From: Hamiltosporidium tvaerminnensis
Lineage: Eukaryota > Microsporidia > Dubosqiidae
Reading direction: 5' to 3'
Assembly: GCA_022605425.2 (NCBI GenBank)
Contig: JAKIMF020000013.1
Span: 558,001 to 622,000, forward strand
DNA: 64,000 nucleotides
The notes under the pieces: model-generated
What the model was told of the DNA's origin: nothing
Databases searched by the model: none
The model's input: the letters and a program-made list of their open reading frames with translations, nothing else
In this document: piece by piece, positions 1 through 64,000 of the stretch
Layout of the letters: each line of letters opens with the position of its first letter
Position numbering within the stretch: the first letter of the stretch is position 1
Position numbers and translations under genes: made by a program

Positions 1-585
1 AGGTTTAACATAAATAACTGCCCTCCAACTACATCATAGGTATTATCTAAACTACCAAAATTCTAAATATTTATATTCATAATGTGTGTGGAGCCTATTT
101 AATAAGCGGAACAATGTCTTGGGGGTTCAATGTCCGTTATCTGGTGTGTGATTACAGTTATATATCCACCTTAGCTCCTTTATCAGAGACCAGCAGCAGT
201 TCTACTTACTATAACCCTTCAGAACAAAATAAACTGCTCCTAAGATATTTCGTAGCAATCTATCAGAGTTCTAGTTAAGGTTTCAATATAATGCCAACTG
301 CTATATCCTGCTTTTCTGCTTTAAAGGTTTTTAATTTTCTGTATCTCCACATATCAAGTCTTATAACCCGATTATGCAAGGTTACATTTCAATGCTTTTA
401 CCTGGCAATTACCTACAAGTTAATTCTTGATTTCCAATCAAAGTACATAAAAAACCAAAAAATAAATTTTTGAAAAGGCCTCAATATTTCGTAGACCTTC
501 TCTTTCTCCTGCAAACACTCATAGAACCACTGAAAATTTAGTTTGGTTTTTTTCACCAAAAATCCAAAAAATGATTCAATTACAG
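1..585 (-). repeat. Family-1 dispersed element, old copy cut by the window edge
   Basis: The first bases match the interior of the 725-bp family-1 element seen intact at 43,665-44,396 (shared landmarks: aggtttaacataaataactg, the caatgtccgtta block, the ggcaattacctaca block and the ccaaaaatccaaa block). It reads in the reverse orientation, where forward is defined as starting GTGGAGGGAGG. It is strongly diverged and lacks its forward 5' end. No coding capacity is conserved between copies. The remaining bases up to 762 are AT-rich and show nothing. Confidence 0.8.
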
Positions 586-762
586 ATTCAACCCAATACT
601 TGGTAAACGGTTTATTTTTAATGAGGTTACATCTCTCAATATTAGTAGTATAAATATAAAAAGTTAAACAAATTTTAAAATAAAGCAATAATTATACAAA
701 AGAAAAATTAATTATTTGGAAAATCGAGTGTAAAACTATGAGATGAAGTATTTATTAGAAAA

Positions 763-1238
763 TATATTATTATAATTAGTATTTTAAAAATTAGACTTAC
801 AATTAGAATAAATAACAAAATAATATATTTTAAAATCCAAATAATTATAATTAGTATTTTAAAAATTAGACTTACAATTAGAATAAATAACAAAATAATA
901 TATTTTAAAATCCAAATAATTATAATTAGTATTTTAAAAATTAGACTTACAATTAGAATAAATAACAAAATAATATATTTTAAAATCCAAATAATTATAA
1001 TTAGTATTTAAAAAATTAGACTTACAATTAGAATAAATAACAAAATAATATATTTTAAAATCCAAATAATTATAATTAGTATTTTAAAAATTAGACTTAC
1101 AATTAGAATAAATAACAAAATAATATATTTTAAAATCCAAATAATTATAATTAGTATTTTAAAAATTAGACTTACAATTAGAATAAATAACAAAATAATA
1201 TATTTTAAAATCCAAATAATTATAAATAATATTTGAAG
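763..1238. repeat. 75-bp tandem repeat array
   Basis: A 75-bp unit containing ataattataattagtattt recurs with starts at about 766, 841, 916, 991, 1066, 1141 and 1216. That is just over six copies, nearly identical except at the ends. Because 75 is divisible by three, open frames run through it on the minus strand; these are a consequence of periodicity. The array lies about 100 bp beyond the stop codon of the minus-strand transporter gene. Confidence 0.95.
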
Positions 1239-1332
1239 AATTAGACTTAAATTATAATTAAAATAAAAAATAATAAATATATTTTAATATCTAAATTAAA
1301 TAAATATTTAAAAATTATTTTTTTAATTAATC

Positions 1333-2298
1333 TCATACATCACAGTTAAAATTAATTTTTTTATCAAATATATCTCCAACCTTCTTAGAAACTTCCTTCC
1401 TAGGATCCTTACTTTTCATAACCAATATAACATTAATAATAATACACAATGGTCCTCCTATGGCAACAACATATCTAATTTTTAAATCAATAATCATCGT
1501 TAAAATACCAAAATATATAGAATAAGACATAATACTTGCATTAAAAGCAAATATACCGTATTTACCGATATATTCTGATGCCATTAGATAATAACTACAG
1601 AATGCAAAAATATATGAAAACACATTATTAAAATTTGATACATAAAAATTGCCTAACTCTTTTAAATTCCAAATCATTTCTTTATCCAATATTTTTGTCA
1701 TTACAGCTCCAAAAATAAAAGAAACGATTGTAAAATATCTTAGAACATTATAAACACCAATAGATGGAATAATTAGTGATTGTATTGTCCCATTGGCCAT
1801 GTAAAGTATATCAGATAATAATACTAAACACATTCCTATAAAATCAAATTTTAAATCAGATTCATCTGCTTTATAATTTACCACGAAACAAACACTTACA
1901 AATGCCATAAAAATCGATAACATTTTAAAATCAACTTTACTTTGTTTAAGTATAAAAGCATCTGTAAATACTGACATAGGATATACCATTTGTGCTATTA
2001 GTATACCTAAATAACTACTCATTTTCATTAATCCTTTTATTAAACAGAATCCACCAATAAAATCTGTCATACCGATAACTATAATGTATAAAATATTTTT
2101 ATTATTTATTTTATACTTCGTTTTAGAAAGATAATAAATTATTTGACTAAAAATATGAATTACTATGTATGCTAAACCAAGAAGTGCAAACGGTGATATT
2201 TCAATTTTACTTTTCAAATAATGTGTGGAAACTACGGCTGTAGACAGAAGAAGTGACATTATCTGACCAAGGAAACATTTTATAAATATTTGATTCAT
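1333..2298 (-). CDS. SLC35F-like multi-pass membrane transporter (drug/metabolite transporter superfamily)
   Basis: A 321-residue, almost wholly hydrophobic protein with about ten predicted membrane helices and a short charged C-terminus (KSKDPRKEVSKK). The layout, with two repeated five-helix halves, and stretches such as GMTDFIGGFCLIKG, ILIAQMVYPMSVFTD and DILYMANG resemble the SLC35F/DUF914 branch of the DMT superfamily, which moves nucleotide sugars or other solutes across membranes. The substrate cannot be read from the sequence. The second Met is chosen as the start because the promoter-like CCCC lies immediately 5' of it; the upstream Met of the open frame would place CCCC inside the gene. 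No frameshifts. The family call is by overall pattern, so it is moderately secure. Confidence 0.72.
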   Translation of the reverse strand: MNQIFIKCFLGQIMSLLLSTAVVSTHYLKSKIEISPFALLGLAYIVIHIFSQIIYYLSKTKYKINNKNILYIIVIGMTDFIGGFCLIKGLMKMSSYLGILIAQMVYPMSVFTDAFILKQSKVDFKMLSIFMAFVSVCFVVNYKADESDLKFDFIGMCLVLLSDILYMANGTIQSLIIPSIGVYNVLRYFTIVSFIFGAVMTKILDKEMIWNLKELGNFYVSNFNNVFSYIFAFCSYYLMASEYIGKYGIFAFNASIMSYSIYFGILTMIIDLKIRYVVAIGGPLCIIINVILVMKSKDPRKEVSKKVGDIFDKKINFNCDV

Positions 2299-2302
2299 GG
2301 GG
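2299..2302 (-). promoter_or_regulatory. CCCC start-proximal motif of the transporter gene
   Basis: CCCC directly abuts the chosen ATG on the minus strand. CCC or GGG motifs close to the start are a known microsporidian promoter feature. Confidence 0.5.
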
Positions 2303-3487
2303 TACAAATTTTAATTTTATAAAATATTTTTGAAAATTAAAAAAAAAGAAACTGTCAGTGTCATTTTGATAGCTTAAATTAAATTTTAATACAGTATTTC
2401 TTAAAAAGAAAAATAAATTTGGTTTCAATTAAGCATGAATCTTATACCGTACTTAAAGAAGGTTGAAGAATTATTATAAATTTATTTTAAAAATGACTAC
2501 TTATAATTGATAATTGAATTTCTTTAAAGAAAAAATTGGAACATTTAAATAATTAGAAATATATGATTAAAAATTGCATTTGAGATATTAAAAATACCAA
2601 ATAAGACATATTTATGATTTATGTATGTTTCTTTGGAAATGTTAAAGTACGAAATAAATGACAAATTCATGATTTCAATTTTATTTCTTAAAGAAGAATT
2701 TAGAAAATATTTAAAGAAATTATAGAAATTAGTTTATTTAATTACTTTTAACATTTATATAATAAAAAAATACTATTTGGTGGGGATTTAAAGACTTATG
2801 GTGGTAACAACATTTAAATAATCAAAAATAATTACATTTAATTTAAGATACATAAAACCAGTATTTAAAATTTATTTGAATATACTTGCTGTTATATTTT
2901 TTTACATATTTTGTAATTTCATTGGAATATTTCTTTTTATTATAGAAGAAATGAATTAAAAATGCGGAAAATTGATTTTGTATTTTCGGTGAAATCTATT
3001 TTTATTTAGAAGAATTTAATGGCGATTATTCCCTTTTTTTGTAATTCAAATAAAATTATATGCACTTTTATAAGAATTGAAGCAAGAAACATAATGGTTT
3101 GTTCGTAGTTTTTTATTTATAAGATGTGAAGTAGTAAATTACTAATTTTGAACAAAGAAATGTTTTATAACTAAATTAGCTGATAACTAACCCGTATATT
3201 ATAAATTCAAAAAAATAGAATTTTTATATTAAAATTTATATATTTGGTAAATTAATTAAATAAAAAACGGAACATTTCGAAGACCATAATTTATTAATTA
3301 TATTTTTTAGAAGATTGAAATGTAATGAATAAATTTGATTTGTTTTTTCATTATCAATAAGCTGGAAATAAATAAAAATAATGAGTTAAGCTCAAAAGAT
3401 GATAATAAAGAGGTTTAAGAAATATGTAAAGATCTGGAAAATGATTTTTACCGTAATTTAGTTAGATAGTAGTTTTTATTGTTTTTA
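2303..3487. other. AT-rich intergenic DNA, no gene seen
   Basis: No open frame of interest, repeat or RNA-like structure was recognised. The sequence is about four-fifths A+T. Confidence 0.6.
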
Positions 3488-4085
3488 ATATTTTATTTAG
3501 CTGATCTCATTGAAGTGGGAATTATTTCCCAAAATTCGCTTCAAATATTTCAAACTGTAAACTTAGTAAGTATGTCCTGCTAGCCAATGTGTTAGGTCTT
3601 ATTTATAATCGTGATCTTGAGATAAATCCTTATATGATTATCTGGGACGGTATTTTGACAAAATAACATAAGCCCATACCTCAAAAACTGCAAATACCCA
3701 TGAATTTTAAGGGATATATATTCAGTCAATTGTAATTAAGAATAATGTCGAAACAATTTCCGTTGACCGACAGAGAGGACTTGAGTTACATTCAAATGCC
3801 GAAGAGAGCTGAGAAAGAGCGTAATGTTATTATTAGGAAAGCAGAGATGCACGAGGAATCAAAACCTCCTTTAAAACGCTGAGAAACAAAGAAGATGGAG
3901 TAAAAAGTTTAAAAACAAAAAATAATACTTCCCAAATTTCAGAGGTAAGAACTACATTAGAGAAATGGATAATATATATAAATTGAAGAGTCGGATTTAA
4001 AAGAAGAAAGGATGGTAGTAAAGGAGATTTAAGAATTTATATAAAAACGCGAAAAATATTTCAATCCAGAACTTTATATGTTTAA
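3488..4085 (+). mobile_element. Dong/R4-like LINE 3' end, decayed
   Basis: This aligns along its whole length with the better-preserved copy at 31,784-32,794 (opposite strand). It covers the endonuclease part after the PD motif, the gctagccaatg block, the cttatatgattatctgggacgg block and the gccgaagagagctg block. It ends in the family 3' tail (caatccagaacttttat). Many indels and stops abolish coding. It is 5'-truncated. A relic of target-primed retrotransposition. Confidence 0.85.
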
Positions 4086-4747
4086 AATAATAATCTACAA
4101 CAATTATATTATTTACCACTGAAGTGTAAAAAAATGAATTCTATTTTATTGAAAACTTATAGGGGCAAGCTCTTTAAAATTTAAAAAATCGAAAAGAATA
4201 CTTGATTTATTTAAAAACCGATGAAAGTTTTTAGATAAATTATGATCATAAAATAGAAAGTCTACATTTTTTTCTTGATTAAATCAACTATGTAAATGTG
4301 GTTGAATTGTAATATTTTAATTTAATAAAAGTTTGAAGAAAAATTTCCGAAGATAAACGATATTTTAAAAATCAAAAAAATTAAATATTTTTGAAAATCG
4401 ATTGAAACTAAATACATTCGTTTATTAAGCTTAGAGTGATATAAAAGATTTTTTTTATAATTTACAGATTAAATATATTTATGTAAATAGAACGATAAAA
4501 AGATTTTTTATTTTTCAAATATAATAAATTATTTTCGCATTCAATTAAATTTGATTTATTTTCAAAAAAATCATTTTTTCAATTAATATTTTTTTAAAAA
4601 ACCGAATTTTTTTAATTATTAACAAATTATTCTATATTTGAAACAATTTTTTTAAATTAATTTAACGAATATGGAAATATAATATTCCATAAAAAATTCG
4701 ATTCGATTTATAATTTCTTCCTTCGCATACAATAAATTATTAGAAAA
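4086..4747. other. AT-rich spacer and 5' flank of the next gene
   Basis: Very A+T-rich; no CCC motif sits next to the downstream ATG, unlike most other genes here. Nothing else seen. Confidence 0.5.
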
Positions 4748-6211
4748 ATGATGAATCAGTTATATTTTTTATATTGCATCAATGTTTACTGTACTGTGAA
4801 TTTTAACTCCGAGAGTTGTACTACAGCTGAATATACTCTTCCAAATCTATCGCTTATAGATTCTGGCGAAGAAAGTGAAACGATTTTGCCTTCCAAAAAT
4901 TTGGATTATTTTGACAAACATATATTTTCCTCTATAAATAATCGCGAAATATTAGAGATATATAATATATTGTATGAGCCTTTCTATGATTTCGTCAATC
5001 AAGATAACTATGTAAAGCATTTTGAAGAATCGTATAAAAATTTGTTGCTAACTTCGAAGTCCCAACGTTCCAAAATAGAAACATATGTCTATAAATACAT
5101 TGAAAACGTATGTGAAAATATTTGTAGAAAATTTCAGCAAAATTTAAAAAAATTTATAAGGAAATTTCATTCAAGTAAAAGGAAAACTCTTGAAAATATA
5201 TTCATAAAAGATAAAAAATATAATTTGAATGGTGAGGAAATACTTAAAAAAATTCACAGTCTTGTTAAAATCGACGCATATATAAATGATATCGAAACTG
5301 AAGTTTCAGCTGATTCATTTTTTACAATTAAAAAACCAAATGAAATAAGTCTTCAATACATAATATTCGGGGAATTTTCTTTGTATCATTTTACCGGGTT
5401 ATATTCTAAATTGTTAGATAAGTTTGGTAATACCAATGAATTAATGAATTTTTTATGCAATAAAACAGCAAAAGATGTGATGATTTGGTCGAAGGAATTA
5501 AATCAAACAATAACTGGTTTAGAAAAGACTGAAATTTTGAAAATTTTTAGTTGCAATTCAATTAAAAGTAATGATTTCTATCTCAGTTACAAAAACTTGA
5601 GGAAAAATTATGATGATTTAGTTCGTTATGACAAAGAAAAATCTAATATTTTCTATATAAATACTAAAAAATCAGAAGTAAGCCAAAATCTAAAAAATTA
5701 CTTACTTTTCCCTAACATGCTTCTCCCTCAAATTATATCAAAAGATCAAGTTCAAAAAAAAATATTTTTTGACGTAGATTTATTATTTCTATCATATATA
5801 AATTTATTTTTTTCAAAAATTTGTAGCGATGGTAAAATTCTGTACGAGAATTTCTGTTGCTTAGAAAATGACCAAACATTGAACAATATAATACCAAGTT
5901 GTTGGTCAATGTTCGAAAAAAGTCAAATATTTTTAGATTTTATATATTTATCTAAACAACTTTGTAGCAATAGCAATGACAATGCCAGTTTTTTGATAAT
6001 TTTTGATGATATAAGCAATAACTTGGTTCAAAAATTGCTTTCGAAATATTTCAAATATGAAATTTTCATTTTTTCTGGACATAATGTGAGTGCTGAGTTT
6101 GTAATCTTGATGTCAAAAGCCAATATTGGATTTATTTTTCAAATTTTTTTAGAAAATGTAAAAGAAGAGTTGCTTTACTCAATTTTTAAAGATTCCGAAC
6201 CTAAATATTGA
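4748..6211 (+). CDS. Orphan protein with a signal-peptide-like N-terminus
   Basis: 487 residues, not recognised. The N-terminus (MMNQLYFLYCINVYCTV) is a short hydrophobic stretch followed by a polar acidic region, consistent with a weak signal peptide and secretion. The body is rich in Lys, Asn, Phe, Tyr and Ile with predicted alternating helices (residues about 60-160 and 330-480) and no further obvious membrane span. Cysteines are scattered. Either of the two tandem Met codons could be the start. It stands alone on the plus strand and is uninterrupted over 1.46 kb of very AT-rich DNA, which argues for selection. Similar leader-bearing orphans lie at 9.2 kb and 15.7-17.3 kb. I see no family signature, so no function is assigned. 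Confidence 0.7.
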   Translation: MMNQLYFLYCINVYCTVNFNSESCTTAEYTLPNLSLIDSGEESETILPSKNLDYFDKHIFSSINNREILEIYNILYEPFYDFVNQDNYVKHFEESYKNLLLTSKSQRSKIETYVYKYIENVCENICRKFQQNLKKFIRKFHSSKRKTLENIFIKDKKYNLNGEEILKKIHSLVKIDAYINDIETEVSADSFFTIKKPNEISLQYIIFGEFSLYHFTGLYSKLLDKFGNTNELMNFLCNKTAKDVMIWSKELNQTITGLEKTEILKIFSCNSIKSNDFYLSYKNLRKNYDDLVRYDKEKSNIFYINTKKSEVSQNLKNYLLFPNMLLPQIISKDQVQKKIFFDVDLLFLSYINLFFSKICSDGKILYENFCCLENDQTLNNIIPSCWSMFEKSQIFLDFIYLSKQLCSNSNDNASFLIIFDDISNNLVQKLLSKYFKYEIFIFSGHNVSAEFVILMSKANIGFIFQIFLENVKEELLYSIFKDSEPKY

Positions 6212-7455
6212 GAAATTTTGATGATACCGAATGTGAAAAAATCAAAGAAATCGAAAAAATTTGAGCGAATTTCTGTTCCTAAATAATTAATATATGCACA
6301 GAATATTTTAATATTTTTGAACCCGAATTTTGTTTGCGCTATAAGATTTTTCCTGCTAAATTTTTGTTTATTAAATTATTTTCATCATCAAAAGAATATT
6401 TATGATTTAAGAAAAAATACTTGTCAATAAGTTTTATCTTCTTTCAAGAAACTGAAATAATTTAAAAATATAAAAGATATATTCATTGATTTTATTTGAA
6501 TCTACTACAACTTGCTATGTTCAGAATATCATTCAGATTACCAAAAAAAGTACCTATATGTTTAATTTAAAACCGAAAACATAACTTATGGAATTATAAA
6601 AAATATTTATTAATAGATTAAATCAAATTATTTTACTTGGTTTTTTTCTACTTTTTTTCTTTTGAATTAGTTTGTCTTCATTTACCTCTTTTCTATATTT
6701 TGAGCTAAAAATAAACTAAAAAAATTGAATACATTTTTTAAAAAGTTTAAAACTTTTAGATATAATTTTTATAGTTACTGTTTAAATTACACATGCTGTT
6801 AATAATGTGAAAACGAACTTAATTTAAAATTCAACAAAAAATAAAAATATATTAATTTATCATCTTAAAAATGACTAGCTTGGCCATACGAATTTGCTAT
6901 ATTATTTAGGTTTTGATAAATTCTCATAATTTTTCTAATCGTATATTCTTTAGTCTTTTATATCTGCATTTTTGACGGCCTTGTGAAATTTCATATTAAA
7001 ATTTCAGAATATGGTTTACTTATCATATATTTCCTACTCTGTTCAATTGAGTTTTAAATTTATAGTAGTTTTAAGTAATTATTTCTTTTTTGAATTGGCA
7101 AGATAGTCATCTATTTTCATGCGCTTTGCTTGTTTTTTTGTTGGCATTCATTAATGTGAAGCATTTTCTTTGTCTGAAAAAACAATTTTTTTTCGCGGCA
7201 TTATGCATTAGTTAATTAAATAGTTATATAGCTTCCTGTCAATCTTTCTTGAAATATTTCTATTCAATCGTCAATATAATTGCATGAAGTATTCAAGCAA
7301 TTATCCGGGATATAAATAAATTGCAGAGAGGAAGGCAAAAAAGCATCCATCTTGTCGTATAATCGTTTATTTAACAATAAAATTTCTCAGAAATAAAATC
7401 TAAAAAATTGCTTTTATTTTTTTTTCAAAAATGAAAGCTTTAAATTAAAAGTAGA
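6212..7455. other. Intergenic DNA, no gene seen
   Basis: No substantial open frame and no recognised repeat up to the family-1 copy that follows. Confidence 0.55.
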
Positions 7456-8166
7456 TTTCATTTGAAAATATCACATCTTTTTTGCCCAGTGGCAAGTGTT
7501 ATATTTGTTTTCATGAAATTAACGCAGTTCTAGGTTTAACATAAATAACTGCTATCCCAAAACTCCATCAGTAACCCCTGCGATACCTATATCACAAAAG
7601 CTTTCATGTACCAGGTATATAGAACCTAATAAATAGACGAGGCAATTGCCCGGAGTTCGTTAATGTCCGTTGCAGGGTGTGTGATCGAAGGCCCAAGCCC
7701 CCTCTGGGCTCCCTCAAGACTATGCAGCATTCCCAATTATTCTACACTTTCTGAACCCAATAAACTTCTAGCTAAGATATATTTCAGAGACTTACATGGG
7801 GTCCACCTAGACAGTGCACTGTCATACCAACAGGTATAACCTGCTACTTAGCTCTCCCGGCTTTTAATGGGTTTTATTTTTATATCTCCCAGGTGCTAAG
7901 TCTTCTAACCAGAGTGAGCAAGGCTAGGTTTCCATGCTTTTGCATGGCAATTACCTACATGTTCAGCTGCGGTCTGCAATCTGGTTACATAAAAAACTAC
8001 AAATAAATTTGTAGAAAAAGTTTCGCTATTTCGTAGACCTCTCCTCCTCATAACAACCGAAGATATACTGGGTTTTTTCAAAGAAAAATCCAAACAATGA
8101 TCCTCAAATCAGTTTCACACACTCATTCCAAGCAGAAAGTTTTTTATGTGGTTATCCTCCCTCCAC
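7456..8166 (-). repeat. Family-1 dispersed element, near full length
   Basis: It runs from the element's 3' end (tcacatctttttt... on the plus strand) to its 5' end (ggttatcctccctccac). It is about 711 bp and much more G+C-rich than its surroundings. A 62-codon frame on the minus strand also occurs at 21,289-21,531, but it is broken by a stop in the copies at 28.2 kb and 43.9 kb, so it is unlikely to be a gene. I could not define a convincing TSD. Confidence 0.9.
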
Positions 8167-9157
8167 TTTAAATATGATATAAAAAGATACTTTCAGATAC
8201 AAATTTTTTTAACGAGTTTGAATTTTTTTTCATTTTTTACATATAATTTACGGTTTTCCATGTCTTTCTTTATGTTCAAAATTTTTATTTGACATCTTAA
8301 TTTGCTATTTTATGCACGAATTTAATTTTTTACTGTAAAAAAAACATAAAACGGTATTTTATATGGATGTTACAACAATTTTACTATTTTTTTTACGATA
8401 GAAATTAATAAAAAAACTCCTATGTTGATATAATTAAAATGGTTTAGTAATTTGATTATATAAAAAAAGCAGAACTGAAAAAAATAATTCTCATAGAATC
8501 GATTATTGGAAAAAAAGTTGAATCATTCGATTTTAAATTTTTTGAAACAATAAATGTTTATTTTATAATCAAAAAATTGTATATTGTAAAAAAATCGACC
8601 TATAATGCATATAGTTAAAAGAATATTTATTGTGGAAACTTAAAAATTTTATAATATGTTTGAAATATTCTTATTAAAAAAAATATTTTCTTTTTACTAT
8701 CATAAATAAAATATGCATTTATTTTTCTTAAAAAATAAACCAATTTACCATATATAGAATCTTATCAAATTTTTTAGAAATAATCTGAATTGGTAAATTA
8801 AGATTTTTTTTTTTCATTTTACGATGCTGCTAGTAATTTTTTTGTACATAAATGAGATAAATTTGTATTTTTTTTCTGCAATGTACTAATATCAACCTAT
8901 TAAATCTAAACAAAGATCAAAAGGTTTATATTGTCGTTAAAATATCATTTTATAGATTGAAAAATGCAAGAAAAAAATTCGATATAACCTCGCTCAATAT
9001 ATTTAAAAATCACCATTTTTTATAAAACCAAGTTTATGTATTTTAGACTTCCTTTAGATTCATTCTAAGCAATGAAGAATTTGCAATAAAATTATATTTC
9101 ATGAAATCAAAAATTAAAGCTTACATAATATTATATTTTAAAATTTGCAAATTAAAT
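8167..9157. other. Intergenic DNA upstream of the repeat-containing protein gene
   Basis: A+T-rich with long A and T runs. No gene or repeat recognised. Confidence 0.5.
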
Positions 9158-9161
9158 CCCC
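9158..9161 (+). promoter_or_regulatory. CCCC motif 8 nt 5' of an ATG encoding a signal-peptide-like leader
   Basis: AAATCCCCTAATAGAA precedes the ATG at 9,170. The same CCC motif is found at the starts of six other genes in the window, which favours 9,170 as the real gene start. Confidence 0.5.
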
Positions 9162-9169
9162 TAATAGAA

Positions 9170-11268
9170 ATGATACAGCTAAATACATGTTTCTATCTAT
9201 TCTTTTGCGAAATTTTTGCTGCAATAGATGAAACTAGATCGAATGTAGAAAAAAAACATGTAAAACATATAGCTGTGTGAAAAACATAAAATCTCAAAAG
9301 ATGTATCCATCGATATCAAATGCCACAAAACAAACGACAGACCAAAATTTAAATTCTAATCCTATTATATCTAATAAACCCATGGAAACACTGGCAACAA
9401 ATCAATATACAGATACTAGTAGTGAAAAAACGTGTTTCTCTTATGACATGTCTCAATGTTGCGTTGATTCTAAGTTTACGTATTCAACCGATGATGTTTT
9501 AAATGAACTGCTTTCTGAAACGAATTCCTCTGAATATTATGTTGTTCCAGAATTCATGTGTTTAACTGATGATGTTTTAAATGAACTGCTTCCTGAAACG
9601 AATTCTTTTGAAAATTATGTTATTCCAGAATTCATGTGTTTAACCGATGGTGTTTTAAATGAACTGCTTCCCGAAACGAATTCCTCTGAATATTATGTTA
9701 TTCCAGAATTCATGGGTTTAAATGATGATGTTTTAAATGAACTGCTTCCCGAAACGAATTCTTTTGGTAATTCACAACCCAATTTTATGCCGTTTCCAGA
9801 CAAACCGAACAAGATTGGAAAATCACCAAGTGTAGGCCCAATAGAAGGCAACCGCTATGCTTTTTCAGATAATATTGTCGAACAAGGAAATTCTTTTTCA
9901 TCGAGTTATATTGCAAATCAACCAACAGAATCATGTGAAAGGAAAAGATTAAGATCATCAAAAAATATAAAGTGTAATAGCACCGAAAATTTAAACATCA
10001 TGCTACCAAAGCAGTCAGATATGCAACCTACTGGTTTTGAACATTCACATTCCAAAAATCCTACCGGCGAAAAAAACTACGCAGAAATTTTTCAAACAAA
10101 AGTAATTAATGAGATGGAAAATAATTCGGGCAATATGTGTCAAAATTATAAAAGTTTTTTAAGCCTAATTCCAGAATTGTATTTGGAAATAGATAATGAA
10201 TTTGGAATTACAATAAATAATAATGTGGTATATGACTCTATGAATAAAACATTATCACGTGAAAATTATACAGAAGTAATACTTAAGGAAATCAAGAGTT
10301 ATGAGTCGGTTGTTATTGACGCAGATATGATACCAGGAATATTACTATTTGCTAATACTCTTTTGAATTTTGAAAAAATGTACTTAGCAGACTTAGAACC
10401 TTATCAAATATTACAATTTGAAGATTCCATGACAGTTATAATAGAAAAAATTAAAAACCATAGAAATTTAGGTATGTTTTATGAGCTCCTTAAATTTGTT
10501 TACTATTATCAAAAAAACATATTTTATCATATCGCAAAAAATTATATTTTATATGTTTATTTTATTTTAGCTGTTATTTCAAAACAGTTAAAAAATTTTA
10601 ACGATGACTTTTCAATCTTATTTAAAAAATGCTTTAAAATAGAGAAAGGACACTGCTATAATAATACCATTAACAAATATTTAAAGAAATTATATGTTCA
10701 AAAAGTATTTTCTAAATTATTGTTGGGAATGGAAAATGGCATAATCATGGCAAAGTTCTATAATGTTTATTTGAGCCTAGAAATATGTTGGAAATCAAAT
10801 CATAATACGCATTTTTTTAATCAAATATTAGTGTTTAGATTTTATTTAAGGGTTTTAATATCACTTGTTCTAATATGTGGATCTAAGCTAGAGATAGAAA
10901 GTTTAACCAATTTTATAAACTTATCGTTTGAAATATTCGTTAATAGAGGCAAATTAAAAGACAAGTTTATACAGGAATTAAAAATATTAATAAAAGATAA
11001 AAATATAATCAATTTTTTGATTAAGGAAAATTTATTGATAATATCAAAACTAACAAATAAACAAGCACAAAGCGATTGTATTAATAACTGGCATAATATG
11101 CTTCAAGAAAACATTAAAAAAGGCATAGATTTATCGTTCCAAAATATTTTCAAATCCGAAGTATGTTTGAGCTGCTATCTTTCCATGAATTATAGAAATA
11201 ATAATTTTGAAATGGATAAAAACAGTAACAATTGGCAGTATTGCTTCAATAGGATATTCAAAAAATAA
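9170..11268 (+). CDS. Secreted-type orphan protein with internal 26-residue repeats; leader joined by an apparent -1 frameshift
   Basis: The long frame is open from about 9,238; its first ATG is at 9,301 and it ends at 11,268 (about 655 residues). A separate frame starts at 9,170 directly after a CCCC motif and encodes a leader (MIQLNTCFYLFFCEIFAAID) with a classic hydrophobic core and small residues before a likely cleavage point. It then runs into a stop at 9,278. The two frames overlap between about 9,238 and 9,277, around a run of eight A at 9,249-9,256. One extra A there would fuse them. So this is either a sequencing error in a homopolymer, programmed frameshifting, or a recent inactivation. 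The N-terminal third is polar and low-complexity with about four copies of a unit ending ...ELLPETNS. The C-terminal half is helical, aromatic and lysine-rich. No known domain recognised. Confidence 0.68.
9490..9775 (+). repeat. 78-bp in-frame coding repeat, about 3.6 copies
   Basis: Units start with gatgatgttttaaatgaactgc at 9,490, 9,568, 9,646 (as gatggtg) and 9,724. Each encodes 26 residues (T/N-D-D-V-L-N-E-L-L-P-E-T-N-S, then an aromatic block and VIPEFM). Synonymous differences are few, so the expansion is recent. Confidence 0.92.
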
Positions 11269-12556
11269 TAATAAAACATTTGGCGCAATTATCATTTTAA
11301 ACGCAGCTGTTATATTACTTATGTTCTAAATTTTTAAAATCTAGTTATATTTGAGAGAATAAAAGATACTAATAGTTCATGCAAGTTTATTTTCTTAATC
11401 AAATGTATCTAGACCAAGACGCTCAGAGCGAGATAAAAATTACATGCATCATTCGGTTGATTTTTTTTTATTTTTGTGGATTATATGTGTTCTTGAAGAA
11501 GAAAAAAAAATATATATGAATTATACAAAGAAAATTTAAATTTTGATATGCTGGAAAAATAGTAATATAAAGTAAATTCGTTAGGTTTTCGCCATTGTTT
11601 TAATCAAAAATTATATTTTTTTTATATTTCTTACAAACGAACAAAAGAAACCAACAAAAATACGCGGTACAATTGATTTTCAACAGAATTGATTCGGTTC
11701 AGATTAGGCACCAATAAGATGTTTTGTTGTTTGTTAAATTTACTTGTAGAAATTATAAATAATTAATTAAAACACCTATCCTTATATATAAATCTAGATA
11801 TTTCTTGGATCTTATTTTAAAGAATCTTTCTTTTTTCTTATAAGTAATTTCGAAAGCATGAATAAAACTTCGAGCATATGTATCAAGATGATGGAATTGC
11901 AGGCCTAGAAAGCTCTATTAAAATTGCAACTATGCTAAATTTGAATATTTCCCTTTAACACATCATTGCATAATATTATCAACAATTATAGAACAAAGCT
12001 AGGGTTTCAACATTAGTAGCACAATAATTTCAAAAACCTCTACAATCGCGTGCGACTAAAATTGAAATCATAAAAGCGAGAACTGAAATTTATTGATAAA
12101 ATATTTAAAGTTTACCTTGCATAGTCCGTTATAAATCGTCCTTTGTATTTTACTAAATTTTTTTGTGTATTAACGTAAGTAAAACACTTTTTTCTTAATA
12201 TGAATCGAAAAAATACCATTTTTAACATAGAATCAATAAAAGTATATAATTCACACGGTATCAAATTATTCCATGCAATTGAATCGTGATAATTTACTTA
12301 TTCAGTTGAATCAATAAAATGATAAATCGAAAGCTACAAATAACATTGTAACACTGCTATTAAACGCCTTCTTTCATTTAAAAATATTTTTATGATGGTT
12401 CAAATGTTAAAAAACACTATTAAACCTTTCATAAACGGACTCAGCAAATGCATCAAAATGTTAAAAATCGCCTTTTAAAATAATTTGATAAACTCACAAA
12501 ATTATCAAAATTTAAGTTTAGCCTATTTAACATATTTGCAGTTATTATGCTTAATT
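11269..12556. other. Gene-free DNA containing one member of an old repeat pair
   Basis: No gene seen. At 11,685-11,845 the sequence is related to 19,895-20,060: shared gatt-cggttcagatt, aatttacttgtagaaat, a following cttat block, ggatct, and atatttcttg landmarks. A short G+C-richer patch at about 11,410-11,440 is unexplained. Confidence 0.5.
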
Positions 12557-12754
12557 TTAAGCCTCCTGTTGCCATATTATTTTATATAGAACATCAGGAG
12601 ATGAATAATACGATGTATTATCAACAATTAGAGCCACCTTCCGTTTCAAATGCATTAAATAGCCGAGCAAAGATACATTGTTTTCTGCACCCATATTTTT
12701 GCCGCAATCAGTATCAATAAATTCCGAGTTTTTAAAGATAGCATTGTTATACAT
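12557..12754 (-). pseudogene. Possible DDE-type transposase remnant
   Basis: A 65-residue frame contains KRKVALIVDNTSYYSSPDVL, which has the look of the second catalytic Asp region of IS630/Tc1-type transposases (hydrophobic strand, D-N, then S/H-x-S). The typical His after DN is Tyr here, and neither neighbouring catalytic motif is visible. It may be chance. The only support is this short motif and isolation in otherwise non-coding DNA. Confidence 0.22.
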
Positions 12755-12873
12755 CTTTTTATAACAGAAATATTTCTTAAATATTTAAAGATTTGTAACA
12801 CTATATACAAATAAAAACCAACACAGGATTTTAGATAGGTCAGTTTTAGGGTACTAATTGTATTCCCACACAT

Positions 12874-13893
12874 TATAAATGTGAGATATTTTTTCAGTAA
12901 TTTTTTTCTGTTACATAAAAGATAATTAGATGATCCTGAACCACATTAAAGTTTATTTTAATTCGAACTTTATTTATTTTTTTTTGTTATCAGAGAATAC
13001 TAGCCTAAGATAAATTGAAAATTTCAAATGTATTTCTAAAAATTATTTTTAGAAAGATAATCACGGCTTTCTTGTACCGGTAATGATTATAATTATATCT
13101 TTATTAAAGCAATAAATTCCAATTAGAAGTTTTTAAATCGATAGAAAGTTGGTTTTCGAAATATTCAAAAAGCTTTTTAAGATATATGATATTAAATAAT
13201 ATATAATATCAATATAATTCTCTATAAATACATTACAGCTTTAAGTTCATTCATAATTTGAAATTTTATTTTTTACAATATTACCTTGAAATCCAAATAT
13301 ATAAATACTTTGAATTTTAAAGTTAAAATCAAAGTACTTAAATTACATAGAGTTGGTATTACCGATACAAAAACAGTCGAAGAACTTTGGAAATACGCTT
13401 GAAATAAAACTCGAAGAAATAAATCATTTAATTTTAAAATAAAATATAAGCATAAAATTCTTCGAAGAAATATTTACAAATATGACACTTTTAAAAAGAA
13501 AACCATCATAGTATTTCGATGATGTTTTTATAACAAATTAAAGGTTATTTTTATGTTTTAGTGAGAACAAAAAAAATACTTTAAAGAGAATATTCTAAAT
13601 AAAACCAGTTTTTACTTATGTTGATATTACTGTGTTCAAACAATTAAAAAGATTTTACGATGGTTTTCGAACACAGATATTTCTATAAGCATAAGACCTT
13701 GTTTATATATATAAATCTGATAAAATACTAAAAAAAAGATATTTTTGATGATTCTCTTACATGAAATATGTATATAAGTATCATTTTATTTCTAAAATTG
13801 AAATTAAGATTTTTTTATTTCCAAAATTACTGATTTGAATTAAAAAAAATTTTAAAAGTAAAATATTTTACATAATATAGAATAATATATCGC
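12874..13893. other. Intergenic DNA, nothing recognised
   Basis: A+T-rich stretch 3' of the minus-strand U2AF35 gene; no gene, repeat or RNA-like structure was recognised. Confidence 0.5.
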
Positions 13894-14475
13894 CTAAGAT
13901 AATCGATTTTTCATTTCATACATAATTTCTTGAGCATCATATAATTCGTCTAACAATTCTTGACTGATTTTGGCACGATGAATAAAATTACAAAAACCAG
14001 CTCTTAGACATTCCAAATTCTCAAACTCTTTACAACATGCCTTTTTTAGATTATCCACATGGCACAATTCTACGCATATTAACCTATCAGCATAAAAACG
14101 TGTGTTTAATTTTTCCACGCATTTTATAGCCTCTTCTTCTCTAGAAAATTTAATGTAAATATTTCCTAAAAGATGGTCACTTATATTAAGAGCAATTACC
14201 ATATCTATAATGTATCCATAAGTAATACTAATTTCTGTAAAAAAATCTTCATAAAACAATTCTAAATGCTCTTGGATAGCAAGTTCTGTCATTGTACATT
14301 CCGGATTATGGCTAGGAAAAAAATATAAATTTTTTATTAAAACCGAATAACTTCTAACTGGTGGCATATGCTTTTTTTCACATGCCTCTCCGTGTCTACA
14401 TGCACCAACACGATAATAAAAACTACATTTCTCATCTCTGTCTCTAAAATTTTCTTTTCGATCATTTTCGAGCAT
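13894..14475 (-). CDS. U2AF1-like: U2 snRNP auxiliary factor small subunit (U2AF35-like)
   Basis: 193 residues with the complete U2AF35 architecture. The first CCCH zinc finger is C17, C26, C32, H36 (C-X8-C-X5-C-X3-H; the stretch GACRHGEACEKKH is near-canonical). A U2AF-homology RRM spans roughly residues 45-140, and a second CCCH finger lies about residues 146-170 (C-X7-C-X5-C-X3-H). The C-terminal RS region of animal proteins is absent. In other eukaryotes this protein reads the AG at 3' splice sites with U2AF65, in the nucleus. Its presence implies that this microsporidian still splices introns. A CCC motif lies 20 nt 5' of the ATG, farther than in the other genes, with an ATTTACAG in between that could be a 3' splice site or chance. 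Confidence 0.93.
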   Translation of the reverse strand: MLENDRKENFRDRDEKCSFYYRVGACRHGEACEKKHMPPVRSYSVLIKNLYFFPSHNPECTMTELAIQEHLELFYEDFFTEISITYGYIIDMVIALNISDHLLGNIYIKFSREEEAIKCVEKLNTRFYADRLICVELCHVDNLKKACCKEFENLECLRAGFCNFIHRAKISQELLDELYDAQEIMYEMKNRLS

Positions 14476-14494
14476 TAATCTAACTGTAAATTAT

Positions 14495-14497
14495 GGG
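14495..14497 (-). promoter_or_regulatory. CCC motif upstream of U2AF35
   Basis: AAACCC on the minus strand, followed by ATAATTTACAGTTAGATTA and then the ATG. Confidence 0.4.
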
Positions 14498-15702
14498 TTT
14501 AAATATATTTTAAATGCCCTCGTACGAATCATACGGAAAAAAAATCGAGGGAAAAGTATAAATCATTTTTATTCAAATGAAGATTTTAGTTTGAAACTTC
14601 AAAAAATTAATATTTTAAGCCAAGAAATTTATATGGATATGAATGTTGCTAGAGTTGTTTGTTTAAATTACTAATTTAGTAAAATAATGCATTCATCTTG
14701 CAAAGTTAAAGTAAATGCTTTCATTTTATAACAAAAAATCTTTGATATATTTTTTTAAATAAAAATTAAAAAACTAAAACATAAAATATCTGTATAAGAA
14801 AAAAATATTAAAAAGAAAAGAATTTTAAATTATTTATATTTTTACTGAAAAAAATATCAAACACAAAAATATTAAATTAATCTGTTATAATATTCAGATA
14901 TATGCAAGTCTAAAAAGAATCTATTTTATTCTTTTGAATACAAATTATATTTTACAAAATAATCGAATTCAGGGAAAAACATGGTTATAAATATTCTAAG
15001 AAAGCAAAAATAAATTAAAGTTGCTCAAAATAAACAGAATATTAAAAATACAAATATATATTTGATAATATGAACTAGAAAAAACCACAATGATAAAACA
15101 TCGTCATTTTGATTTTCTCAATGGGTTCTCGAACTTCTTTCCCGTATTTTTTTATTTATCATTTATATCAAGGTTTTCAAACTATGGCATGCAAAGATAT
15201 TCTGTCTGACCCGCAGAGCAATTTATCCGGGTTAACACGATTTTTTTGTTCTTAGGTTTATTCTTAACCAGTAAATTGATAAGCGCTTTATACCCTGGCG
15301 TTATATTTGTTCAGCTACATCATCGAAAGGCAGAAGAAGACTGGAATAGCTATATAAGTATAATTTTCATAAATTAATATTTTGGAATTATAGATCTTGA
15401 AATATAACAACTAAAAACTTAACAATTAGTTATAGAATAGCTTGTAAACAGAATTTTAAAATTTAAAAGAACCATATGTTTTCAGAACTATTCAGAGTAA
15501 AATATACATATAACAAGAAACTTAACAATCATAGAATAGTTTTTAAAAAGAAAAAATGAGGAAATTAAATAGTAAAAGAATAAAGCAGAGAATTCATTTC
15601 ATCTTTTGTTGTAGAGAAACCAGTAAAATACCATAAATATCCCAGAAAGACTAAGATTGATAATATAATGTAAAGAATGATTTCTTTGAGGCCGAAACCA
15701 TC
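14498..15702. other. Gene-free DNA with a short unusual patch at 15,170-15,350
   Basis: No gene. At 15,172-15,240 there is caaggttttcaaactatggc followed by gacccgcagagcaattt, in richer G+C. This has the flavour of a hAT transposon end, but no partner terminus or target duplication is visible. Confidence 0.35.
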
Positions 15703-17296
15703 TTATTTTTTCGATTCTGGGTCTGGATTTGCCGATTCAGGAGGGCAAAAGCGAAGTTTTCGGTCTTCAGAAGTGAGCGTGGAAAGTTCATTTTCAAATA
15801 TATATTTAAAATAACTTTCCTTAATCTTACTATTGTTTGCGAAAATCTTATTTTTTTCTTTAGTCATTTTTTCATTTATTTGGTTGTCTAAAAACGTTTT
15901 AAAACTATCATTAGAAAAAAATTCAACAAAACAATATATTTCTATTAAAACTGTTGTTTTGGGTACTTTATTACAATTTAAATAATTCCCGTCTTCCTTT
16001 TTAACATAATCAATCTTTTTTTGATCGAATATTTGTTTGAAACTATCAATACGCTCTTTTCTATATTTTTTAAGTATTTCTATATTTTCATTCTTTCTAG
16101 ATTCCGTTTTTAAAACATCTACAAGGAACAAAAATTCAATAATGATTCTTGAAATATTTTTTTTGTTTAGGATTTCTTCTCCGAGACATAGAGCCTTTAA
16201 ACATAATACGGCAGAAATATAATTATGATATTCTTCTTTTGTTTTTTCTATCAGAAATTCATATAAAGTTTTTATAAAAATCACATCAGTTTCATTACAT
16301 AATAGTTCTATGAATACATGAGGGAAGTTGGGATCTTCTGGTTTATTCTGAAAATTGCTTATATTTTTATCTAATTCAAATATTTCATCAAATCCGTTTT
16401 GGTTTTTTAAAACCTTTGCCACAATTTTCTCAGAAATAAATTTCAATACCATTTTATACTGTTGATCATTAAACACATTATTCATATTAGTACTTAAAAT
16501 TGTGGCTGTTTCTATTATGTTTTTCGCAGATTCATTCAAATTCACAGGGAAAACTAAAGGCCAGAATTGGGACTTAAAGTTCTTTGAATGGCGATGAAGT
16601 ACAACTCGATAAAAATATTTCATTTTAAAATATCCCAAAAAAACAGAAAAATTGTTCGAATGTTGCATTTGATAAGATGTCTTTTAGAGGCGATGGTTTA
16701 GAATTTTCATCAAATACTATTTTAAATTTTTTTAAGACTTCTAGATCAGTTTCATCTCTTTTGTTAAAACTCCGTGATATGTCTGGAGTTAAAGCCTCAT
16801 ATGAAGGGATGAGGTAATCTAAATTCTTATAACTAAAACGATTAATTTTATCTAATAAAAAATCCTTGAATATTTTTTGTACAATATCTTTATATTCTTC
16901 ATTTTCTTTATACATCTCCACAAATTTTCCAAAGCAAATTAGATTAAAAAGAAGTTCCGGTTGATATGCTTTTAAATATTCTTCGCTGCAATCATTATAA
17001 AAAATACAACAATTTAAAGTGGTAAAATGTCTTAAGAAGGGATGAAGTTCTTTCTCGATATAATCTTTTATTTTGTCGAAATAAAACTTGCAACTTTGAG
17101 CATTTGATATTTGTCTTTGCAATTTATTGCTTTTAAAATTTCGTTTATACTTTCTTTTACTTCACTGTTATCAGCTGTTATGTCATTATACGAAATTCTC
17201 ATATGCATTTCGTTTGTTTTCGTTGGATCTTCCAAAATAAAATCAGAGCTATTTTCTGGTGTTGACGCTGCTATAAAAGAAAAATATGAAAAAACA
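15703..17296 (-). pseudogene. Leader-bearing orphan protein gene broken by three frameshifts
   Basis: Two long frames (16,625-17,122 and 15,703-16,668) overlap across a run of seven T on the coding strand. Reading one T fewer continues ...EQFFCF into LGYFKMKYFY..., so they are halves of one protein. Upstream, another open frame (IAASTPENSSDFILEDP...) must shift near a TTTTAAAA stretch at about 17,130 to join. The ATG at 17,296 begins a hydrophobic leader (MFFHIFL) needing one more shift in a TTTT run to reach IAAS, a good signal-peptidase site. The whole would be about 530 residues, helical and Lys/Phe/Asn-rich, ending PPESANPDPESKK. No known domain. All three breaks sit at homopolymers, so uncorrected sequencing errors are as likely as true decay. 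Confidence 0.65.
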
Positions 17297-17476
17297 TGGA
17301 ATTAATTTTTTTTTATATTATATATTCAGCAAATAACCAAAAAAAGACAGATTATTGCGATCAGTGATAATTTAAAAATCGTAGATTTCCCGTTTAAAGT
17401 AAATTATCATTCTTCTCATTGGTAATTTGAAAAAAATCTCAAAATAATTTCAAATGTTGATCAAAACGATTTGATT

Positions 17477-17737
17477 ATGAGTTTTATTTTTGTATTTTAT
17501 AATGAAAAATTTCTGTCCAAAGCAATAAATTTATTTATTTTTACAAAAAGAATATTCCACAAAGAGCAGAAATATGCGTTAACATGTATTCGTATTACAG
17601 TTATACACCAACGAGAAGAATTTGCAAACAAATGGCTTAAACACAATTACCTCGTTTTTTTACAACCGCTAGCTTACCCGCCGCATGTTGCTACGATAAT
17701 AAAAGAAATTAGTTTCAAGTATAGTAAAAAAACATAA
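17477..17737 (+). CDS. Small basic hypothetical ORF, doubtful
   Basis: 86 codons from an ATG at 17,477. Its C-terminal half (NKWLKHNYLVFLQPLAYPPHVATIIK) uses richer G+C than the surroundings, which hints at a former coding or transposon segment. No motif recognised and no CCC motif at the start. It sits between the 5' end of a pseudogene and a Dong-like LINE fragment, so it may be part of a decayed element. Confidence 0.25.
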   Translation: MSFIFVFYNEKFLSKAINLFIFTKRIFHKEQKYALTCIRITVIHQREEFANKWLKHNYLVFLQPLAYPPHVATIIKEISFKYSKKT

Positions 17738-17767
17738 AATGATTTTTTTAATTTAATTAGTAGTTAT

Positions 17768-18345
17768 TTATTTTTTCGCTCATTGAAGTAGGATTCATTT
17801 CAAATAGTTGAAACTGAAAAACTTAGGAAGTAAGACCTGCTAGCCAATGAGTTGGGTCTTATTTATAAGTGTAGTGTTGAGATAATCCCTTATGTGATGA
17901 CCTGGGACGGTATTGTGACAAAATACCATAAATCTCATCTTAAAATACTAGAAATACCCATGAATGTAGAGGCATACATTCGGTCTATAGTACTCAAGAA
18001 GACAGTCGAAACAATTTCTTTTGATCGACGAACAGGACTTGAGTCAGGACTAAATGCCGAAGAGAGCTGGGAAAGAGCGTCAATGGGTGTTATTATGAGA
18101 TCAGAGATGCATGAGAAACCAACACCCCCTTTAAAAGGAGAGAAGAGAGAGGAAGATGGTGTTAAATTTTTAAAACCAAAAAATTATAAACCCCTTATTT
18201 CACAAGAAGGAACCACTTTAAAGGAACCGACCAATAACATAAATGAAGAGTCGGATTTGGAAGAAGAGACAATAGTGGTTAAAGAGGTAGAAGAAAACAT
18301 GTAAAAAATGGTAAAAATATTTTAACCCAGAAGTTCATTAAATAA
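17768..18345 (+). mobile_element. Dong/R4-like LINE 3' end, 5'-truncated, partly open
   Basis: This encodes the last 150 residues of the element protein (open from 17,852 to 18,304: GLIYKCSVEIIPYVMTWDG, NVEAYIRSIVLKKT, GLNAEESWERASMG), then an acidic tail (EESDLEEETIVVKEVEE). The 3' tail taacccagaagttcattaaataaa follows. It starts inside the restriction-like endonuclease domain after the PD motif, so it cannot be functional. It is much better preserved than the copies at 3.5 kb and 26.3 kb. Confidence 0.92.
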
Positions 18346-18640
18346 AAATAAAAATTAATTTTTTTGTTTTTGTGTCCATACGAAAAAATCAGAAAATGTT
18401 TTAACGAATGAAGTAGCTAATAGAGTTGTCATGTGAAAAGCACGTTTTAACCAAATCTATTTTACACACTGGTGCATTTATTCTCTTGCGTTTCATTGTC
18501 TTTCCAAAAGTGAATCGTAAAGAAACTTACAATTTAAAATGGATTATCCGTTGGAACTGTTGAAATGTGTGGGAACAGTAAATTCCTCGTTGATAATACT
18601 TGTATATTATTATCATCCTTTATTGCATTACACATCCAAA
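18346..18640. other. Spacer, no gene seen
   Basis: Slightly richer in G+C at 18,410-18,560 without a recognised feature. Confidence 0.4.
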
Positions 18641-18860
18641 TAACACCCTATCCTATTTCCTCTTATCACTAAACCCGTCTAATATACAACAATCTATATT
18701 AACACCCCATTAATCTAATAAACATATACTAACACCCTTTAAGCGACTATTCCACATAACACCTTTTAAGATACCACGCTTTATATTAACATCATTTAAA
18801 TCACTCACTCATATTAACACCGTTTAATAAAGATCCAATAATAATTCCTTTAGTTTATCT
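18641..18860. repeat. Degenerate ~30-bp phased array with TAACACC core, G-poor strand
   Basis: The core taacacc (variants taaaccc, taacatc) begins at 18,641, 18,670, 18,700, 18,730, 18,757, 18,787 and 18,825. Spacings are 29, 30, 30, 27, 30 and 38. The core is usually followed by c/t-tta. The plus strand is C-rich and nearly free of G from about 18,600 to 18,960, a strand skew found nowhere else in the window. Confidence 0.7.
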
Positions 18861-18987
18861 ACATTTATAATTAAAGATACCTCTTTATAAAAAAAATTCC
18901 TCCTATTTATAAAAATACCACCCTTTATTTACTACTTCTTTAAGCACACACACATTCATTTTTATCTATATATATAAAAGAAAATAA

Positions 18988-19706
18988 CTTTATTTGAAAC
19001 GTATCACATCTTTTTTCCCCAGTGGCAAGTGTTATATTTGTTTTCATGAAATTAACGCAGTTCTAGATTTAACATAAATAACCGCTATTCCCACACTCCA
19101 ACAGTACCCCATGTGATACCTATATCCCAAAAGCTTTCATATACCAGTATATAGAACCTAATTAATAGACGAGGCAATTCCCCGGAGTTCGTTAATGTTC
19201 GTTGCATGGAGTGTGATCGAAGGCCGAAGCCTACCTTGGGCTTCCTCGAGACTATGCAGCATTCCCAATTATTCTACACTTTTTGGGACAAAAAACTTCT
19301 AGCTAAGATATATTTCAGAGGATTAAATGGGGTTCACCAAAACAGTACAATTTCATACTAACAGGTATAACCAGCTACTTAGCTTCACGGGTTTTAAAGA
19401 GTGTTTTATCTCCTTTGTGGTAATTCTTTTAACCGAGTAAGAAGGCTAAGTTTCCATACTTTTCGTTTGCAATTACCTACATGTTCAGTTTATTCTGCAA
19501 TCTAGTTACATAAAAAACTACAAATAGATTTTTAGAAAAAGTTTCGCCATTTTGTAGAACTCTAATCCTCCTACAAACTCCCACTGAACAACCGAAGATA
19601 TAGTGGGGTTCTATTCAAACAAAAAAATCAAAACAATGATTCTCACACTAGTTTCACCCAGTCACTGCTAAGCAGAAAGTTTTTTATGTGGTTATCCTCC
19701 CTTCAC
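18988..19706 (-). repeat. Family-1 dispersed element, full length, diverged
   Basis: Both ends are present: ctttatttgaaacgtatcacatc at one end and ggttatcctcccttcac at the other. A probable 10-bp target duplication AAGAAAATAA lies at 18,978-18,987 and 19,712-19,721; the few extra bases on the right and the A-rich sequence make it only suggestive. Confidence 0.9.
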
Positions 19707-20848
19707 TTGATAAGAAAATAAAATTAAAAATATGAATGATTACATAAAAAAGATACATTTATAGATAATTTTAGTAAAATTTTTTAGTAAAAATAAGATT
19801 ATTTGGTTTTTAACATTTTAGAAATCATTTTTTTTTATTATTTTATACAAAAAAACAAAATGAAATCACAAAAAATATGTAGTTAATTGATTATTAGTGA
19901 GATTGATGCAGTTGAGATTCGCCACAATGATTTGTAAAAATTGTGAATTGAATTTACTAGTAGAAATAAATTATCAATAACGACTGAAAGTGCTTATTTG
20001 TTAATTTGGATCTGTAAATATTTCTTGTGTATTTCCTTAAAAGAATATTTGTTCACACAGTTAGGTAGTGCCAAAACGGTAGAAAAAATTCATCGATTTA
20101 CTGAAAGTTATCGAATGCTGTGCTGGAATATTCTTATAAAATCCTAGAGATGCTAATACTTTCTTTAAAAAGATTATAAAGGTACATTTATATTTTTTGA
20201 ACGCCTGTATGAGGTTTTAAACATTTAATTCAAGAATATTAAGAAATAACACCGATATAATACTCCACAATGCGTTGGTATCAAATCTAATGAGTCCTTG
20301 GCCCTCGAGACTTTTTTTAAAAGTCAATATGGCGCGGGATAAGGAGTTTGGCAACCCTTGGATTAAACCTTTCTTTATATTTTAGTCAATGGAAATAAAG
20401 TATGGTCATACGCTCTTTTAACATTAATCCACGTCACCTTAAACTATGCTGTATTCTTTATTACAAGAAACACACAATAAATTTTCTTCTTAAGTCTTGT
20501 AATATTTTATAATATCCATGCTTTTTAAAACCTTAATTTTATTTTCCACTTTGTGCATCCAAATATTAGTTTTTGAACTTTTATTAGAGTTATATGAATT
20601 AAAAGTCTTTAATATGAAATTCTTAGTATCTTCTAATCCCTAGGAATATTTATGCTAAATGAAAACTGTTTATATTGTAATCTTACTTCAAATTATTTCT
20701 AATAATTATATATTTAGAAGGTACATGCGTATTCGTATGGTTTTATATATAGAAATTATAAATACCATCAATTACAATTAATAAATTTACTTACTTATTC
20801 CATAATCCTTTATCTCTCAATGATGCGACAATTAAAAATCTAATTACT
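19707..20848. other. Gene-free DNA with an old repeat and a hAT-end-like patch
   Basis: 19,895-20,060 is related to 11,685-11,845. At 20,295-20,365 a G+C-richer patch (aatatggcgcgggataagga, then gtttggcaacccttgg) reads on the minus strand as ccaagggttgccaaactcc, similar in style to hAT termini and to 15,172. No gene. Confidence 0.4.
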
Positions 20849-21578
20849 CAACTTTATTTAAAAGTATCACATCTTTTTAAAATAGTGGCAAGTGTTATAT
20901 TTGTTTTTATGACATTAACGCAGTTCTAGGTTTAACATAAATGACTGCTACCCCAACACTCCATCGGTAACCCCTGCGATACCTACGTCCCAAAGCTTTT
21001 CATCTACCAGGTGTGTAGAACCTAATTAATAGGCGAGGCAGTTGCCCGGAGTTCGTTAATGTCCGTTGCATGGAGTGTGATCGAAGGCCGAAGCCCCCCT
21101 GGGCTCCCCTATACTATGCAGCATTCCCACTTATTCTACACTTTCTAACCCAATAAACTTCTAGCTAAGGTATATTTCAGAGATTTACATAGGATCCACA
21201 TAGACAGTGCAATGTCATACCAACAGGTATAACCTGCTACTTAGCTCTCCCGGCTTTAAATGGTTTTTTGTTTTATATCTCCCAGGCGCTAAGTCTTCTG
21301 ACCCGAGTGAGCAAGGCTAGGTTTCCATGCTTTTACATGGCAATTACCTACATGTTCAGCTGCGTTCTGCAATCTGCTTACATAAAAAACTACAAATAAA
21401 TTCGTAGAAAAAGTTTCTCCATTTCTTAGACCTCTTCTCCTCATAACAACTCCCATAGAACAACCGAAGATGTAGTGTGGTTGTATTCCCACCAAAAATC
21501 CAAACAATGATCTCACACCAGTTTCACACACTCATTGCCAAGCAGAAAGTTTTTTATGTGGTTATCCTCCCTCCACCA
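20849..21578 (-). repeat. Family-1 dispersed element, full length with probable 9-bp target duplication
   Basis: Length 730 bp. CTAATTACT occurs at 20,840-20,848 and 21,579-21,587, directly at the element limits. The interior is close to the copies at 28.0 kb and 43.7 kb. The open frame at 21,289-21,531 (minus) is not conserved in other copies. Confidence 0.92.
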
Positions 21579-22054
21579 CTAATTACTTGAAATTATAACC
21601 CTAACAAAATAATTTTTTTATTGTTTTAAAATCAATTTTGAGAAAAATTTCTTAGTTTGGTAAATGTTAAAAGACTATTTATTAAAAAAACTGTCAAAAA
21701 AAATTACCTAATAAAAATTTAAATAAATATCCTAAAAAAAATTAACGCATAATAAATTTAAGAATCAACTGTTTTTATTATAATTGAAGTTTAAAAGATA
21801 TATTCTTCTTCAAAAAAAGATTTTAAAAAAAATTTGTTAAATTATAAAAAAAATAAGAAAAACTCTATTGAAAATGAAATATAAAAAAATTCGAAACAAT
21901 AAAAAAAATGAAATAAAAAAAAGAAATAAGAAAATACGTAAATCATAAACGGTGAAAATTATAAAAAAGTAGTAAGTCTTTAAAAAAACTGAAATATAAA
22001 ACACTAAATATTTTAAGAATACGAAAATATAAAAAAAAATTAGAATACTTCTTT

Positions 22055-22999
22055 TTATTCATCATAGAACTTTATCGGCCATCTTAACTTCTCCATTAAA
22101 GATTCATCCCAATTCATAAATTCAACATGTCTTGAATCAAAATTGGGTTTAACATGCAACAATTTAAACTCTTTAAGATTATTTATTTCTTCTGCATCAA
22201 ATGCAACATCAATTAAATTGAGAAGATTATCTTGAAAAGAACCAAGTGCATGGTACAATTCATAATTTCTAAATATTGGATTGAAATCCCAATAAAGTCC
22301 TTTGGCATACATTTTTTTAATAACACTGACTGCTTTAAGGGTTTGTAGATCCAAATTCGGTCGAGGTGTTCCAACATACACAGCATTCATAAGTCGATAT
22401 CCTGTAACCATTTTTGTGATTCTTTTAAAAAGATCATCGGTAAAAAACTTAGATAAAGGAATTTTACGAATCCATTCTGAATCCAATGCTTTCATATTGT
22501 TTGATGTAAGAATCTGAGCGTATAAAGATAATGGTTGTTCTTTAGAAAGATAAGGAACAAGAATGCGTGGGAATTCATCAGACAAATGATCAGAAATAAA
22601 AGAACCTTTGGTAAGAACATAAAAGACGTGAATCATAAGTGCTTCTCTAAGATTTATGTCAGTAAAAGCATCAGACTTTTTTAAATCTTCGGATTGAACC
22701 CATACGAGTGAAGAATACTCTTCTTCGTCCATTTGACGTATTGCTAGAGCATCAAGAAGTGGTACTTTGAAAGTACAGCAGAATTTATAAATGTTCATTT
22801 TCAAATCTTCGTGGCCAAAAGTCATTCCTCGGTGCCATTTGGTTGCTTCATTTTTAAATTTTTTGGTTTTCGTACAGCCACAGAGATCCTTTATTGTGTC
22901 TTGTAGGTCATAAGTTTTTTTGCTTTCGGTATGTTCTCTGTTTGAGTAATACTTTGGTCGAGAATCGTATTTCGCAGGTTTGGAAATTTGTGGTTGCAT
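22055..22999 (-). CDS. Orphan protein, well preserved, function unknown
   Basis: 314 residues from the internal Met, chosen because CACCCC lies 6 nt 5' of it (the longer frame would translate through the motif). The N-terminal 40 residues are basic and disordered (QISKPAKYDSRPKYYSNRE), followed by a CGC pair and a mostly helical domain with WHRGMTFGHEDL, FTDINLREALMIHVFYVLTKG, YVGTPRPNLDLQTL and a C-terminal WPIKFYDE. There are no signal peptide, membrane spans or recognised catalytic motifs. Codon use and the amino acid mix (balanced, tryptophans retained) look like a conserved housekeeping gene. I do not recognise the family. Confidence 0.82.
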   Translation of the reverse strand: MQPQISKPAKYDSRPKYYSNREHTESKKTYDLQDTIKDLCGCTKTKKFKNEATKWHRGMTFGHEDLKMNIYKFCCTFKVPLLDALAIRQMDEEEYSSLVWVQSEDLKKSDAFTDINLREALMIHVFYVLTKGSFISDHLSDEFPRILVPYLSKEQPLSLYAQILTSNNMKALDSEWIRKIPLSKFFTDDLFKRITKMVTGYRLMNAVYVGTPRPNLDLQTLKAVSVIKKMYAKGLYWDFNPIFRNYELYHALGSFQDNLLNLIDVAFDAEEINNLKEFKLLHVKPNFDSRHVEFMNWDESLMEKLRWPIKFYDE

Positions 23000-23005
23000 T
23001 TTTAA

Positions 23006-23009
23006 GGGG
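23006..23009 (-). promoter_or_regulatory. CCCC motif upstream of the orphan gene
   Basis: CACCCCTTAAAA directly precedes the chosen ATG on the minus strand. Confidence 0.45.
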
Positions 23010-23265
23010 TGTTTCACATTTTTTTATAAAATTATTTTTTTTTAAGAAATTATTTCATTTACCGTAAAAAAAAAGAATGGAGTATGGAATTAAAAAAAAA
23101 TATTTTGAAAGAAAAATAAATATTTTTTTAAAATAATTAATATGAGAGTAAAAAGATAAATAGTTCATATAAATACATATTTAATTCTTAAAATAACTTA
23201 TTTTATTGTATTGTATTTTAGTTTGGTTTAGTTATGTAATTATAGATGTATTTAAAAACAAATGT

Positions 23266-23351
23266 AAAAGCTAGAACTGCGTTAATGTCATGAAAACAAA
23301 TATAACACTTACCACTATTTTAAAAGGATGTGATATTTTAAATAAAGAGTT
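23266..23351 (+). repeat. Family-1 element, severely 5'-truncated copy
   Basis: Only the last ~85 bp are present (ctagaactgcgttaatgtcatg to gatgtgatattttaaataaag), joined to unrelated sequence. Loss of the 5' part with an intact 3' end is typical of reverse-transcribed elements. Confidence 0.85.
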
Positions 23352-23449
23352 ATATAAGTAAATATATTAGTTATAACCAAGATTAGGTAGATAAAGAATG
23401 ACCATAATAAGAACTATTGTTTTTAAAATAAGTCGGTAAAATTTAAGAG

Positions 23450-24085
23450 AAAACACGTCTTTGGTTTTTTTGGTTGGATCAAAACTACAATAAAGCTTCG
23501 GATTTTTTATGGTTATTTATATAATTAGATTGGTCTATAAATTAGGGAAACTTTTTCGACGAAGAATTTGTAATTTTTATGTAACTATATTTGAGACTAA
23601 GACTGAAATTGTAAGAAATTGCCATGTAAAAGCATTGAAACCTAGCCTTGCTCACTCGGATTAAAAGACATAGCGATTGGGAGGTACAAAAAAACTTTAA
23701 ATCAAAAAAGAGGAAAGCCAAAGAAAATTCATACCTGTTGATATGGTATTCTAAGGTCGATGTGGATTACGTGTAAGTCTCTGAGATATATCTTAGCTAT
23801 AATTTTATTGGGTTCGAAAAGTTGTAGAATAAATGGAAATGCTTCATAGTCTTGGGGGAGCTCGGGGCTTCATCCTGTGATCACACAACAAGCAACATAT
23901 TTTAATAATTCAGAGCGACTGACCTAATCATTATGTGGTTTCTTACTCACTTTTAGATGAAAAGCTTTAGGATGTATATATCTTAGAGAATACCGAGAGA
24001 GTTTGAAAGAGGAAATATTTATGTTAAATCCAGAACTGCGTTAATGTAAATAAAAAAAATATACATCTGTTACAAAAAGATTTGA
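23450..24085 (+). repeat. Family-1 element, decayed copy
   Basis: Landmarks in forward order: aaactttttcgacgaag, ttgccatgtaaaagca, cctagccttgctcactcgg, the sequence around ttgggggagc, and ccagaactgcgttaatg. Many substitutions and indels. Confidence 0.85.
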
Positions 24086-24243
24086 TTTTTATTAAAAGGA
24101 AAAGTAACTAAAACAGAAGAAGAATTAAAATTAAATTTAAATTTTTTTATAAGCATATTATTGTTAAACAAACTAAATTTTTATTGTAAATATTCTTTTA
24201 TATAAGAAGTGGAAGTAAAAAAAAACTTTTTGATACTAATTTG

Positions 24244-24392
24244 TTATAAAATTATCGAATACCGAAGTAAGGTACTTATCGTGTCCTTCAATTTATTCTA
24301 TCTCATTAATAATTTGCTATGAAATTATCGAATACCGAATTAAGTTACTTATCTTGTCCTTCAATTTATTCTATTCATTTTATAACGAATTA
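24244..24392. repeat. 73-bp tandem duplication
   Basis: attatcgaataccga followed by a conserved gtccttcaatttattctat occurs at 24,251 and again at 24,324. Two copies only, a few mismatches. Confidence 0.85.
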
Positions 24393-24884
24393 TTTGAAAT
24401 TTATTTGAAATTTAACAGTTTATTTTTTTAAGTATTTTACTATTAAAAAGTTCCACATTTAGAAAATAAAAAGTCCTCAAAAAATAACGAATATTTTTAA
24501 CAACTTATAAAAATTTGATTAAAAATAAAAAAAATCTGATTAAATACTTTTTTAATTTCTACAATAAATATTTTAATAAATTAAAAAGAATACTACACTT
24601 ATTATAGATAAATATATAAAAATGAATTAGATTTTATAGGAATAGAAAATATTAAATATATATTGTATTAAACATAAAAAGAAGGTTTAATAGATCCTAA
24701 TGTATAGAATAAATCAAAATATTTTTAGAAATGTTATAGTTTATTGAATATCTAAGAAGGTCTTTAAGATAATATATTTATTAATAGAAGTATTTTTGTT
24801 TTTTTCTAATATTTTAGTTATTAAAAAAATTAATTGTAAAAAAATATTTGTGGGTTTCGTTATTTTTTTAAAAAAAATAATCAT
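24393..24884. other. Intergenic DNA 5' of the ARF-like gene
   Basis: A+T-rich, no gene seen. Confidence 0.5.
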
Positions 24885-24887
24885 CCC
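24885..24887 (+). promoter_or_regulatory. CCC motif at the ARF-like gene start
   Basis: ATCATCCCTT immediately before the ATG. Confidence 0.5.
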
Positions 24888-24889
24888 TT

Positions 24890-25426
24890 ATGGGACAATT
24901 ATGTTCAGATTGTTGTAAACGACCAGTTTGTAGAATTGTGATATTGGGTTTGGATGAAGCCGGTAAAATGTATTTGTATTCAAATTTAACAAATAAAAAA
25001 GAAGAGCACAAAAACGAACTTGTTTATAAACACGATGAAATAAAATTAAACGGTATGTCAATATTTTTGTGTAGTGTTTTAGGAGATGAAAAAGCGCGTA
25101 ATTTATGGAGTGTTCAGATACAAAATTCCGATGGAATAATTTTTGTTGTGGATATTTCTAATGAAGCTTCATATAAAGAAATTACGGAGGAATTTCAGCG
25201 AATTATGGATGTAAAGGCATTTACTGAAGGAATGAATATATTGTTGTTGTGTAATAATGGACTCAAAACTGACAGAGAATATCGAGAAGTTGGAGATGCG
25301 ATTTTTTCTCCTTTTCTTGAAAATCCTGGCATACGGATTAACTATTGTTCGATCGAAGAGTGGCTATTTATTGATGATGGGCTTGAGTGGTTGTGTGAAA
25401 GAATAAAAACCAAAAATGAACATTAA
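24890..25426 (+). CDS. Divergent ARF/ARL-family small GTPase with eroded nucleotide-binding motifs
   Basis: 178 residues, the usual ARF length. Met-Gly with C5, C8 and C9 suggests N-myristoylation plus palmitoylation, as in membrane-bound ARFs. The P-loop is GLDEAGKM (residues 20-27), matching the ARF GLDxAGKT except that the Mg/phosphate-binding Thr is Met. The switch-II element, normally WDxGGQ, reads VLGDEKARNLW, so the catalytic Gln and both Gly are gone. The NKxD base-recognition motif is CNNGLKTD. The hydrophobic strand IIFVVDISN matches ARF. ARFs control vesicle budding on Golgi and endosome membranes; this one probably cannot hydrolyse GTP normally and may act as a pseudo-GTPase or a fast-cycling relative. 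The frame is intact and has a CCC promoter motif, so it is unlikely to be a dead gene. Confidence 0.85.
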   Translation: MGQLCSDCCKRPVCRIVILGLDEAGKMYLYSNLTNKKEEHKNELVYKHDEIKLNGMSIFLCSVLGDEKARNLWSVQIQNSDGIIFVVDISNEASYKEITEEFQRIMDVKAFTEGMNILLLCNNGLKTDREYREVGDAIFSPFLENPGIRINYCSIEEWLFIDDGLEWLCERIKTKNEH

Positions 25427-26311
25427 AATATTTTTCTATTTTTGTTTTTTGTGTTTCTTAATAATAAAATATTGATAACACCGCTATTTTACTTTTTTTG
25501 TAAGAAATTCGTTTTTTTTAGAAAAGAAGATTTATTTTGAGTCAAAGTAATATTTTCATAGAATGTGGAATGTGTTTTTTCGATAAACGATTTCTGAATA
25601 GAAAAAATGAATTTACAGAAGTAATTTCTATTTTTTGTATTATCAAAATTTTAATCTGTAACTTCTGTTTGATTTAAGTTTGGTGTATTCTATATTAAAA
25701 TACATTTGTTGTGCTTTTTCAAAGACTATATTTTTAAAATATGAGCTTCATAATTATTAGACATTTTTATTCTTTTCAGTCTTAATATTTTATTTTTCAA
25801 GTTTTTTTAAGATATTTCATATAATTAAATCATAAAATAATTTCAGTTAATGAGAATAATAGTTTGTGTAAAAGTAAAATTCTACATAAAAAAAAGACAA
25901 ATCAAAATATATACATAGATTCCCTTTAGATAATATAATAAGGTTATTTATATACTATAAGTATGGAAATTTTTATTAAATTTTATGTTCTATTCTGACT
26001 GGCGCTAGATAATATGATACTTTTTTGGATTTTTTTTCATATTATCTAAAACATGAATAAAATAATATTTATTGGATTAAAATAACCAAAAATGTTTCCG
26101 AAAATAGCAACGGCTTTTAAAAATGTCTGGTTTGTGAAAATTAAGGAATCCTAGACAATATTAAATTAATAGAAAAGTAAATTTTCGAAAGAATGAAATT
26201 TATAAAACATTTCTTGTCTAATTTGAGGCTTAGAAAGTGTATAATAACAATTCGAATGTTAAAACAATTATATTAATTATATTTTAGTTATATTTACAAG
26301 TTTGGGCCTAA
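25427..26311. other. Intergenic DNA, nothing recognised
   Basis: A+T-rich spacer between the ARF-like gene and a Dong-like fragment; no gene, repeat or RNA-like structure was recognised. Confidence 0.5.
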
Positions 26312-27031
26312 AAAATGAATTATGAGCACTTGGTTCAATAAATTCTAAAGAAATACCATGCAGAGATAAGAATGAACACCAGAATAAAACCCGATTTCAC
26401 ACTCGGAATATAGTCGAACATATTTATTTTAGATAAGAGAAAAACTAAGATAACACTCATTGAATTAGAAATGGATTCCCTTGATTACATTCGAATAGTT
26501 GAAATTGTAAAGCTTAAAAATATTATTTGCTAGCCAATGAGGTATGCCTTATTTATATGCTTAGTGTTGTGATAATCCCTTATGTTATGGCCCGGCACGG
26601 TATTGTGACAAAATACCTAAGTTATACCTCAAAAGCCTGCAAATACCCACGAATATAGATAACATACATTCGTTAGATAGACTTAAGAAAACAGTACAAA
26701 CATCTTTTTTTGATCGACAAAGAAGGCTTGAGTCGGGACAAAATGCCGGAGAGAGCTAGGAAAGAGCATCAATAACGCTATTAGAAGAGTAGAACACGAG
26801 GAAATAACATTCCTTTTAAAACGAGAAACTATCGAACAAGATAGTGTTAAACATCTTAAAACAAAAAATACACATCGCCTTATCTACACAGAGGAACCTC
26901 ACTAGAGAAACGATAATAAACATAAATGAAGAGTTAGATTTACAAGAAAAACAGATGGTGGTACAAGAGGTAGAAGGAAATGCATAAAAGTGTGATAAAG
27001 AAATTTTAACCCAGAAATTTATTAAATAAAA
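26312..27031 (+). mobile_element. Dong/R4-like LINE 3' end, decayed
   Basis: It aligns from the region before the PD motif (gagataaga..., ggaatatagtcgaacatattt) through gctagccaatgaggt and cttatgttatggcc to the 3' tail ttaacccagaaatttattaaataa. Many stops and indels. It begins farther 5' than the copies at 3.5 kb and 17.8 kb, so it was truncated independently. Confidence 0.85.
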
Positions 27032-27214
27032 AAATATTTATATAAAAATTGAGGTATACTTCCAAAAAGAACATCATTTTTTGTTATTTAATTAATACAT
27101 TCTAAAGTACAGAAAAATATAAATTAAGGCTTACTAGAAATACTTTTACACAAAATTCTGATTCATTTGAGTAAATAAAATTGAATTAGTGATTGTATTT
27201 TGAATTATGGTAAA

Positions 27215-27920
27215 GGAGAATAACCATATTAAAGACCCTTGTCTTTTGAATGATTAACCTAGTTTATGAAAAAATTATTGTTTGAATTTTCGATGGGATA
27301 AAAACCACATTACATTTCGATTTTTTTATGAAAATTAGCTTGAATAAGATGGGTCTATAGCCCGACGAAAAAAATTTTAAAGTGAAAGTGTGGTTTGTTA
27401 TGTAACTAGATTTGAATACACAATTGAATTTTTAGGTAATTACAAGTAAAAAATGGAAGCCTGGCTTTGTTTACTTGTGTTAGAAGACCTGGTACATAAT
27501 AGATCAAAAATAAAATTGTTTAAAAAGTCTGGAAAGCTAGGTAACAGGTTATAACTGTTAGTATATCTTTGAAACGTCAATATGAACCTATTCAAGTCGC
27601 CAAAATATATCTTAGCTGGAAATTTAAGCAATATTGAAAATATAGAAAAATTAACGGTGTTGATAGTCTGGGGTGAGTAAAGGTTGGATTTCACTTGCCA
27701 TCGCACTGCATTAAACTGATATTAAATCACTCCTGATATTTGTTCGCTCATTAAATAAGTTCTACTTTCCTGTATGTCTAAATCTTTAGGTGTAGGTATC
27801 GTAGAGAATACCGATGGTGTGGTGAGGAAATTGTTACCTATGTAAAACCTAGAATTGCGTAAATACCATGAAACTGTATAAGATATGCAAAGTTATAAAA
27901 TGATGTGATATCTATTATAT
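27215..27920 (+). repeat. Family-1 element, decayed near-full-length copy
   Basis: Landmarks in order: aggagaataaccatatta (5' end), aaccacattacattt, tttttaggtaatta, gcctggctttgtttact, aggttataactgtt, gtaggtatcgtagagaataccgatgg, aaacctagaattgcg and atgatgtgatat. The 88-codon frame on the minus strand at 27,440-27,706 is incidental. Confidence 0.85.
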
Positions 27921-27985
27921 AAACTATAATATGTTTTTTTTTTTAAAAAATTTATTAAAAATGATTCATATTATAGCATCATTTA

Positions 27986-28713
27986 GGGTGGAGGGAGGAT
28001 AACCACATAAAAAACTTTCTGCTTGACAATGAGTGTGTGAAACTGGTGTGAGTATCATTGTTTGGGTTTTGGTGGGAATAAAACCACACTACATCTTCGG
28101 TTGTTCCATGGGAGTTGTTATGAGGAGGAGAGGTCTAAGAAATGGAGAAACTTTTTCTACAAATTTATTTGTAGTTTTTTATGTAACCAGATTGCAGACC
28201 GCAGCTTAAAATTTAGGTAATTGCCATGTAAAAGCATGGAAACCTAGCCTTGCTCACTCGGGTTAGAAGACTTAGCGCCTGGGAGATATAAAAATAAAAA
28301 CCATATAAAGCCAGGAAAGCTAAGTAGCAGGTTATACCTGTTGGTATGACATTGCACTGTCTAGGTGGACCCCATGTAAATCTCTGAAATATATCTTAGC
28401 TAGAAGTTTATTGGGTTCAGAAAGTGTAGAGTAAGTGGGAATGCTGCATAGTCTTGGGGGAGCCCAGGGGGCTTCGGCCTTCGATCACACTTTATGCAAC
28501 GGACATTAACGAACTCCGGGCAACTGCCTCGCCTATTAATTAGGTTCTACACACCTGGTAGATGAAAGGCTTTGGGACGTAGGTATCGCAGGGGTTACTG
28601 ATAGAGTAGTGGGGTAGCAGTCATTTATGTTAAACCTAGAACTGCGTTATGTCATAAAAACAAATATAACACTTGCCACTGTTTTGAAAAAGATGTGATA
28701 TTTTTAAATAAAG
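27986..28713 (+). repeat. Family-1 element, full length with 12-bp target-site duplication
   Basis: 728 bp from GGGTGGAGGGAGG to TTTTTAAATAAAG, flanked by perfect TAGCATCATTTA at 27,974-27,985 and 28,714-28,725. It is nearly identical to the copy at 43,665. It has no terminal inverted repeats, no LTR and no conserved ORF. A TSD of this length with a 5' end subject to truncation elsewhere points to retroposition rather than DNA transposition. Confidence 0.95.
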
Positions 28714-28728
28714 TAGCATCATTTATAT

Positions 28729-28885
28729 AATTCAGTAATGTCCCGATGACGACGACTCACTTCGAAATGTTTTATTGGTTAAAGACTTTAGACACCAATA
28801 TGAGTTCTCCAATTAAAATATGTCTCTTTCTATTTGTTCATAAATCTCCCACAACCAATAATAGTGAGTGAACAGAACATAAAAC
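28729..28885 (+). repeat. Old dispersed repeat, pair with 39,910-40,075
   Basis: Shares agtaatgtcccga.., ttagacaccaata, ttgttcataaatctcccacaaccaa and acataaaac landmarks with the downstream copy. Its class is unknown; the ttaGrCACCAATA core also occurs at 11,695. Confidence 0.6.
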
Positions 28886-30727
28886 AATAAAAAGATTCTA
28901 TTAATTCAAAAAACTTTTGAAATAAAAATTGTAAATTTTCTCCAAAATTAAACTATTCAGCAAGAATAAAATGATAAATTTGTTTTTTTTACTTTTTATA
29001 AAGTATTCCGTTTAAAAAAAGTTTAAATAAATTCGTTAAGATTTCTTTTATAAGAATTTAGAGGTGCATAAAAAATTGTAGCATAATATTGATGTTTTCA
29101 TACGCTTCTTCTGTATAATATATTCATGTTCTCAATAATAATTGAATAAAACAAATATTGTTTCAATAGCTTCCTGGAACTTTATTCAGGATAAAATTAA
29201 AAAAATTTTGATGAAAATGACTAAGAATTTATACAATAAATATATTAATCAATGCGGCATCGTTAGAAAACACGGTTTTTTAGACAAAGAAACCTCTTCA
29301 TATAAATAAATTTCTTCCATAAAAAAGACAGAATTTAATAAAAATGGGTGGAAAGGGAACATAATAAAAAACGAAGCTGAAGCCAGAAAAATTGAAAATA
29401 ATTACACAAGAAGGAGAGAAATCTGTGGTTAAAAAGACCATAATTTATATTGGAATTTCTCAAAGACAGATAGTAATTTTAGAATAACAGAACTTACAAA
29501 AAAAAGAGAAAAATAAACATAAGGAATTCTCATTCAAAAGTTTAAGAAACTATAGCTTAGATAATAAGTCTAAGATTCTTTTCGGAAAATTTTCCTTATG
29601 AATGTAAATGAAAGAAAGCTTCTACAAGCCTAACGTCTAGTAGTAATAAAGCGAAATATAATTTCTTCTGTTTAATATAAGATATTTGTGGCTAATTAAT
29701 GTATTTCAATAAAAAATCAGTTGGTTTTAGCATTATCATTCAGATTTAATTCGATCTTATGATAGTATTATAAACATAAATTTACTGTATCCAGATAATC
29801 CCTTATAATTGCAGGCTTTTATCTTAGAAACAAATAAAATTTATTTTGTTGTTGCAGGTTTTAGACATATATGTTGAAAAATATTAAATGAGTCCGTGCA
29901 ATAACCTTGCGTTTATTCAAAATTAATAAAGATAAATTTATATTTTTTTGAAAACGATACAGTCTTTAGAAAACAAATAATCGAAACTTTCTTTGAATCA
30001 AATCATCCGAAAATATATATAAAAGAACTTGATTACAGCTGAACTATTGTATAATATGTATTTTACGCTCACTATGTACGTATTAAACGTATTTAGATTA
30101 TATTTAAATAATGAAAAGATGGGTTTAATGGAACTCAATATTAGTATAATTCGATGGATTTTACGCAATAATAGTAAAATGGTTCATCTTAATCCGCAAA
30201 ACAAAGAAGATTCTACCTTTCTCAGATGATATTTCAAACATGAGCGCAAAATATTCTTATGGCAAAATGTTGGGGTTTGAAAAATATTTTACAAATTTGA
30301 AACGATTTAAATGAAATTTTTTTTTCTTCGCTATCTAGAAAAATATAATATATAGATCAAGAAATGAAAAAATAACACAAAGATCTACTATAAAGAATGT
30401 CTGAAATTTAAATTATAAAAAGCAATGTCTAAAGTATAAATCGATATATATAAATATCTGGCATGAAGGTCTAATAAAACATAAAGCTTATATTTCAATA
30501 AAAATAAAAGGTTTTGTTATATTGTAAAACGTAACACATATAAAAGAATCAATATTTAGATTTTTTTAACGTCAAACTAGAAGCAACTTAGGTCAGAAAC
30601 ACCTATCATCAGCTCTATAAGCATTAATAGAGAAACATTCGGAAAATTAAGTTTAAAAAACAATTTATTAGAAATCAATCTTCCGGGTTTTTTATAAAAT
30701 TAAAAGAAATAAATAAATATTTTTTCA
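28886..30727. other. Gene-free DNA
   Basis: No convincing gene. A 66-codon frame at 30,029-30,229 lacks an ATG at its start and shows no motif. Confidence 0.45.
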
Positions 30728-31585
30728 TTATTCATTTTTAAGCGCCTCAATAAATTCTTCTAAATAAGATATAAGCGCTTGTTTCGTTTCAAAATATTCT
30801 TCTATCCTTTGAAATATATTTTCCTTTTTAAATTTTTCATTTTCTATTCTTTTAAGATCAGAATTTTTATCTTTTAGTTCATTTCTAGAATTTGCGTCAC
30901 CGGATTTTCCTCTTCTGTTAACACCTCTGTTTTGATTATTATTTTGTGTTTTAACATCATCATTTTGGGTCAAATTTTTTTTAAATTTACTATCCTTAAC
31001 TTCTCTTTGGGATGAACTTTCACTTTCAAAACAATTCAAATTACCATTTTTTTTCGTTTCTGAAGTATTTTCTTCGTGTAAAATAACCTTAGAAACACCC
31101 CTTTTTTCCTTTTTAATTGTATTTTTTCCGATTTCAGAACTTTCTTTGCTTTTTTTATTTACTTGAGGCACTTCCGAAATCTCAATGCCCTCTAAGTTCT
31201 TAAAAAGATCTTCCATTTGAAAAATTCCTCTTTGTATCCAAACTTTGCCTAAATCATAATATTTTTTAGAAAGTATAGTATTTTTCTGTGATTGATTCAA
31301 AGCTTCTTTAAATCTCAAAGGAACTACGTTTCGAAATGCTTGTAACAAATTACCATGTTTTGGATCATTTGGCTTAATTGTTAGCAATATTTCATTTGTA
31401 AGATATAATAAGTTCAATTTGTGATAAATATTACTTTTTTCGAATTCAGCTGCCCACACTAATACTATTTTTTCATATTCAGATGTATTTGTTTTGATAT
31501 AAAGAGATAAAGTTTGCATTGAATCCTGTGTTGGCTGTAACGATTGCAAAGACTTTATAAGATATTCCACTGAAAGTAATGACAT
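30728..31585 (-). CDS. CTD-interaction-domain (CID/RPR) protein, Rtt103/RPRD1-like
   Basis: 285 residues from the Met that directly follows ACCCTTCCC. Residues about 1-130 form a CID: an eight-helix domain with QPTQDSMQTLSLYIKTNT, EKIVLVWAAEFEK, KLNLLYLTNEIL and LGKVWIQRGIF, matching the order and key residues of Rtt103, Pcf11 and RPRD1. The central 130 residues are Lys/Ser/Asn-rich and disordered; the C-terminus (about 255-285) is a predicted amphipathic coiled coil. CIDs bind the phosphorylated heptad tail of RNA polymerase II and couple it to 3'-end processing and termination, in the nucleus. Rtt103 is preferred over Pcf11 because no zinc fingers or Clp1-binding region are visible. Confidence 0.85.
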   Translation of the reverse strand: MSLLSVEYLIKSLQSLQPTQDSMQTLSLYIKTNTSEYEKIVLVWAAEFEKSNIYHKLNLLYLTNEILLTIKPNDPKHGNLLQAFRNVVPLRFKEALNQSQKNTILSKKYYDLGKVWIQRGIFQMEDLFKNLEGIEISEVPQVNKKSKESSEIGKNTIKKEKRGVSKVILHEENTSETKKNGNLNCFESESSSQREVKDSKFKKNLTQNDDVKTQNNNQNRGVNRRGKSGDANSRNELKDKNSDLKRIENEKFKKENIFQRIEEYFETKQALISYLEEFIEALKNE

Positions 31586-31593
31586 GGGAAGGG
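31586..31593 (-). promoter_or_regulatory. Double CCC motif at the CID gene start
   Basis: CCCTTCCC abuts the ATG at 31,585 on the minus strand. Confidence 0.5.
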
Positions 31594-31770
31594 TAGGTTT
31601 CATTTTATAAATAAAATAAAATACATAGCATTATTTCTGTGAATTAAATAAACGGATGATTTGAAAAAATAATTAATCAGAACATATTAAGGATTGAACA
31701 TATCAAAATTCAGAAAGAAAAAAGGGGTAGTGAAAGCAAGCAAAAAAATATTTAATTTATTTTCTGTTTT

Positions 31771-31783
31771 AATATTGCAATGA
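31771..31783. repeat. 13-bp target-site duplication (left) of Dong-like LINE
   Basis: AATATTGCAATGA, repeated exactly at 32,795-32,807. Confidence 0.9.
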
Positions 31784-32794
31784 TATTTAATAAAATTCTG
31801 GGTTAAAATATTTTTAACATTTTTTTTATATGTTTTCTTCTACCTCTTTAACCACTTTTGTCTCTTCTTCCGAATCCGACTCTTCATTTATGTTATTATT
31901 CGGTTCCTCTAAATTGGTTAATCCTTGTGAAATAAAGGGTGCTTTATTTTTGGGTTTAAAATTTTTTGCACTATCTTCCTCTCTCTTCTCTTCTTTTAAA
32001 AAGGGGTTTTAGTTCCACATGCATCTCTGATCTCAGAATAACACCCATTGACGCTCTCTCCCAGCTCTCTTCGGCATTTAGTCCTGACCCAAGTCCTCTT
32101 CGTCGATCAAAGGAAATTGTTTCGACTGTCTTCTTAAGTACTATAGACTGAATGTATGCCTCTACATTCATGGGGATTTCTAGTCTTTTAATATGAGATT
32201 TATGGTATTTTGTCACAATACCGTTCCAGGTCATCACATAAGGGATTATCTCAACACTACACTTATAAATAAGACCCAACTCATTGGCTAGCAGGTCATA
32301 CTTCCTAAGTTTTTTTGTTTCAACTATTTGAAGTGAATCTTGGGAAGTGATTCCTAATTCAATGAGTGTATTCATATTCTTCTTCTTATCTAAAATAAAT
32401 ATGTCGGGTCTGTTATTCCGAATTTTAACATCAGTTTTTACTCGGTGGTCCACTCTTATCTCTGCACACTCATTATCAATAATTTCTTGAACTGAGTGAC
32501 TCCTAATTCGTTTTGAAGACTTAAACTTTTATCTATTTAAGAGAAGTAAGTGTAGGCATCTAACCACTTCATTATGCCGTCTGGTGTAGTCATGGCCTAG
32601 CATTTTTTGCCATCGAGTTGCCAGATGATCTACAGTCTTACCAGACTTCCCGCAATGTTGACACACACCATCTGCTCCCCAGAATAAATTTCTATCCTGG
32701 ATATAGCAGAACATAGCTTCGTTGTGTGGCCTAATATTCACTTTCTTTAGCCATCTTGAAGAGTCACTAACACTTACAAGCTCATTTTTCCTTG
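31784..32794 (-). mobile_element. Dong/R4-like LINE, 5'-truncated 1,011-bp copy with intact target-site duplications
   Basis: It encodes the C-terminal part of the element polyprotein. In order: a CCHC-type finger (CQHCGKSGKTVDHLATRW, where the expected last Cys is Trp); LGHDYTRRHNEVVRCLHLLL; then a restriction-like endonuclease with RPDIFILDKKKN and LIELGITSQ (PD-(D/E)xK type) and the conserved GLIYKCSVEIIPYVMTW tail. A single in-frame TAA at 32,529-32,531 interrupts the finger-endonuclease frame, and a frameshift at about 31,990 changes the acidic tail. The copy was dead on arrival because the reverse transcriptase is missing. The 3' UTR ends cccagaattttattaaata without poly(A). The fine state of the TSDs marks it as the youngest Dong-like insertion here. 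Confidence 0.95.
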
Positions 32795-32807
32795 AATATT
32801 GCAATGA
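32795..32807. repeat. 13-bp target-site duplication (right) of Dong-like LINE
   Basis: AATATTGCAATGA, identical to 31,771-31,783. Confidence 0.9.
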
Positions 32808-33142
32808 AAACAATAAAAATAATTACCGATTAAGAAAATTTACAATGTAATTTTTTTTAAAAAAATTTCTATTTAATTTTGAAACAAATTGTGTGAGGAA
32901 TTCTGACACTTCGAACAAAATTTTTCATTCTTTAAAGTATTGTCTTGCATTTAACCAAAAAATATTGCAAATTTTCTATTTTATTTGTCAAATATGCTAA
33001 AATAGAAAATAGAATTATTTGATGCGGATTTTAAGTTTTATATTTCTATGTTGTAGTAACTAAAACCATTCGTTCTTATCGACTGATATAAATTTAAATG
33101 CTAATTGGTTAATAATAACAGAAAAATACAAAAAAATCGAAA

Positions 33143-33145
33143 CCC
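33143..33145 (+). promoter_or_regulatory. CCC motif at the MBOAT gene start
   Basis: GAAACCC directly precedes the ATG at 33,146. Confidence 0.5.
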
Positions 33146-34312
33146 ATGAACAAAATAGTAGAAATGCCGGAATTTAGATATATTCTTGCACTTTTTCTAA
33201 CATATTTTATTACTTTCGGTTTGAAATTGACAAAAAGAACAAATTTGTTTCCTCTATTCAGCTTATGTTGTATTTTGATAGCATTTGGTATTATTGACGT
33301 AATCTTCTTTTTGGTAGTTGTTTTTTCAAATATTTCTGCCTTATATTTGTTCAAACGAACTGAAAGAATACGTTTTATAATGACTGGAAGTAATATTCTT
33401 GGTCTACTTTTATACCAACAATTGAATAATTTTATTAAAGGAATTTATGGTGAAAGACTCGGGCCAAATATAAGTGGACCTCTAATGATGCTCGTAATCA
33501 AGATGTATTATTTGGGAAAGGAGTATGATTTTTCTACGCACACCATTTATAATCTTATAAGTTATATCTTTTATCTTCCCAGTATTTTGGTAGGTCCAGC
33601 ACCATCATTTAAAGGATTTATTGAAAGACCAAAACAAACTAAAAAATATATTTTGTTCTCACTTCGAGTATTAATGGAGTCTTTTATTTTTATGGGACTT
33701 CATTTACTTATAAGAAGTAAGTTTAGTGTTGAAAAAATGTTGGAAATGCAAAAAAGTAATTTCTTTAAGAATTTTTTGTTTCTGTATGTATTTAGCTTCG
33801 GTTTTAGATGTAAGTACTATTTTGTTTGGACTTTTGCACATTCTGTATTTTCATTGGATGGATATACAAATCAAAAAAATATTTTTCCGTTAAGTGTGGA
33901 ATTTTCTACAAATATCAAAGGTGTTACAGATTCATGGAATATCTGTACAAATAAGTGGCTTAAAGATTGCGTATTCGTTCCTTTAAAAGGATATTCGATT
34001 TTTATGGCCAGTCTAGCAACCTTTTTTGTTTCTGCTATATGGCATGGTTTAAACTGGTGTTATTTCCTTATGTTCTTAAGTTTTGGTCTCATTATACCCT
34101 TCATAAGAAACAACATAAGAATTTATAAAAAATATCTCAACGATTCAATTTGTAAATTTGTTTGTTTATTCCAAATGATGGCAATAGTTTCCTATTTTTC
34201 TGTTCCATTCATCACCCTGGATTTAGATAAAACATTTTCCATTTGGAAAAATGTAAATTTTTATGGGCATATTTTTGTGTTGTTGAGTGGTTTCGGTATG
34301 CTTTTGAGTTAA
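33146..34312 (+). CDS. Membrane-bound O-acyltransferase (MBOAT), lysophospholipid acyltransferase-like
   Basis: 388 residues, about ten membrane helices. The family signature is present: SWNICTNKWLKDCVFVPL (about residues 262-280, with the conserved W-N and K-W-L) and SAIWHGLNWCYFLMF with the invariant catalytic His at about residue 300. The GPAPSFKGFIE segment (about 150-160) also resembles LPCAT3/Ale1-type enzymes, which re-acylate lysophospholipids using acyl-CoA at the ER membrane. The protein is shorter than yeast Ale1 (about 620), as usual for microsporidian proteins, and ends soon after the last helix. The DGAT1 and porcupine branches are less likely because of the WNICTNKWL form. The frame is intact and the start is fixed by the adjacent CCC. 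Confidence 0.87.
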   Translation: MNKIVEMPEFRYILALFLTYFITFGLKLTKRTNLFPLFSLCCILIAFGIIDVIFFLVVVFSNISALYLFKRTERIRFIMTGSNILGLLLYQQLNNFIKGIYGERLGPNISGPLMMLVIKMYYLGKEYDFSTHTIYNLISYIFYLPSILVGPAPSFKGFIERPKQTKKYILFSLRVLMESFIFMGLHLLIRSKFSVEKMLEMQKSNFFKNFLFLYVFSFGFRCKYYFVWTFAHSVFSLDGYTNQKNIFPLSVEFSTNIKGVTDSWNICTNKWLKDCVFVPLKGYSIFMASLATFFVSAIWHGLNWCYFLMFLSFGLIIPFIRNNIRIYKKYLNDSICKFVCLFQMMAIVSYFSVPFITLDLDKTFSIWKNVNFYGHIFVLLSGFGMLLS

Positions 34313-37300
34313 ATAATATTTAAAATATACTTTTTATCTAAAAATTTATTTATAATATGTAGGGGCTACACATTCAATGATTAGAAATTTAGATTTTTAA
34401 AAAATCAAGTTAAAAATAAAAACCTTTTTAGAAAACAACATATATTACTAAAAATAGAAAAAATAAAATTAATTTAGTGCTATTTACGGATTTTTTATAT
34501 ATTGGTATTTTATTTCAGAATAACTAATTTAAATTAGAATCCAAAAAACCGTTTTTTTTTTAATAATTCGTTGATAGAATCGAATAATTTTATTTTCAGC
34601 ATCAAAACCGATTAAGTTTATTCTAAGTAAATTTAATTATGTTGAGTAACAATAATACAAAAAGCAATGTAGAGAATAAATTTTTAGTAATTCTAAATTT
34701 ATATTTTAAGAATTTAAAACCTTGAAAAATTAGTTTCAATTCGAATTGAATACCAAAATTTTTCATTAAACTCAATTAATTCGTATAAATTTAAATTGGA
34801 AAATCATTACCAAAAATCTCAAAATAATGATTAAAATTTTAATTTTACAGTTGGTTAATAAAAGTTTAAGTATTAATTTGGAATATTGAAGAATTTACAG
34901 GCTCGACGTAAAATACATGCCTATATAATTTGGAATAAAAAAAATAATAATCAATTGAAATTCAGATAATAACTGATTGATTTATTGTAAGAAATTATTT
35001 TTTTATCATATTTCACTATAGCATTTATATAAATACAAATCAGATTAATTCATAGATTCTTTATTAAAACTAGATAGATTAATTTAAAAATTTTTTATTT
35101 TGTATTCTAATGAAAAAAACATTTAAAACAAATGTATAATTTTCTCCTAGATATTGAAAAAATGTATTATAAGCAATTAAAATATACAAAGTAAAGATCA
35201 ATTTAATAATTAAATCTATGGAAAATAGATTTAAAATATATTTTGCTTATAATTCTGTTTACTTGGTTTACTACATTTATATTTATTTTCGCCTGAATGT
35301 TTTATTCAAATGTTTGTTTACTCTGGTTGAAAAGGTTCTTAGTCGAATAAAATATTTAAATATATTGTACCATTTGACACATAAAAATAAAAATCTTATT
35401 GTTTTTATTTCCAGCAAATTCGTTAAATAGAAAAATTCTTTTTGTTTTAAAAAAATATATTTTCGAAAAGTTCCGGTTTAAGGTTGTATATTATAAAACT
35501 GAATTAATATTTAAATTTCAAATAAAGCTTTGAAAAATTGCATATAGTCTATTTTTGATTTGGTCAGGTAATTCCTCTGAATGTTTTAACAAATTAATTT
35601 CTAAAAATAAGAATATTTATATGGTTTATTGCCAATTAGTTCATAGAAAAATATTTTCTTGCTTATATTTAGTAAATAATTAAAAGTTTACTAAACGAAG
35701 TAAAAAGTTAAAATATACTAAAATGAAGTTAATATAGTGAATGTAATAACCTTTTTTATCTTGTTTAAATACAAAGTTATTTTTCTCATAATTTAAGACA
35801 AACATAATATTGTTAGAATTAGAGATTGCGAATTTGAAATAATTTAGAATTATATTCGAATATTTTTATAGAAAGTTTTGAATATCTAAATATGCTTAGA
35901 TGCAGACATTTAAATTTTTTTCGGAGTTTTTTATAATCATAGCCGCTAGATTTTTATGTAATAATGTATTTTCATATTATATTAAGAGTTCAAACTAAAA
36001 AAAAGAATAATATTTCTATTTTTTGTAAATTTCATATTTTTGACAATAATCCTAACTTATATTCTCAATAAAATAATAATATATTATATTTGTAAAACAG
36101 AGTATTATTAGTGGTTTTAATTTAATTTACTTGATAGATCATTAGTTTTAAAGAGCAGAAATGCCAGAATATATGATCGGGTCTCTTTGACGATATATAT
36201 GAACATTAAGCTTTTTAATAAATACCGGTGCTCATATCCAACCAATTTAAATGCAGTTTTTTATTTGAATTTACTTTGTATATTTTTGTAAACCAATTTT
36301 TCTTTATATAAAGAATGAATCAAATATATTTGTAATTCTTTGTGAATATTTTTTACAAGAGCTTTTTTTATTTTAAGTATAATTATATAAAAGAAATCCG
36401 AAGATAAATTAATAGTGCTTGCTTTAAAACAATCAAAAATTTAATGTTTTTAGAGTGTAAAGTATAAATTGCAGTTTTTAGTTTATTTTACTTATCTGCA
36501 ATATAATAAATAAAAGATACATTACGAACATCTGGAAATGTTTGAATTTGCCCAAAAGATTTACTTAGAATCTAGTTAGAAATAAATTGCGACCTTTTTT
36601 TTAAACAACAAAAAATCAAATAAAAATTATAGATTTTATTGGTTTATATTGTGATTTTTACATGTTCTATCAGTTTTCCTATTTCATAGCTCGTATAAAA
36701 TATTGAAATTTCAAAAATTATCTTTATTCCAAATTAAAGAATTGTTAAAATAATCATCATTTTAAATATGCATTGAGGCAAAAGTTAAAATTTATTTGGA
36801 TCAAATTTCCAATCTTATACATTTTACAAAAAATTTTATAAAAAATCTAGAAGTTATTTTATAAGAGATTGTTTTTGCAGGCTTTATTCACATTCTTATT
36901 CCGTCGTATTTAAATATTTTTCCTTATTTTGATCTCAAACCTTAATTTCGGCATTTTATTTACCTTTAAGTATTCATTGATAAATATTTATTCTTCTTTG
37001 TTGTGTATGTATGTAGCAATATATATTGCTTGTGTTCTCGCATCCGGAGGCATGTAATTAATGTCTCTCATGAATCATATAAGAGTTAAGTTGGCTAGTT
37101 TTTTTGTGGATCTACTGAAATGTTTTTACTATATTTTAAAATTACATTGACTAAAACCGAGTCTCTGATTCACTGTATTTCAGGTTTTAGAACCAAGTTA
37201 TATTGTATTTGATTACAATACGATCCGGGTTATTATAAAAAGATATTATCCCTAACACTAGAATCACAAACAAGAATTGACACATTAACCTATAAGTCGA

Positions 37301-37394
37301 TCATCTTTAGTTTTTCCGTTCATATAATTTTAAGGAAACCTAATTAAGTAATTAAAAATTCAATGAACAATAATATAATATTTCTTATCCCAAA
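34313..37394. other. Gene desert, first part
   Basis: About 3 kb of very A+T-rich DNA. A 70-codon ATG frame at 35,218-35,430 shows no motif and is probably chance. No repeat recognised. Confidence 0.5.
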
Positions 37395-37520
37395 CAAAAA
37401 GTGGAGAGTTCATAACCATTATAAAAACTTTCTGCTTAGCAATGAGTGTGTAGAATTATTTGAAAAAAATTGTTTACATTATAGTGAGATATAAACTGCA
37501 CTAGATCCATAAGCCAATCT
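37395..37520 (+). repeat. Family-1 element, 5' fragment, decayed
   Basis: gtggagagttcataaccatt followed by aaaactttctgcttagcaatgagtgtgt matches the element's first ~70 bp; similarity fades after about 37,510. Confidence 0.8.
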
Positions 37521-37681
37521 CATATAATCTCGAGTTATAACGGATCAAATGAAGTATAGAATAAGTAAGAAGTATCTAACGCAGGGTAATATTTTTTCTT
37601 ATTACGATTCTCATATAAGTTATTAGACCGATTCCTACACTTATTTTTTAAAATATATTTTTATGATTTCTTGATTATATG

Positions 37682-37790
37682 ACTTTTAATTCGATTTTAG
37701 GACTCGAATTTATATTTATTTAAGAAAAGTAGAGTTGACACAAAACTACCCTATTATGTCATCTATTTAGCCATACCCGGGTATTTTTCA
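37682..37790 (-). mobile_element. Dong/R4-like LINE relic (finger region)
   Basis: It matches 32,490-32,600: a shared tatttatttaagaaaagta block, cattatg/ctattatgtcatct and catgg/ccatacc positions. Short and heavily mutated. Confidence 0.6.
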
Positions 37791-39909
37791 ATATATAAAT
37801 TCTCTACATGCTTCATACAATATTAATTTCGAAAATATTGACACTTATATTTTGATTTTACAAAATACATTATTGTACTATAAAATTTTCTTCAGTTTCA
37901 AATATATTTTTTTGTGATATTGGGAAAAAGCTAAAACAAATTGAAACATTCAAGTTTATATACTATATAAATATTCCTTGATTTATTTATTCAACATAAT
38001 TCAAAATTTTAGCCTCTATCTATAAAAATATTTTATAATATTAATGTATTCATTTAAGGCATCAATTTCCAAACCAATTAATATATATTCCCGATAAACA
38101 GATACTCGATATACAAACTCTAGAATTTTTTATTTTAAAAAATTATATTGATACATTTAAAAATTTTAGCATATAGCCACACTTCTATTATAACCTAGAA
38201 CCTTTTAAACAATCATTTAATTAGTTAAATATATAAATAATATAAGTTTGAAATGAGAGGTAGGATAAAGTAAAGATGTACAATTGAAAATAGTTAAATG
38301 TATTCAAATTCTAATATATTTTAAATACGTAAATATATATTCAAAGAAACAACTTTATTCAATCTTTTGAAACGAAAAAGTATAAGGCGAATGCTTAGAA
38401 AATGATGGATATAGTATAAACAATTAATTTTGCAATTTAGAATCAACGACTTTGGATTAATTGCTTATTATAAACATAATTGTTTTAATTATATTCGTTG
38501 TCAAAACCTCAATCATGAAATATATCAGTCACATCAAATTGAAAATATATTCGCCCTGAAATTTTCAAAAAGGTAAATTTTTCAAAAAAAATATGAATAT
38601 AAATAGCACACAATAATATATAAGTAGAATTTCTAAACACAGCGATTTTAGATTAAAGAAAATAACATCGTATTATTTTTTAAATATTAATCTTCATAAA
38701 TGAGTTGGATTTAATATTCCACTATCTCTATGTGTATGTTTCTGTTTGATTTTTATAGAGTAAAACAGCCTTGTAAAAATATTTGTTAAATATAGTAATT
38801 ATTGAATATTGTTTTTGAACATGTAAAATCCGGTTTGTAAAGTGAGATACTTTTCACTCATAACACAAATGAGTAAGACAAACAAAATATATTGTAATGA
38901 ATCTAACCAATTAATCAATTATTTTCAAAGCTAACACAATAATATCCTTCAAAGGATTTAACAATAAAAAAAAGATATTTTGTGAAAAATAGTAGAATTA
39001 CTATATTTGAAAACCTCGAAAATACTTTATTAATATGTGAAACAAAAACTTCTTATATAAGCTTTTGAATTACAATAGAGTTTTATCGAATTTTTACACT
39101 CGAATTTTAGAAATATAACATTATATTAATTAATTGGAGTAACTATAGAAAAATTATTTGTTTAAAAACTAGTTCATGTATATGTGCTATTATTTTGAAA
39201 GTTGTGCTCAAAATTAAATTCAGAAATTTTTAAAATATTTTTTAATGGAAATGATTTTTAAAAAAATTCCGCCTATTTATATTATGATTAAAAAAGTTCA
39301 AAAAAAAGATATGCCATATTCTATTCTTACAGATACAAGTTTTAAACAAGAATAGGAACATAAAACCATAAAATTGAGTAGTATTATCAACAAATATTCA
39401 ATACTTAAGTATGGTACAACCGTATATTTTTTTGATTATTTTATGCATTTGTAGACTAAGTAAATTCAAGTAGGAAAACATAAAAACTAAGTAGTTTCGA
39501 AAATATTATGATCATGGTTTGGTATAGAATTAACATGGTCTATAAATTTAAATACGACATCGAAAATTTAATTTAGTATTCTTTGAAGGATAGAATTAGC
39601 TATGTTATATTTATTATGAATAAATAGGGGAAAGCCATGTATTTTCAAGAGAAACATACATTATTTTGCGTGTAGAGCATTGGATACACATATTTTAATT
39701 AATGTTCTCAGCTAGATTGCTCTATATAAATATTATTAAAATAGTTTAAAAAAGAAATTTACTATTATATACAAACAAATCATATATGATCTGAATTGAT
39801 GTGAAACATCTCAAATAAAGATTTTTTCAATTTAAAAAAACATATTCTACGACATAGAAAGTATGATTATAAAAACCTTTGATACAACTTAATATTATCC
39901 ATTATATGA
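37791..39909. other. Gene desert, second part
   Basis: No gene or recognisable repeat up to the repeat at 39,910. Confidence 0.45.
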
Positions 39910-40075
39910 ATTAGTAATTTTCCGAGAATGGTGAAGCCTCTCTGCGAAATTTTTAATAGATCCAAAATTTAAGACACCAATAACAGCGTTTTGATTAGAA
40001 ATATAAATCTTAGGATCTATTCATAAATTTTTCACAACCAAGGATTGTTCGTAAAAATAAAACATGAAACACTCT
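39910..40075 (+). repeat. Old dispersed repeat, pair with 28,729-28,885
   Basis: Contains ttaagacaccaataac, ctattcataaatttttcacaaccaag and ataaaacatgaaac. Similarity also extends upstream of 39,910 into sequence matching the flank left of the family-1 insertion at 27,986, so this copy shows the unoccupied site. Confidence 0.6.
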
Positions 40076-40670
40076 AAAACGGTTGATCGATTTTAAATTT
40101 TATTTGCAATAACAAATGTTAAAGATCCTTTCTAGGGGGTATGAACTCATAATAAAACCCTTAAAATTATATTTTTCTACTTTTCGTAGTTTTCTGTTTT
40201 ATAACAAATTTGTTCGGATTTTTTATGGCATTCTTACCAATACTTAAGCATTGTTTAGTTGAATTTATGTTTGAAAGCCATTTCCAAGATATCCAGTTGT
40301 AGTAGAATAATGCAAAAAAAATTATAACGACTGAAGTTAAAATATTTGTAATAAACACAAGAAGAACGCTATTTAGTTATTGAATTGGCTAATTCATCAT
40401 GACACGTATGAAACTATTTTTTAGAAAAAAGAAAAACATAATTTACGTTTAAGTCAATTAAAAAAGGTGGATGTGGTAGAAATACTTGATAAATTTAAAT
40501 GAGGAAAAAAGAATTAATAAGTTAAACTTTTAAGAAAATAAAAACAAATAGACAGAATAGAAATAATTTTCCGAATATAAAATAACCAGAAGTTTTATTA
40601 GGAATTACTCGAAACGTATAAAAAAGCAAATATAAAAGACCAAAAAAAAAGTATAAGAGAAAACAGATTA
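40076..40670. other. Gene desert with a small membrane-type frame
   Basis: A minus-strand frame at 40,167-40,358 would encode 63 residues with one hydrophobic segment, but it starts with GTG and has no ATG near its start. I do not call it a gene. Confidence 0.3.
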
Positions 40671-40745
40671 GGTGATTATATAAAGGCTGTAGAAAAGATT
40701 AAAAAATGAAGACCAGATAATGACGGTATAGCAGCTAATCGGCAT
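40671..40745 (+). mobile_element. Possible reverse-transcriptase relic
   Basis: VEKIKK-stop-RPDNDGIAAN resembles the finger motif of LINE reverse transcriptases (K-x-x-x-S/A-P-G-x-D-G-I). Only one motif, interrupted by a stop. Confidence 0.3.
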
Positions 40746-41429
40746 TTTTTTTGTTTTTTTGTGAAATGAAAAATAAAGTTCGTTTCTAAAGAGTAAAGGT
40801 TAGTATTATAAGAATGAAATAAAAAAATAGGGATTTTTAATTTTCGAATATTCACACTGTAGAAAGAAATAAATTAATATTGTGTATTTCGTTGCCAAAT
40901 AGTTTTTATTTAGATTGTATGATTTATAACGGCAATACAATTTTGGGATAAATATTTTCTTTTAACCGAACTAAAAATCAAAATATTTGCTTCCTAAAGA
41001 TTTTAAGTTATTCATTTAAAGTTCAGAATATTTTGAAAATTTAAAGAAATATGCTGATAAATTTATATATTATTTGACATATATTCAAATTATTATTAAG
41101 TGGTTTATTTACTCCTGTCACCAAATTATATATGCCAGATCGTTTATATTGTATTTATTCTTTAGTAATTTCTTATTATATTCATTCTCTGCCTTAAGAT
41201 TCAATGATCTTGTTTAGGAGTCCAAGTGCTTTTATTTCATAACTGTTTTCTAGCTAGGTTTCTATAAAATAAACACTTAAATATATTTTAATTTGAGATC
41301 CATTTTTGATTATAATGTGTTTTATACTTATTTACTCACTTATTACATTCCCATCTTACCTCTCAGTGTCGAGGACGAACAACTGGAAATTTTCCAATTT
41401 CTTTTAATCTGTTGTAACTTGGGAATAGG
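40746..41429. other. Gene desert, third part
   Basis: Nothing recognised. Confidence 0.45.
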
Positions 41430-41556
41430 GGATTTGCCTATAGATCCAGTGTAGTTTATATTTCACCAAAATGCCAACAATTATTTTCAAAACAATTTTA
41501 CACACTAATCGCCTACGAGATAGTTTTTAATGTGTTTATCTTCTCTTCACCCGTAT
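41430..41556 (-). repeat. Family-1 element, 5' fragment, decayed
   Basis: gatccagtgtagtttat, caccaaaatgcc, ttttacacactaatcgcc and ttttaatgtgtttatc line up with the forward 5' end in reverse orientation. Confidence 0.75.
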
Positions 41557-43650
41557 TTTATAAAAAGGTATTATTTTTTTAAATTTGTTTTCAGATTAAA
41601 CAAAAATATGACCATTATGCTCACAAATTACTTTGCTCAAAATATTTAAATAGTATATTTATTTTAAAATATGTATGTGTAATATATGAAAATTCTTATA
41701 AAACCTAAATGCAAATATATTCTTTTGAACGAAGCTAACATTTACCTTTAGCAAATTCTTGGATCAAAGATTGTAGTAATATTTCTTTTGGAAGTAGACA
41801 AAGATTTTTATTATATGCAAAATTATGACCAAAATTATTGAAATTGATTTTATAATATAAAATCGACTTAAAACTTCTTTCGAAATATATATAAGTTTAT
41901 TTAATTCATTCTTTGTAAATAATTTCTCGAATGTGAATCGTACTCGTATAGATTTCATAAATAATTTTAATTTTGCTAGTTATAAATACAGAAGTGAGCT
42001 GGTAAAACATTAAGAATAAACTAAACGTTAAATATTCCATAATTTTTTTAATTATGTGTTTTACTTCTTAAATTTTCAAATAAGTAGATAATCGAGATGT
42101 AGATAGCAATTTTTGCAAAACGTCTTTTAGGATTATTTTTTTTTGAAAAATATGATTTTAATAGACCTCAAACAATTTATAATGCTGCATTGTTGATTTT
42201 TTTGATATGATATTATTTTTTAAAACATTTTCTGCCTCTAGAATCGAACTTTTAATTGGGAAATCTTACTTGATATTATTTGTATAAAGCCATAACTGTC
42301 TTTTTGTTTCAGATATTCCCAAACTTAGTACATATTTAACTAAACAAGTGTTACATAATTCGCTTTATTCCAATACATTGTTAAAACATACATTCCCCAA
42401 TCCATATTTAATGATGTATAATCGTCTTATTTTATTCGAAATGTTTATAAATGAAATACTCTCATAGTGCTGATTGATAAATATTTTTTACGTATACTTG
42501 TCGCTTTCCGGATATATTGAGTGATAATTGTTAGGATGTAAATAAAATTCAAAATTTCATAAATAGTAAAACAAAACATCTAAAAATAAGAACTAACCCG
42601 CTGGTATTAGTTCCAGTTATAAAGAAAAATAATTACACAAAAATATATGCTCTTTTCTTTTTGAGTAAGGGTTAGAGAACATATTTTTATTTTTTCTTAA
42701 ATTTAAGTTTTTTCGAATATCATTTATAATACAGGTTTATAAGGTAATCATTTAAACAAATGAAAATATTTAAATCAAATTTTGCTTCATAAGTTTTTTT
42801 TCGAAAAAAATATTATCTGAAATTGGATATTATTTAGAAAAATGAATGTATAATTATTTTAGAATTATTTTAGAATTTATTTCAGTAAAACCGTGGAAAA
42901 AAATATATGAAAACGATAAAAAAAGGTATAAGTCTGAATTTTATTAAATAAATAAATTTTAGTAGGAACAATAATTCGTTTTTTTTTTTTCTAAAATCAA
43001 CAAGTTATATTCTTATGTAATGCATCTTTTTTACTTTTTCTACAAGGTATTTTCTTTAAATGAAAATTAAATTATTGAATGAAAAATTGAAAATTAAATG
43101 TATTGAGATTGGAAAAGATTAATGCGATTTCATTACATGTGCGGTTAAATCTTAATGAAATATTTTATCTAATTTTTCAATCTTGGCACAATAAACAATA
43201 TACTTAAATCGAGGTATTTACTGTGCATATTTTTATTTATATGTTAAAATGTAAAAGAAAGGGAAAAAAAGCAGATCGAAAACTATATAACTTTAGATTT
43301 ATATGTAAAAATAATTACTTTGGGAATTTAAGAAAACAATAAAAATTTTTCTGACAATTGTAACATTTGTAGTTTGGATAAAAACAAAAAACAATATTTG
43401 AACATAATTAAAGTTCTTAATTGCTCCATTAAAATAACAGAATTCAATATCTCACAATGCAAATGTATTAAAATAGAAAAAATTCTAACTAAAAAGTTTT
43501 TTCAGTGTGTTAACTCCTTCTAAACGATTATTTCTTATCGTAAATATAACAGGTTTCAGATAATCTGTTAAGAACATAAAGAAGAATATGAAATGTGGAT
43601 ATCATGTGGTGCCTAATATGCAGATTTTCAATAAATATATATTATATATT
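41557..43650. other. Gene desert, fourth part
   Basis: No gene recognised; the 64-codon minus frame at 41,764-41,958 has no motif. Confidence 0.45.
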
Positions 43651-43664
43651 TTAAAAGTAAAGAA

Positions 43665-44396
43665 GTGGAGGGAGGATAACCACATAAAAAACTTTCTGCT
43701 TGGCAATGAGTGTGTGAAACTGGTGTGAGATCATTGTTTGGATTTTTGGTGGGAATAAAACCACACTACATCTTTGGTTGTTCCTTGGGAGTTGTTATGA
43801 GGAGGGGAGGTCTAAGAGATGGAGAAACTTTTTCTACAAATTTATTTGTAGTTTTTTATGTAACCAGATTGCAGACCGCAGCTTAAAATTTAGGTAATTG
43901 CCATGTAAAAGCATGGAAACCTAGCCTTGCTCACTCGGGTTAGAAGACTTAGCGCCTGGGGGATATAAAAATAAAACCCATTAAAAGCCGGGAGAGCTAA
44001 GTAGCAGGTTATACCTGTTGGTATGACATTGCACTGTCTAGGTGGACCCCATGTAAATCTCTGAAATATATATTAGCTAGAAGTTTATTGGGTTCAGAAA
44101 GTGTAGAGTAAGTGGGAATGCTGCATAGTCTTGGGGGAGCCCAGGGGGGGCTTCGGCCTTCGATCACACTCCATGCAACGGACATTAACGAACTCCGGGC
44201 AACTGCCTCGCCTAGTAATTAGGTTCTACACACCTGGTAGATGAAAGGCTTTGGGACGTAGGTATCGCAGGGGTTACCGATGGAGTGTTGGGGTAGCAGT
44301 TATTTATGTTAAACCTAGAACTGCGTTAATGTCATGAAAACAAATATAACACTTGCCACTGTTTTAAAAAAGATGTGATACTTTTAAATAAAGTAA
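43665..44396 (+). repeat. Family-1 element, full length with 14-bp target-site duplication (reference copy)
   Basis: 732 bp from GTGGAGGGAGGATAACC to TTTTAAATAAAGTAA, flanked by TTAAAAGTAAAGAA at 43,651-43,664 and 44,397-44,410. It is clearly richer in G+C than its surroundings. No ORF is shared with the other copies. The best copy for defining the family. Confidence 0.95.
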
Positions 44397-44410
44397 TTAA
44401 AAGTAAAGAA

Positions 44411-45640
44411 ATTATATTTCGAACGAAAACTTTTTTTTATAAAAGCCGTAAAAATTTATCAAATTTAAAACTATATGAATAGACTACAAAAATAATGAAA
44501 AATGATGTTAAAATATTTATTTTTTTCTGACTATAAATTACACATTTAAATAAAAAATGTTGATGTATTCGCAATAAATAGGTAATCACATTGATAAATA
44601 TGCGAAAATCACAAATAATTACGTTAGCGAAAAAATAAAGAATTTCTAACGTGTTTTTACATTAATGTTTTAATTAAAGATATAAATCTGATTTAATAAA
44701 GTGACAGAAATAATTTTAGAATCTTTAGAAAAAGTTATCTTTTTATAAATTTAGTTTCTTCGTAATTAAGTTATACCGCTATAGTTGAGTAACTGTAAAA
44801 TACAGAAAATTTTATATCTTTCAAAAAATAATATTCTATTGAATCTAACTCTTTTCCTTCATATAACCTATAAAAAGCTTGGTAAAAAAATTACATCGAA
44901 GTTTCCGAAAAATGTTTGAACCCAAATTAGATTTACCCTAAGGCAAATCATTATTTAATCTTATATGTGGCTGAGTAATTATTTAAGTGGATTTTAAGGT
45001 CTTGGTAAATTACATTAATTTAGTATGTTTTTAAATCGAAATTAAATAGTGTGTTTGAGATAATCGAAAATCTTAAGAAGCTTCAAATCATTAATGAAAA
45101 CCGGATTGTAATTTTTTGATTAATATATATATTATAACTACATAAAAATAAATTTATTCCTCAAAATTTTATGATAGATCAATATCATTCTAAATAAATT
45201 TGATTAAAAAAAGATCTTTTGATATATTTGAAATGATAAAATACTTATTTGATTTATAAAAAAATTGTTATCCGCTGTATGTTCGAAGGAAAGGCCTGGA
45301 AATAGAAAACGAATTAATTTGATTGAAAAGCTTCTTGGATTAAAATATTAACAAATGTTATATTTATATAGAGTTAAGAAAAAATTTGATATTAGTAATT
45401 TTTCTTTTTTAGATATATGATTTTTTTGTAGAGAATGGGTAAGAATAGAAATTTGAAATAATTTAACATATTTAGAATTCTTTATATTAGAAATAAGTTG
45501 ATTGATTGATTTTATTTTTTATTGGTGTTATATTCTCTAAATATTTTTAAAAAAATTGATTTGGTGTTAAAATTACTGTGAAAATTATTTTTTTCGTATA
45601 TAAAGGATGTTATTTATAGAACTGTTTACCCCAAATCATA
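44411..45640. other. AT-rich DNA before the rRNA locus
   Basis: No gene or repeat recognised. Confidence 0.5.
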
Positions 45641-46010
45641 TGAGAATTAAAATGTCAATAGAAAACACTAAGAATGAGACAAATCAACCAGAAATTACAA
45701 TTGCATGTAAACGTAGAAATCAAGTTGATCTAATCAAATTGATCTACAAACGTACTTTCGAATCATTAACTTAGTTGTTAATTCACGTGATTTAGATCAA
45801 TGATCAAATCGATATGGTGTTCTAGTTACTTTGACATGTTCAAGTAACAAATTGGTGTTACATATGTTACTGCTCTGATGCAGATTTTGGAGGTTTTCCG
45901 TTGTTACTTTGGTTTCTTGTGCTGCTTTATTCATCGGGATTAAGTTATGGACTCAACGAGTCAATTGTGTGTGATTTGGATGTGACGTGTAATGGTATAT
46001 TTGTGCAACA
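45641..46010 (+). promoter_or_regulatory. Presumed rRNA promoter and external transcribed spacer
   Basis: Base composition rises in G+C over about 370 bp before the SSU. A run of ttgatct/agatcaa words (45,724-45,810) forms several short inverted repeats. Inferred from position only; the transcription start cannot be placed. Confidence 0.4.
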
Positions 46011-47305
46011 GGTTGATTCTGCCTGACGAGGATGCTTGTCTCTGGGATTAAGCCATGCAAGTCTGGTGAAGCGAAAGTGGAACTGCGAACGGCTCAGTAG
46101 AACGGTGATTATTTAATCGTGTAGGAAGGATAACCGCGGGAAACTGTGGCTAATAACACGAGTAAGACGCCGACCCATCAGTTTTATCGTACGGTAAGGG
46201 CGTACGATGGCTTTAACGGGTACGGGGGATCAGGGTTTGATTCCGGAGAGGGAGCCTGAGAAACGGCTACCAGGTCTAAGGACAGCAGCAGGCGCGAAAC
46301 TTGCCCAATTGGAGAGAGGCAGTTATGAGACGTATATTTTGTAACCGGGGTAGAATACCGGTGATTGACTGGAGGGCAAGTCTGGTGCCAGCAGCCGCGG
46401 TAATTCCAGCTCCAGGAGTGTCATAGTGCATTGCTGCATTTAAAAGGTCCGTAGTCAGTGTTGACAGGGATGCTAGAAGACACTTTCTTCATGGAGTGTA
46501 TTGGCATTCTAGGTTAGCATGTAGGAGCGGAAGAGGGCGACTGTATTGCGTAGCGAGAGGTGAAAGTTGACGACCTACGTAGGACAAACCGAAGCGAAAG
46601 CTGTCGTCCAGTACGTTTCCGGTGATCAAGGACGTAAGCCGGAGGAGCAAAGGTGATTAGAGACCCCTGTAGTTCCGGCCGTAAACTATGCCAACTGGGT
46701 GTTACGTAGTGGTACCCACGAGAAATCAAGTATATGGGCTATGGGGATAGTACGATCGCAAGATTGAAACTTGAAGAAATTGACGGAAGGACACCACCAG
46801 GAGTGGAGTGTGCGGCTTAATTTGACTCAACGCGGGACAACTTACCAGGGCCAGTTGTATGACGAATCTTTGATGAGTACGACTAAGTGGTGCATGGCCG
46901 TTCACAACATGTGAGGTGACTTTTAGGTTTATTGCTGTAATGTGTGAGACCCTCAGCTACGGCGACTGGGGACTATAAGTTTCAGGAAGGAGGGGGCTAT
47001 AACAGGTCTGTGATGCCCTTAGATGTTCTGGGCTGCACGCGCACTACAATGTTATTTCTAGGTATATTGTAAAGATAAAGGATAACTCGGTTGGGATTGC
47101 GTTCTGTAATGGACGCATGAACCAGGAATTCCTAGTAGTCGCGTGTCACTAACGGGCGACGACTGCGTCCCTGTTCTTTGTACACACCGCCCGTCGTTAT
47201 CTAAGATGGTGCTATGTTCGAAGAGGGTTTTCCTTCTGAGGACGTAGGATTAGATTGGATACAAGTCGTAACAAGGTTGCTGTAGGAGAACCTGCAGCAG
47301 GATCA
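46011..47305 (+). rRNA. SSU rRNA: Small-subunit rRNA, microsporidian type
   Basis: It begins GGTTGATTCTGCCTGACG, the standard microsporidian SSU start. Other universal landmarks: GTGCCAGCAGCCGCGGTAA at about 46,385, AAACTTGAAGAAATTGACGG at about 46,767, CGCGGGACAACTTACC at about 46,831, TGTACACACCGCCCGTCG at about 47,178 and the 3' GTAACAAGGTTGCTGTAGGAG. Length about 1.3 kb, far below the 1.8 kb of most eukaryotes, as expected for microsporidia. No break is visible in the conserved helices. Open frames on the opposite strand are incidental. Confidence 0.98.
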
Positions 47306-47343
47306 GTGATAGTACTTTTATTGTGTAGTTTTTTCATTTTAAA
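47306..47343 (+). other. Internal transcribed spacer
   Basis: About 38 bp, T-rich, between the SSU 3' end and the 5.8S-like start of the LSU. Exact limits uncertain by several bases. Confidence 0.7.
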
Positions 47344-49015
47344 CTCATACAAGGGATCACTTGGCTCCGTATCCGAGGAAGGCCGGAATAGTTTCCGAGA
47401 ACTAAGGCCGAACGGCATTTGTAAATGCCTGACTACCCCCTGGACTTAAGCATATTATTAAGGGGAGGAACAAAAACTAACTAGGATTTCTGTAGTAGCG
47501 GCGAGCGAACAAGAAATAGCCCCGAATGTAAGCCTCCGGGCATTGTTAAGATCGTCGTAACGAATTACCGGGACAGGTAAGCCATAGAGGGTGATAGCCC
47601 CGTAGTGACGAGTAATGGGCAGAGTAGGGTTGCTTGGTAATGCAGCCTGAAGAGGTGGTGGGTTCCATCTAAGGCTAAATATGAGCGGAGACCGATAGCG
47701 TAATAGTACAGCGATGGAAAGGTGAAAAGCTAAAAAGTGCAAAGACGTGAAATTGTATTGAGTATCCTGACAACAGGACCCGTCTTGAAACACGGACCAA
47801 GGAGTGCATCTGCATAGCAAGTTAAAGGGGGGTTTCCTTTAAGCGTAGCGAAAGCAGATATAGCTGTTCGGATGCGACCCGAAGGGCTGTGAACTACACC
47901 TGGCCAGGTTGAAGCCATTCGAAAGGATGGTGGAGGACCTAAACTTGTTCTGACGCGCAAATCGATGGTTTGAGCTGGGTGTAGGGGCGAAAGACCAATC
48001 GAACAGCCGGGTAGCTGGTTCCCATCGAAATGTCTCTCAGGACAGCAGACACAAGTTACTTAGTATTATGCGGTAGAGGAACGGCGGGATGAAAGGGGAG
48101 CAATCTCCACATACCGACGAACTGCGAACGTGTACGTGTTATTCTTGTTCTAAAGAATAGCGATTATATATGTGTCTAGTGGGCGCGTTCTGGTAAGCAG
48201 GACGTGCGAAGAGGGATCAACCTGACGTACTGATAAGGGGCCTAATCTGGTTTTTCTTAAGGCCGTAGATGAATTGTGACAGTAGGGCGGTGGCCATGGA
48301 GGTTGGCATCCGGTAAGAAACGTGTTGCAACGTACCTACCGAATTCATGTGCGCCGAAAATGGACGGTACAAGGCCAGACCCGATGCAGTACTTATAGGT
48401 AGATGGGCGTGGTGTATGTGCAGAAGGTTTACCGTGAGGTAAAGTGGAGCATACACTAGTGCTGATCTTGGTGGTAGTAGTTACAATTCGTGTGTGAATC
48501 GCGAAGGCTTCAGGAGAAGGGTTCTTCTAAGACTTCATAAGGAGAAGGTTAGCCGGTCCTGAGATCTCGACAGGGAATCGGGTTGATATTCCCGAGCCAT
48601 CTAGGTATTTGGCAACAGTAAATATGGTGTTTACGTCTTAGGCACGACAACAAGGAGGTACCCATTCCTTGTAGCAGTACTGTATGTAGCGTGTTGTACA
48701 GAGCAATACAGGCATATGCAATTGTCTTAGCTGGGATCCGTGAAAAAATACCTTTATGACCTTGATGACCGTACCGACCGCAGCAGGGCTCCGTACGGTG
48801 TATACCGGAAGCGATAGGACAAACGTTAGTTAGGGAATTCGGCAAATTAGATCCGTAACCTCGGGAAAAGGATTAGCTCTAAGGAATTAGAACTTTTAGT
48901 TACGGGGAATCCGACTGTTTAATAAAAACATAGCTTTGTGGTGGTGTAGTACGTGGACACAAAGTGAATTCTGCCCAGTGCCCAGCTGTTAAGACAGGTC
49001 GGGCTGTATACGCAG

Positions 49016-49069
<54 letters not shown>

Positions 49070-49166
49070 CCTAATTAGTGACGCGCACGAAAGGAGCAAC
49101 GAGATTCCCACTGTCCCGACTAACAACCTGCGAACCCACGAGCCAAGGGAACGGTCTTGGCTATGC

Positions 49167-49203
<37 letters not shown>

Positions 49204-49479
49204 GTGACGCCGGGGTCTTGTGCAGCTGTAGCAAGGTGGGGCAACTGAAAGACCACTAGCTGTGCAAGCGACCCGTATTTGTCAGATGGGGAGTTTGACT
49301 GGGGCGGTACATCTGCTAGACTACAACGCAGATGGCCTAAGGGTGGCTAACTTCGGAGAGAAACCGAGGGTGTAGTCCAAGGGCAAAAGCCACCCTGACG
49401 TATTACTACACGGTAATACGAGGGGAAACCCAGGCCTAGCGATCCCATTGCTTACAGAGCATCTAGCAATGGGTGACGT

Positions 49480-49511
<32 letters not shown>

Positions 49512-49615
49512 AGCCGAGCGACCATAGCGACGCTGCTTTTTGATTCTTCGATGTCGGCTCTTCCTATCATGGTGCAGCAGAAGGCACCTAGTGTTGGATT
49601 GTTCACCCACTAACA

Positions 49616-49653
<38 letters not shown>

Positions 49654-49962
49654 TAGTTTTACACTACTGCTACGGTACTAAGGGAGCAGATGCTAGTACG
49701 AAAGGAACGAATCTGCAGGACCTCTTGTCGTGCCTATATCTGGTAAGGTACGGGCTAAGCAACGTCCTGGCACGGAAGAGCTGAAGGCCTCTAAGCTTCA
49801 ACGTGGCCCTACTGTACTATCTAGCATGAAGACGACGTGCTTGGGTGCTGCAGCTGTAATCCACAAGATCGCGAGTGGATGAGGCTAGCAAGCACTCATG
49901 ACGAGAGATGATCACCACCTCCACGTGGTTCTCGTTGGGTAACGCCAAGAGTGATCAACAAC
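47344..49962 (+). rRNA. LSU rRNA: Large-subunit rRNA with fused 5.8S region
   Basis: It starts with a 5.8S-like CAAGGGATCACTTGGCTCC and continues without ITS2. Conserved elements: the GTAACGGCGGGAGTAACTATGA region at about 49,020-49,045 (here preceded by a shortened stem), the peptidyl-transferase segment ACCACAGGGATAACTGGCTTG at about 49,488, CTTCGATGTCGGCTCTTCC at about 49,547, and the sarcin-ricin loop AGTACGAAAGGAAC at about 49,692. The 3' end is estimated about 270 nt after the sarcin-ricin loop by analogy with yeast. The last roughly 60 nt (49,900-49,957) recur in the retroposon at 50,676. One copy only is present in the window. Confidence 0.96.
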
Positions 49963-50660
49963 AAAAGCATGTAAAATTAAAAAGAATAAAACTCAAAAAA
50001 AAGTAAATAAAAAAATGATTTTAAATAAAATAATCAAATTGGATAAATACAACGAAAGAAACATTTTAGCACCTTACAAAAAGGATCTAAGCAAAAAAAC
50101 GCAAATGCTTTTTTAACATTATCCATTTATCCGGCATTTAATAAATTCCACTAGCTCTCACTTATAAGAAGGCACATACTAAACGTTTTAAAATATCACT
50201 TTCTAAAGACTAGAGTCTATATTATGCTTGGATATCTCATTACCAATTTGATTTTTAAATACATTTCTTCCTTTATATAAGCAAAAACTATTTTAAAAGA
50301 CAGCATCGAGATTTCTAATTGAGAAAAATTTAGTATCATATCTATTATTTTTTTCATATGCTTCAAAGTTTTCAGTATTTTTTAAATATAAGACTTGTAT
50401 TGTAATATTCTGCTTTACCTGTATATATTATTTTAAAGAAACGCCAACTTTTTAATATTCACAAATTGTTTTTCATAAATAAATTAAAGGAATGTTCGAA
50501 TAACGATAATTTTTTACTTTAACGAATTATATATATTTCCATTAATTTCTAGAGGCTAGAAAGAATGAAAAAGATAACGGCCTAATAGATGACTACATAT
50601 TTAAATATCCAAACCTGTTAAAATACCATATATAACATCAAAATGTAAATTTATAGCAAT
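49963..50660. other. AT-rich DNA 3' of the rRNA genes
   Basis: No second rRNA unit, 5S gene or other gene recognised. Composition drops back to the genomic background immediately after the LSU. Confidence 0.5.
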
Positions 50661-50675
50661 ATATACAATCATAGA
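50661..50675. repeat. 15-bp target-site duplication (left) of chimeric retroposon
   Basis: ATATACAATCATAGA, identical to 51,378-51,392. Confidence 0.92.
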
Positions 50676-51377
50676 GACGAGAGATGATCACCACCTCCAC
50701 GTGGTTCTCGTTGGGTAATGCTAAGAGTGATCAAGCAAAACCCCTTTACGTTTTATGTTACGACGGAATGTACTATGGGTTTACGTGGCGTTAAGCGCCG
50801 TTCCAACGGGAACAGCAAGTTGCTCAATCGGTGAGCATATTTCTTCTGGGGCGATACAAAGAGGTAAATTCGACTGTGACGCAACGAGATTCTCGGTTTA
50901 CCTAGGCACTTGTCGATGCTAAAACCCTTACTTTAACATCAAGATGAGTCTACCTGAATGTGATTGGATCGAAGATTCCATTAGGAATCAAATTGTGTTT
51001 GAAATCTTCTTATACTAAGGAAAAGAAAGGTATAAAAAGTGCTTTTGGAAGGGGAGTGGCAAGCTGCTGGGCTGCAGCAAATTTGTCCGGCACAGTTAAA
51101 GACTTAACAAATCAGAAATGATATGTTGAAGACTTGACGTGCCGGACGTTAATGTGTAAGTGTGGGATTTTAGGGATTTTTATGTGACCTTCTAGAACCG
51201 AAGTCCAAATGTGGATATGGTGGCTGTACACAGTCGGGTCGGTTTTATTGGATTTTTGTTTTTGAGTGTGGTGCATGGTATGGAAATGAATAGCTTAGTT
51301 TCCCTTTAAAAACAATACAACGAGTAGTGCTGAAAACTTTTTATCAATAAAGCCGAATTTTATTTTATTTTATTTTA
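50676..51377 (+). mobile_element. Chimeric retroposon: LSU rRNA 3' end + tRNA-like promoter-like segment + LINE 3' end
   Basis: A 702-bp insertion exactly bounded by 15-bp duplications. Part 1 (50,676 to about 50,734) matches LSU rRNA 49,900-49,957 with three differences. Part 2 (about 50,735-50,930) has no match in the window; it contains TTGCTCAATCGGTGAGC (a tRNA D-arm/A-box-like word) and about 45 bp on AAATTCGACTG (B-box-like). Part 3 (about 50,930-51,125) aligns with the 3' coding end of the APE-type LINE at 61,340-61,480; both encode a G-R-x-x-A-S-C word. Then comes a ~240-bp 3' UTR ending ATCAATAAAGCCG and (TTTTA)n. It has no complete ORF. The layout (rRNA head, body, LINE-derived tail, simple-repeat end, long TSD) is that of a SINE or of a template-switch chimera made by LINE reverse transcriptase. 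Confidence 0.88.
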
Positions 51378-51392
51378 ATATACAATCATAGA
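51378..51392. repeat. 15-bp target-site duplication (right) of chimeric retroposon
   Basis: ATATACAATCATAGA, identical to 50,661-50,675. Confidence 0.92.
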
Positions 51393-54300
51393 ATTAATGT
51401 ATTCATGTTTAGAATATAAAAATGACCAAAGATCTTAAAGTTTTAATCATTTGAATCATAAATTCAAAAAAAATGAATATATTTGTCAATCTTAGATAAT
51501 ATATAAATAAAAAAAATAATAAATATATGGACATACATTGCTTTAAAAAATAATTTATGTATACATTATAGAAAAAATTTCTTAACTAGCGTCTCTTTGT
51601 TCATAAAATGATAGATCTTGCGCAAAAATACTTTAAAGGATATATAAATAATTTTTAAAAAAAAAACTTTATGAGATGAATAAAACAATATACTAGTGGC
51701 TTTATTTATTGAACATTAAATAAAAATTGAAATTTTTATATAGCGTTATAATAATATATTTGCTAAGTTTTGAATTATGAATCTAATTACATAGAAATGA
51801 AACAGCAAAATATAGAGGCATATTTGCCAATAATAATTTACTCAAAAAAATAATGGTAGATTTAATGATTCAAATGTTTAAAATAGATAGACAAAGCTTA
51901 TTTATAAAATTCTAAAATTTAAATTTTTGGATCATAAATCAGTATCAAGCATAAATTTCTGTTTGGTAATGATTAAAATAATTTTTTGTTAACCATTGCA
52001 AAATTGGATTTTCAAGTTATAACTTAACGGATCTAGTATTAAGAAAATTTAGAATAACAAATATAATTTTCTCGGTCAACCAAATAAATATATTAAAATA
52101 AAAGAATGAATTAAGTGAAATTTTTGTAGTATAAAAAATAATAGTTTTTTGGTACTACAGAGTTACCAAATTACATTAAAAAGAAATATATACTAGAAAT
52201 ATAAGATTAATTCAATAAATTGAACAAAAATAATAAAAATATAAAATAGTATAATAAGCGAAATGATAAACTTCTAATGATTGAAATTTAAGTTATAATG
52301 GTTCATGACTTCTATTTTTATTAAAAAAATTAAATTTAAATATGAATTTTAAGTTAGTACAATATTAAAAATTCTGAAGATATACAATAATTATATGGTA
52401 ATACCCTTTTGACAATAGAAAAAAGCATATTTGATTATTTTTAGAAGAATATAGCAAACAGTCAACATGATTTATCACAAGGAATGCATATTTTTCTATA
52501 ATAAAATAGGTTTTAAATTAATTTTAGAATAATATATGTTATAATGTTTATTATATCATTTAAAACTCTTAAAAATCATTATATTTATATGAATGTTATG
52601 GTAATTAATGCTAAAATGATTAAATAACATTAAGAGATATTAAAATTGGTTTTAAAATAATCATCATATAGCAATATGACGATAAATTAATCGAAAAATA
52701 TTGTTTTAGTTAATTAACGAAAAAATTCATAAATATAAACGAAATAAAAAAGACTTTACAACATATATATTTATTAAATCGCGTCACGGTATATGAACAG
52801 CAATTGTTTAAATCGTTTTACAACAGCTAACAACTTATTGAGTAAATCCTAATCTCATATTCCACTACAATGGGATTTAAGTCGTTTTGTGAATGTTTCA
52901 AAACAAAGAAGGTTTTCTAATCAAAATAGTTGTTAAACCATATCCAACCTTCCTCTTTTTTTAACCTTGATGGCTTTATTAATGTTAATTCGGAAAAATT
53001 CTGCACGAAAAAAATAATACACACAATTTTTAATCTATATCTTTAATTTTTATTTGATATTTATACTAAAACTTGAATAAAGTTAGTTTAATTGCAAATT
53101 CTAAAAAAAATAAAAATCAGCATGCATAGGTAATATTAAGTACAAGCTAAATAAACCGTAAATATATACAAACCAGAATTATATAAATTATTTTGAGTGA
53201 AATTTATTTGAAATTAACGTCTTTAACTATAAAATGAATGTTTCTTTTCTTAAATTTATCATTAGCTGAAGTATTTAAATAATAGGTTTTTGAAATCATA
53301 ATGGAATCGTTTATTCTATAGAAAACTGCAATATTTAATTAAAACTGATAAGTAAAATTACGTTTTTGTAATTTATATTAGTTTTCTATTTACTTCCATT
53401 GAAGCTTACAATTAAATGACTATGATGTGTAGAACCCTATTAAAAAAAACCTACAGAGATTGTAAGTATATTATAAAACTAAATTTCTTGTTTCGGTTTG
53501 AATAAAAATAATTATAAATAATTTAAGAAGAGGTTAGTTAATGTCTATTATATTATATCCAAGAGAAAAAAAAATTTTGTTTCATCAAAATAATAAATAC
53601 GGAAACAATTTTTTCAGAATAAAATAAAGGTATAAAAAATTTAAAACAATAAAGAATTAGAAGAACATTAACAATTTATTAAAATTTATCAAAATATTTC
53701 ATGGTCTAAAACGAAAAATTTATTTCGTTGATATATAATAATTTTTAACTTCAACTAGCGGTAAAGAAGTAAATAACTGACTGAGATTTTATAAATTAGA
53801 ATCGAGTTTTCTTCTTTACAAAGTAAGAATAAGATATACAATCTCTTTACTTTAAAAAGTTTTTGTAATCTAAATTCACTTTGGAAGGCCATTTTACCAA
53901 TATTTAAAACACATTCCAAATCATAACATGAATTAATTTTAACAGAAACCAATAAAGATGACTTCTATGCGCCTTGTATTAATCAGATATCAGATCGAAA
54001 AAGACGGATATTCCGAGATATTAAGAACAAAAAACAATTCAAAATATACAACTTTAAAATTAATAATTTTATAAACAAGAAAAAATATTTTAAATTGATT
54101 TTCGTATATTAAGACTTCTAAGGCTGTTAATAAATAATCAAATATTGTAAAATTCATCATGGTGTAATTTATGTTGTTCTAACGTAATGGTATACATAAA
54201 TATCACAATTTATAAGCTTTAAAGCCGTATTTCAGGATGAGAATATTACTTTACCCTTCTCAAATATTTAAAAATGAACATTTTAATCAAAGCAAAACAA

Positions 54301-56259
54301 CTGTCTAGCCTATGATTAAGCCATAAGATGGAATATTTTTAGTTTAATATAACTACATTCAAACTTTATTTATGTTACATTCTTTATATTCACTATATAT
54401 TCGAAATTTTTTTATAAAATTAAAATATAAGAGTAATAAAAAGATAGCGTTATTTTATCTATAAATTACATAGATATCATCAAAATATATAAAAACAAAA
54501 TATCTTATAAAAAAAAGCTTCAAGTAGAAATTGAAGATGCTGAATAGTCAGATAGAAAAATTCTTGTAGATAATAATCCTACTTTTACTTATATACGAAA
54601 TATACAATCGTGTATATATTATACTACATTTTAATAAAATATCCGAAAACGTTTTTAATTTGGTATATTTGGCAGTTGTTTATATAAAGGTTATTCGATC
54701 TTATTACAAAATCTTTCTAATAAAATTAATAATGTTGTGAGATTATAAAGTAATTTTTGGTTTTAAACATGTTAGTTTCTATGTGCATTTAAAAATAATA
54801 AGTCGACCGAGTTTCTTTATATAGTACTTGTCATCGGAACGAGCAGATCTGATTTGTAAAAAAGGCTTTTAACCAGATATATTCTCATGAGTGTTAGTTG
54901 CACAAGTAATTAAATCTAACATTGTTAAATTAAAAAAGAACACGTGTGATACCTACTCTATTATGCTATTATCTCAAAATTTAATCCCTTCATGTTCGAT
55001 ATAATTCTTTCATAGAACAAGATCAAAATATTTAATTTATATTGTGAGCAGTTTCGCATTAGTCAACCAATATCATGTGTTATATCATTTTTAAGCATTA
55101 GAATTTATAATATAACCAGAGGGCTTTATAATTTTCTTACATTACATGGATTTTTAGTTAATTTCTTGCTTGGCTTTTCTAAAGTTCCAAAAAAGAAATA
55201 TACTATTAATACGTTAAAGTAAAAAAGATTTTTCTGCTCTATTCATTTTTTTGGTCTTTTATGTGATATTTTAAGCGAGACCTATGATAGAATAACCATT
55301 TTGAAACAGCGTCCAGGAATATTCTTTAACTGAATGCCTTCTTAAATAGCCCCAAAGATAAGTTTATAGTAAACGTGAGGATGGTGTAAAACGTATCATA
55401 AACGCCTTTTTATTGTATTATTTTTCTCTGCATAAAGTTTTTCTGTATTACCAGAATTTTTTTGATTTTCAACTTCAAAGAAATTCAGATTATTTTAAAG
55501 ATATATGATTCACTAAGATAATGTAGGTCAGCGTTAGTAACTATTATCTCATGCAAATAATATGTATATTATTAGATATAATATAAATCAATTACATCGT
55601 TTTGTAATTTAAAAAATGGAACTCTCTTATATCCTTAATGAGATTCAGAAAACTAAAAGGATTTTCTTTAAAAAATATATTTTTCTTTAGATTTTTGTTA
55701 ATCCTAAAACCAGTTTAAATAACCCAGATAATTTAAAAATTTGTTTTTTTAATGGTGTATATGAAAGATTTATATCTTACAGTCCTAAATGTTTTTTATA
55801 ATTTTGACTAGTTCTAATCTTTTCGAAACGCAGTAATTGTTAAAACAGATTTGAAAAACATTTTTACGACTAACATTTTTCTTTAAATACGTTTTTTACT
55901 GCAAAAATATAATAGATTTATATTTTAAATTCTTGCATTTTATACAATCATCCTTAGGGTTATATATCTGTTAAATGTTTATTATATTTGTAAGTAATAT
56001 ATTTATTAGATGGAATATAAATACAAGAATAGAAAGAAAAGCACCAAGCACTCAATAAAGTGAGCAAAGAAATGTACAAAAAAATTTAAGCAAAATTTAG
56101 ATGGGAAATATAGATAGGCATACTTGATATTTTTCTCCATATATTCTGTATTTAGATATAATAAACTAAAAATATTTTTAGTATAATAAGAATAAAAAAG
56201 AAAAATGCAAGTATACGATCAGAAGAAATAATAAAATAAGAAAATTTTAAAATTTTCTT
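51393..56259. other. Gene desert between rDNA flank and LINE
   Basis: Nearly 5 kb of very A+T-rich DNA with no frame above about 65 codons and no recognised repeat. The minus frame at 53,755-53,952 has no motif. Confidence 0.5.
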
Positions 56260-56596
56260 TTGAAAATAAATCCGGGAGTAAAAATATATTTATAAATCGA
56301 GAAATAGAAACCAAATGTATGACGACTATTGTGTTGTAAGGCGCCCATGGGCAAAAGAAAAATATCGGGAGCGGTTGAAAATCGCAAAAAATCAAGATGT
56401 GAGAATACGGGTGTGAAGAGTAGGAATTTCGACACTTTGTTTCCAGCTCATCGAGGACTAGCCACCCTCGAGTTGTGAGCCCAATCGACTGTTTTTTTCG
56501 GCGTCTTCGAAACAGGAGGAGTGTGCGGCAGCCACGCACAAGGAGAGTAAAAAGTGTACAGATAATAGGAATGTAAAGAGTTTTTTTGGGACAAGC

Positions 56597-56773
56597 ATGC
56601 GAAAGCACACACGGGATGAGCCGCTGACCAGCCAGCGAAGTTTCCCGGAGGAGAAAGAGGCACAGACTTTGTCTGTTCTTTATGCACTTGCTTCTAAGAA
56701 AATAACACTTCTTGAAAAAAGAGTGGAAAAATTAGAAGAAGAGGAAAAGAGATACAAAAAACTCTTATGTTGA
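56597..56773 (+). CDS. LINE ORF1-like small coiled-coil protein
   Basis: 58 codons from ATG to TGA. Polar N-terminus, then a strong heptad-type helix (LASKKITLLEKRVEKLEEEE) such as mediates trimerisation in LINE ORF1 proteins. Its stop overlaps the next frame's start as ATGTTGA, the arrangement used for termination-reinitiation. Alternatively the two frames were once one and a frameshift separated them. Confidence 0.5.
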   Translation: MRKHTRDEPLTSQRSFPEEKEAQTLSVLYALASKKITLLEKRVEKLEEEEKRYKKLLC

Positions 56774-57583
56774 CAAAGACCAACTCGATTGCTTTAGAGG
56801 TACTCTTTAAAGAAATTGAGAAGCTACATAAAGTAGCTAAAAAGTCGCGTAGGTGCCGTACTCACAAGTGCGTGATAACGGCAGAAGCACCTGTTTACTC
56901 GGTTAGGCTAGAGGCAGGAGCCAGAGACCCTCAGGCTGATCCGGCAGCCAGTGAGTGTGTCTGCAACGCTGCAGAACTAACAGAGAAACCCATCGAGCAG
57001 AATTTAGTGGTATATGAGGCGAAATCTCAGTCTTTCGGGCCAACTTTGTCCGCACGATCTGCAAAGGCAAAAGCTTGGTCATTGGATAAACAGATCGTGT
57101 TAAGGACTGGCAGTTCTACTGATCTGACTGCAAATGCTGTTTACTCTTTTGCTGTTGGAGTCTGCCCAGCGGAAGTGCTTTTCTGCAACGCAGCAGAATC
57201 TCAAGGTTTACAAATTGAACGTGCAATGAATGTAAGTCATCAAGAGGCGGGCTTGTACAATGTCGTACGGGCAATACCACACTGCCTCCGATAGAAATCC
57301 TTGTTCTATCGAAAAAAATTTACCTGAAAAGACTTCCGTAAGTGCTTCGGGAAAAGGTCTTAAGGATAATAATAAGAAATTATTTGATTGCAAAGCAACT
57401 GGTAACCCAGCCAGTAAACCGAGAGCCGTCAAATTGCAGACTGCTAAAAAGCCTGCCTTCGATCGTACTAAGGCACCTTCGAAGCAGAGTAGAGGGAAAA
57501 TTAACCTAAACAGAGCACAGTGTGAGGATGTTGTGCAAGGCAAATCACCATTTGTCTTGAATAATTTGTGCTTCTTTACTTAG
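56767..57583 (+). pseudogene. LINE ORF1-like region in two overlapping frames
   Basis: The frame 56,767-57,294 (175 codons) runs on from the coiled-coil helix (EVLFKEIEKLHKVAKKSRRC). It contains a diverged internal duplication in which a VYS...CNAAE block appears twice (about residues 44-70 and 129-150). It is continued in another frame at 57,260-57,583, Lys/Ser-rich and basic, as expected for a nucleic-acid-binding protein. The frame change lies between about 57,260 and 57,294. No zinc knuckle is visible. Remnants of coding continue to about 57,890 (GLLELLVNANSVDKVKAIFTGF...). Confidence 0.5.
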
Positions 57584-58300
57584 TTAGAGTTAAAGTAAAC
57601 AAACCCGCTTATTTAAGAGCAACTAGAGAACGGGGGCGTTAAATCTTACTACGTAAAGCACGTAGGCTTCACTAAGGAAGGCCTGTTAGAGTTGCTTGTG
57701 AATGCTAACAGTGTGGATAAGGTTAAAGCCATTTTTACAGGCTTTAAAGATGTAAGACCTTTGATAACTATCTTAACAGAGGTAGTCTCGAAGAGATTGG
57801 AAGGCAGTTATCTGACCTTAAGTTCAGACTTTCATGGGTCGAGCGACTTAAAGATAACCCGCCGGTTAGGAGGTTTCTTAGCATTCTGAAGCATATTTCG
57901 GCTCAGAATGCCTTTCAAGAAGCCTCGAAAATCTTCTACGGACTAGAAGATGTGGTACTTGAGGAGCCAAAGAGCTTCTCTAGCCTATAGTCAGGACTGT
58001 CTGAACTGTTGACACCTGCCAACAGATAAAGCCGTGCAAAGCAAGCCCTGCGGTATACTTTGTGTGGGGTGTACCGCATAGGCATCGTAGTGTTTTTGCT
58101 GAAACACTACAGGCGAAAGGTTCCAAAGGTACGTCTGTCAAGCGAGTTATCAAGCGAGATGGACGTAGACGACTTGATGGGACTGTTGAGAGTGGGATAG
58201 ACCCGGAAACAGTGCAAGCTGTGAGTAGGAAACATCTTAGGTACTGCAAAACCCATACACTAGGGAGAAAAAAGTCTGTCAGAATTTGCACGGAATCGTA

Positions 58301-58980
58301 TAGTAATCTTAGATTACTTACGCTAAATGTAAATTTCTTTAGATCAAAACGAGAGGTAGTTCTAATGCTAACTGGTAAACTCTACCCAGACATTCTGTGT
58401 CTTCAAATGACACTACGCTACATAGGGAGTGCTCGAAATGTTATGCCGGAATACAAGGTGATGTAAAGTTTTTTAACAAGGAGAAAAAAGATGAGTAGAG
58501 AACTGATTTCTGCTGTGCGTCGTAATTTAGATTTTACGCTATCTTCAGTTAAAGTACATCCTAACTTCTTGGCTGGTATTGTTTGTGGCAAAAAAGCATC
58601 TTGTGGCTCGTTTAAATTGCTTGTTGTTAACGTGTACATTCCTCCAAAATGTTCCCTATACAGCAACAGAGCGGAAACGCTCGAAGCTCTAGGATCTTTT
58701 CTTGTTAGCGAAAACAAGAAGAACGGTTTGGATGATATTCTAGTCATGAGCGATTGGAATATGACACCAGAAGAGGCTGCTAGGTTCCTGGCTGTCAACA
58801 ACCTCTATTGCACAATAAATGGTTATTCGAAGCACCGCGAGCTACAAGTGCAGCAGCACACGGTGCCAATAGAAGCATATACTACTGGCTGTTTCTTAAA
58901 AGAGAATGGGCGGAGGTAGTTAAAGGCCACAGGAAATGGGATATATCGGATCACCTTCCTGTAACTATTGACGTTAGGGT
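58301..58980 (+). pseudogene. LINE apurinic-type endonuclease domain, frameshifted
   Basis: Recognisable motifs in order: LRLLTLNVNFF (N of the first motif), LYPDILCLQMT where the catalytic Glu of LQET is Met, VNVYIPP, DDILVMSDWNMTP (catalytic D and N), and ISDHLPVTID (catalytic SDH). Spread over at least three frames (breaks near 58,460 and 58,910). This domain normally nicks target DNA to prime reverse transcription. The lost Glu and the shifts make it inactive. Confidence 0.85.
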
Positions 58981-59395
58981 AAACACGCTCACACGAGCTG
59001 TACGCAAGAAAAATATCTTCTTTCGCAAAATAGCGGAGCGTTCACGTGCCGATTAGCTCGTAAGCGGTCCTGACCTGAAACAGTTGTTGTCCTAATATGA
59101 ATCCCGGAATTTATGTGGACGAAACTGTTTAATGTGGTCTTGAGATACATTTTCAGATGGAAAATGTTTTTTTCTGCCTTGTAAGCTCAAAAAAACTATT
59201 CACGATATACAAAGAGTAGCTTTCGTATGAAATGCTCGAGCTTATCCGAATGCCTAAGCTGACCTCAAACGAAAGTGCGAGAAATGTAAGCGTCTACAAG
59301 CGGCAGTTGAGAATTTAGTGGGCACAAAAAGGTATTGCGGCGGCATCAACTGCTGCATGAGAGACGTGTAGCAGTGGACCAGAAGGTCTGCTGGA
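58981..59395 (+). pseudogene. Linker between endonuclease and reverse transcriptase, decayed
   Basis: No long frame; stops in all frames, though composition stays LINE-like (richer G+C). It is probably the former linker and the N-terminus of the RT. Confidence 0.45.
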
Positions 59396-60947
59396 ATGCC
59401 CAAATGCTCGGCTGCCAATCGCACAGTTTTAGATGGAAAAAGCCAAATTGCTTCGGATGAGCTGACAGTGTTGCAGGTCTGGTACAACCACTTTCGTTCC
59501 CTAGAAACAATGAATGATGAGTTACAGAGCAAAGACACTCAAATGGAGTGTCTTATTGAGGATAACAACGCTCATTATAATGATTTGATTGCTTGGAAAG
59601 AGGTTATTTCAGCGCTGCACGAGTCAGCAAACAACAAAGCATGTGCTTTAGATGAGGTACCAGTAGAATTGTACAAAGCTCTACTAATGGATACTCATGG
59701 CGTAAGTCTGATGGCACAGCACATTTTACATGTGCTGAATGAGGCCTGGACAAATAGAATACCTGACAGCTGGAGAGTGTCAGTCATAGTACCGCTAGCG
59801 AAGAAAGGTGATTTACGAAAACCTGGAAACTACCGTGAAATATGTCTGATAAACACTCTTCTTAAACTGCTGTGTAAGGATGTGGAACGCCGAATGCGTT
59901 TGTATGCTGAGAATAATAACCTCTTGTGCCGGGAACAAGCTGGTTTTCGTACTCGAGAGGAATGTGTTGCCAAGGTGGCAACTCTTTTAGAAATTCAAAG
60001 GAGAAGATTTATTCGAGGTAGAGAGACTGTTTGCCTATTATTCGATTTCGAAAAGGCTTACGATAGAGTTCCTCATGATCTACTCCTTTTGAGACTGAAA
60101 GAGCAAGGCTATTCCGGAAAACTTCTGAGATTCCTTAAAGATCTGTACACTGATATAAAAATAAGTGTCAAGGTGGGCGATAAAACAACAAGCCTATTCC
60201 TATACAGTATCGGTCTCCGCCAAGGCTGCCCGTTATCACCTCTGTTATTCGATCTTTATATCGATTACATCTTTAGAGTCTTAATGGTATAGCATGCAAA
60301 GGTCTTAACTATAAGTTTCAAGGTACATTGTTTGCCGATGACACTGTTCTGTTCGATGCGATGTGGCTGCCTTTAAACTCAGTATAGATAAAGTGACGAG
60401 GTGGTGTAAGACGTGTGGAATGCGTGTGAATATAGATAAGCGTAGGTTGTTATTTTTACCATGTCTTAAAGGTAACGTAATGATAGGATAAAAAGCATTC
60501 CCAGTGGTCGAAACCTACAGATACCTAGGATTTATTTTAGACCGCACGTTTTCTCTGAAAGAAATGCTCAATGGGAGAAAAAAAGCTGTGTTTGCGGTCC
60601 GAAAAAATGCTATGCCATTCCTCTGCAGATCAGAAGTTCCGCTCTATTTTAAACTTCTGATCATAAAAGCATGCATTATACCAATTGTAATGTATGGGAG
60701 CGAATTGTGGGGAATGAGCAAGGTCAGAATAGTATCTGTAGGTTGCGGCGTTACACGTTCTTTGGCAGCAGCTTTTGGATGTCGAGAGAATTTTTCCCAG
60801 CTGGTAGCATTCAGAGAGTGTGACATCCAGCCTTTATATGAAAAGGCAGCTATGTCACGTGTAAGAGGCTTCTTGAAATGGCAAGAAAGCAGAACGATCA
60901 TCCGGGACTTGCTCAATGGTAAGTTTACAGCGAGAAAGAGAACGTGA
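59396..60947 (+). pseudogene. LINE reverse transcriptase domain, frameshifted
   Basis: The frame 59,396-60,292 carries the palm and fingers: KACALDEVPVELYK, IPDSWRVSVIVPLAKKGD, EQAGFRTREECVAK, motif A FDFEKAYDRVP, motif B GLRQGCPLSPLLFDLYID. A one-base shift near 60,280 moves the catalytic FADDTVLFD (60,331-60,357) to another frame, which stops soon after. The thumb region resumes at 60,504 (VVETYRYLGFILD, PIVMYGSELWG) and runs to 60,947. All RT motifs and the YxDD-equivalent FADD are intact in sequence, so the inactivation is fairly recent. Confidence 0.93.
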
Positions 60948-61490
60948 GTTACTCAAACCCGAATCTGGATGAAAGCTTATACTGGAAGTCTTTTATCGGG
61001 TTTGAGTAACAAAAGTAGTGGCCTTCTAATCAAAGAGGATATTGTTAAAAGGCAAGGCCGAGCTGATAAGTCAGTTATAAGTGGCTTACGTAGGCTTTTT
61101 GGTCTTAATAGTGGGTATAAGTGGATCTACGCAGAACTAAATAACAGGGTGTTAGCTAGCAGTATTAAGATGCTGCGTAATTTAGAATAGGACTGGTGAA
61201 ATTTAGTCCGCAACTGGAAGCTTTAAGAAGATTACCGAATAAGTATAGGGAACGCTGTCCATGTTGCGAGGAACCAGGCTGAGAAATTTAAGCCATTTAG
61301 TGTTTGTGTTAAGAGCGCAAGTGGAGCGATGGATGTTCAAAGATCAGATTACAAGAAAAATTGTAACATGTTTAAAATCTTCTGATACTGTAGGGAATTC
61401 AAGGCATCAAGATACTCTTGGAAGGGAAATGGCAAGCTGCCGCAGTTCTAAACAACGAATTGTCATACCTGACCTGAAGATCATCAATCG
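60948..61490 (+). pseudogene. LINE C-terminal domain with CCHC-type zinc motif, broken
   Basis: An open stretch at 60,969-61,190 is followed by a region where one frame gives RCPCCEEPG and another gives SHLVFVLRAQVERWMF; together they form the usual C-terminal CPxC...HLVF.C..W finger of LINEs. After it the GREMASCRSS segment aligns with the retroposon at 51,052. 3' of about 61,490 nothing matches that retroposon's 3' UTR. Confidence 0.7.
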
Positions 61491-61599
61491 GTCAATATAC
61501 CAAATAGAAAATAAGTATAAAATTGAAAGGTTTGATATCATTTATATCACATAAAAATAATATTTTTATTCTATATTTAAAAACAAAAAAGAGGGGTAT

Positions 61600-62095
61600 G
61601 CCATCATGAATAAAATTAATCAAGACGATTATTTTACTTATAAAAACACTTCTTTACTCAATATCATTGGAACAGTGAGCAGGAAGACGATCTCCTTGTT
61701 GGAGATGTACTTCAAACTTAGCTGCCTTCCCGAAAATTACGGCAAAAGGCTAATATTTATTGTATCACAACAAAATGTTATTTATTTTTCAAACATTCCA
61801 AGGTCTTTCAAAATTAATTAAATTTTCTAAAATTTATAAAATATAGAAACAAATTAAAACAAAAGAAGAAGTTGCGAGAATTACATGAAGAAATTAATCG
61901 ACGTTTAACCACAATAAAAGTATAAATGACAAAAATTACAAAACTTAACTAGCTTTTACTTTTACATTTTCTAGAAAAAATTTTTTTATTCGAAATATTC
62001 TTAGCAAGAATGCAATCTCTTTAATCAGGACGTACTTCAAATTTAGCTTTCCATTATAAAAATAAAGTTTTATAATTTTATGTTTTGCAAATTTT
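61600..62095 (+). repeat. Diverged direct repeat pair of unknown nature
   Basis: 61,678-61,775 (agcaggaagacgatctcc, gatgtacttcaaacttagct) and 62,007-62,090 (agcaagaatgcaatctct, gacgtacttcaaatttagct) share an ordered ~80-bp block. The first lies inside a 71-codon frame (61,606-61,821, KTISLLEMYFKLSCLPENYGK) that starts with ATG; it could be a small gene or fragment but nothing is recognised. Confidence 0.5.
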
Positions 62096-64000
62096 ACAGG
62101 ATTGTATGGAAAAAATAAAAAATCCGGGACTTTCTAAAACATTTTTCGATTGAAAAAATACTTGGTACTTATAGATCATACACGGATTTTTTGTTTTGAA
62201 AAGAATAACAGATTTTAAGCATTATAAAACAGAATTGAACATCCTTTGTTTTTAGAATTGTATCAATGAATTTAAGCAAAATATAGAAGCATACAAATAA
62301 TATGAATTATGAGTAAAGGAAAATAAGACGAATTGTGAAATAAAAAAACGAGTGACTTAAACAGTACCTATAGAGGTTCGTTCCGAGGGTTTATCGACAT
62401 CTTTAGGAATTAAAATACTTTGTCGAAGTCATTTATAGGTTATTATCGAAGCTAATTTGAAAAAAAATTAATAGATCCACACATGAGCAGTAAAGTAATA
62501 TTCCAATCAGAGAAACCTAACAAATTATTTGAGCAATACAACACAGTTAACACCAAATGAGTCGTTATACAGCAAGCTAAGTTTTCTGTGAAAAAGTAAA
62601 TGTTTTAATCTCAAAACACCATTCATTTTATACTGCTCCCTTTATTTTATATAATTACTAAAACTAAAATTTTATCTTTAAAAACGTATGGACTCGGTTA
62701 AAAAAATTATAAACATTTATAATATAAAATAAAATCGAATAAATTTTTAGTTTCCACGAATCTGTGCCTTTTAGTTGTATTTTTATAATATTTCTGTTGT
62801 TTCAAAATAAATTGAATAACTGTTTTTTATGGTATTCTTGGATGAAAGGATTTGCGAAAAGTTCCAGTATTATACATAAAATAAAATATCTTAAGCCTGA
62901 TGTCATAAATTTCTATTGCATTACATTTTTTTGTTCCATTATGTATAGCAGCTTATAATTTTATAATGCAAAAATATAATATTATAGGATTTTATAACAT
63001 CTTTGTAATAACTTATTAGAATTATTTCTAAATAAACGTGCTAAAGAACCGAAAAGCGCACTAGACAGAAAACACAATCGTTTGTATTATATAATTAACC
63101 AATTTTCTAGAAAAACCAGATGAAATAATCATAAGGATGATTTTCATATTTCTATAAAAGTCATTAGAATGATAATCGGAACAGACTATGAGAATGGTTA
63201 CATTGCCACCATAAGGAAAATTGCTTTAATAAACAAAAACTACTATGGAATGCACCCAGCGGCTGTAAAAGATTATGTAAATATATGTGGTAGGTGCGGA
63301 AATTTTCTCTTAAATAAATTTAAAGTACCAATTCGCATCCTATACATTTTTCTTATAATTATGAAAACGTTAGATTAAAGTGATTTTAACTCTATCACTA
63401 GAACTCTACGAAATTCGTTTGACTGATCTTGTCACGATGAAACATATATTTAATCGATTTTAATGTATTGCATAACTTACTATGTTAATAGTAAAAAACA
63501 TGCGAAAACAAACAGATTTAAATAAAGAGTATAAAAGAATAGGATAATCAAATTTAAATTTTTATCAGTTAAACATCTTATTTCTATAATTTCTTGATTT
63601 TTTCTTATTTTTTTACGTTAAGATTTTAATTTTATAATTTTTTTTGTTCGTTAACATCTTATTTCTATAATTTTTTTACTTATGATATAAAATTTCTATA
63701 CTTCGCTAATCCGTTACCAGCCAAATTTCCTAAAATACTCTTTACTGCCAAACAAACGCATTAATACATTCATTTCAAATTAACCTCATCTTAATTAGCA
63801 CGCTGAAAATTTCTGCGTTTCTTTACTATCAGTTAATGGTAAAGCAAAATAAAGGAGACGGAATGACGGAGAGGTGCATTTTCAAATACGACAGTAAATG
63901 ACAAAATTATATGCAAAAATGTATTTTGCTCTAAAAAATAGACACTTGAAATATGTTTAACAATTTTAGGATCTCTCTCAAAAACTTTCATGTGTAGTAA
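62096..64000. other. Gene-free DNA at the right edge
   Basis: Frames at 62,764-62,958 (no ATG at the start) and 63,169-63,378 were examined. The latter has a vague H...C..C spacing (MHPAAVKDYVNICGRCGN) such as occurs in Ty3-type integrases, too weak to call. Otherwise A+T-rich. Confidence 0.4.

Follow-up and report, generated by a model that had tools for sequence, protein, structure and literature searches.

An HDV-like ribozyme candidate at the LSU rRNA 3' border and at the head of a small rDNA-spacer retroposon family in Hamiltosporidium tvaerminnensis

Analysis of 64,000 nt of Hamiltosporidium tvaerminnensis DNA (the window, a part of contig C17) revealed that a block of 59 nt directly downstream of the LSU rRNA gene was also the head of a 702-bp retroposon in the rDNA spacer. 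Its modelled structure fits an HDV-like self-cleaving ribozyme candidate; in the rDNA the predicted cut coincided with the 3' border of the LSU, and in the retroposon with the element's first base. Taken as a whole, it is probable in our judgement that such a ribozyme follows the LSU in every visible rDNA unit and that the same ribozyme heads a non-autonomous spacer retroposon. The organism is apparently a parasite of water fleas, and the genome searched comprised 21,638,905 bp in 17 contigs; the published assembly was given as 17 contigs and 21.64 Mb in the passages of PMC10542269 used here.

The rDNA border and the retroposon family

The SSU rRNA gene was located at 46,006-47,308 of the window (+ strand; Rfam RF02542, 1208 bits) and the LSU rRNA gene at 47,413-49,899 (+ strand), where 49,899 is the mature 3' end predicted from the Rfam model. 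The match to that model (RF02543) covered 47,413-49,901 and reached the model end, with the last paired base at 49,897. Because the model ended at 49,901 and its last pair at 49,897, the block from 49,900, whose start lies 2 nt beyond that pair, adjoined the LSU downstream and was not the LSU terminus. The earlier note on this DNA had described the head of the insertion as a match to terminal LSU rRNA; the match was real, with 57 of 59 positions identical between 49,900-49,958 and the first 59 nt of the insert, but the matched sequence lay just downstream of the LSU. A head derived from mature rRNA, as in an rRNA-headed SINE, was thus not found, since the shared block began beyond the last LSU pair.

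The insertion was bounded by perfect 15-bp direct repeats, ATATACAATCATAGA, at 50,661-50,675 and 51,378-51,392, with 702 bp between them (50,676-51,377; all features on the + strand). The duplication was not a chance repeat, because the target site was found uninterrupted, free of the insert, in all five of the other rDNA units compared. The element began with the ribozyme candidate (50,676-50,734) and continued into a body (50,735-50,995) that matched only retroposon copies in its own genome and no Rfam family at E<1. The LINE-derived 3' part (50,996-51,377) contained a LINE reading-frame end, a 3'UTR and a TTTTA tail. This part aligned with the LINE of the window at 61,369-61,440 (78% over 73 nt), with a second alignment of 71% over 105 nt, and had a longer match, 3'UTR included, to the LINE copy of contig C1 (67% over 335 nt). 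Both the 15-bp duplications around a 702-bp insertion and the LINE-like 3' third with its TTTTA end, as noted earlier, were therefore borne out. No tRNA head was found for the retroposon (an ARAGORN run with the bacterial code over the whole window gave no tRNA), and no Rfam match to a tRNA, 5S, 7SL or other Rfam-known Pol III head was obtained within the element.

A whole-genome search with a 732-base query yielded at least 30 match rows. Full-length copies were found in two pairs: that of C17, whose members lie on the arms of an inverted repeat and match the whole query at 100% identity, and that of C10, at 98%. The remaining matches were a damaged copy on one arm of C14, a 186-nt 3' piece in the C1 pair, LSU ends, and shorter LINE-like matches to the 3' part. 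The C10 insertion was flanked by a 14-bp duplication, GGTAGATAATAAGC, so that the two full-length insertions had an identical first base but different duplications. Both were spacer insertions in LSU sense, at distances of 0.8 and 1.6 kb downstream of the LSU; all the retroposon and LINE insertions inspected in the rDNA spacers of C17, C10, C14 and C1 had this orientation. Empty sites were compared in seven units, namely both arms of C17, C10 and C14 plus C1b, with the C1a pair left out. The C10 site was uninterrupted in four of the five other units, the stretch of the fifth (C1b) ending inside the site, and the C14 site was uninterrupted in all six, with a C14 duplication that was not clearly readable.

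In the C14 copy (L005:1501-2100), the 5' half was broken up by many small gaps (585 aligned nt contained 37 gap openings and 7 mismatches), and the 3' half was nearly intact; the altered half may reflect decay, a derived subfamily or an assembly error. In the C1 spacer, the 186-nt 3' piece (L013:9093-9276) had the right border of the C17 insertion and its left border elsewhere in the spacer, as if the head had been removed by deletion. It was not counted as a further insertion because its right border matched the C17 site.

These results support a very small family of LINE-tailed retroposons, with insertions at three sites, two of them full-length. A one-off template-switch chimera, which the earlier note had left as an option, was ruled out since the element had inserted at three separate sites and the two full-length insertions had different duplications, and a remnant of the rDNA repeat was ruled out because the sites were empty in other units. 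The proposal of an rRNA-headed SINE family thus survived as to the family and fell as to the mature-rRNA head, the shared block following the LSU. The ten or more copies with the same junction that had been named as proof of a family were not found, the count being three insertions.

The likely partner is an APE-type LINE. A decayed copy at 56,347-61,440 of the window (+ strand), in the same orientation as the LSU, was 90.9% identical over 5143 nt to the C1 LINE (L013:3484-8622), which was flanked by a duplication of about TATATTTATCCCTTTA. The protein of the C1 LINE carried an endonuclease domain, Exo_endo_phos (2.2e-11), before the reverse transcriptase, RVT_1 (5.9e-33), and its nearest solved chains were LINE-1 ORF2. 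R2-type proteins have the endonuclease after the reverse transcriptase, and this order was not found here. The two proteins closest to the local LINE were named from H. magnivora and H. tvaerminnensis. Retroposon and LINE copies had a 3'UTR hairpin in common (51,195-51,245 of the window, + strand), as folded from 11 of 13 aligned rows, with two mirror copies left out and one other mirror copy kept. Column pair 43-48 was G-C in five sequences, A-U in five and broken in one, and 4 of 18 pairs showed at least one both-sided change with pairing kept; the covariation term was small (-0.24), and several pairs were broken in the two most distant rows. With this G-C/A-U exchange between retroposon and LINE, the hairpin is a possible recognition site of the reverse transcriptase. 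A ribozyme borne by the LINE itself was also considered, and rejected for the C1 LINE: this copy started at its coding ATG, no ribozyme was found at this 5' end, and even a loose HDV descriptor matched L013 only at the LSU end.

Structure, scores and conservation of the ribozyme candidate

In the copy directly after the LSU (49,900-49,958, + strand), P1 was formed by 49,900-49,906 with 49,930-49,936, P2 by 49,909-49,915 with 49,951-49,957, and P3 by 49,917-49,919 with 49,927-49,929; L3 occupied 49,920-49,926, and the candidate catalytic C was 49,945. The 59-nt layout thus consisted of a 7-bp P1 opening with a G-U pair, a 7-bp P2, a 3-bp P3, the loop UCCACGU and a two-pair P1.1. Every pair of this nested double pseudoknot (P1/P2/P3/P1.1) was present in the four sequence variants, the broken C14 head being left out. 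The J4/2 segment was CCAAG in nine of nine rDNA copies and CUAAG in four of four intact retroposon heads. The residues of an HDV-type active site were present (G1-U37, L3 UCCACGU and C46-N-A-A); the C followed by N-A-A in J4/2, the U and G of L3 and the G-U pair at the cut are those to which we take the active-site roles to belong. The P4 helix, which is usual in HDV-like ribozymes and not strictly needed, was absent, with no room for it between nt 40 and 45. A reverse wobble between the L3 G and a U is described in passages of PMC3774820. The minimum for an HDV-like ribozyme was given as about 50 nt with five conserved bases in passages of PMC4870747, and as about 60 nt with six conserved bases in those of PMC8256844.

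Searched alone, the block at 49,900 scored 24.9 bits with RF02682 (E 0.005) and 26.4 bits with RF00094 (E 0.029), and the block at 50,676 scored 27.3 bits (E 0.0014) and 25.1 bits (E 0.05), respectively. Independently of the structure modelled here, the two HDV families were the top of four Rfam matches at 49,900 and of three at 50,676, and P1 started exactly at these positions; when the complete insert was scanned, RF02682 had an E of 0.0065. These best matches, to HDV-F-prausnitzii (RF02682) and HDV_ribozyme (RF00094), spanned the full length of the models, the P4 region being reduced to nothing. The candidate differs from both families in scoring below gathering (24.9-27.3 bits against cut-offs of 44 and 50), in having no P4 and in lying at an rRNA 3' border, and a gathering-level Rfam scan of the whole window reported no ribozyme. 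Over the whole 21.6-Mb genome, RF02682 gave 13 rows at E<=10, in a run in which 61 of 553 first-look candidates were scored: nine LSU 3' ends and four retroposon heads, with E-values of 0.05-0.74. RF00094 and RF01787 gave no matches over the whole genome. At E<=10, RF02682 also produced matches, all below the cut-off, in 8 of the 14 prokaryote genomes that served as controls. Because of these matches in the controls, the E-values and the fraction of candidates scored, the Rfam scores alone are no proof; the argument for a ribozyme is that all 13 rows sit at two kinds of RNA border. No exact match to the ribozyme core was found in viral contigs.

A loose structural descriptor matched twice in the real window, compared with 49 matches in 60 window shuffles and 128 in 150, and it gave one unrelated match each in four of the foreign loci (L016, L021, L028 and L036). 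It was discarded as evidence, being too permissive and commonly matched by chance. The strict descriptor, which demanded the HDV-type L3 (YCNNYGN), a leading G and J4/2 CNAA, was written after the candidate had been seen, partly from the Rfam consensus lines. Its two matches in the window were those at 49,900 and 50,676, and it matched none of the 13 foreign loci, even with P1/P2 relaxed to 6/5 pairs. When it required seven pairs in P1 and at least six in P2, 150 window shuffles gave one match, 4000 shuffles of the 3.9-kb rDNA none, and 20,000 shuffles of the local 180 nt one.

The conserved block ended at the last base of the ribozyme, because the mean pairwise identity of the nine rDNA units was 0.996 within it, as in the last 100 nt of the LSU (0.996), and 0.798 in the next 59 nt. 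The nine units were 98-100% identical through nt 59; among the five loci, the ribozyme had an identity of 1.000 and the next 59 nt of 0.759, and further spacer blocks ranged from 0.69 to 0.86. The intact retroposon heads also diverged from the rDNA after nt 59. All four variable positions of the four sequence variants fell within the 13 of 59 positions outside the helices and core motifs (p = 0.0016, for a core/free split set after the candidate had been seen, with few events and without the broken C14 head). One rDNA copy (L012:7815, the minus arm of C10) had a G to A change at nt 40, outside the pairs. The minimum-energy fold of the rDNA copy (-15.4) was another structure, as against -8.7 for P1+P3 and -7.7 for P2; shuffle z-scores for nested folding were -0.47 to 0.06, and a P1/P3-like hairpin appeared in the minimum-energy fold of two of three pieces in one run and one of four in another. 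The modelled structure was thus not favoured by nested folding energies, which appear uninformative and neither help nor hurt much.

Known relatives and alternative explanations

In passages of PMC12449221, the rDNA of H. tvaerminnensis was described as ten operons at five locations, in tail-to-tail pairs with LINEs between. The same arrangement of pairs with intervening LINEs was seen here, with nine LSU 3' ends visible in the genome sequence against the ten operons reported. The words "ribozyme" and "SINE" did not occur in the main text of that paper, and the titles and opening abstracts of open-licence literature gave no description of a ribozyme positioned to make an LSU 3' end, nor of an HDV-like or self-cleaving ribozyme in microsporidia like the one described here.

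The closest parallels were found in R2 and SIDE elements, whose 5'-terminal HDV-like ribozymes cut them out of rRNA co-transcripts, according to passages of PMC3774820 and PMC3414825. As in the retroposon here, the R2 SIDEs and R2/R1 hybrid SIDEs of Drosophila combine a 5' HDV-like ribozyme, a LINE 3' end and residence in the rDNA; the hybrids have 14-bp duplications, as found here, and processing from the rRNA co-transcript has been proposed for SIDEs, as it is for the retroposon (passages of PMC3414825). The retroposon likewise joins a 5' ribozyme, modelled from structure, to a LINE 3' end, and there was more than one independent insertion with a target-site duplication, both full-length ones having empty sites. 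However, SIDEs in the same passages are inserted inside the 28S, at its R1 or R2 site, whereas the copies with intact heads here lie in the spacer. The ribozymes of SIDEs derive from R2, while the candidate here is the sequence that follows the LSU in the host rDNA, and the likely donor LINE is APE-type and microsporidian, unlike in SIDEs. The R2 ribozyme itself cuts the rRNA co-transcript near the 5' junction and has the same layout of P1, L3/P3 and P1'; in the passages of PMC3774820, it cuts at its own junction or in the 28S up to 36 nt upstream, and not at the LSU 3' end as predicted here. Neither an R2 protein nor an R2 site is present here, unlike in the R2 retrotransposon. The L1Tc/NARTc elements of trypanosomes likewise include a non-autonomous retroposon headed by an HDV-like ribozyme, but the L1Tc LINE carries the ribozyme too, in contrast to the C1 LINE, and no rRNA link appears in the passages of PMC8256844, unlike for the retroposon here.

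By analogy, the retroposon fits the R2/SIDE scheme in its rDNA location, its sense orientation, its first base at the predicted cut and its LINE 3' end; its copies, which are LSU-sense, may be co-transcribed with the rRNA. Animal 28S- or 5S-headed SINEs are short retroposons with rDNA-region sequence and a LINE-type tail, their head being rRNA proper. The head of the retroposon lies outside the LSU by the Rfam model, and the element resembles the ribozyme-headed SIDEs more than these SINEs.

Two bacterial-labelled MAG contigs among the foreign loci, L025 (JAUNVD010000044.1) and L033 (CAMDZK010000008.1), contained LSU rRNA genes that were called microsporidia-like from 74-77% identity and short length, and are likely contamination. 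By alignment, T-rich sequence followed the terminal helix of both. Neither LSU end matched an HDV family at E<=1, where 25 bits would have been barely enough for RF02682 to be listed and too little for RF00094, and neither was matched by the strict descriptor. The LSU border of L025 is uncertain, because the Rfam end (2862) lay further downstream than that of the alignment. The other 11 foreign loci, scanned with the strict descriptor, gave no match. Since L025 and L033 show none, a ribozyme after the LSU is probably not general among microsporidia-like LSU genes, as judged from these sequences.

Three other explanations of the shared 59 nt were weighed. It is unlikely, although the least so of the three, that the ribozyme belongs to the retroelement, the head of a copy having been left at the LSU 3' border and maintained as the rDNA units homogenise, without contributing to LSU maturation. 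HDV-like ribozymes are indeed known at retroposon 5' ends (passages of PMC3774820 and PMC3414825), and retroposons and LINEs recur in this rDNA spacer; however, within the same units the conservation stops at the last base of the ribozyme and gives way to a divergent spacer. By eye, no tail or duplication follows the rDNA ribozyme, the C1 LINE has no ribozyme at its 5' end, and target-primed insertion usually leaves 3' ends rather than 5' ends alone.

Decidedly less probable is another structured RNA signal, such as one for Pol I termination or enzyme-cut 3' processing, captured by retroposons. The position just after the LSU and the sharp end of conservation would suit an enzyme-cut processing signal, but the HDV-type core would be left unexplained, as would the first base of both full-length insertions, which equals the predicted post-cut base. 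Slightly less credit still is given to an ordinary rRNA-headed SINE or chimera, in which the shared block would be LSU end or trailer and its HDV-like shape a coincidence. The sub-threshold Rfam scores, the unremarkable nested folding and the chance matches to the loose descriptor all speak for coincidence. On the other side stand the rarity of the strict descriptor in local shuffles (1 of 20,000), the fact that each predicted cut falls on an end defined independently of it (the end of the LSU model and the insertion junction), and a shared block that stops, in the rDNA as in the retroposon, with the last base of the ribozyme; more than one insertion also argues against a chimera.

Proposed mechanism and significance

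The ribozyme in the pre-rRNA would cut just before its own first G, so that the LSU would end 2 nt beyond its last helix and the trailer would be set free. In a read-through transcript, the retroposon's own ribozyme would cut as well, giving an RNA that begins exactly at the first base of the retroposon. An APE-type LINE with the shared 3'UTR hairpin and tail, presumably through its own enzyme, would copy this RNA by target-primed reverse transcription, and such copying would produce the target-site duplications of 14-15 bp; the insertions and their common 3' end were observed. The rDNA ribozyme is the probable source of the head, as the cleaved trailer RNA would start with the same G, and this trailer RNA may have been joined to the LINE 3' end by template jumping.

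On the structural model, the ribozyme is likely the maker of the LSU 3' end. The chances appear evenly balanced for the fuller account, in which the LSU 3' end of Hamiltosporidium is made by an HDV-like ribozyme and not by nucleases, and the retroposon captured this host ribozyme and releases itself from read-through rRNA. The comparison with known systems suggests that what is new is a candidate ribozyme at the end of the LSU itself.

Viruses, retroelements and a small number of host genes are known to carry HDV-like ribozymes. If the ribozyme is fixed at every visible LSU end, the formation of an rRNA 3' end in a eukaryote would have been handed to a self-cleaving RNA, which, if true, would be a new route of rRNA maturation. 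A retroposon that arose by picking up a host ribozyme would likewise, if true, be the reverse of the usual view that ribozymes spread with retroelements.
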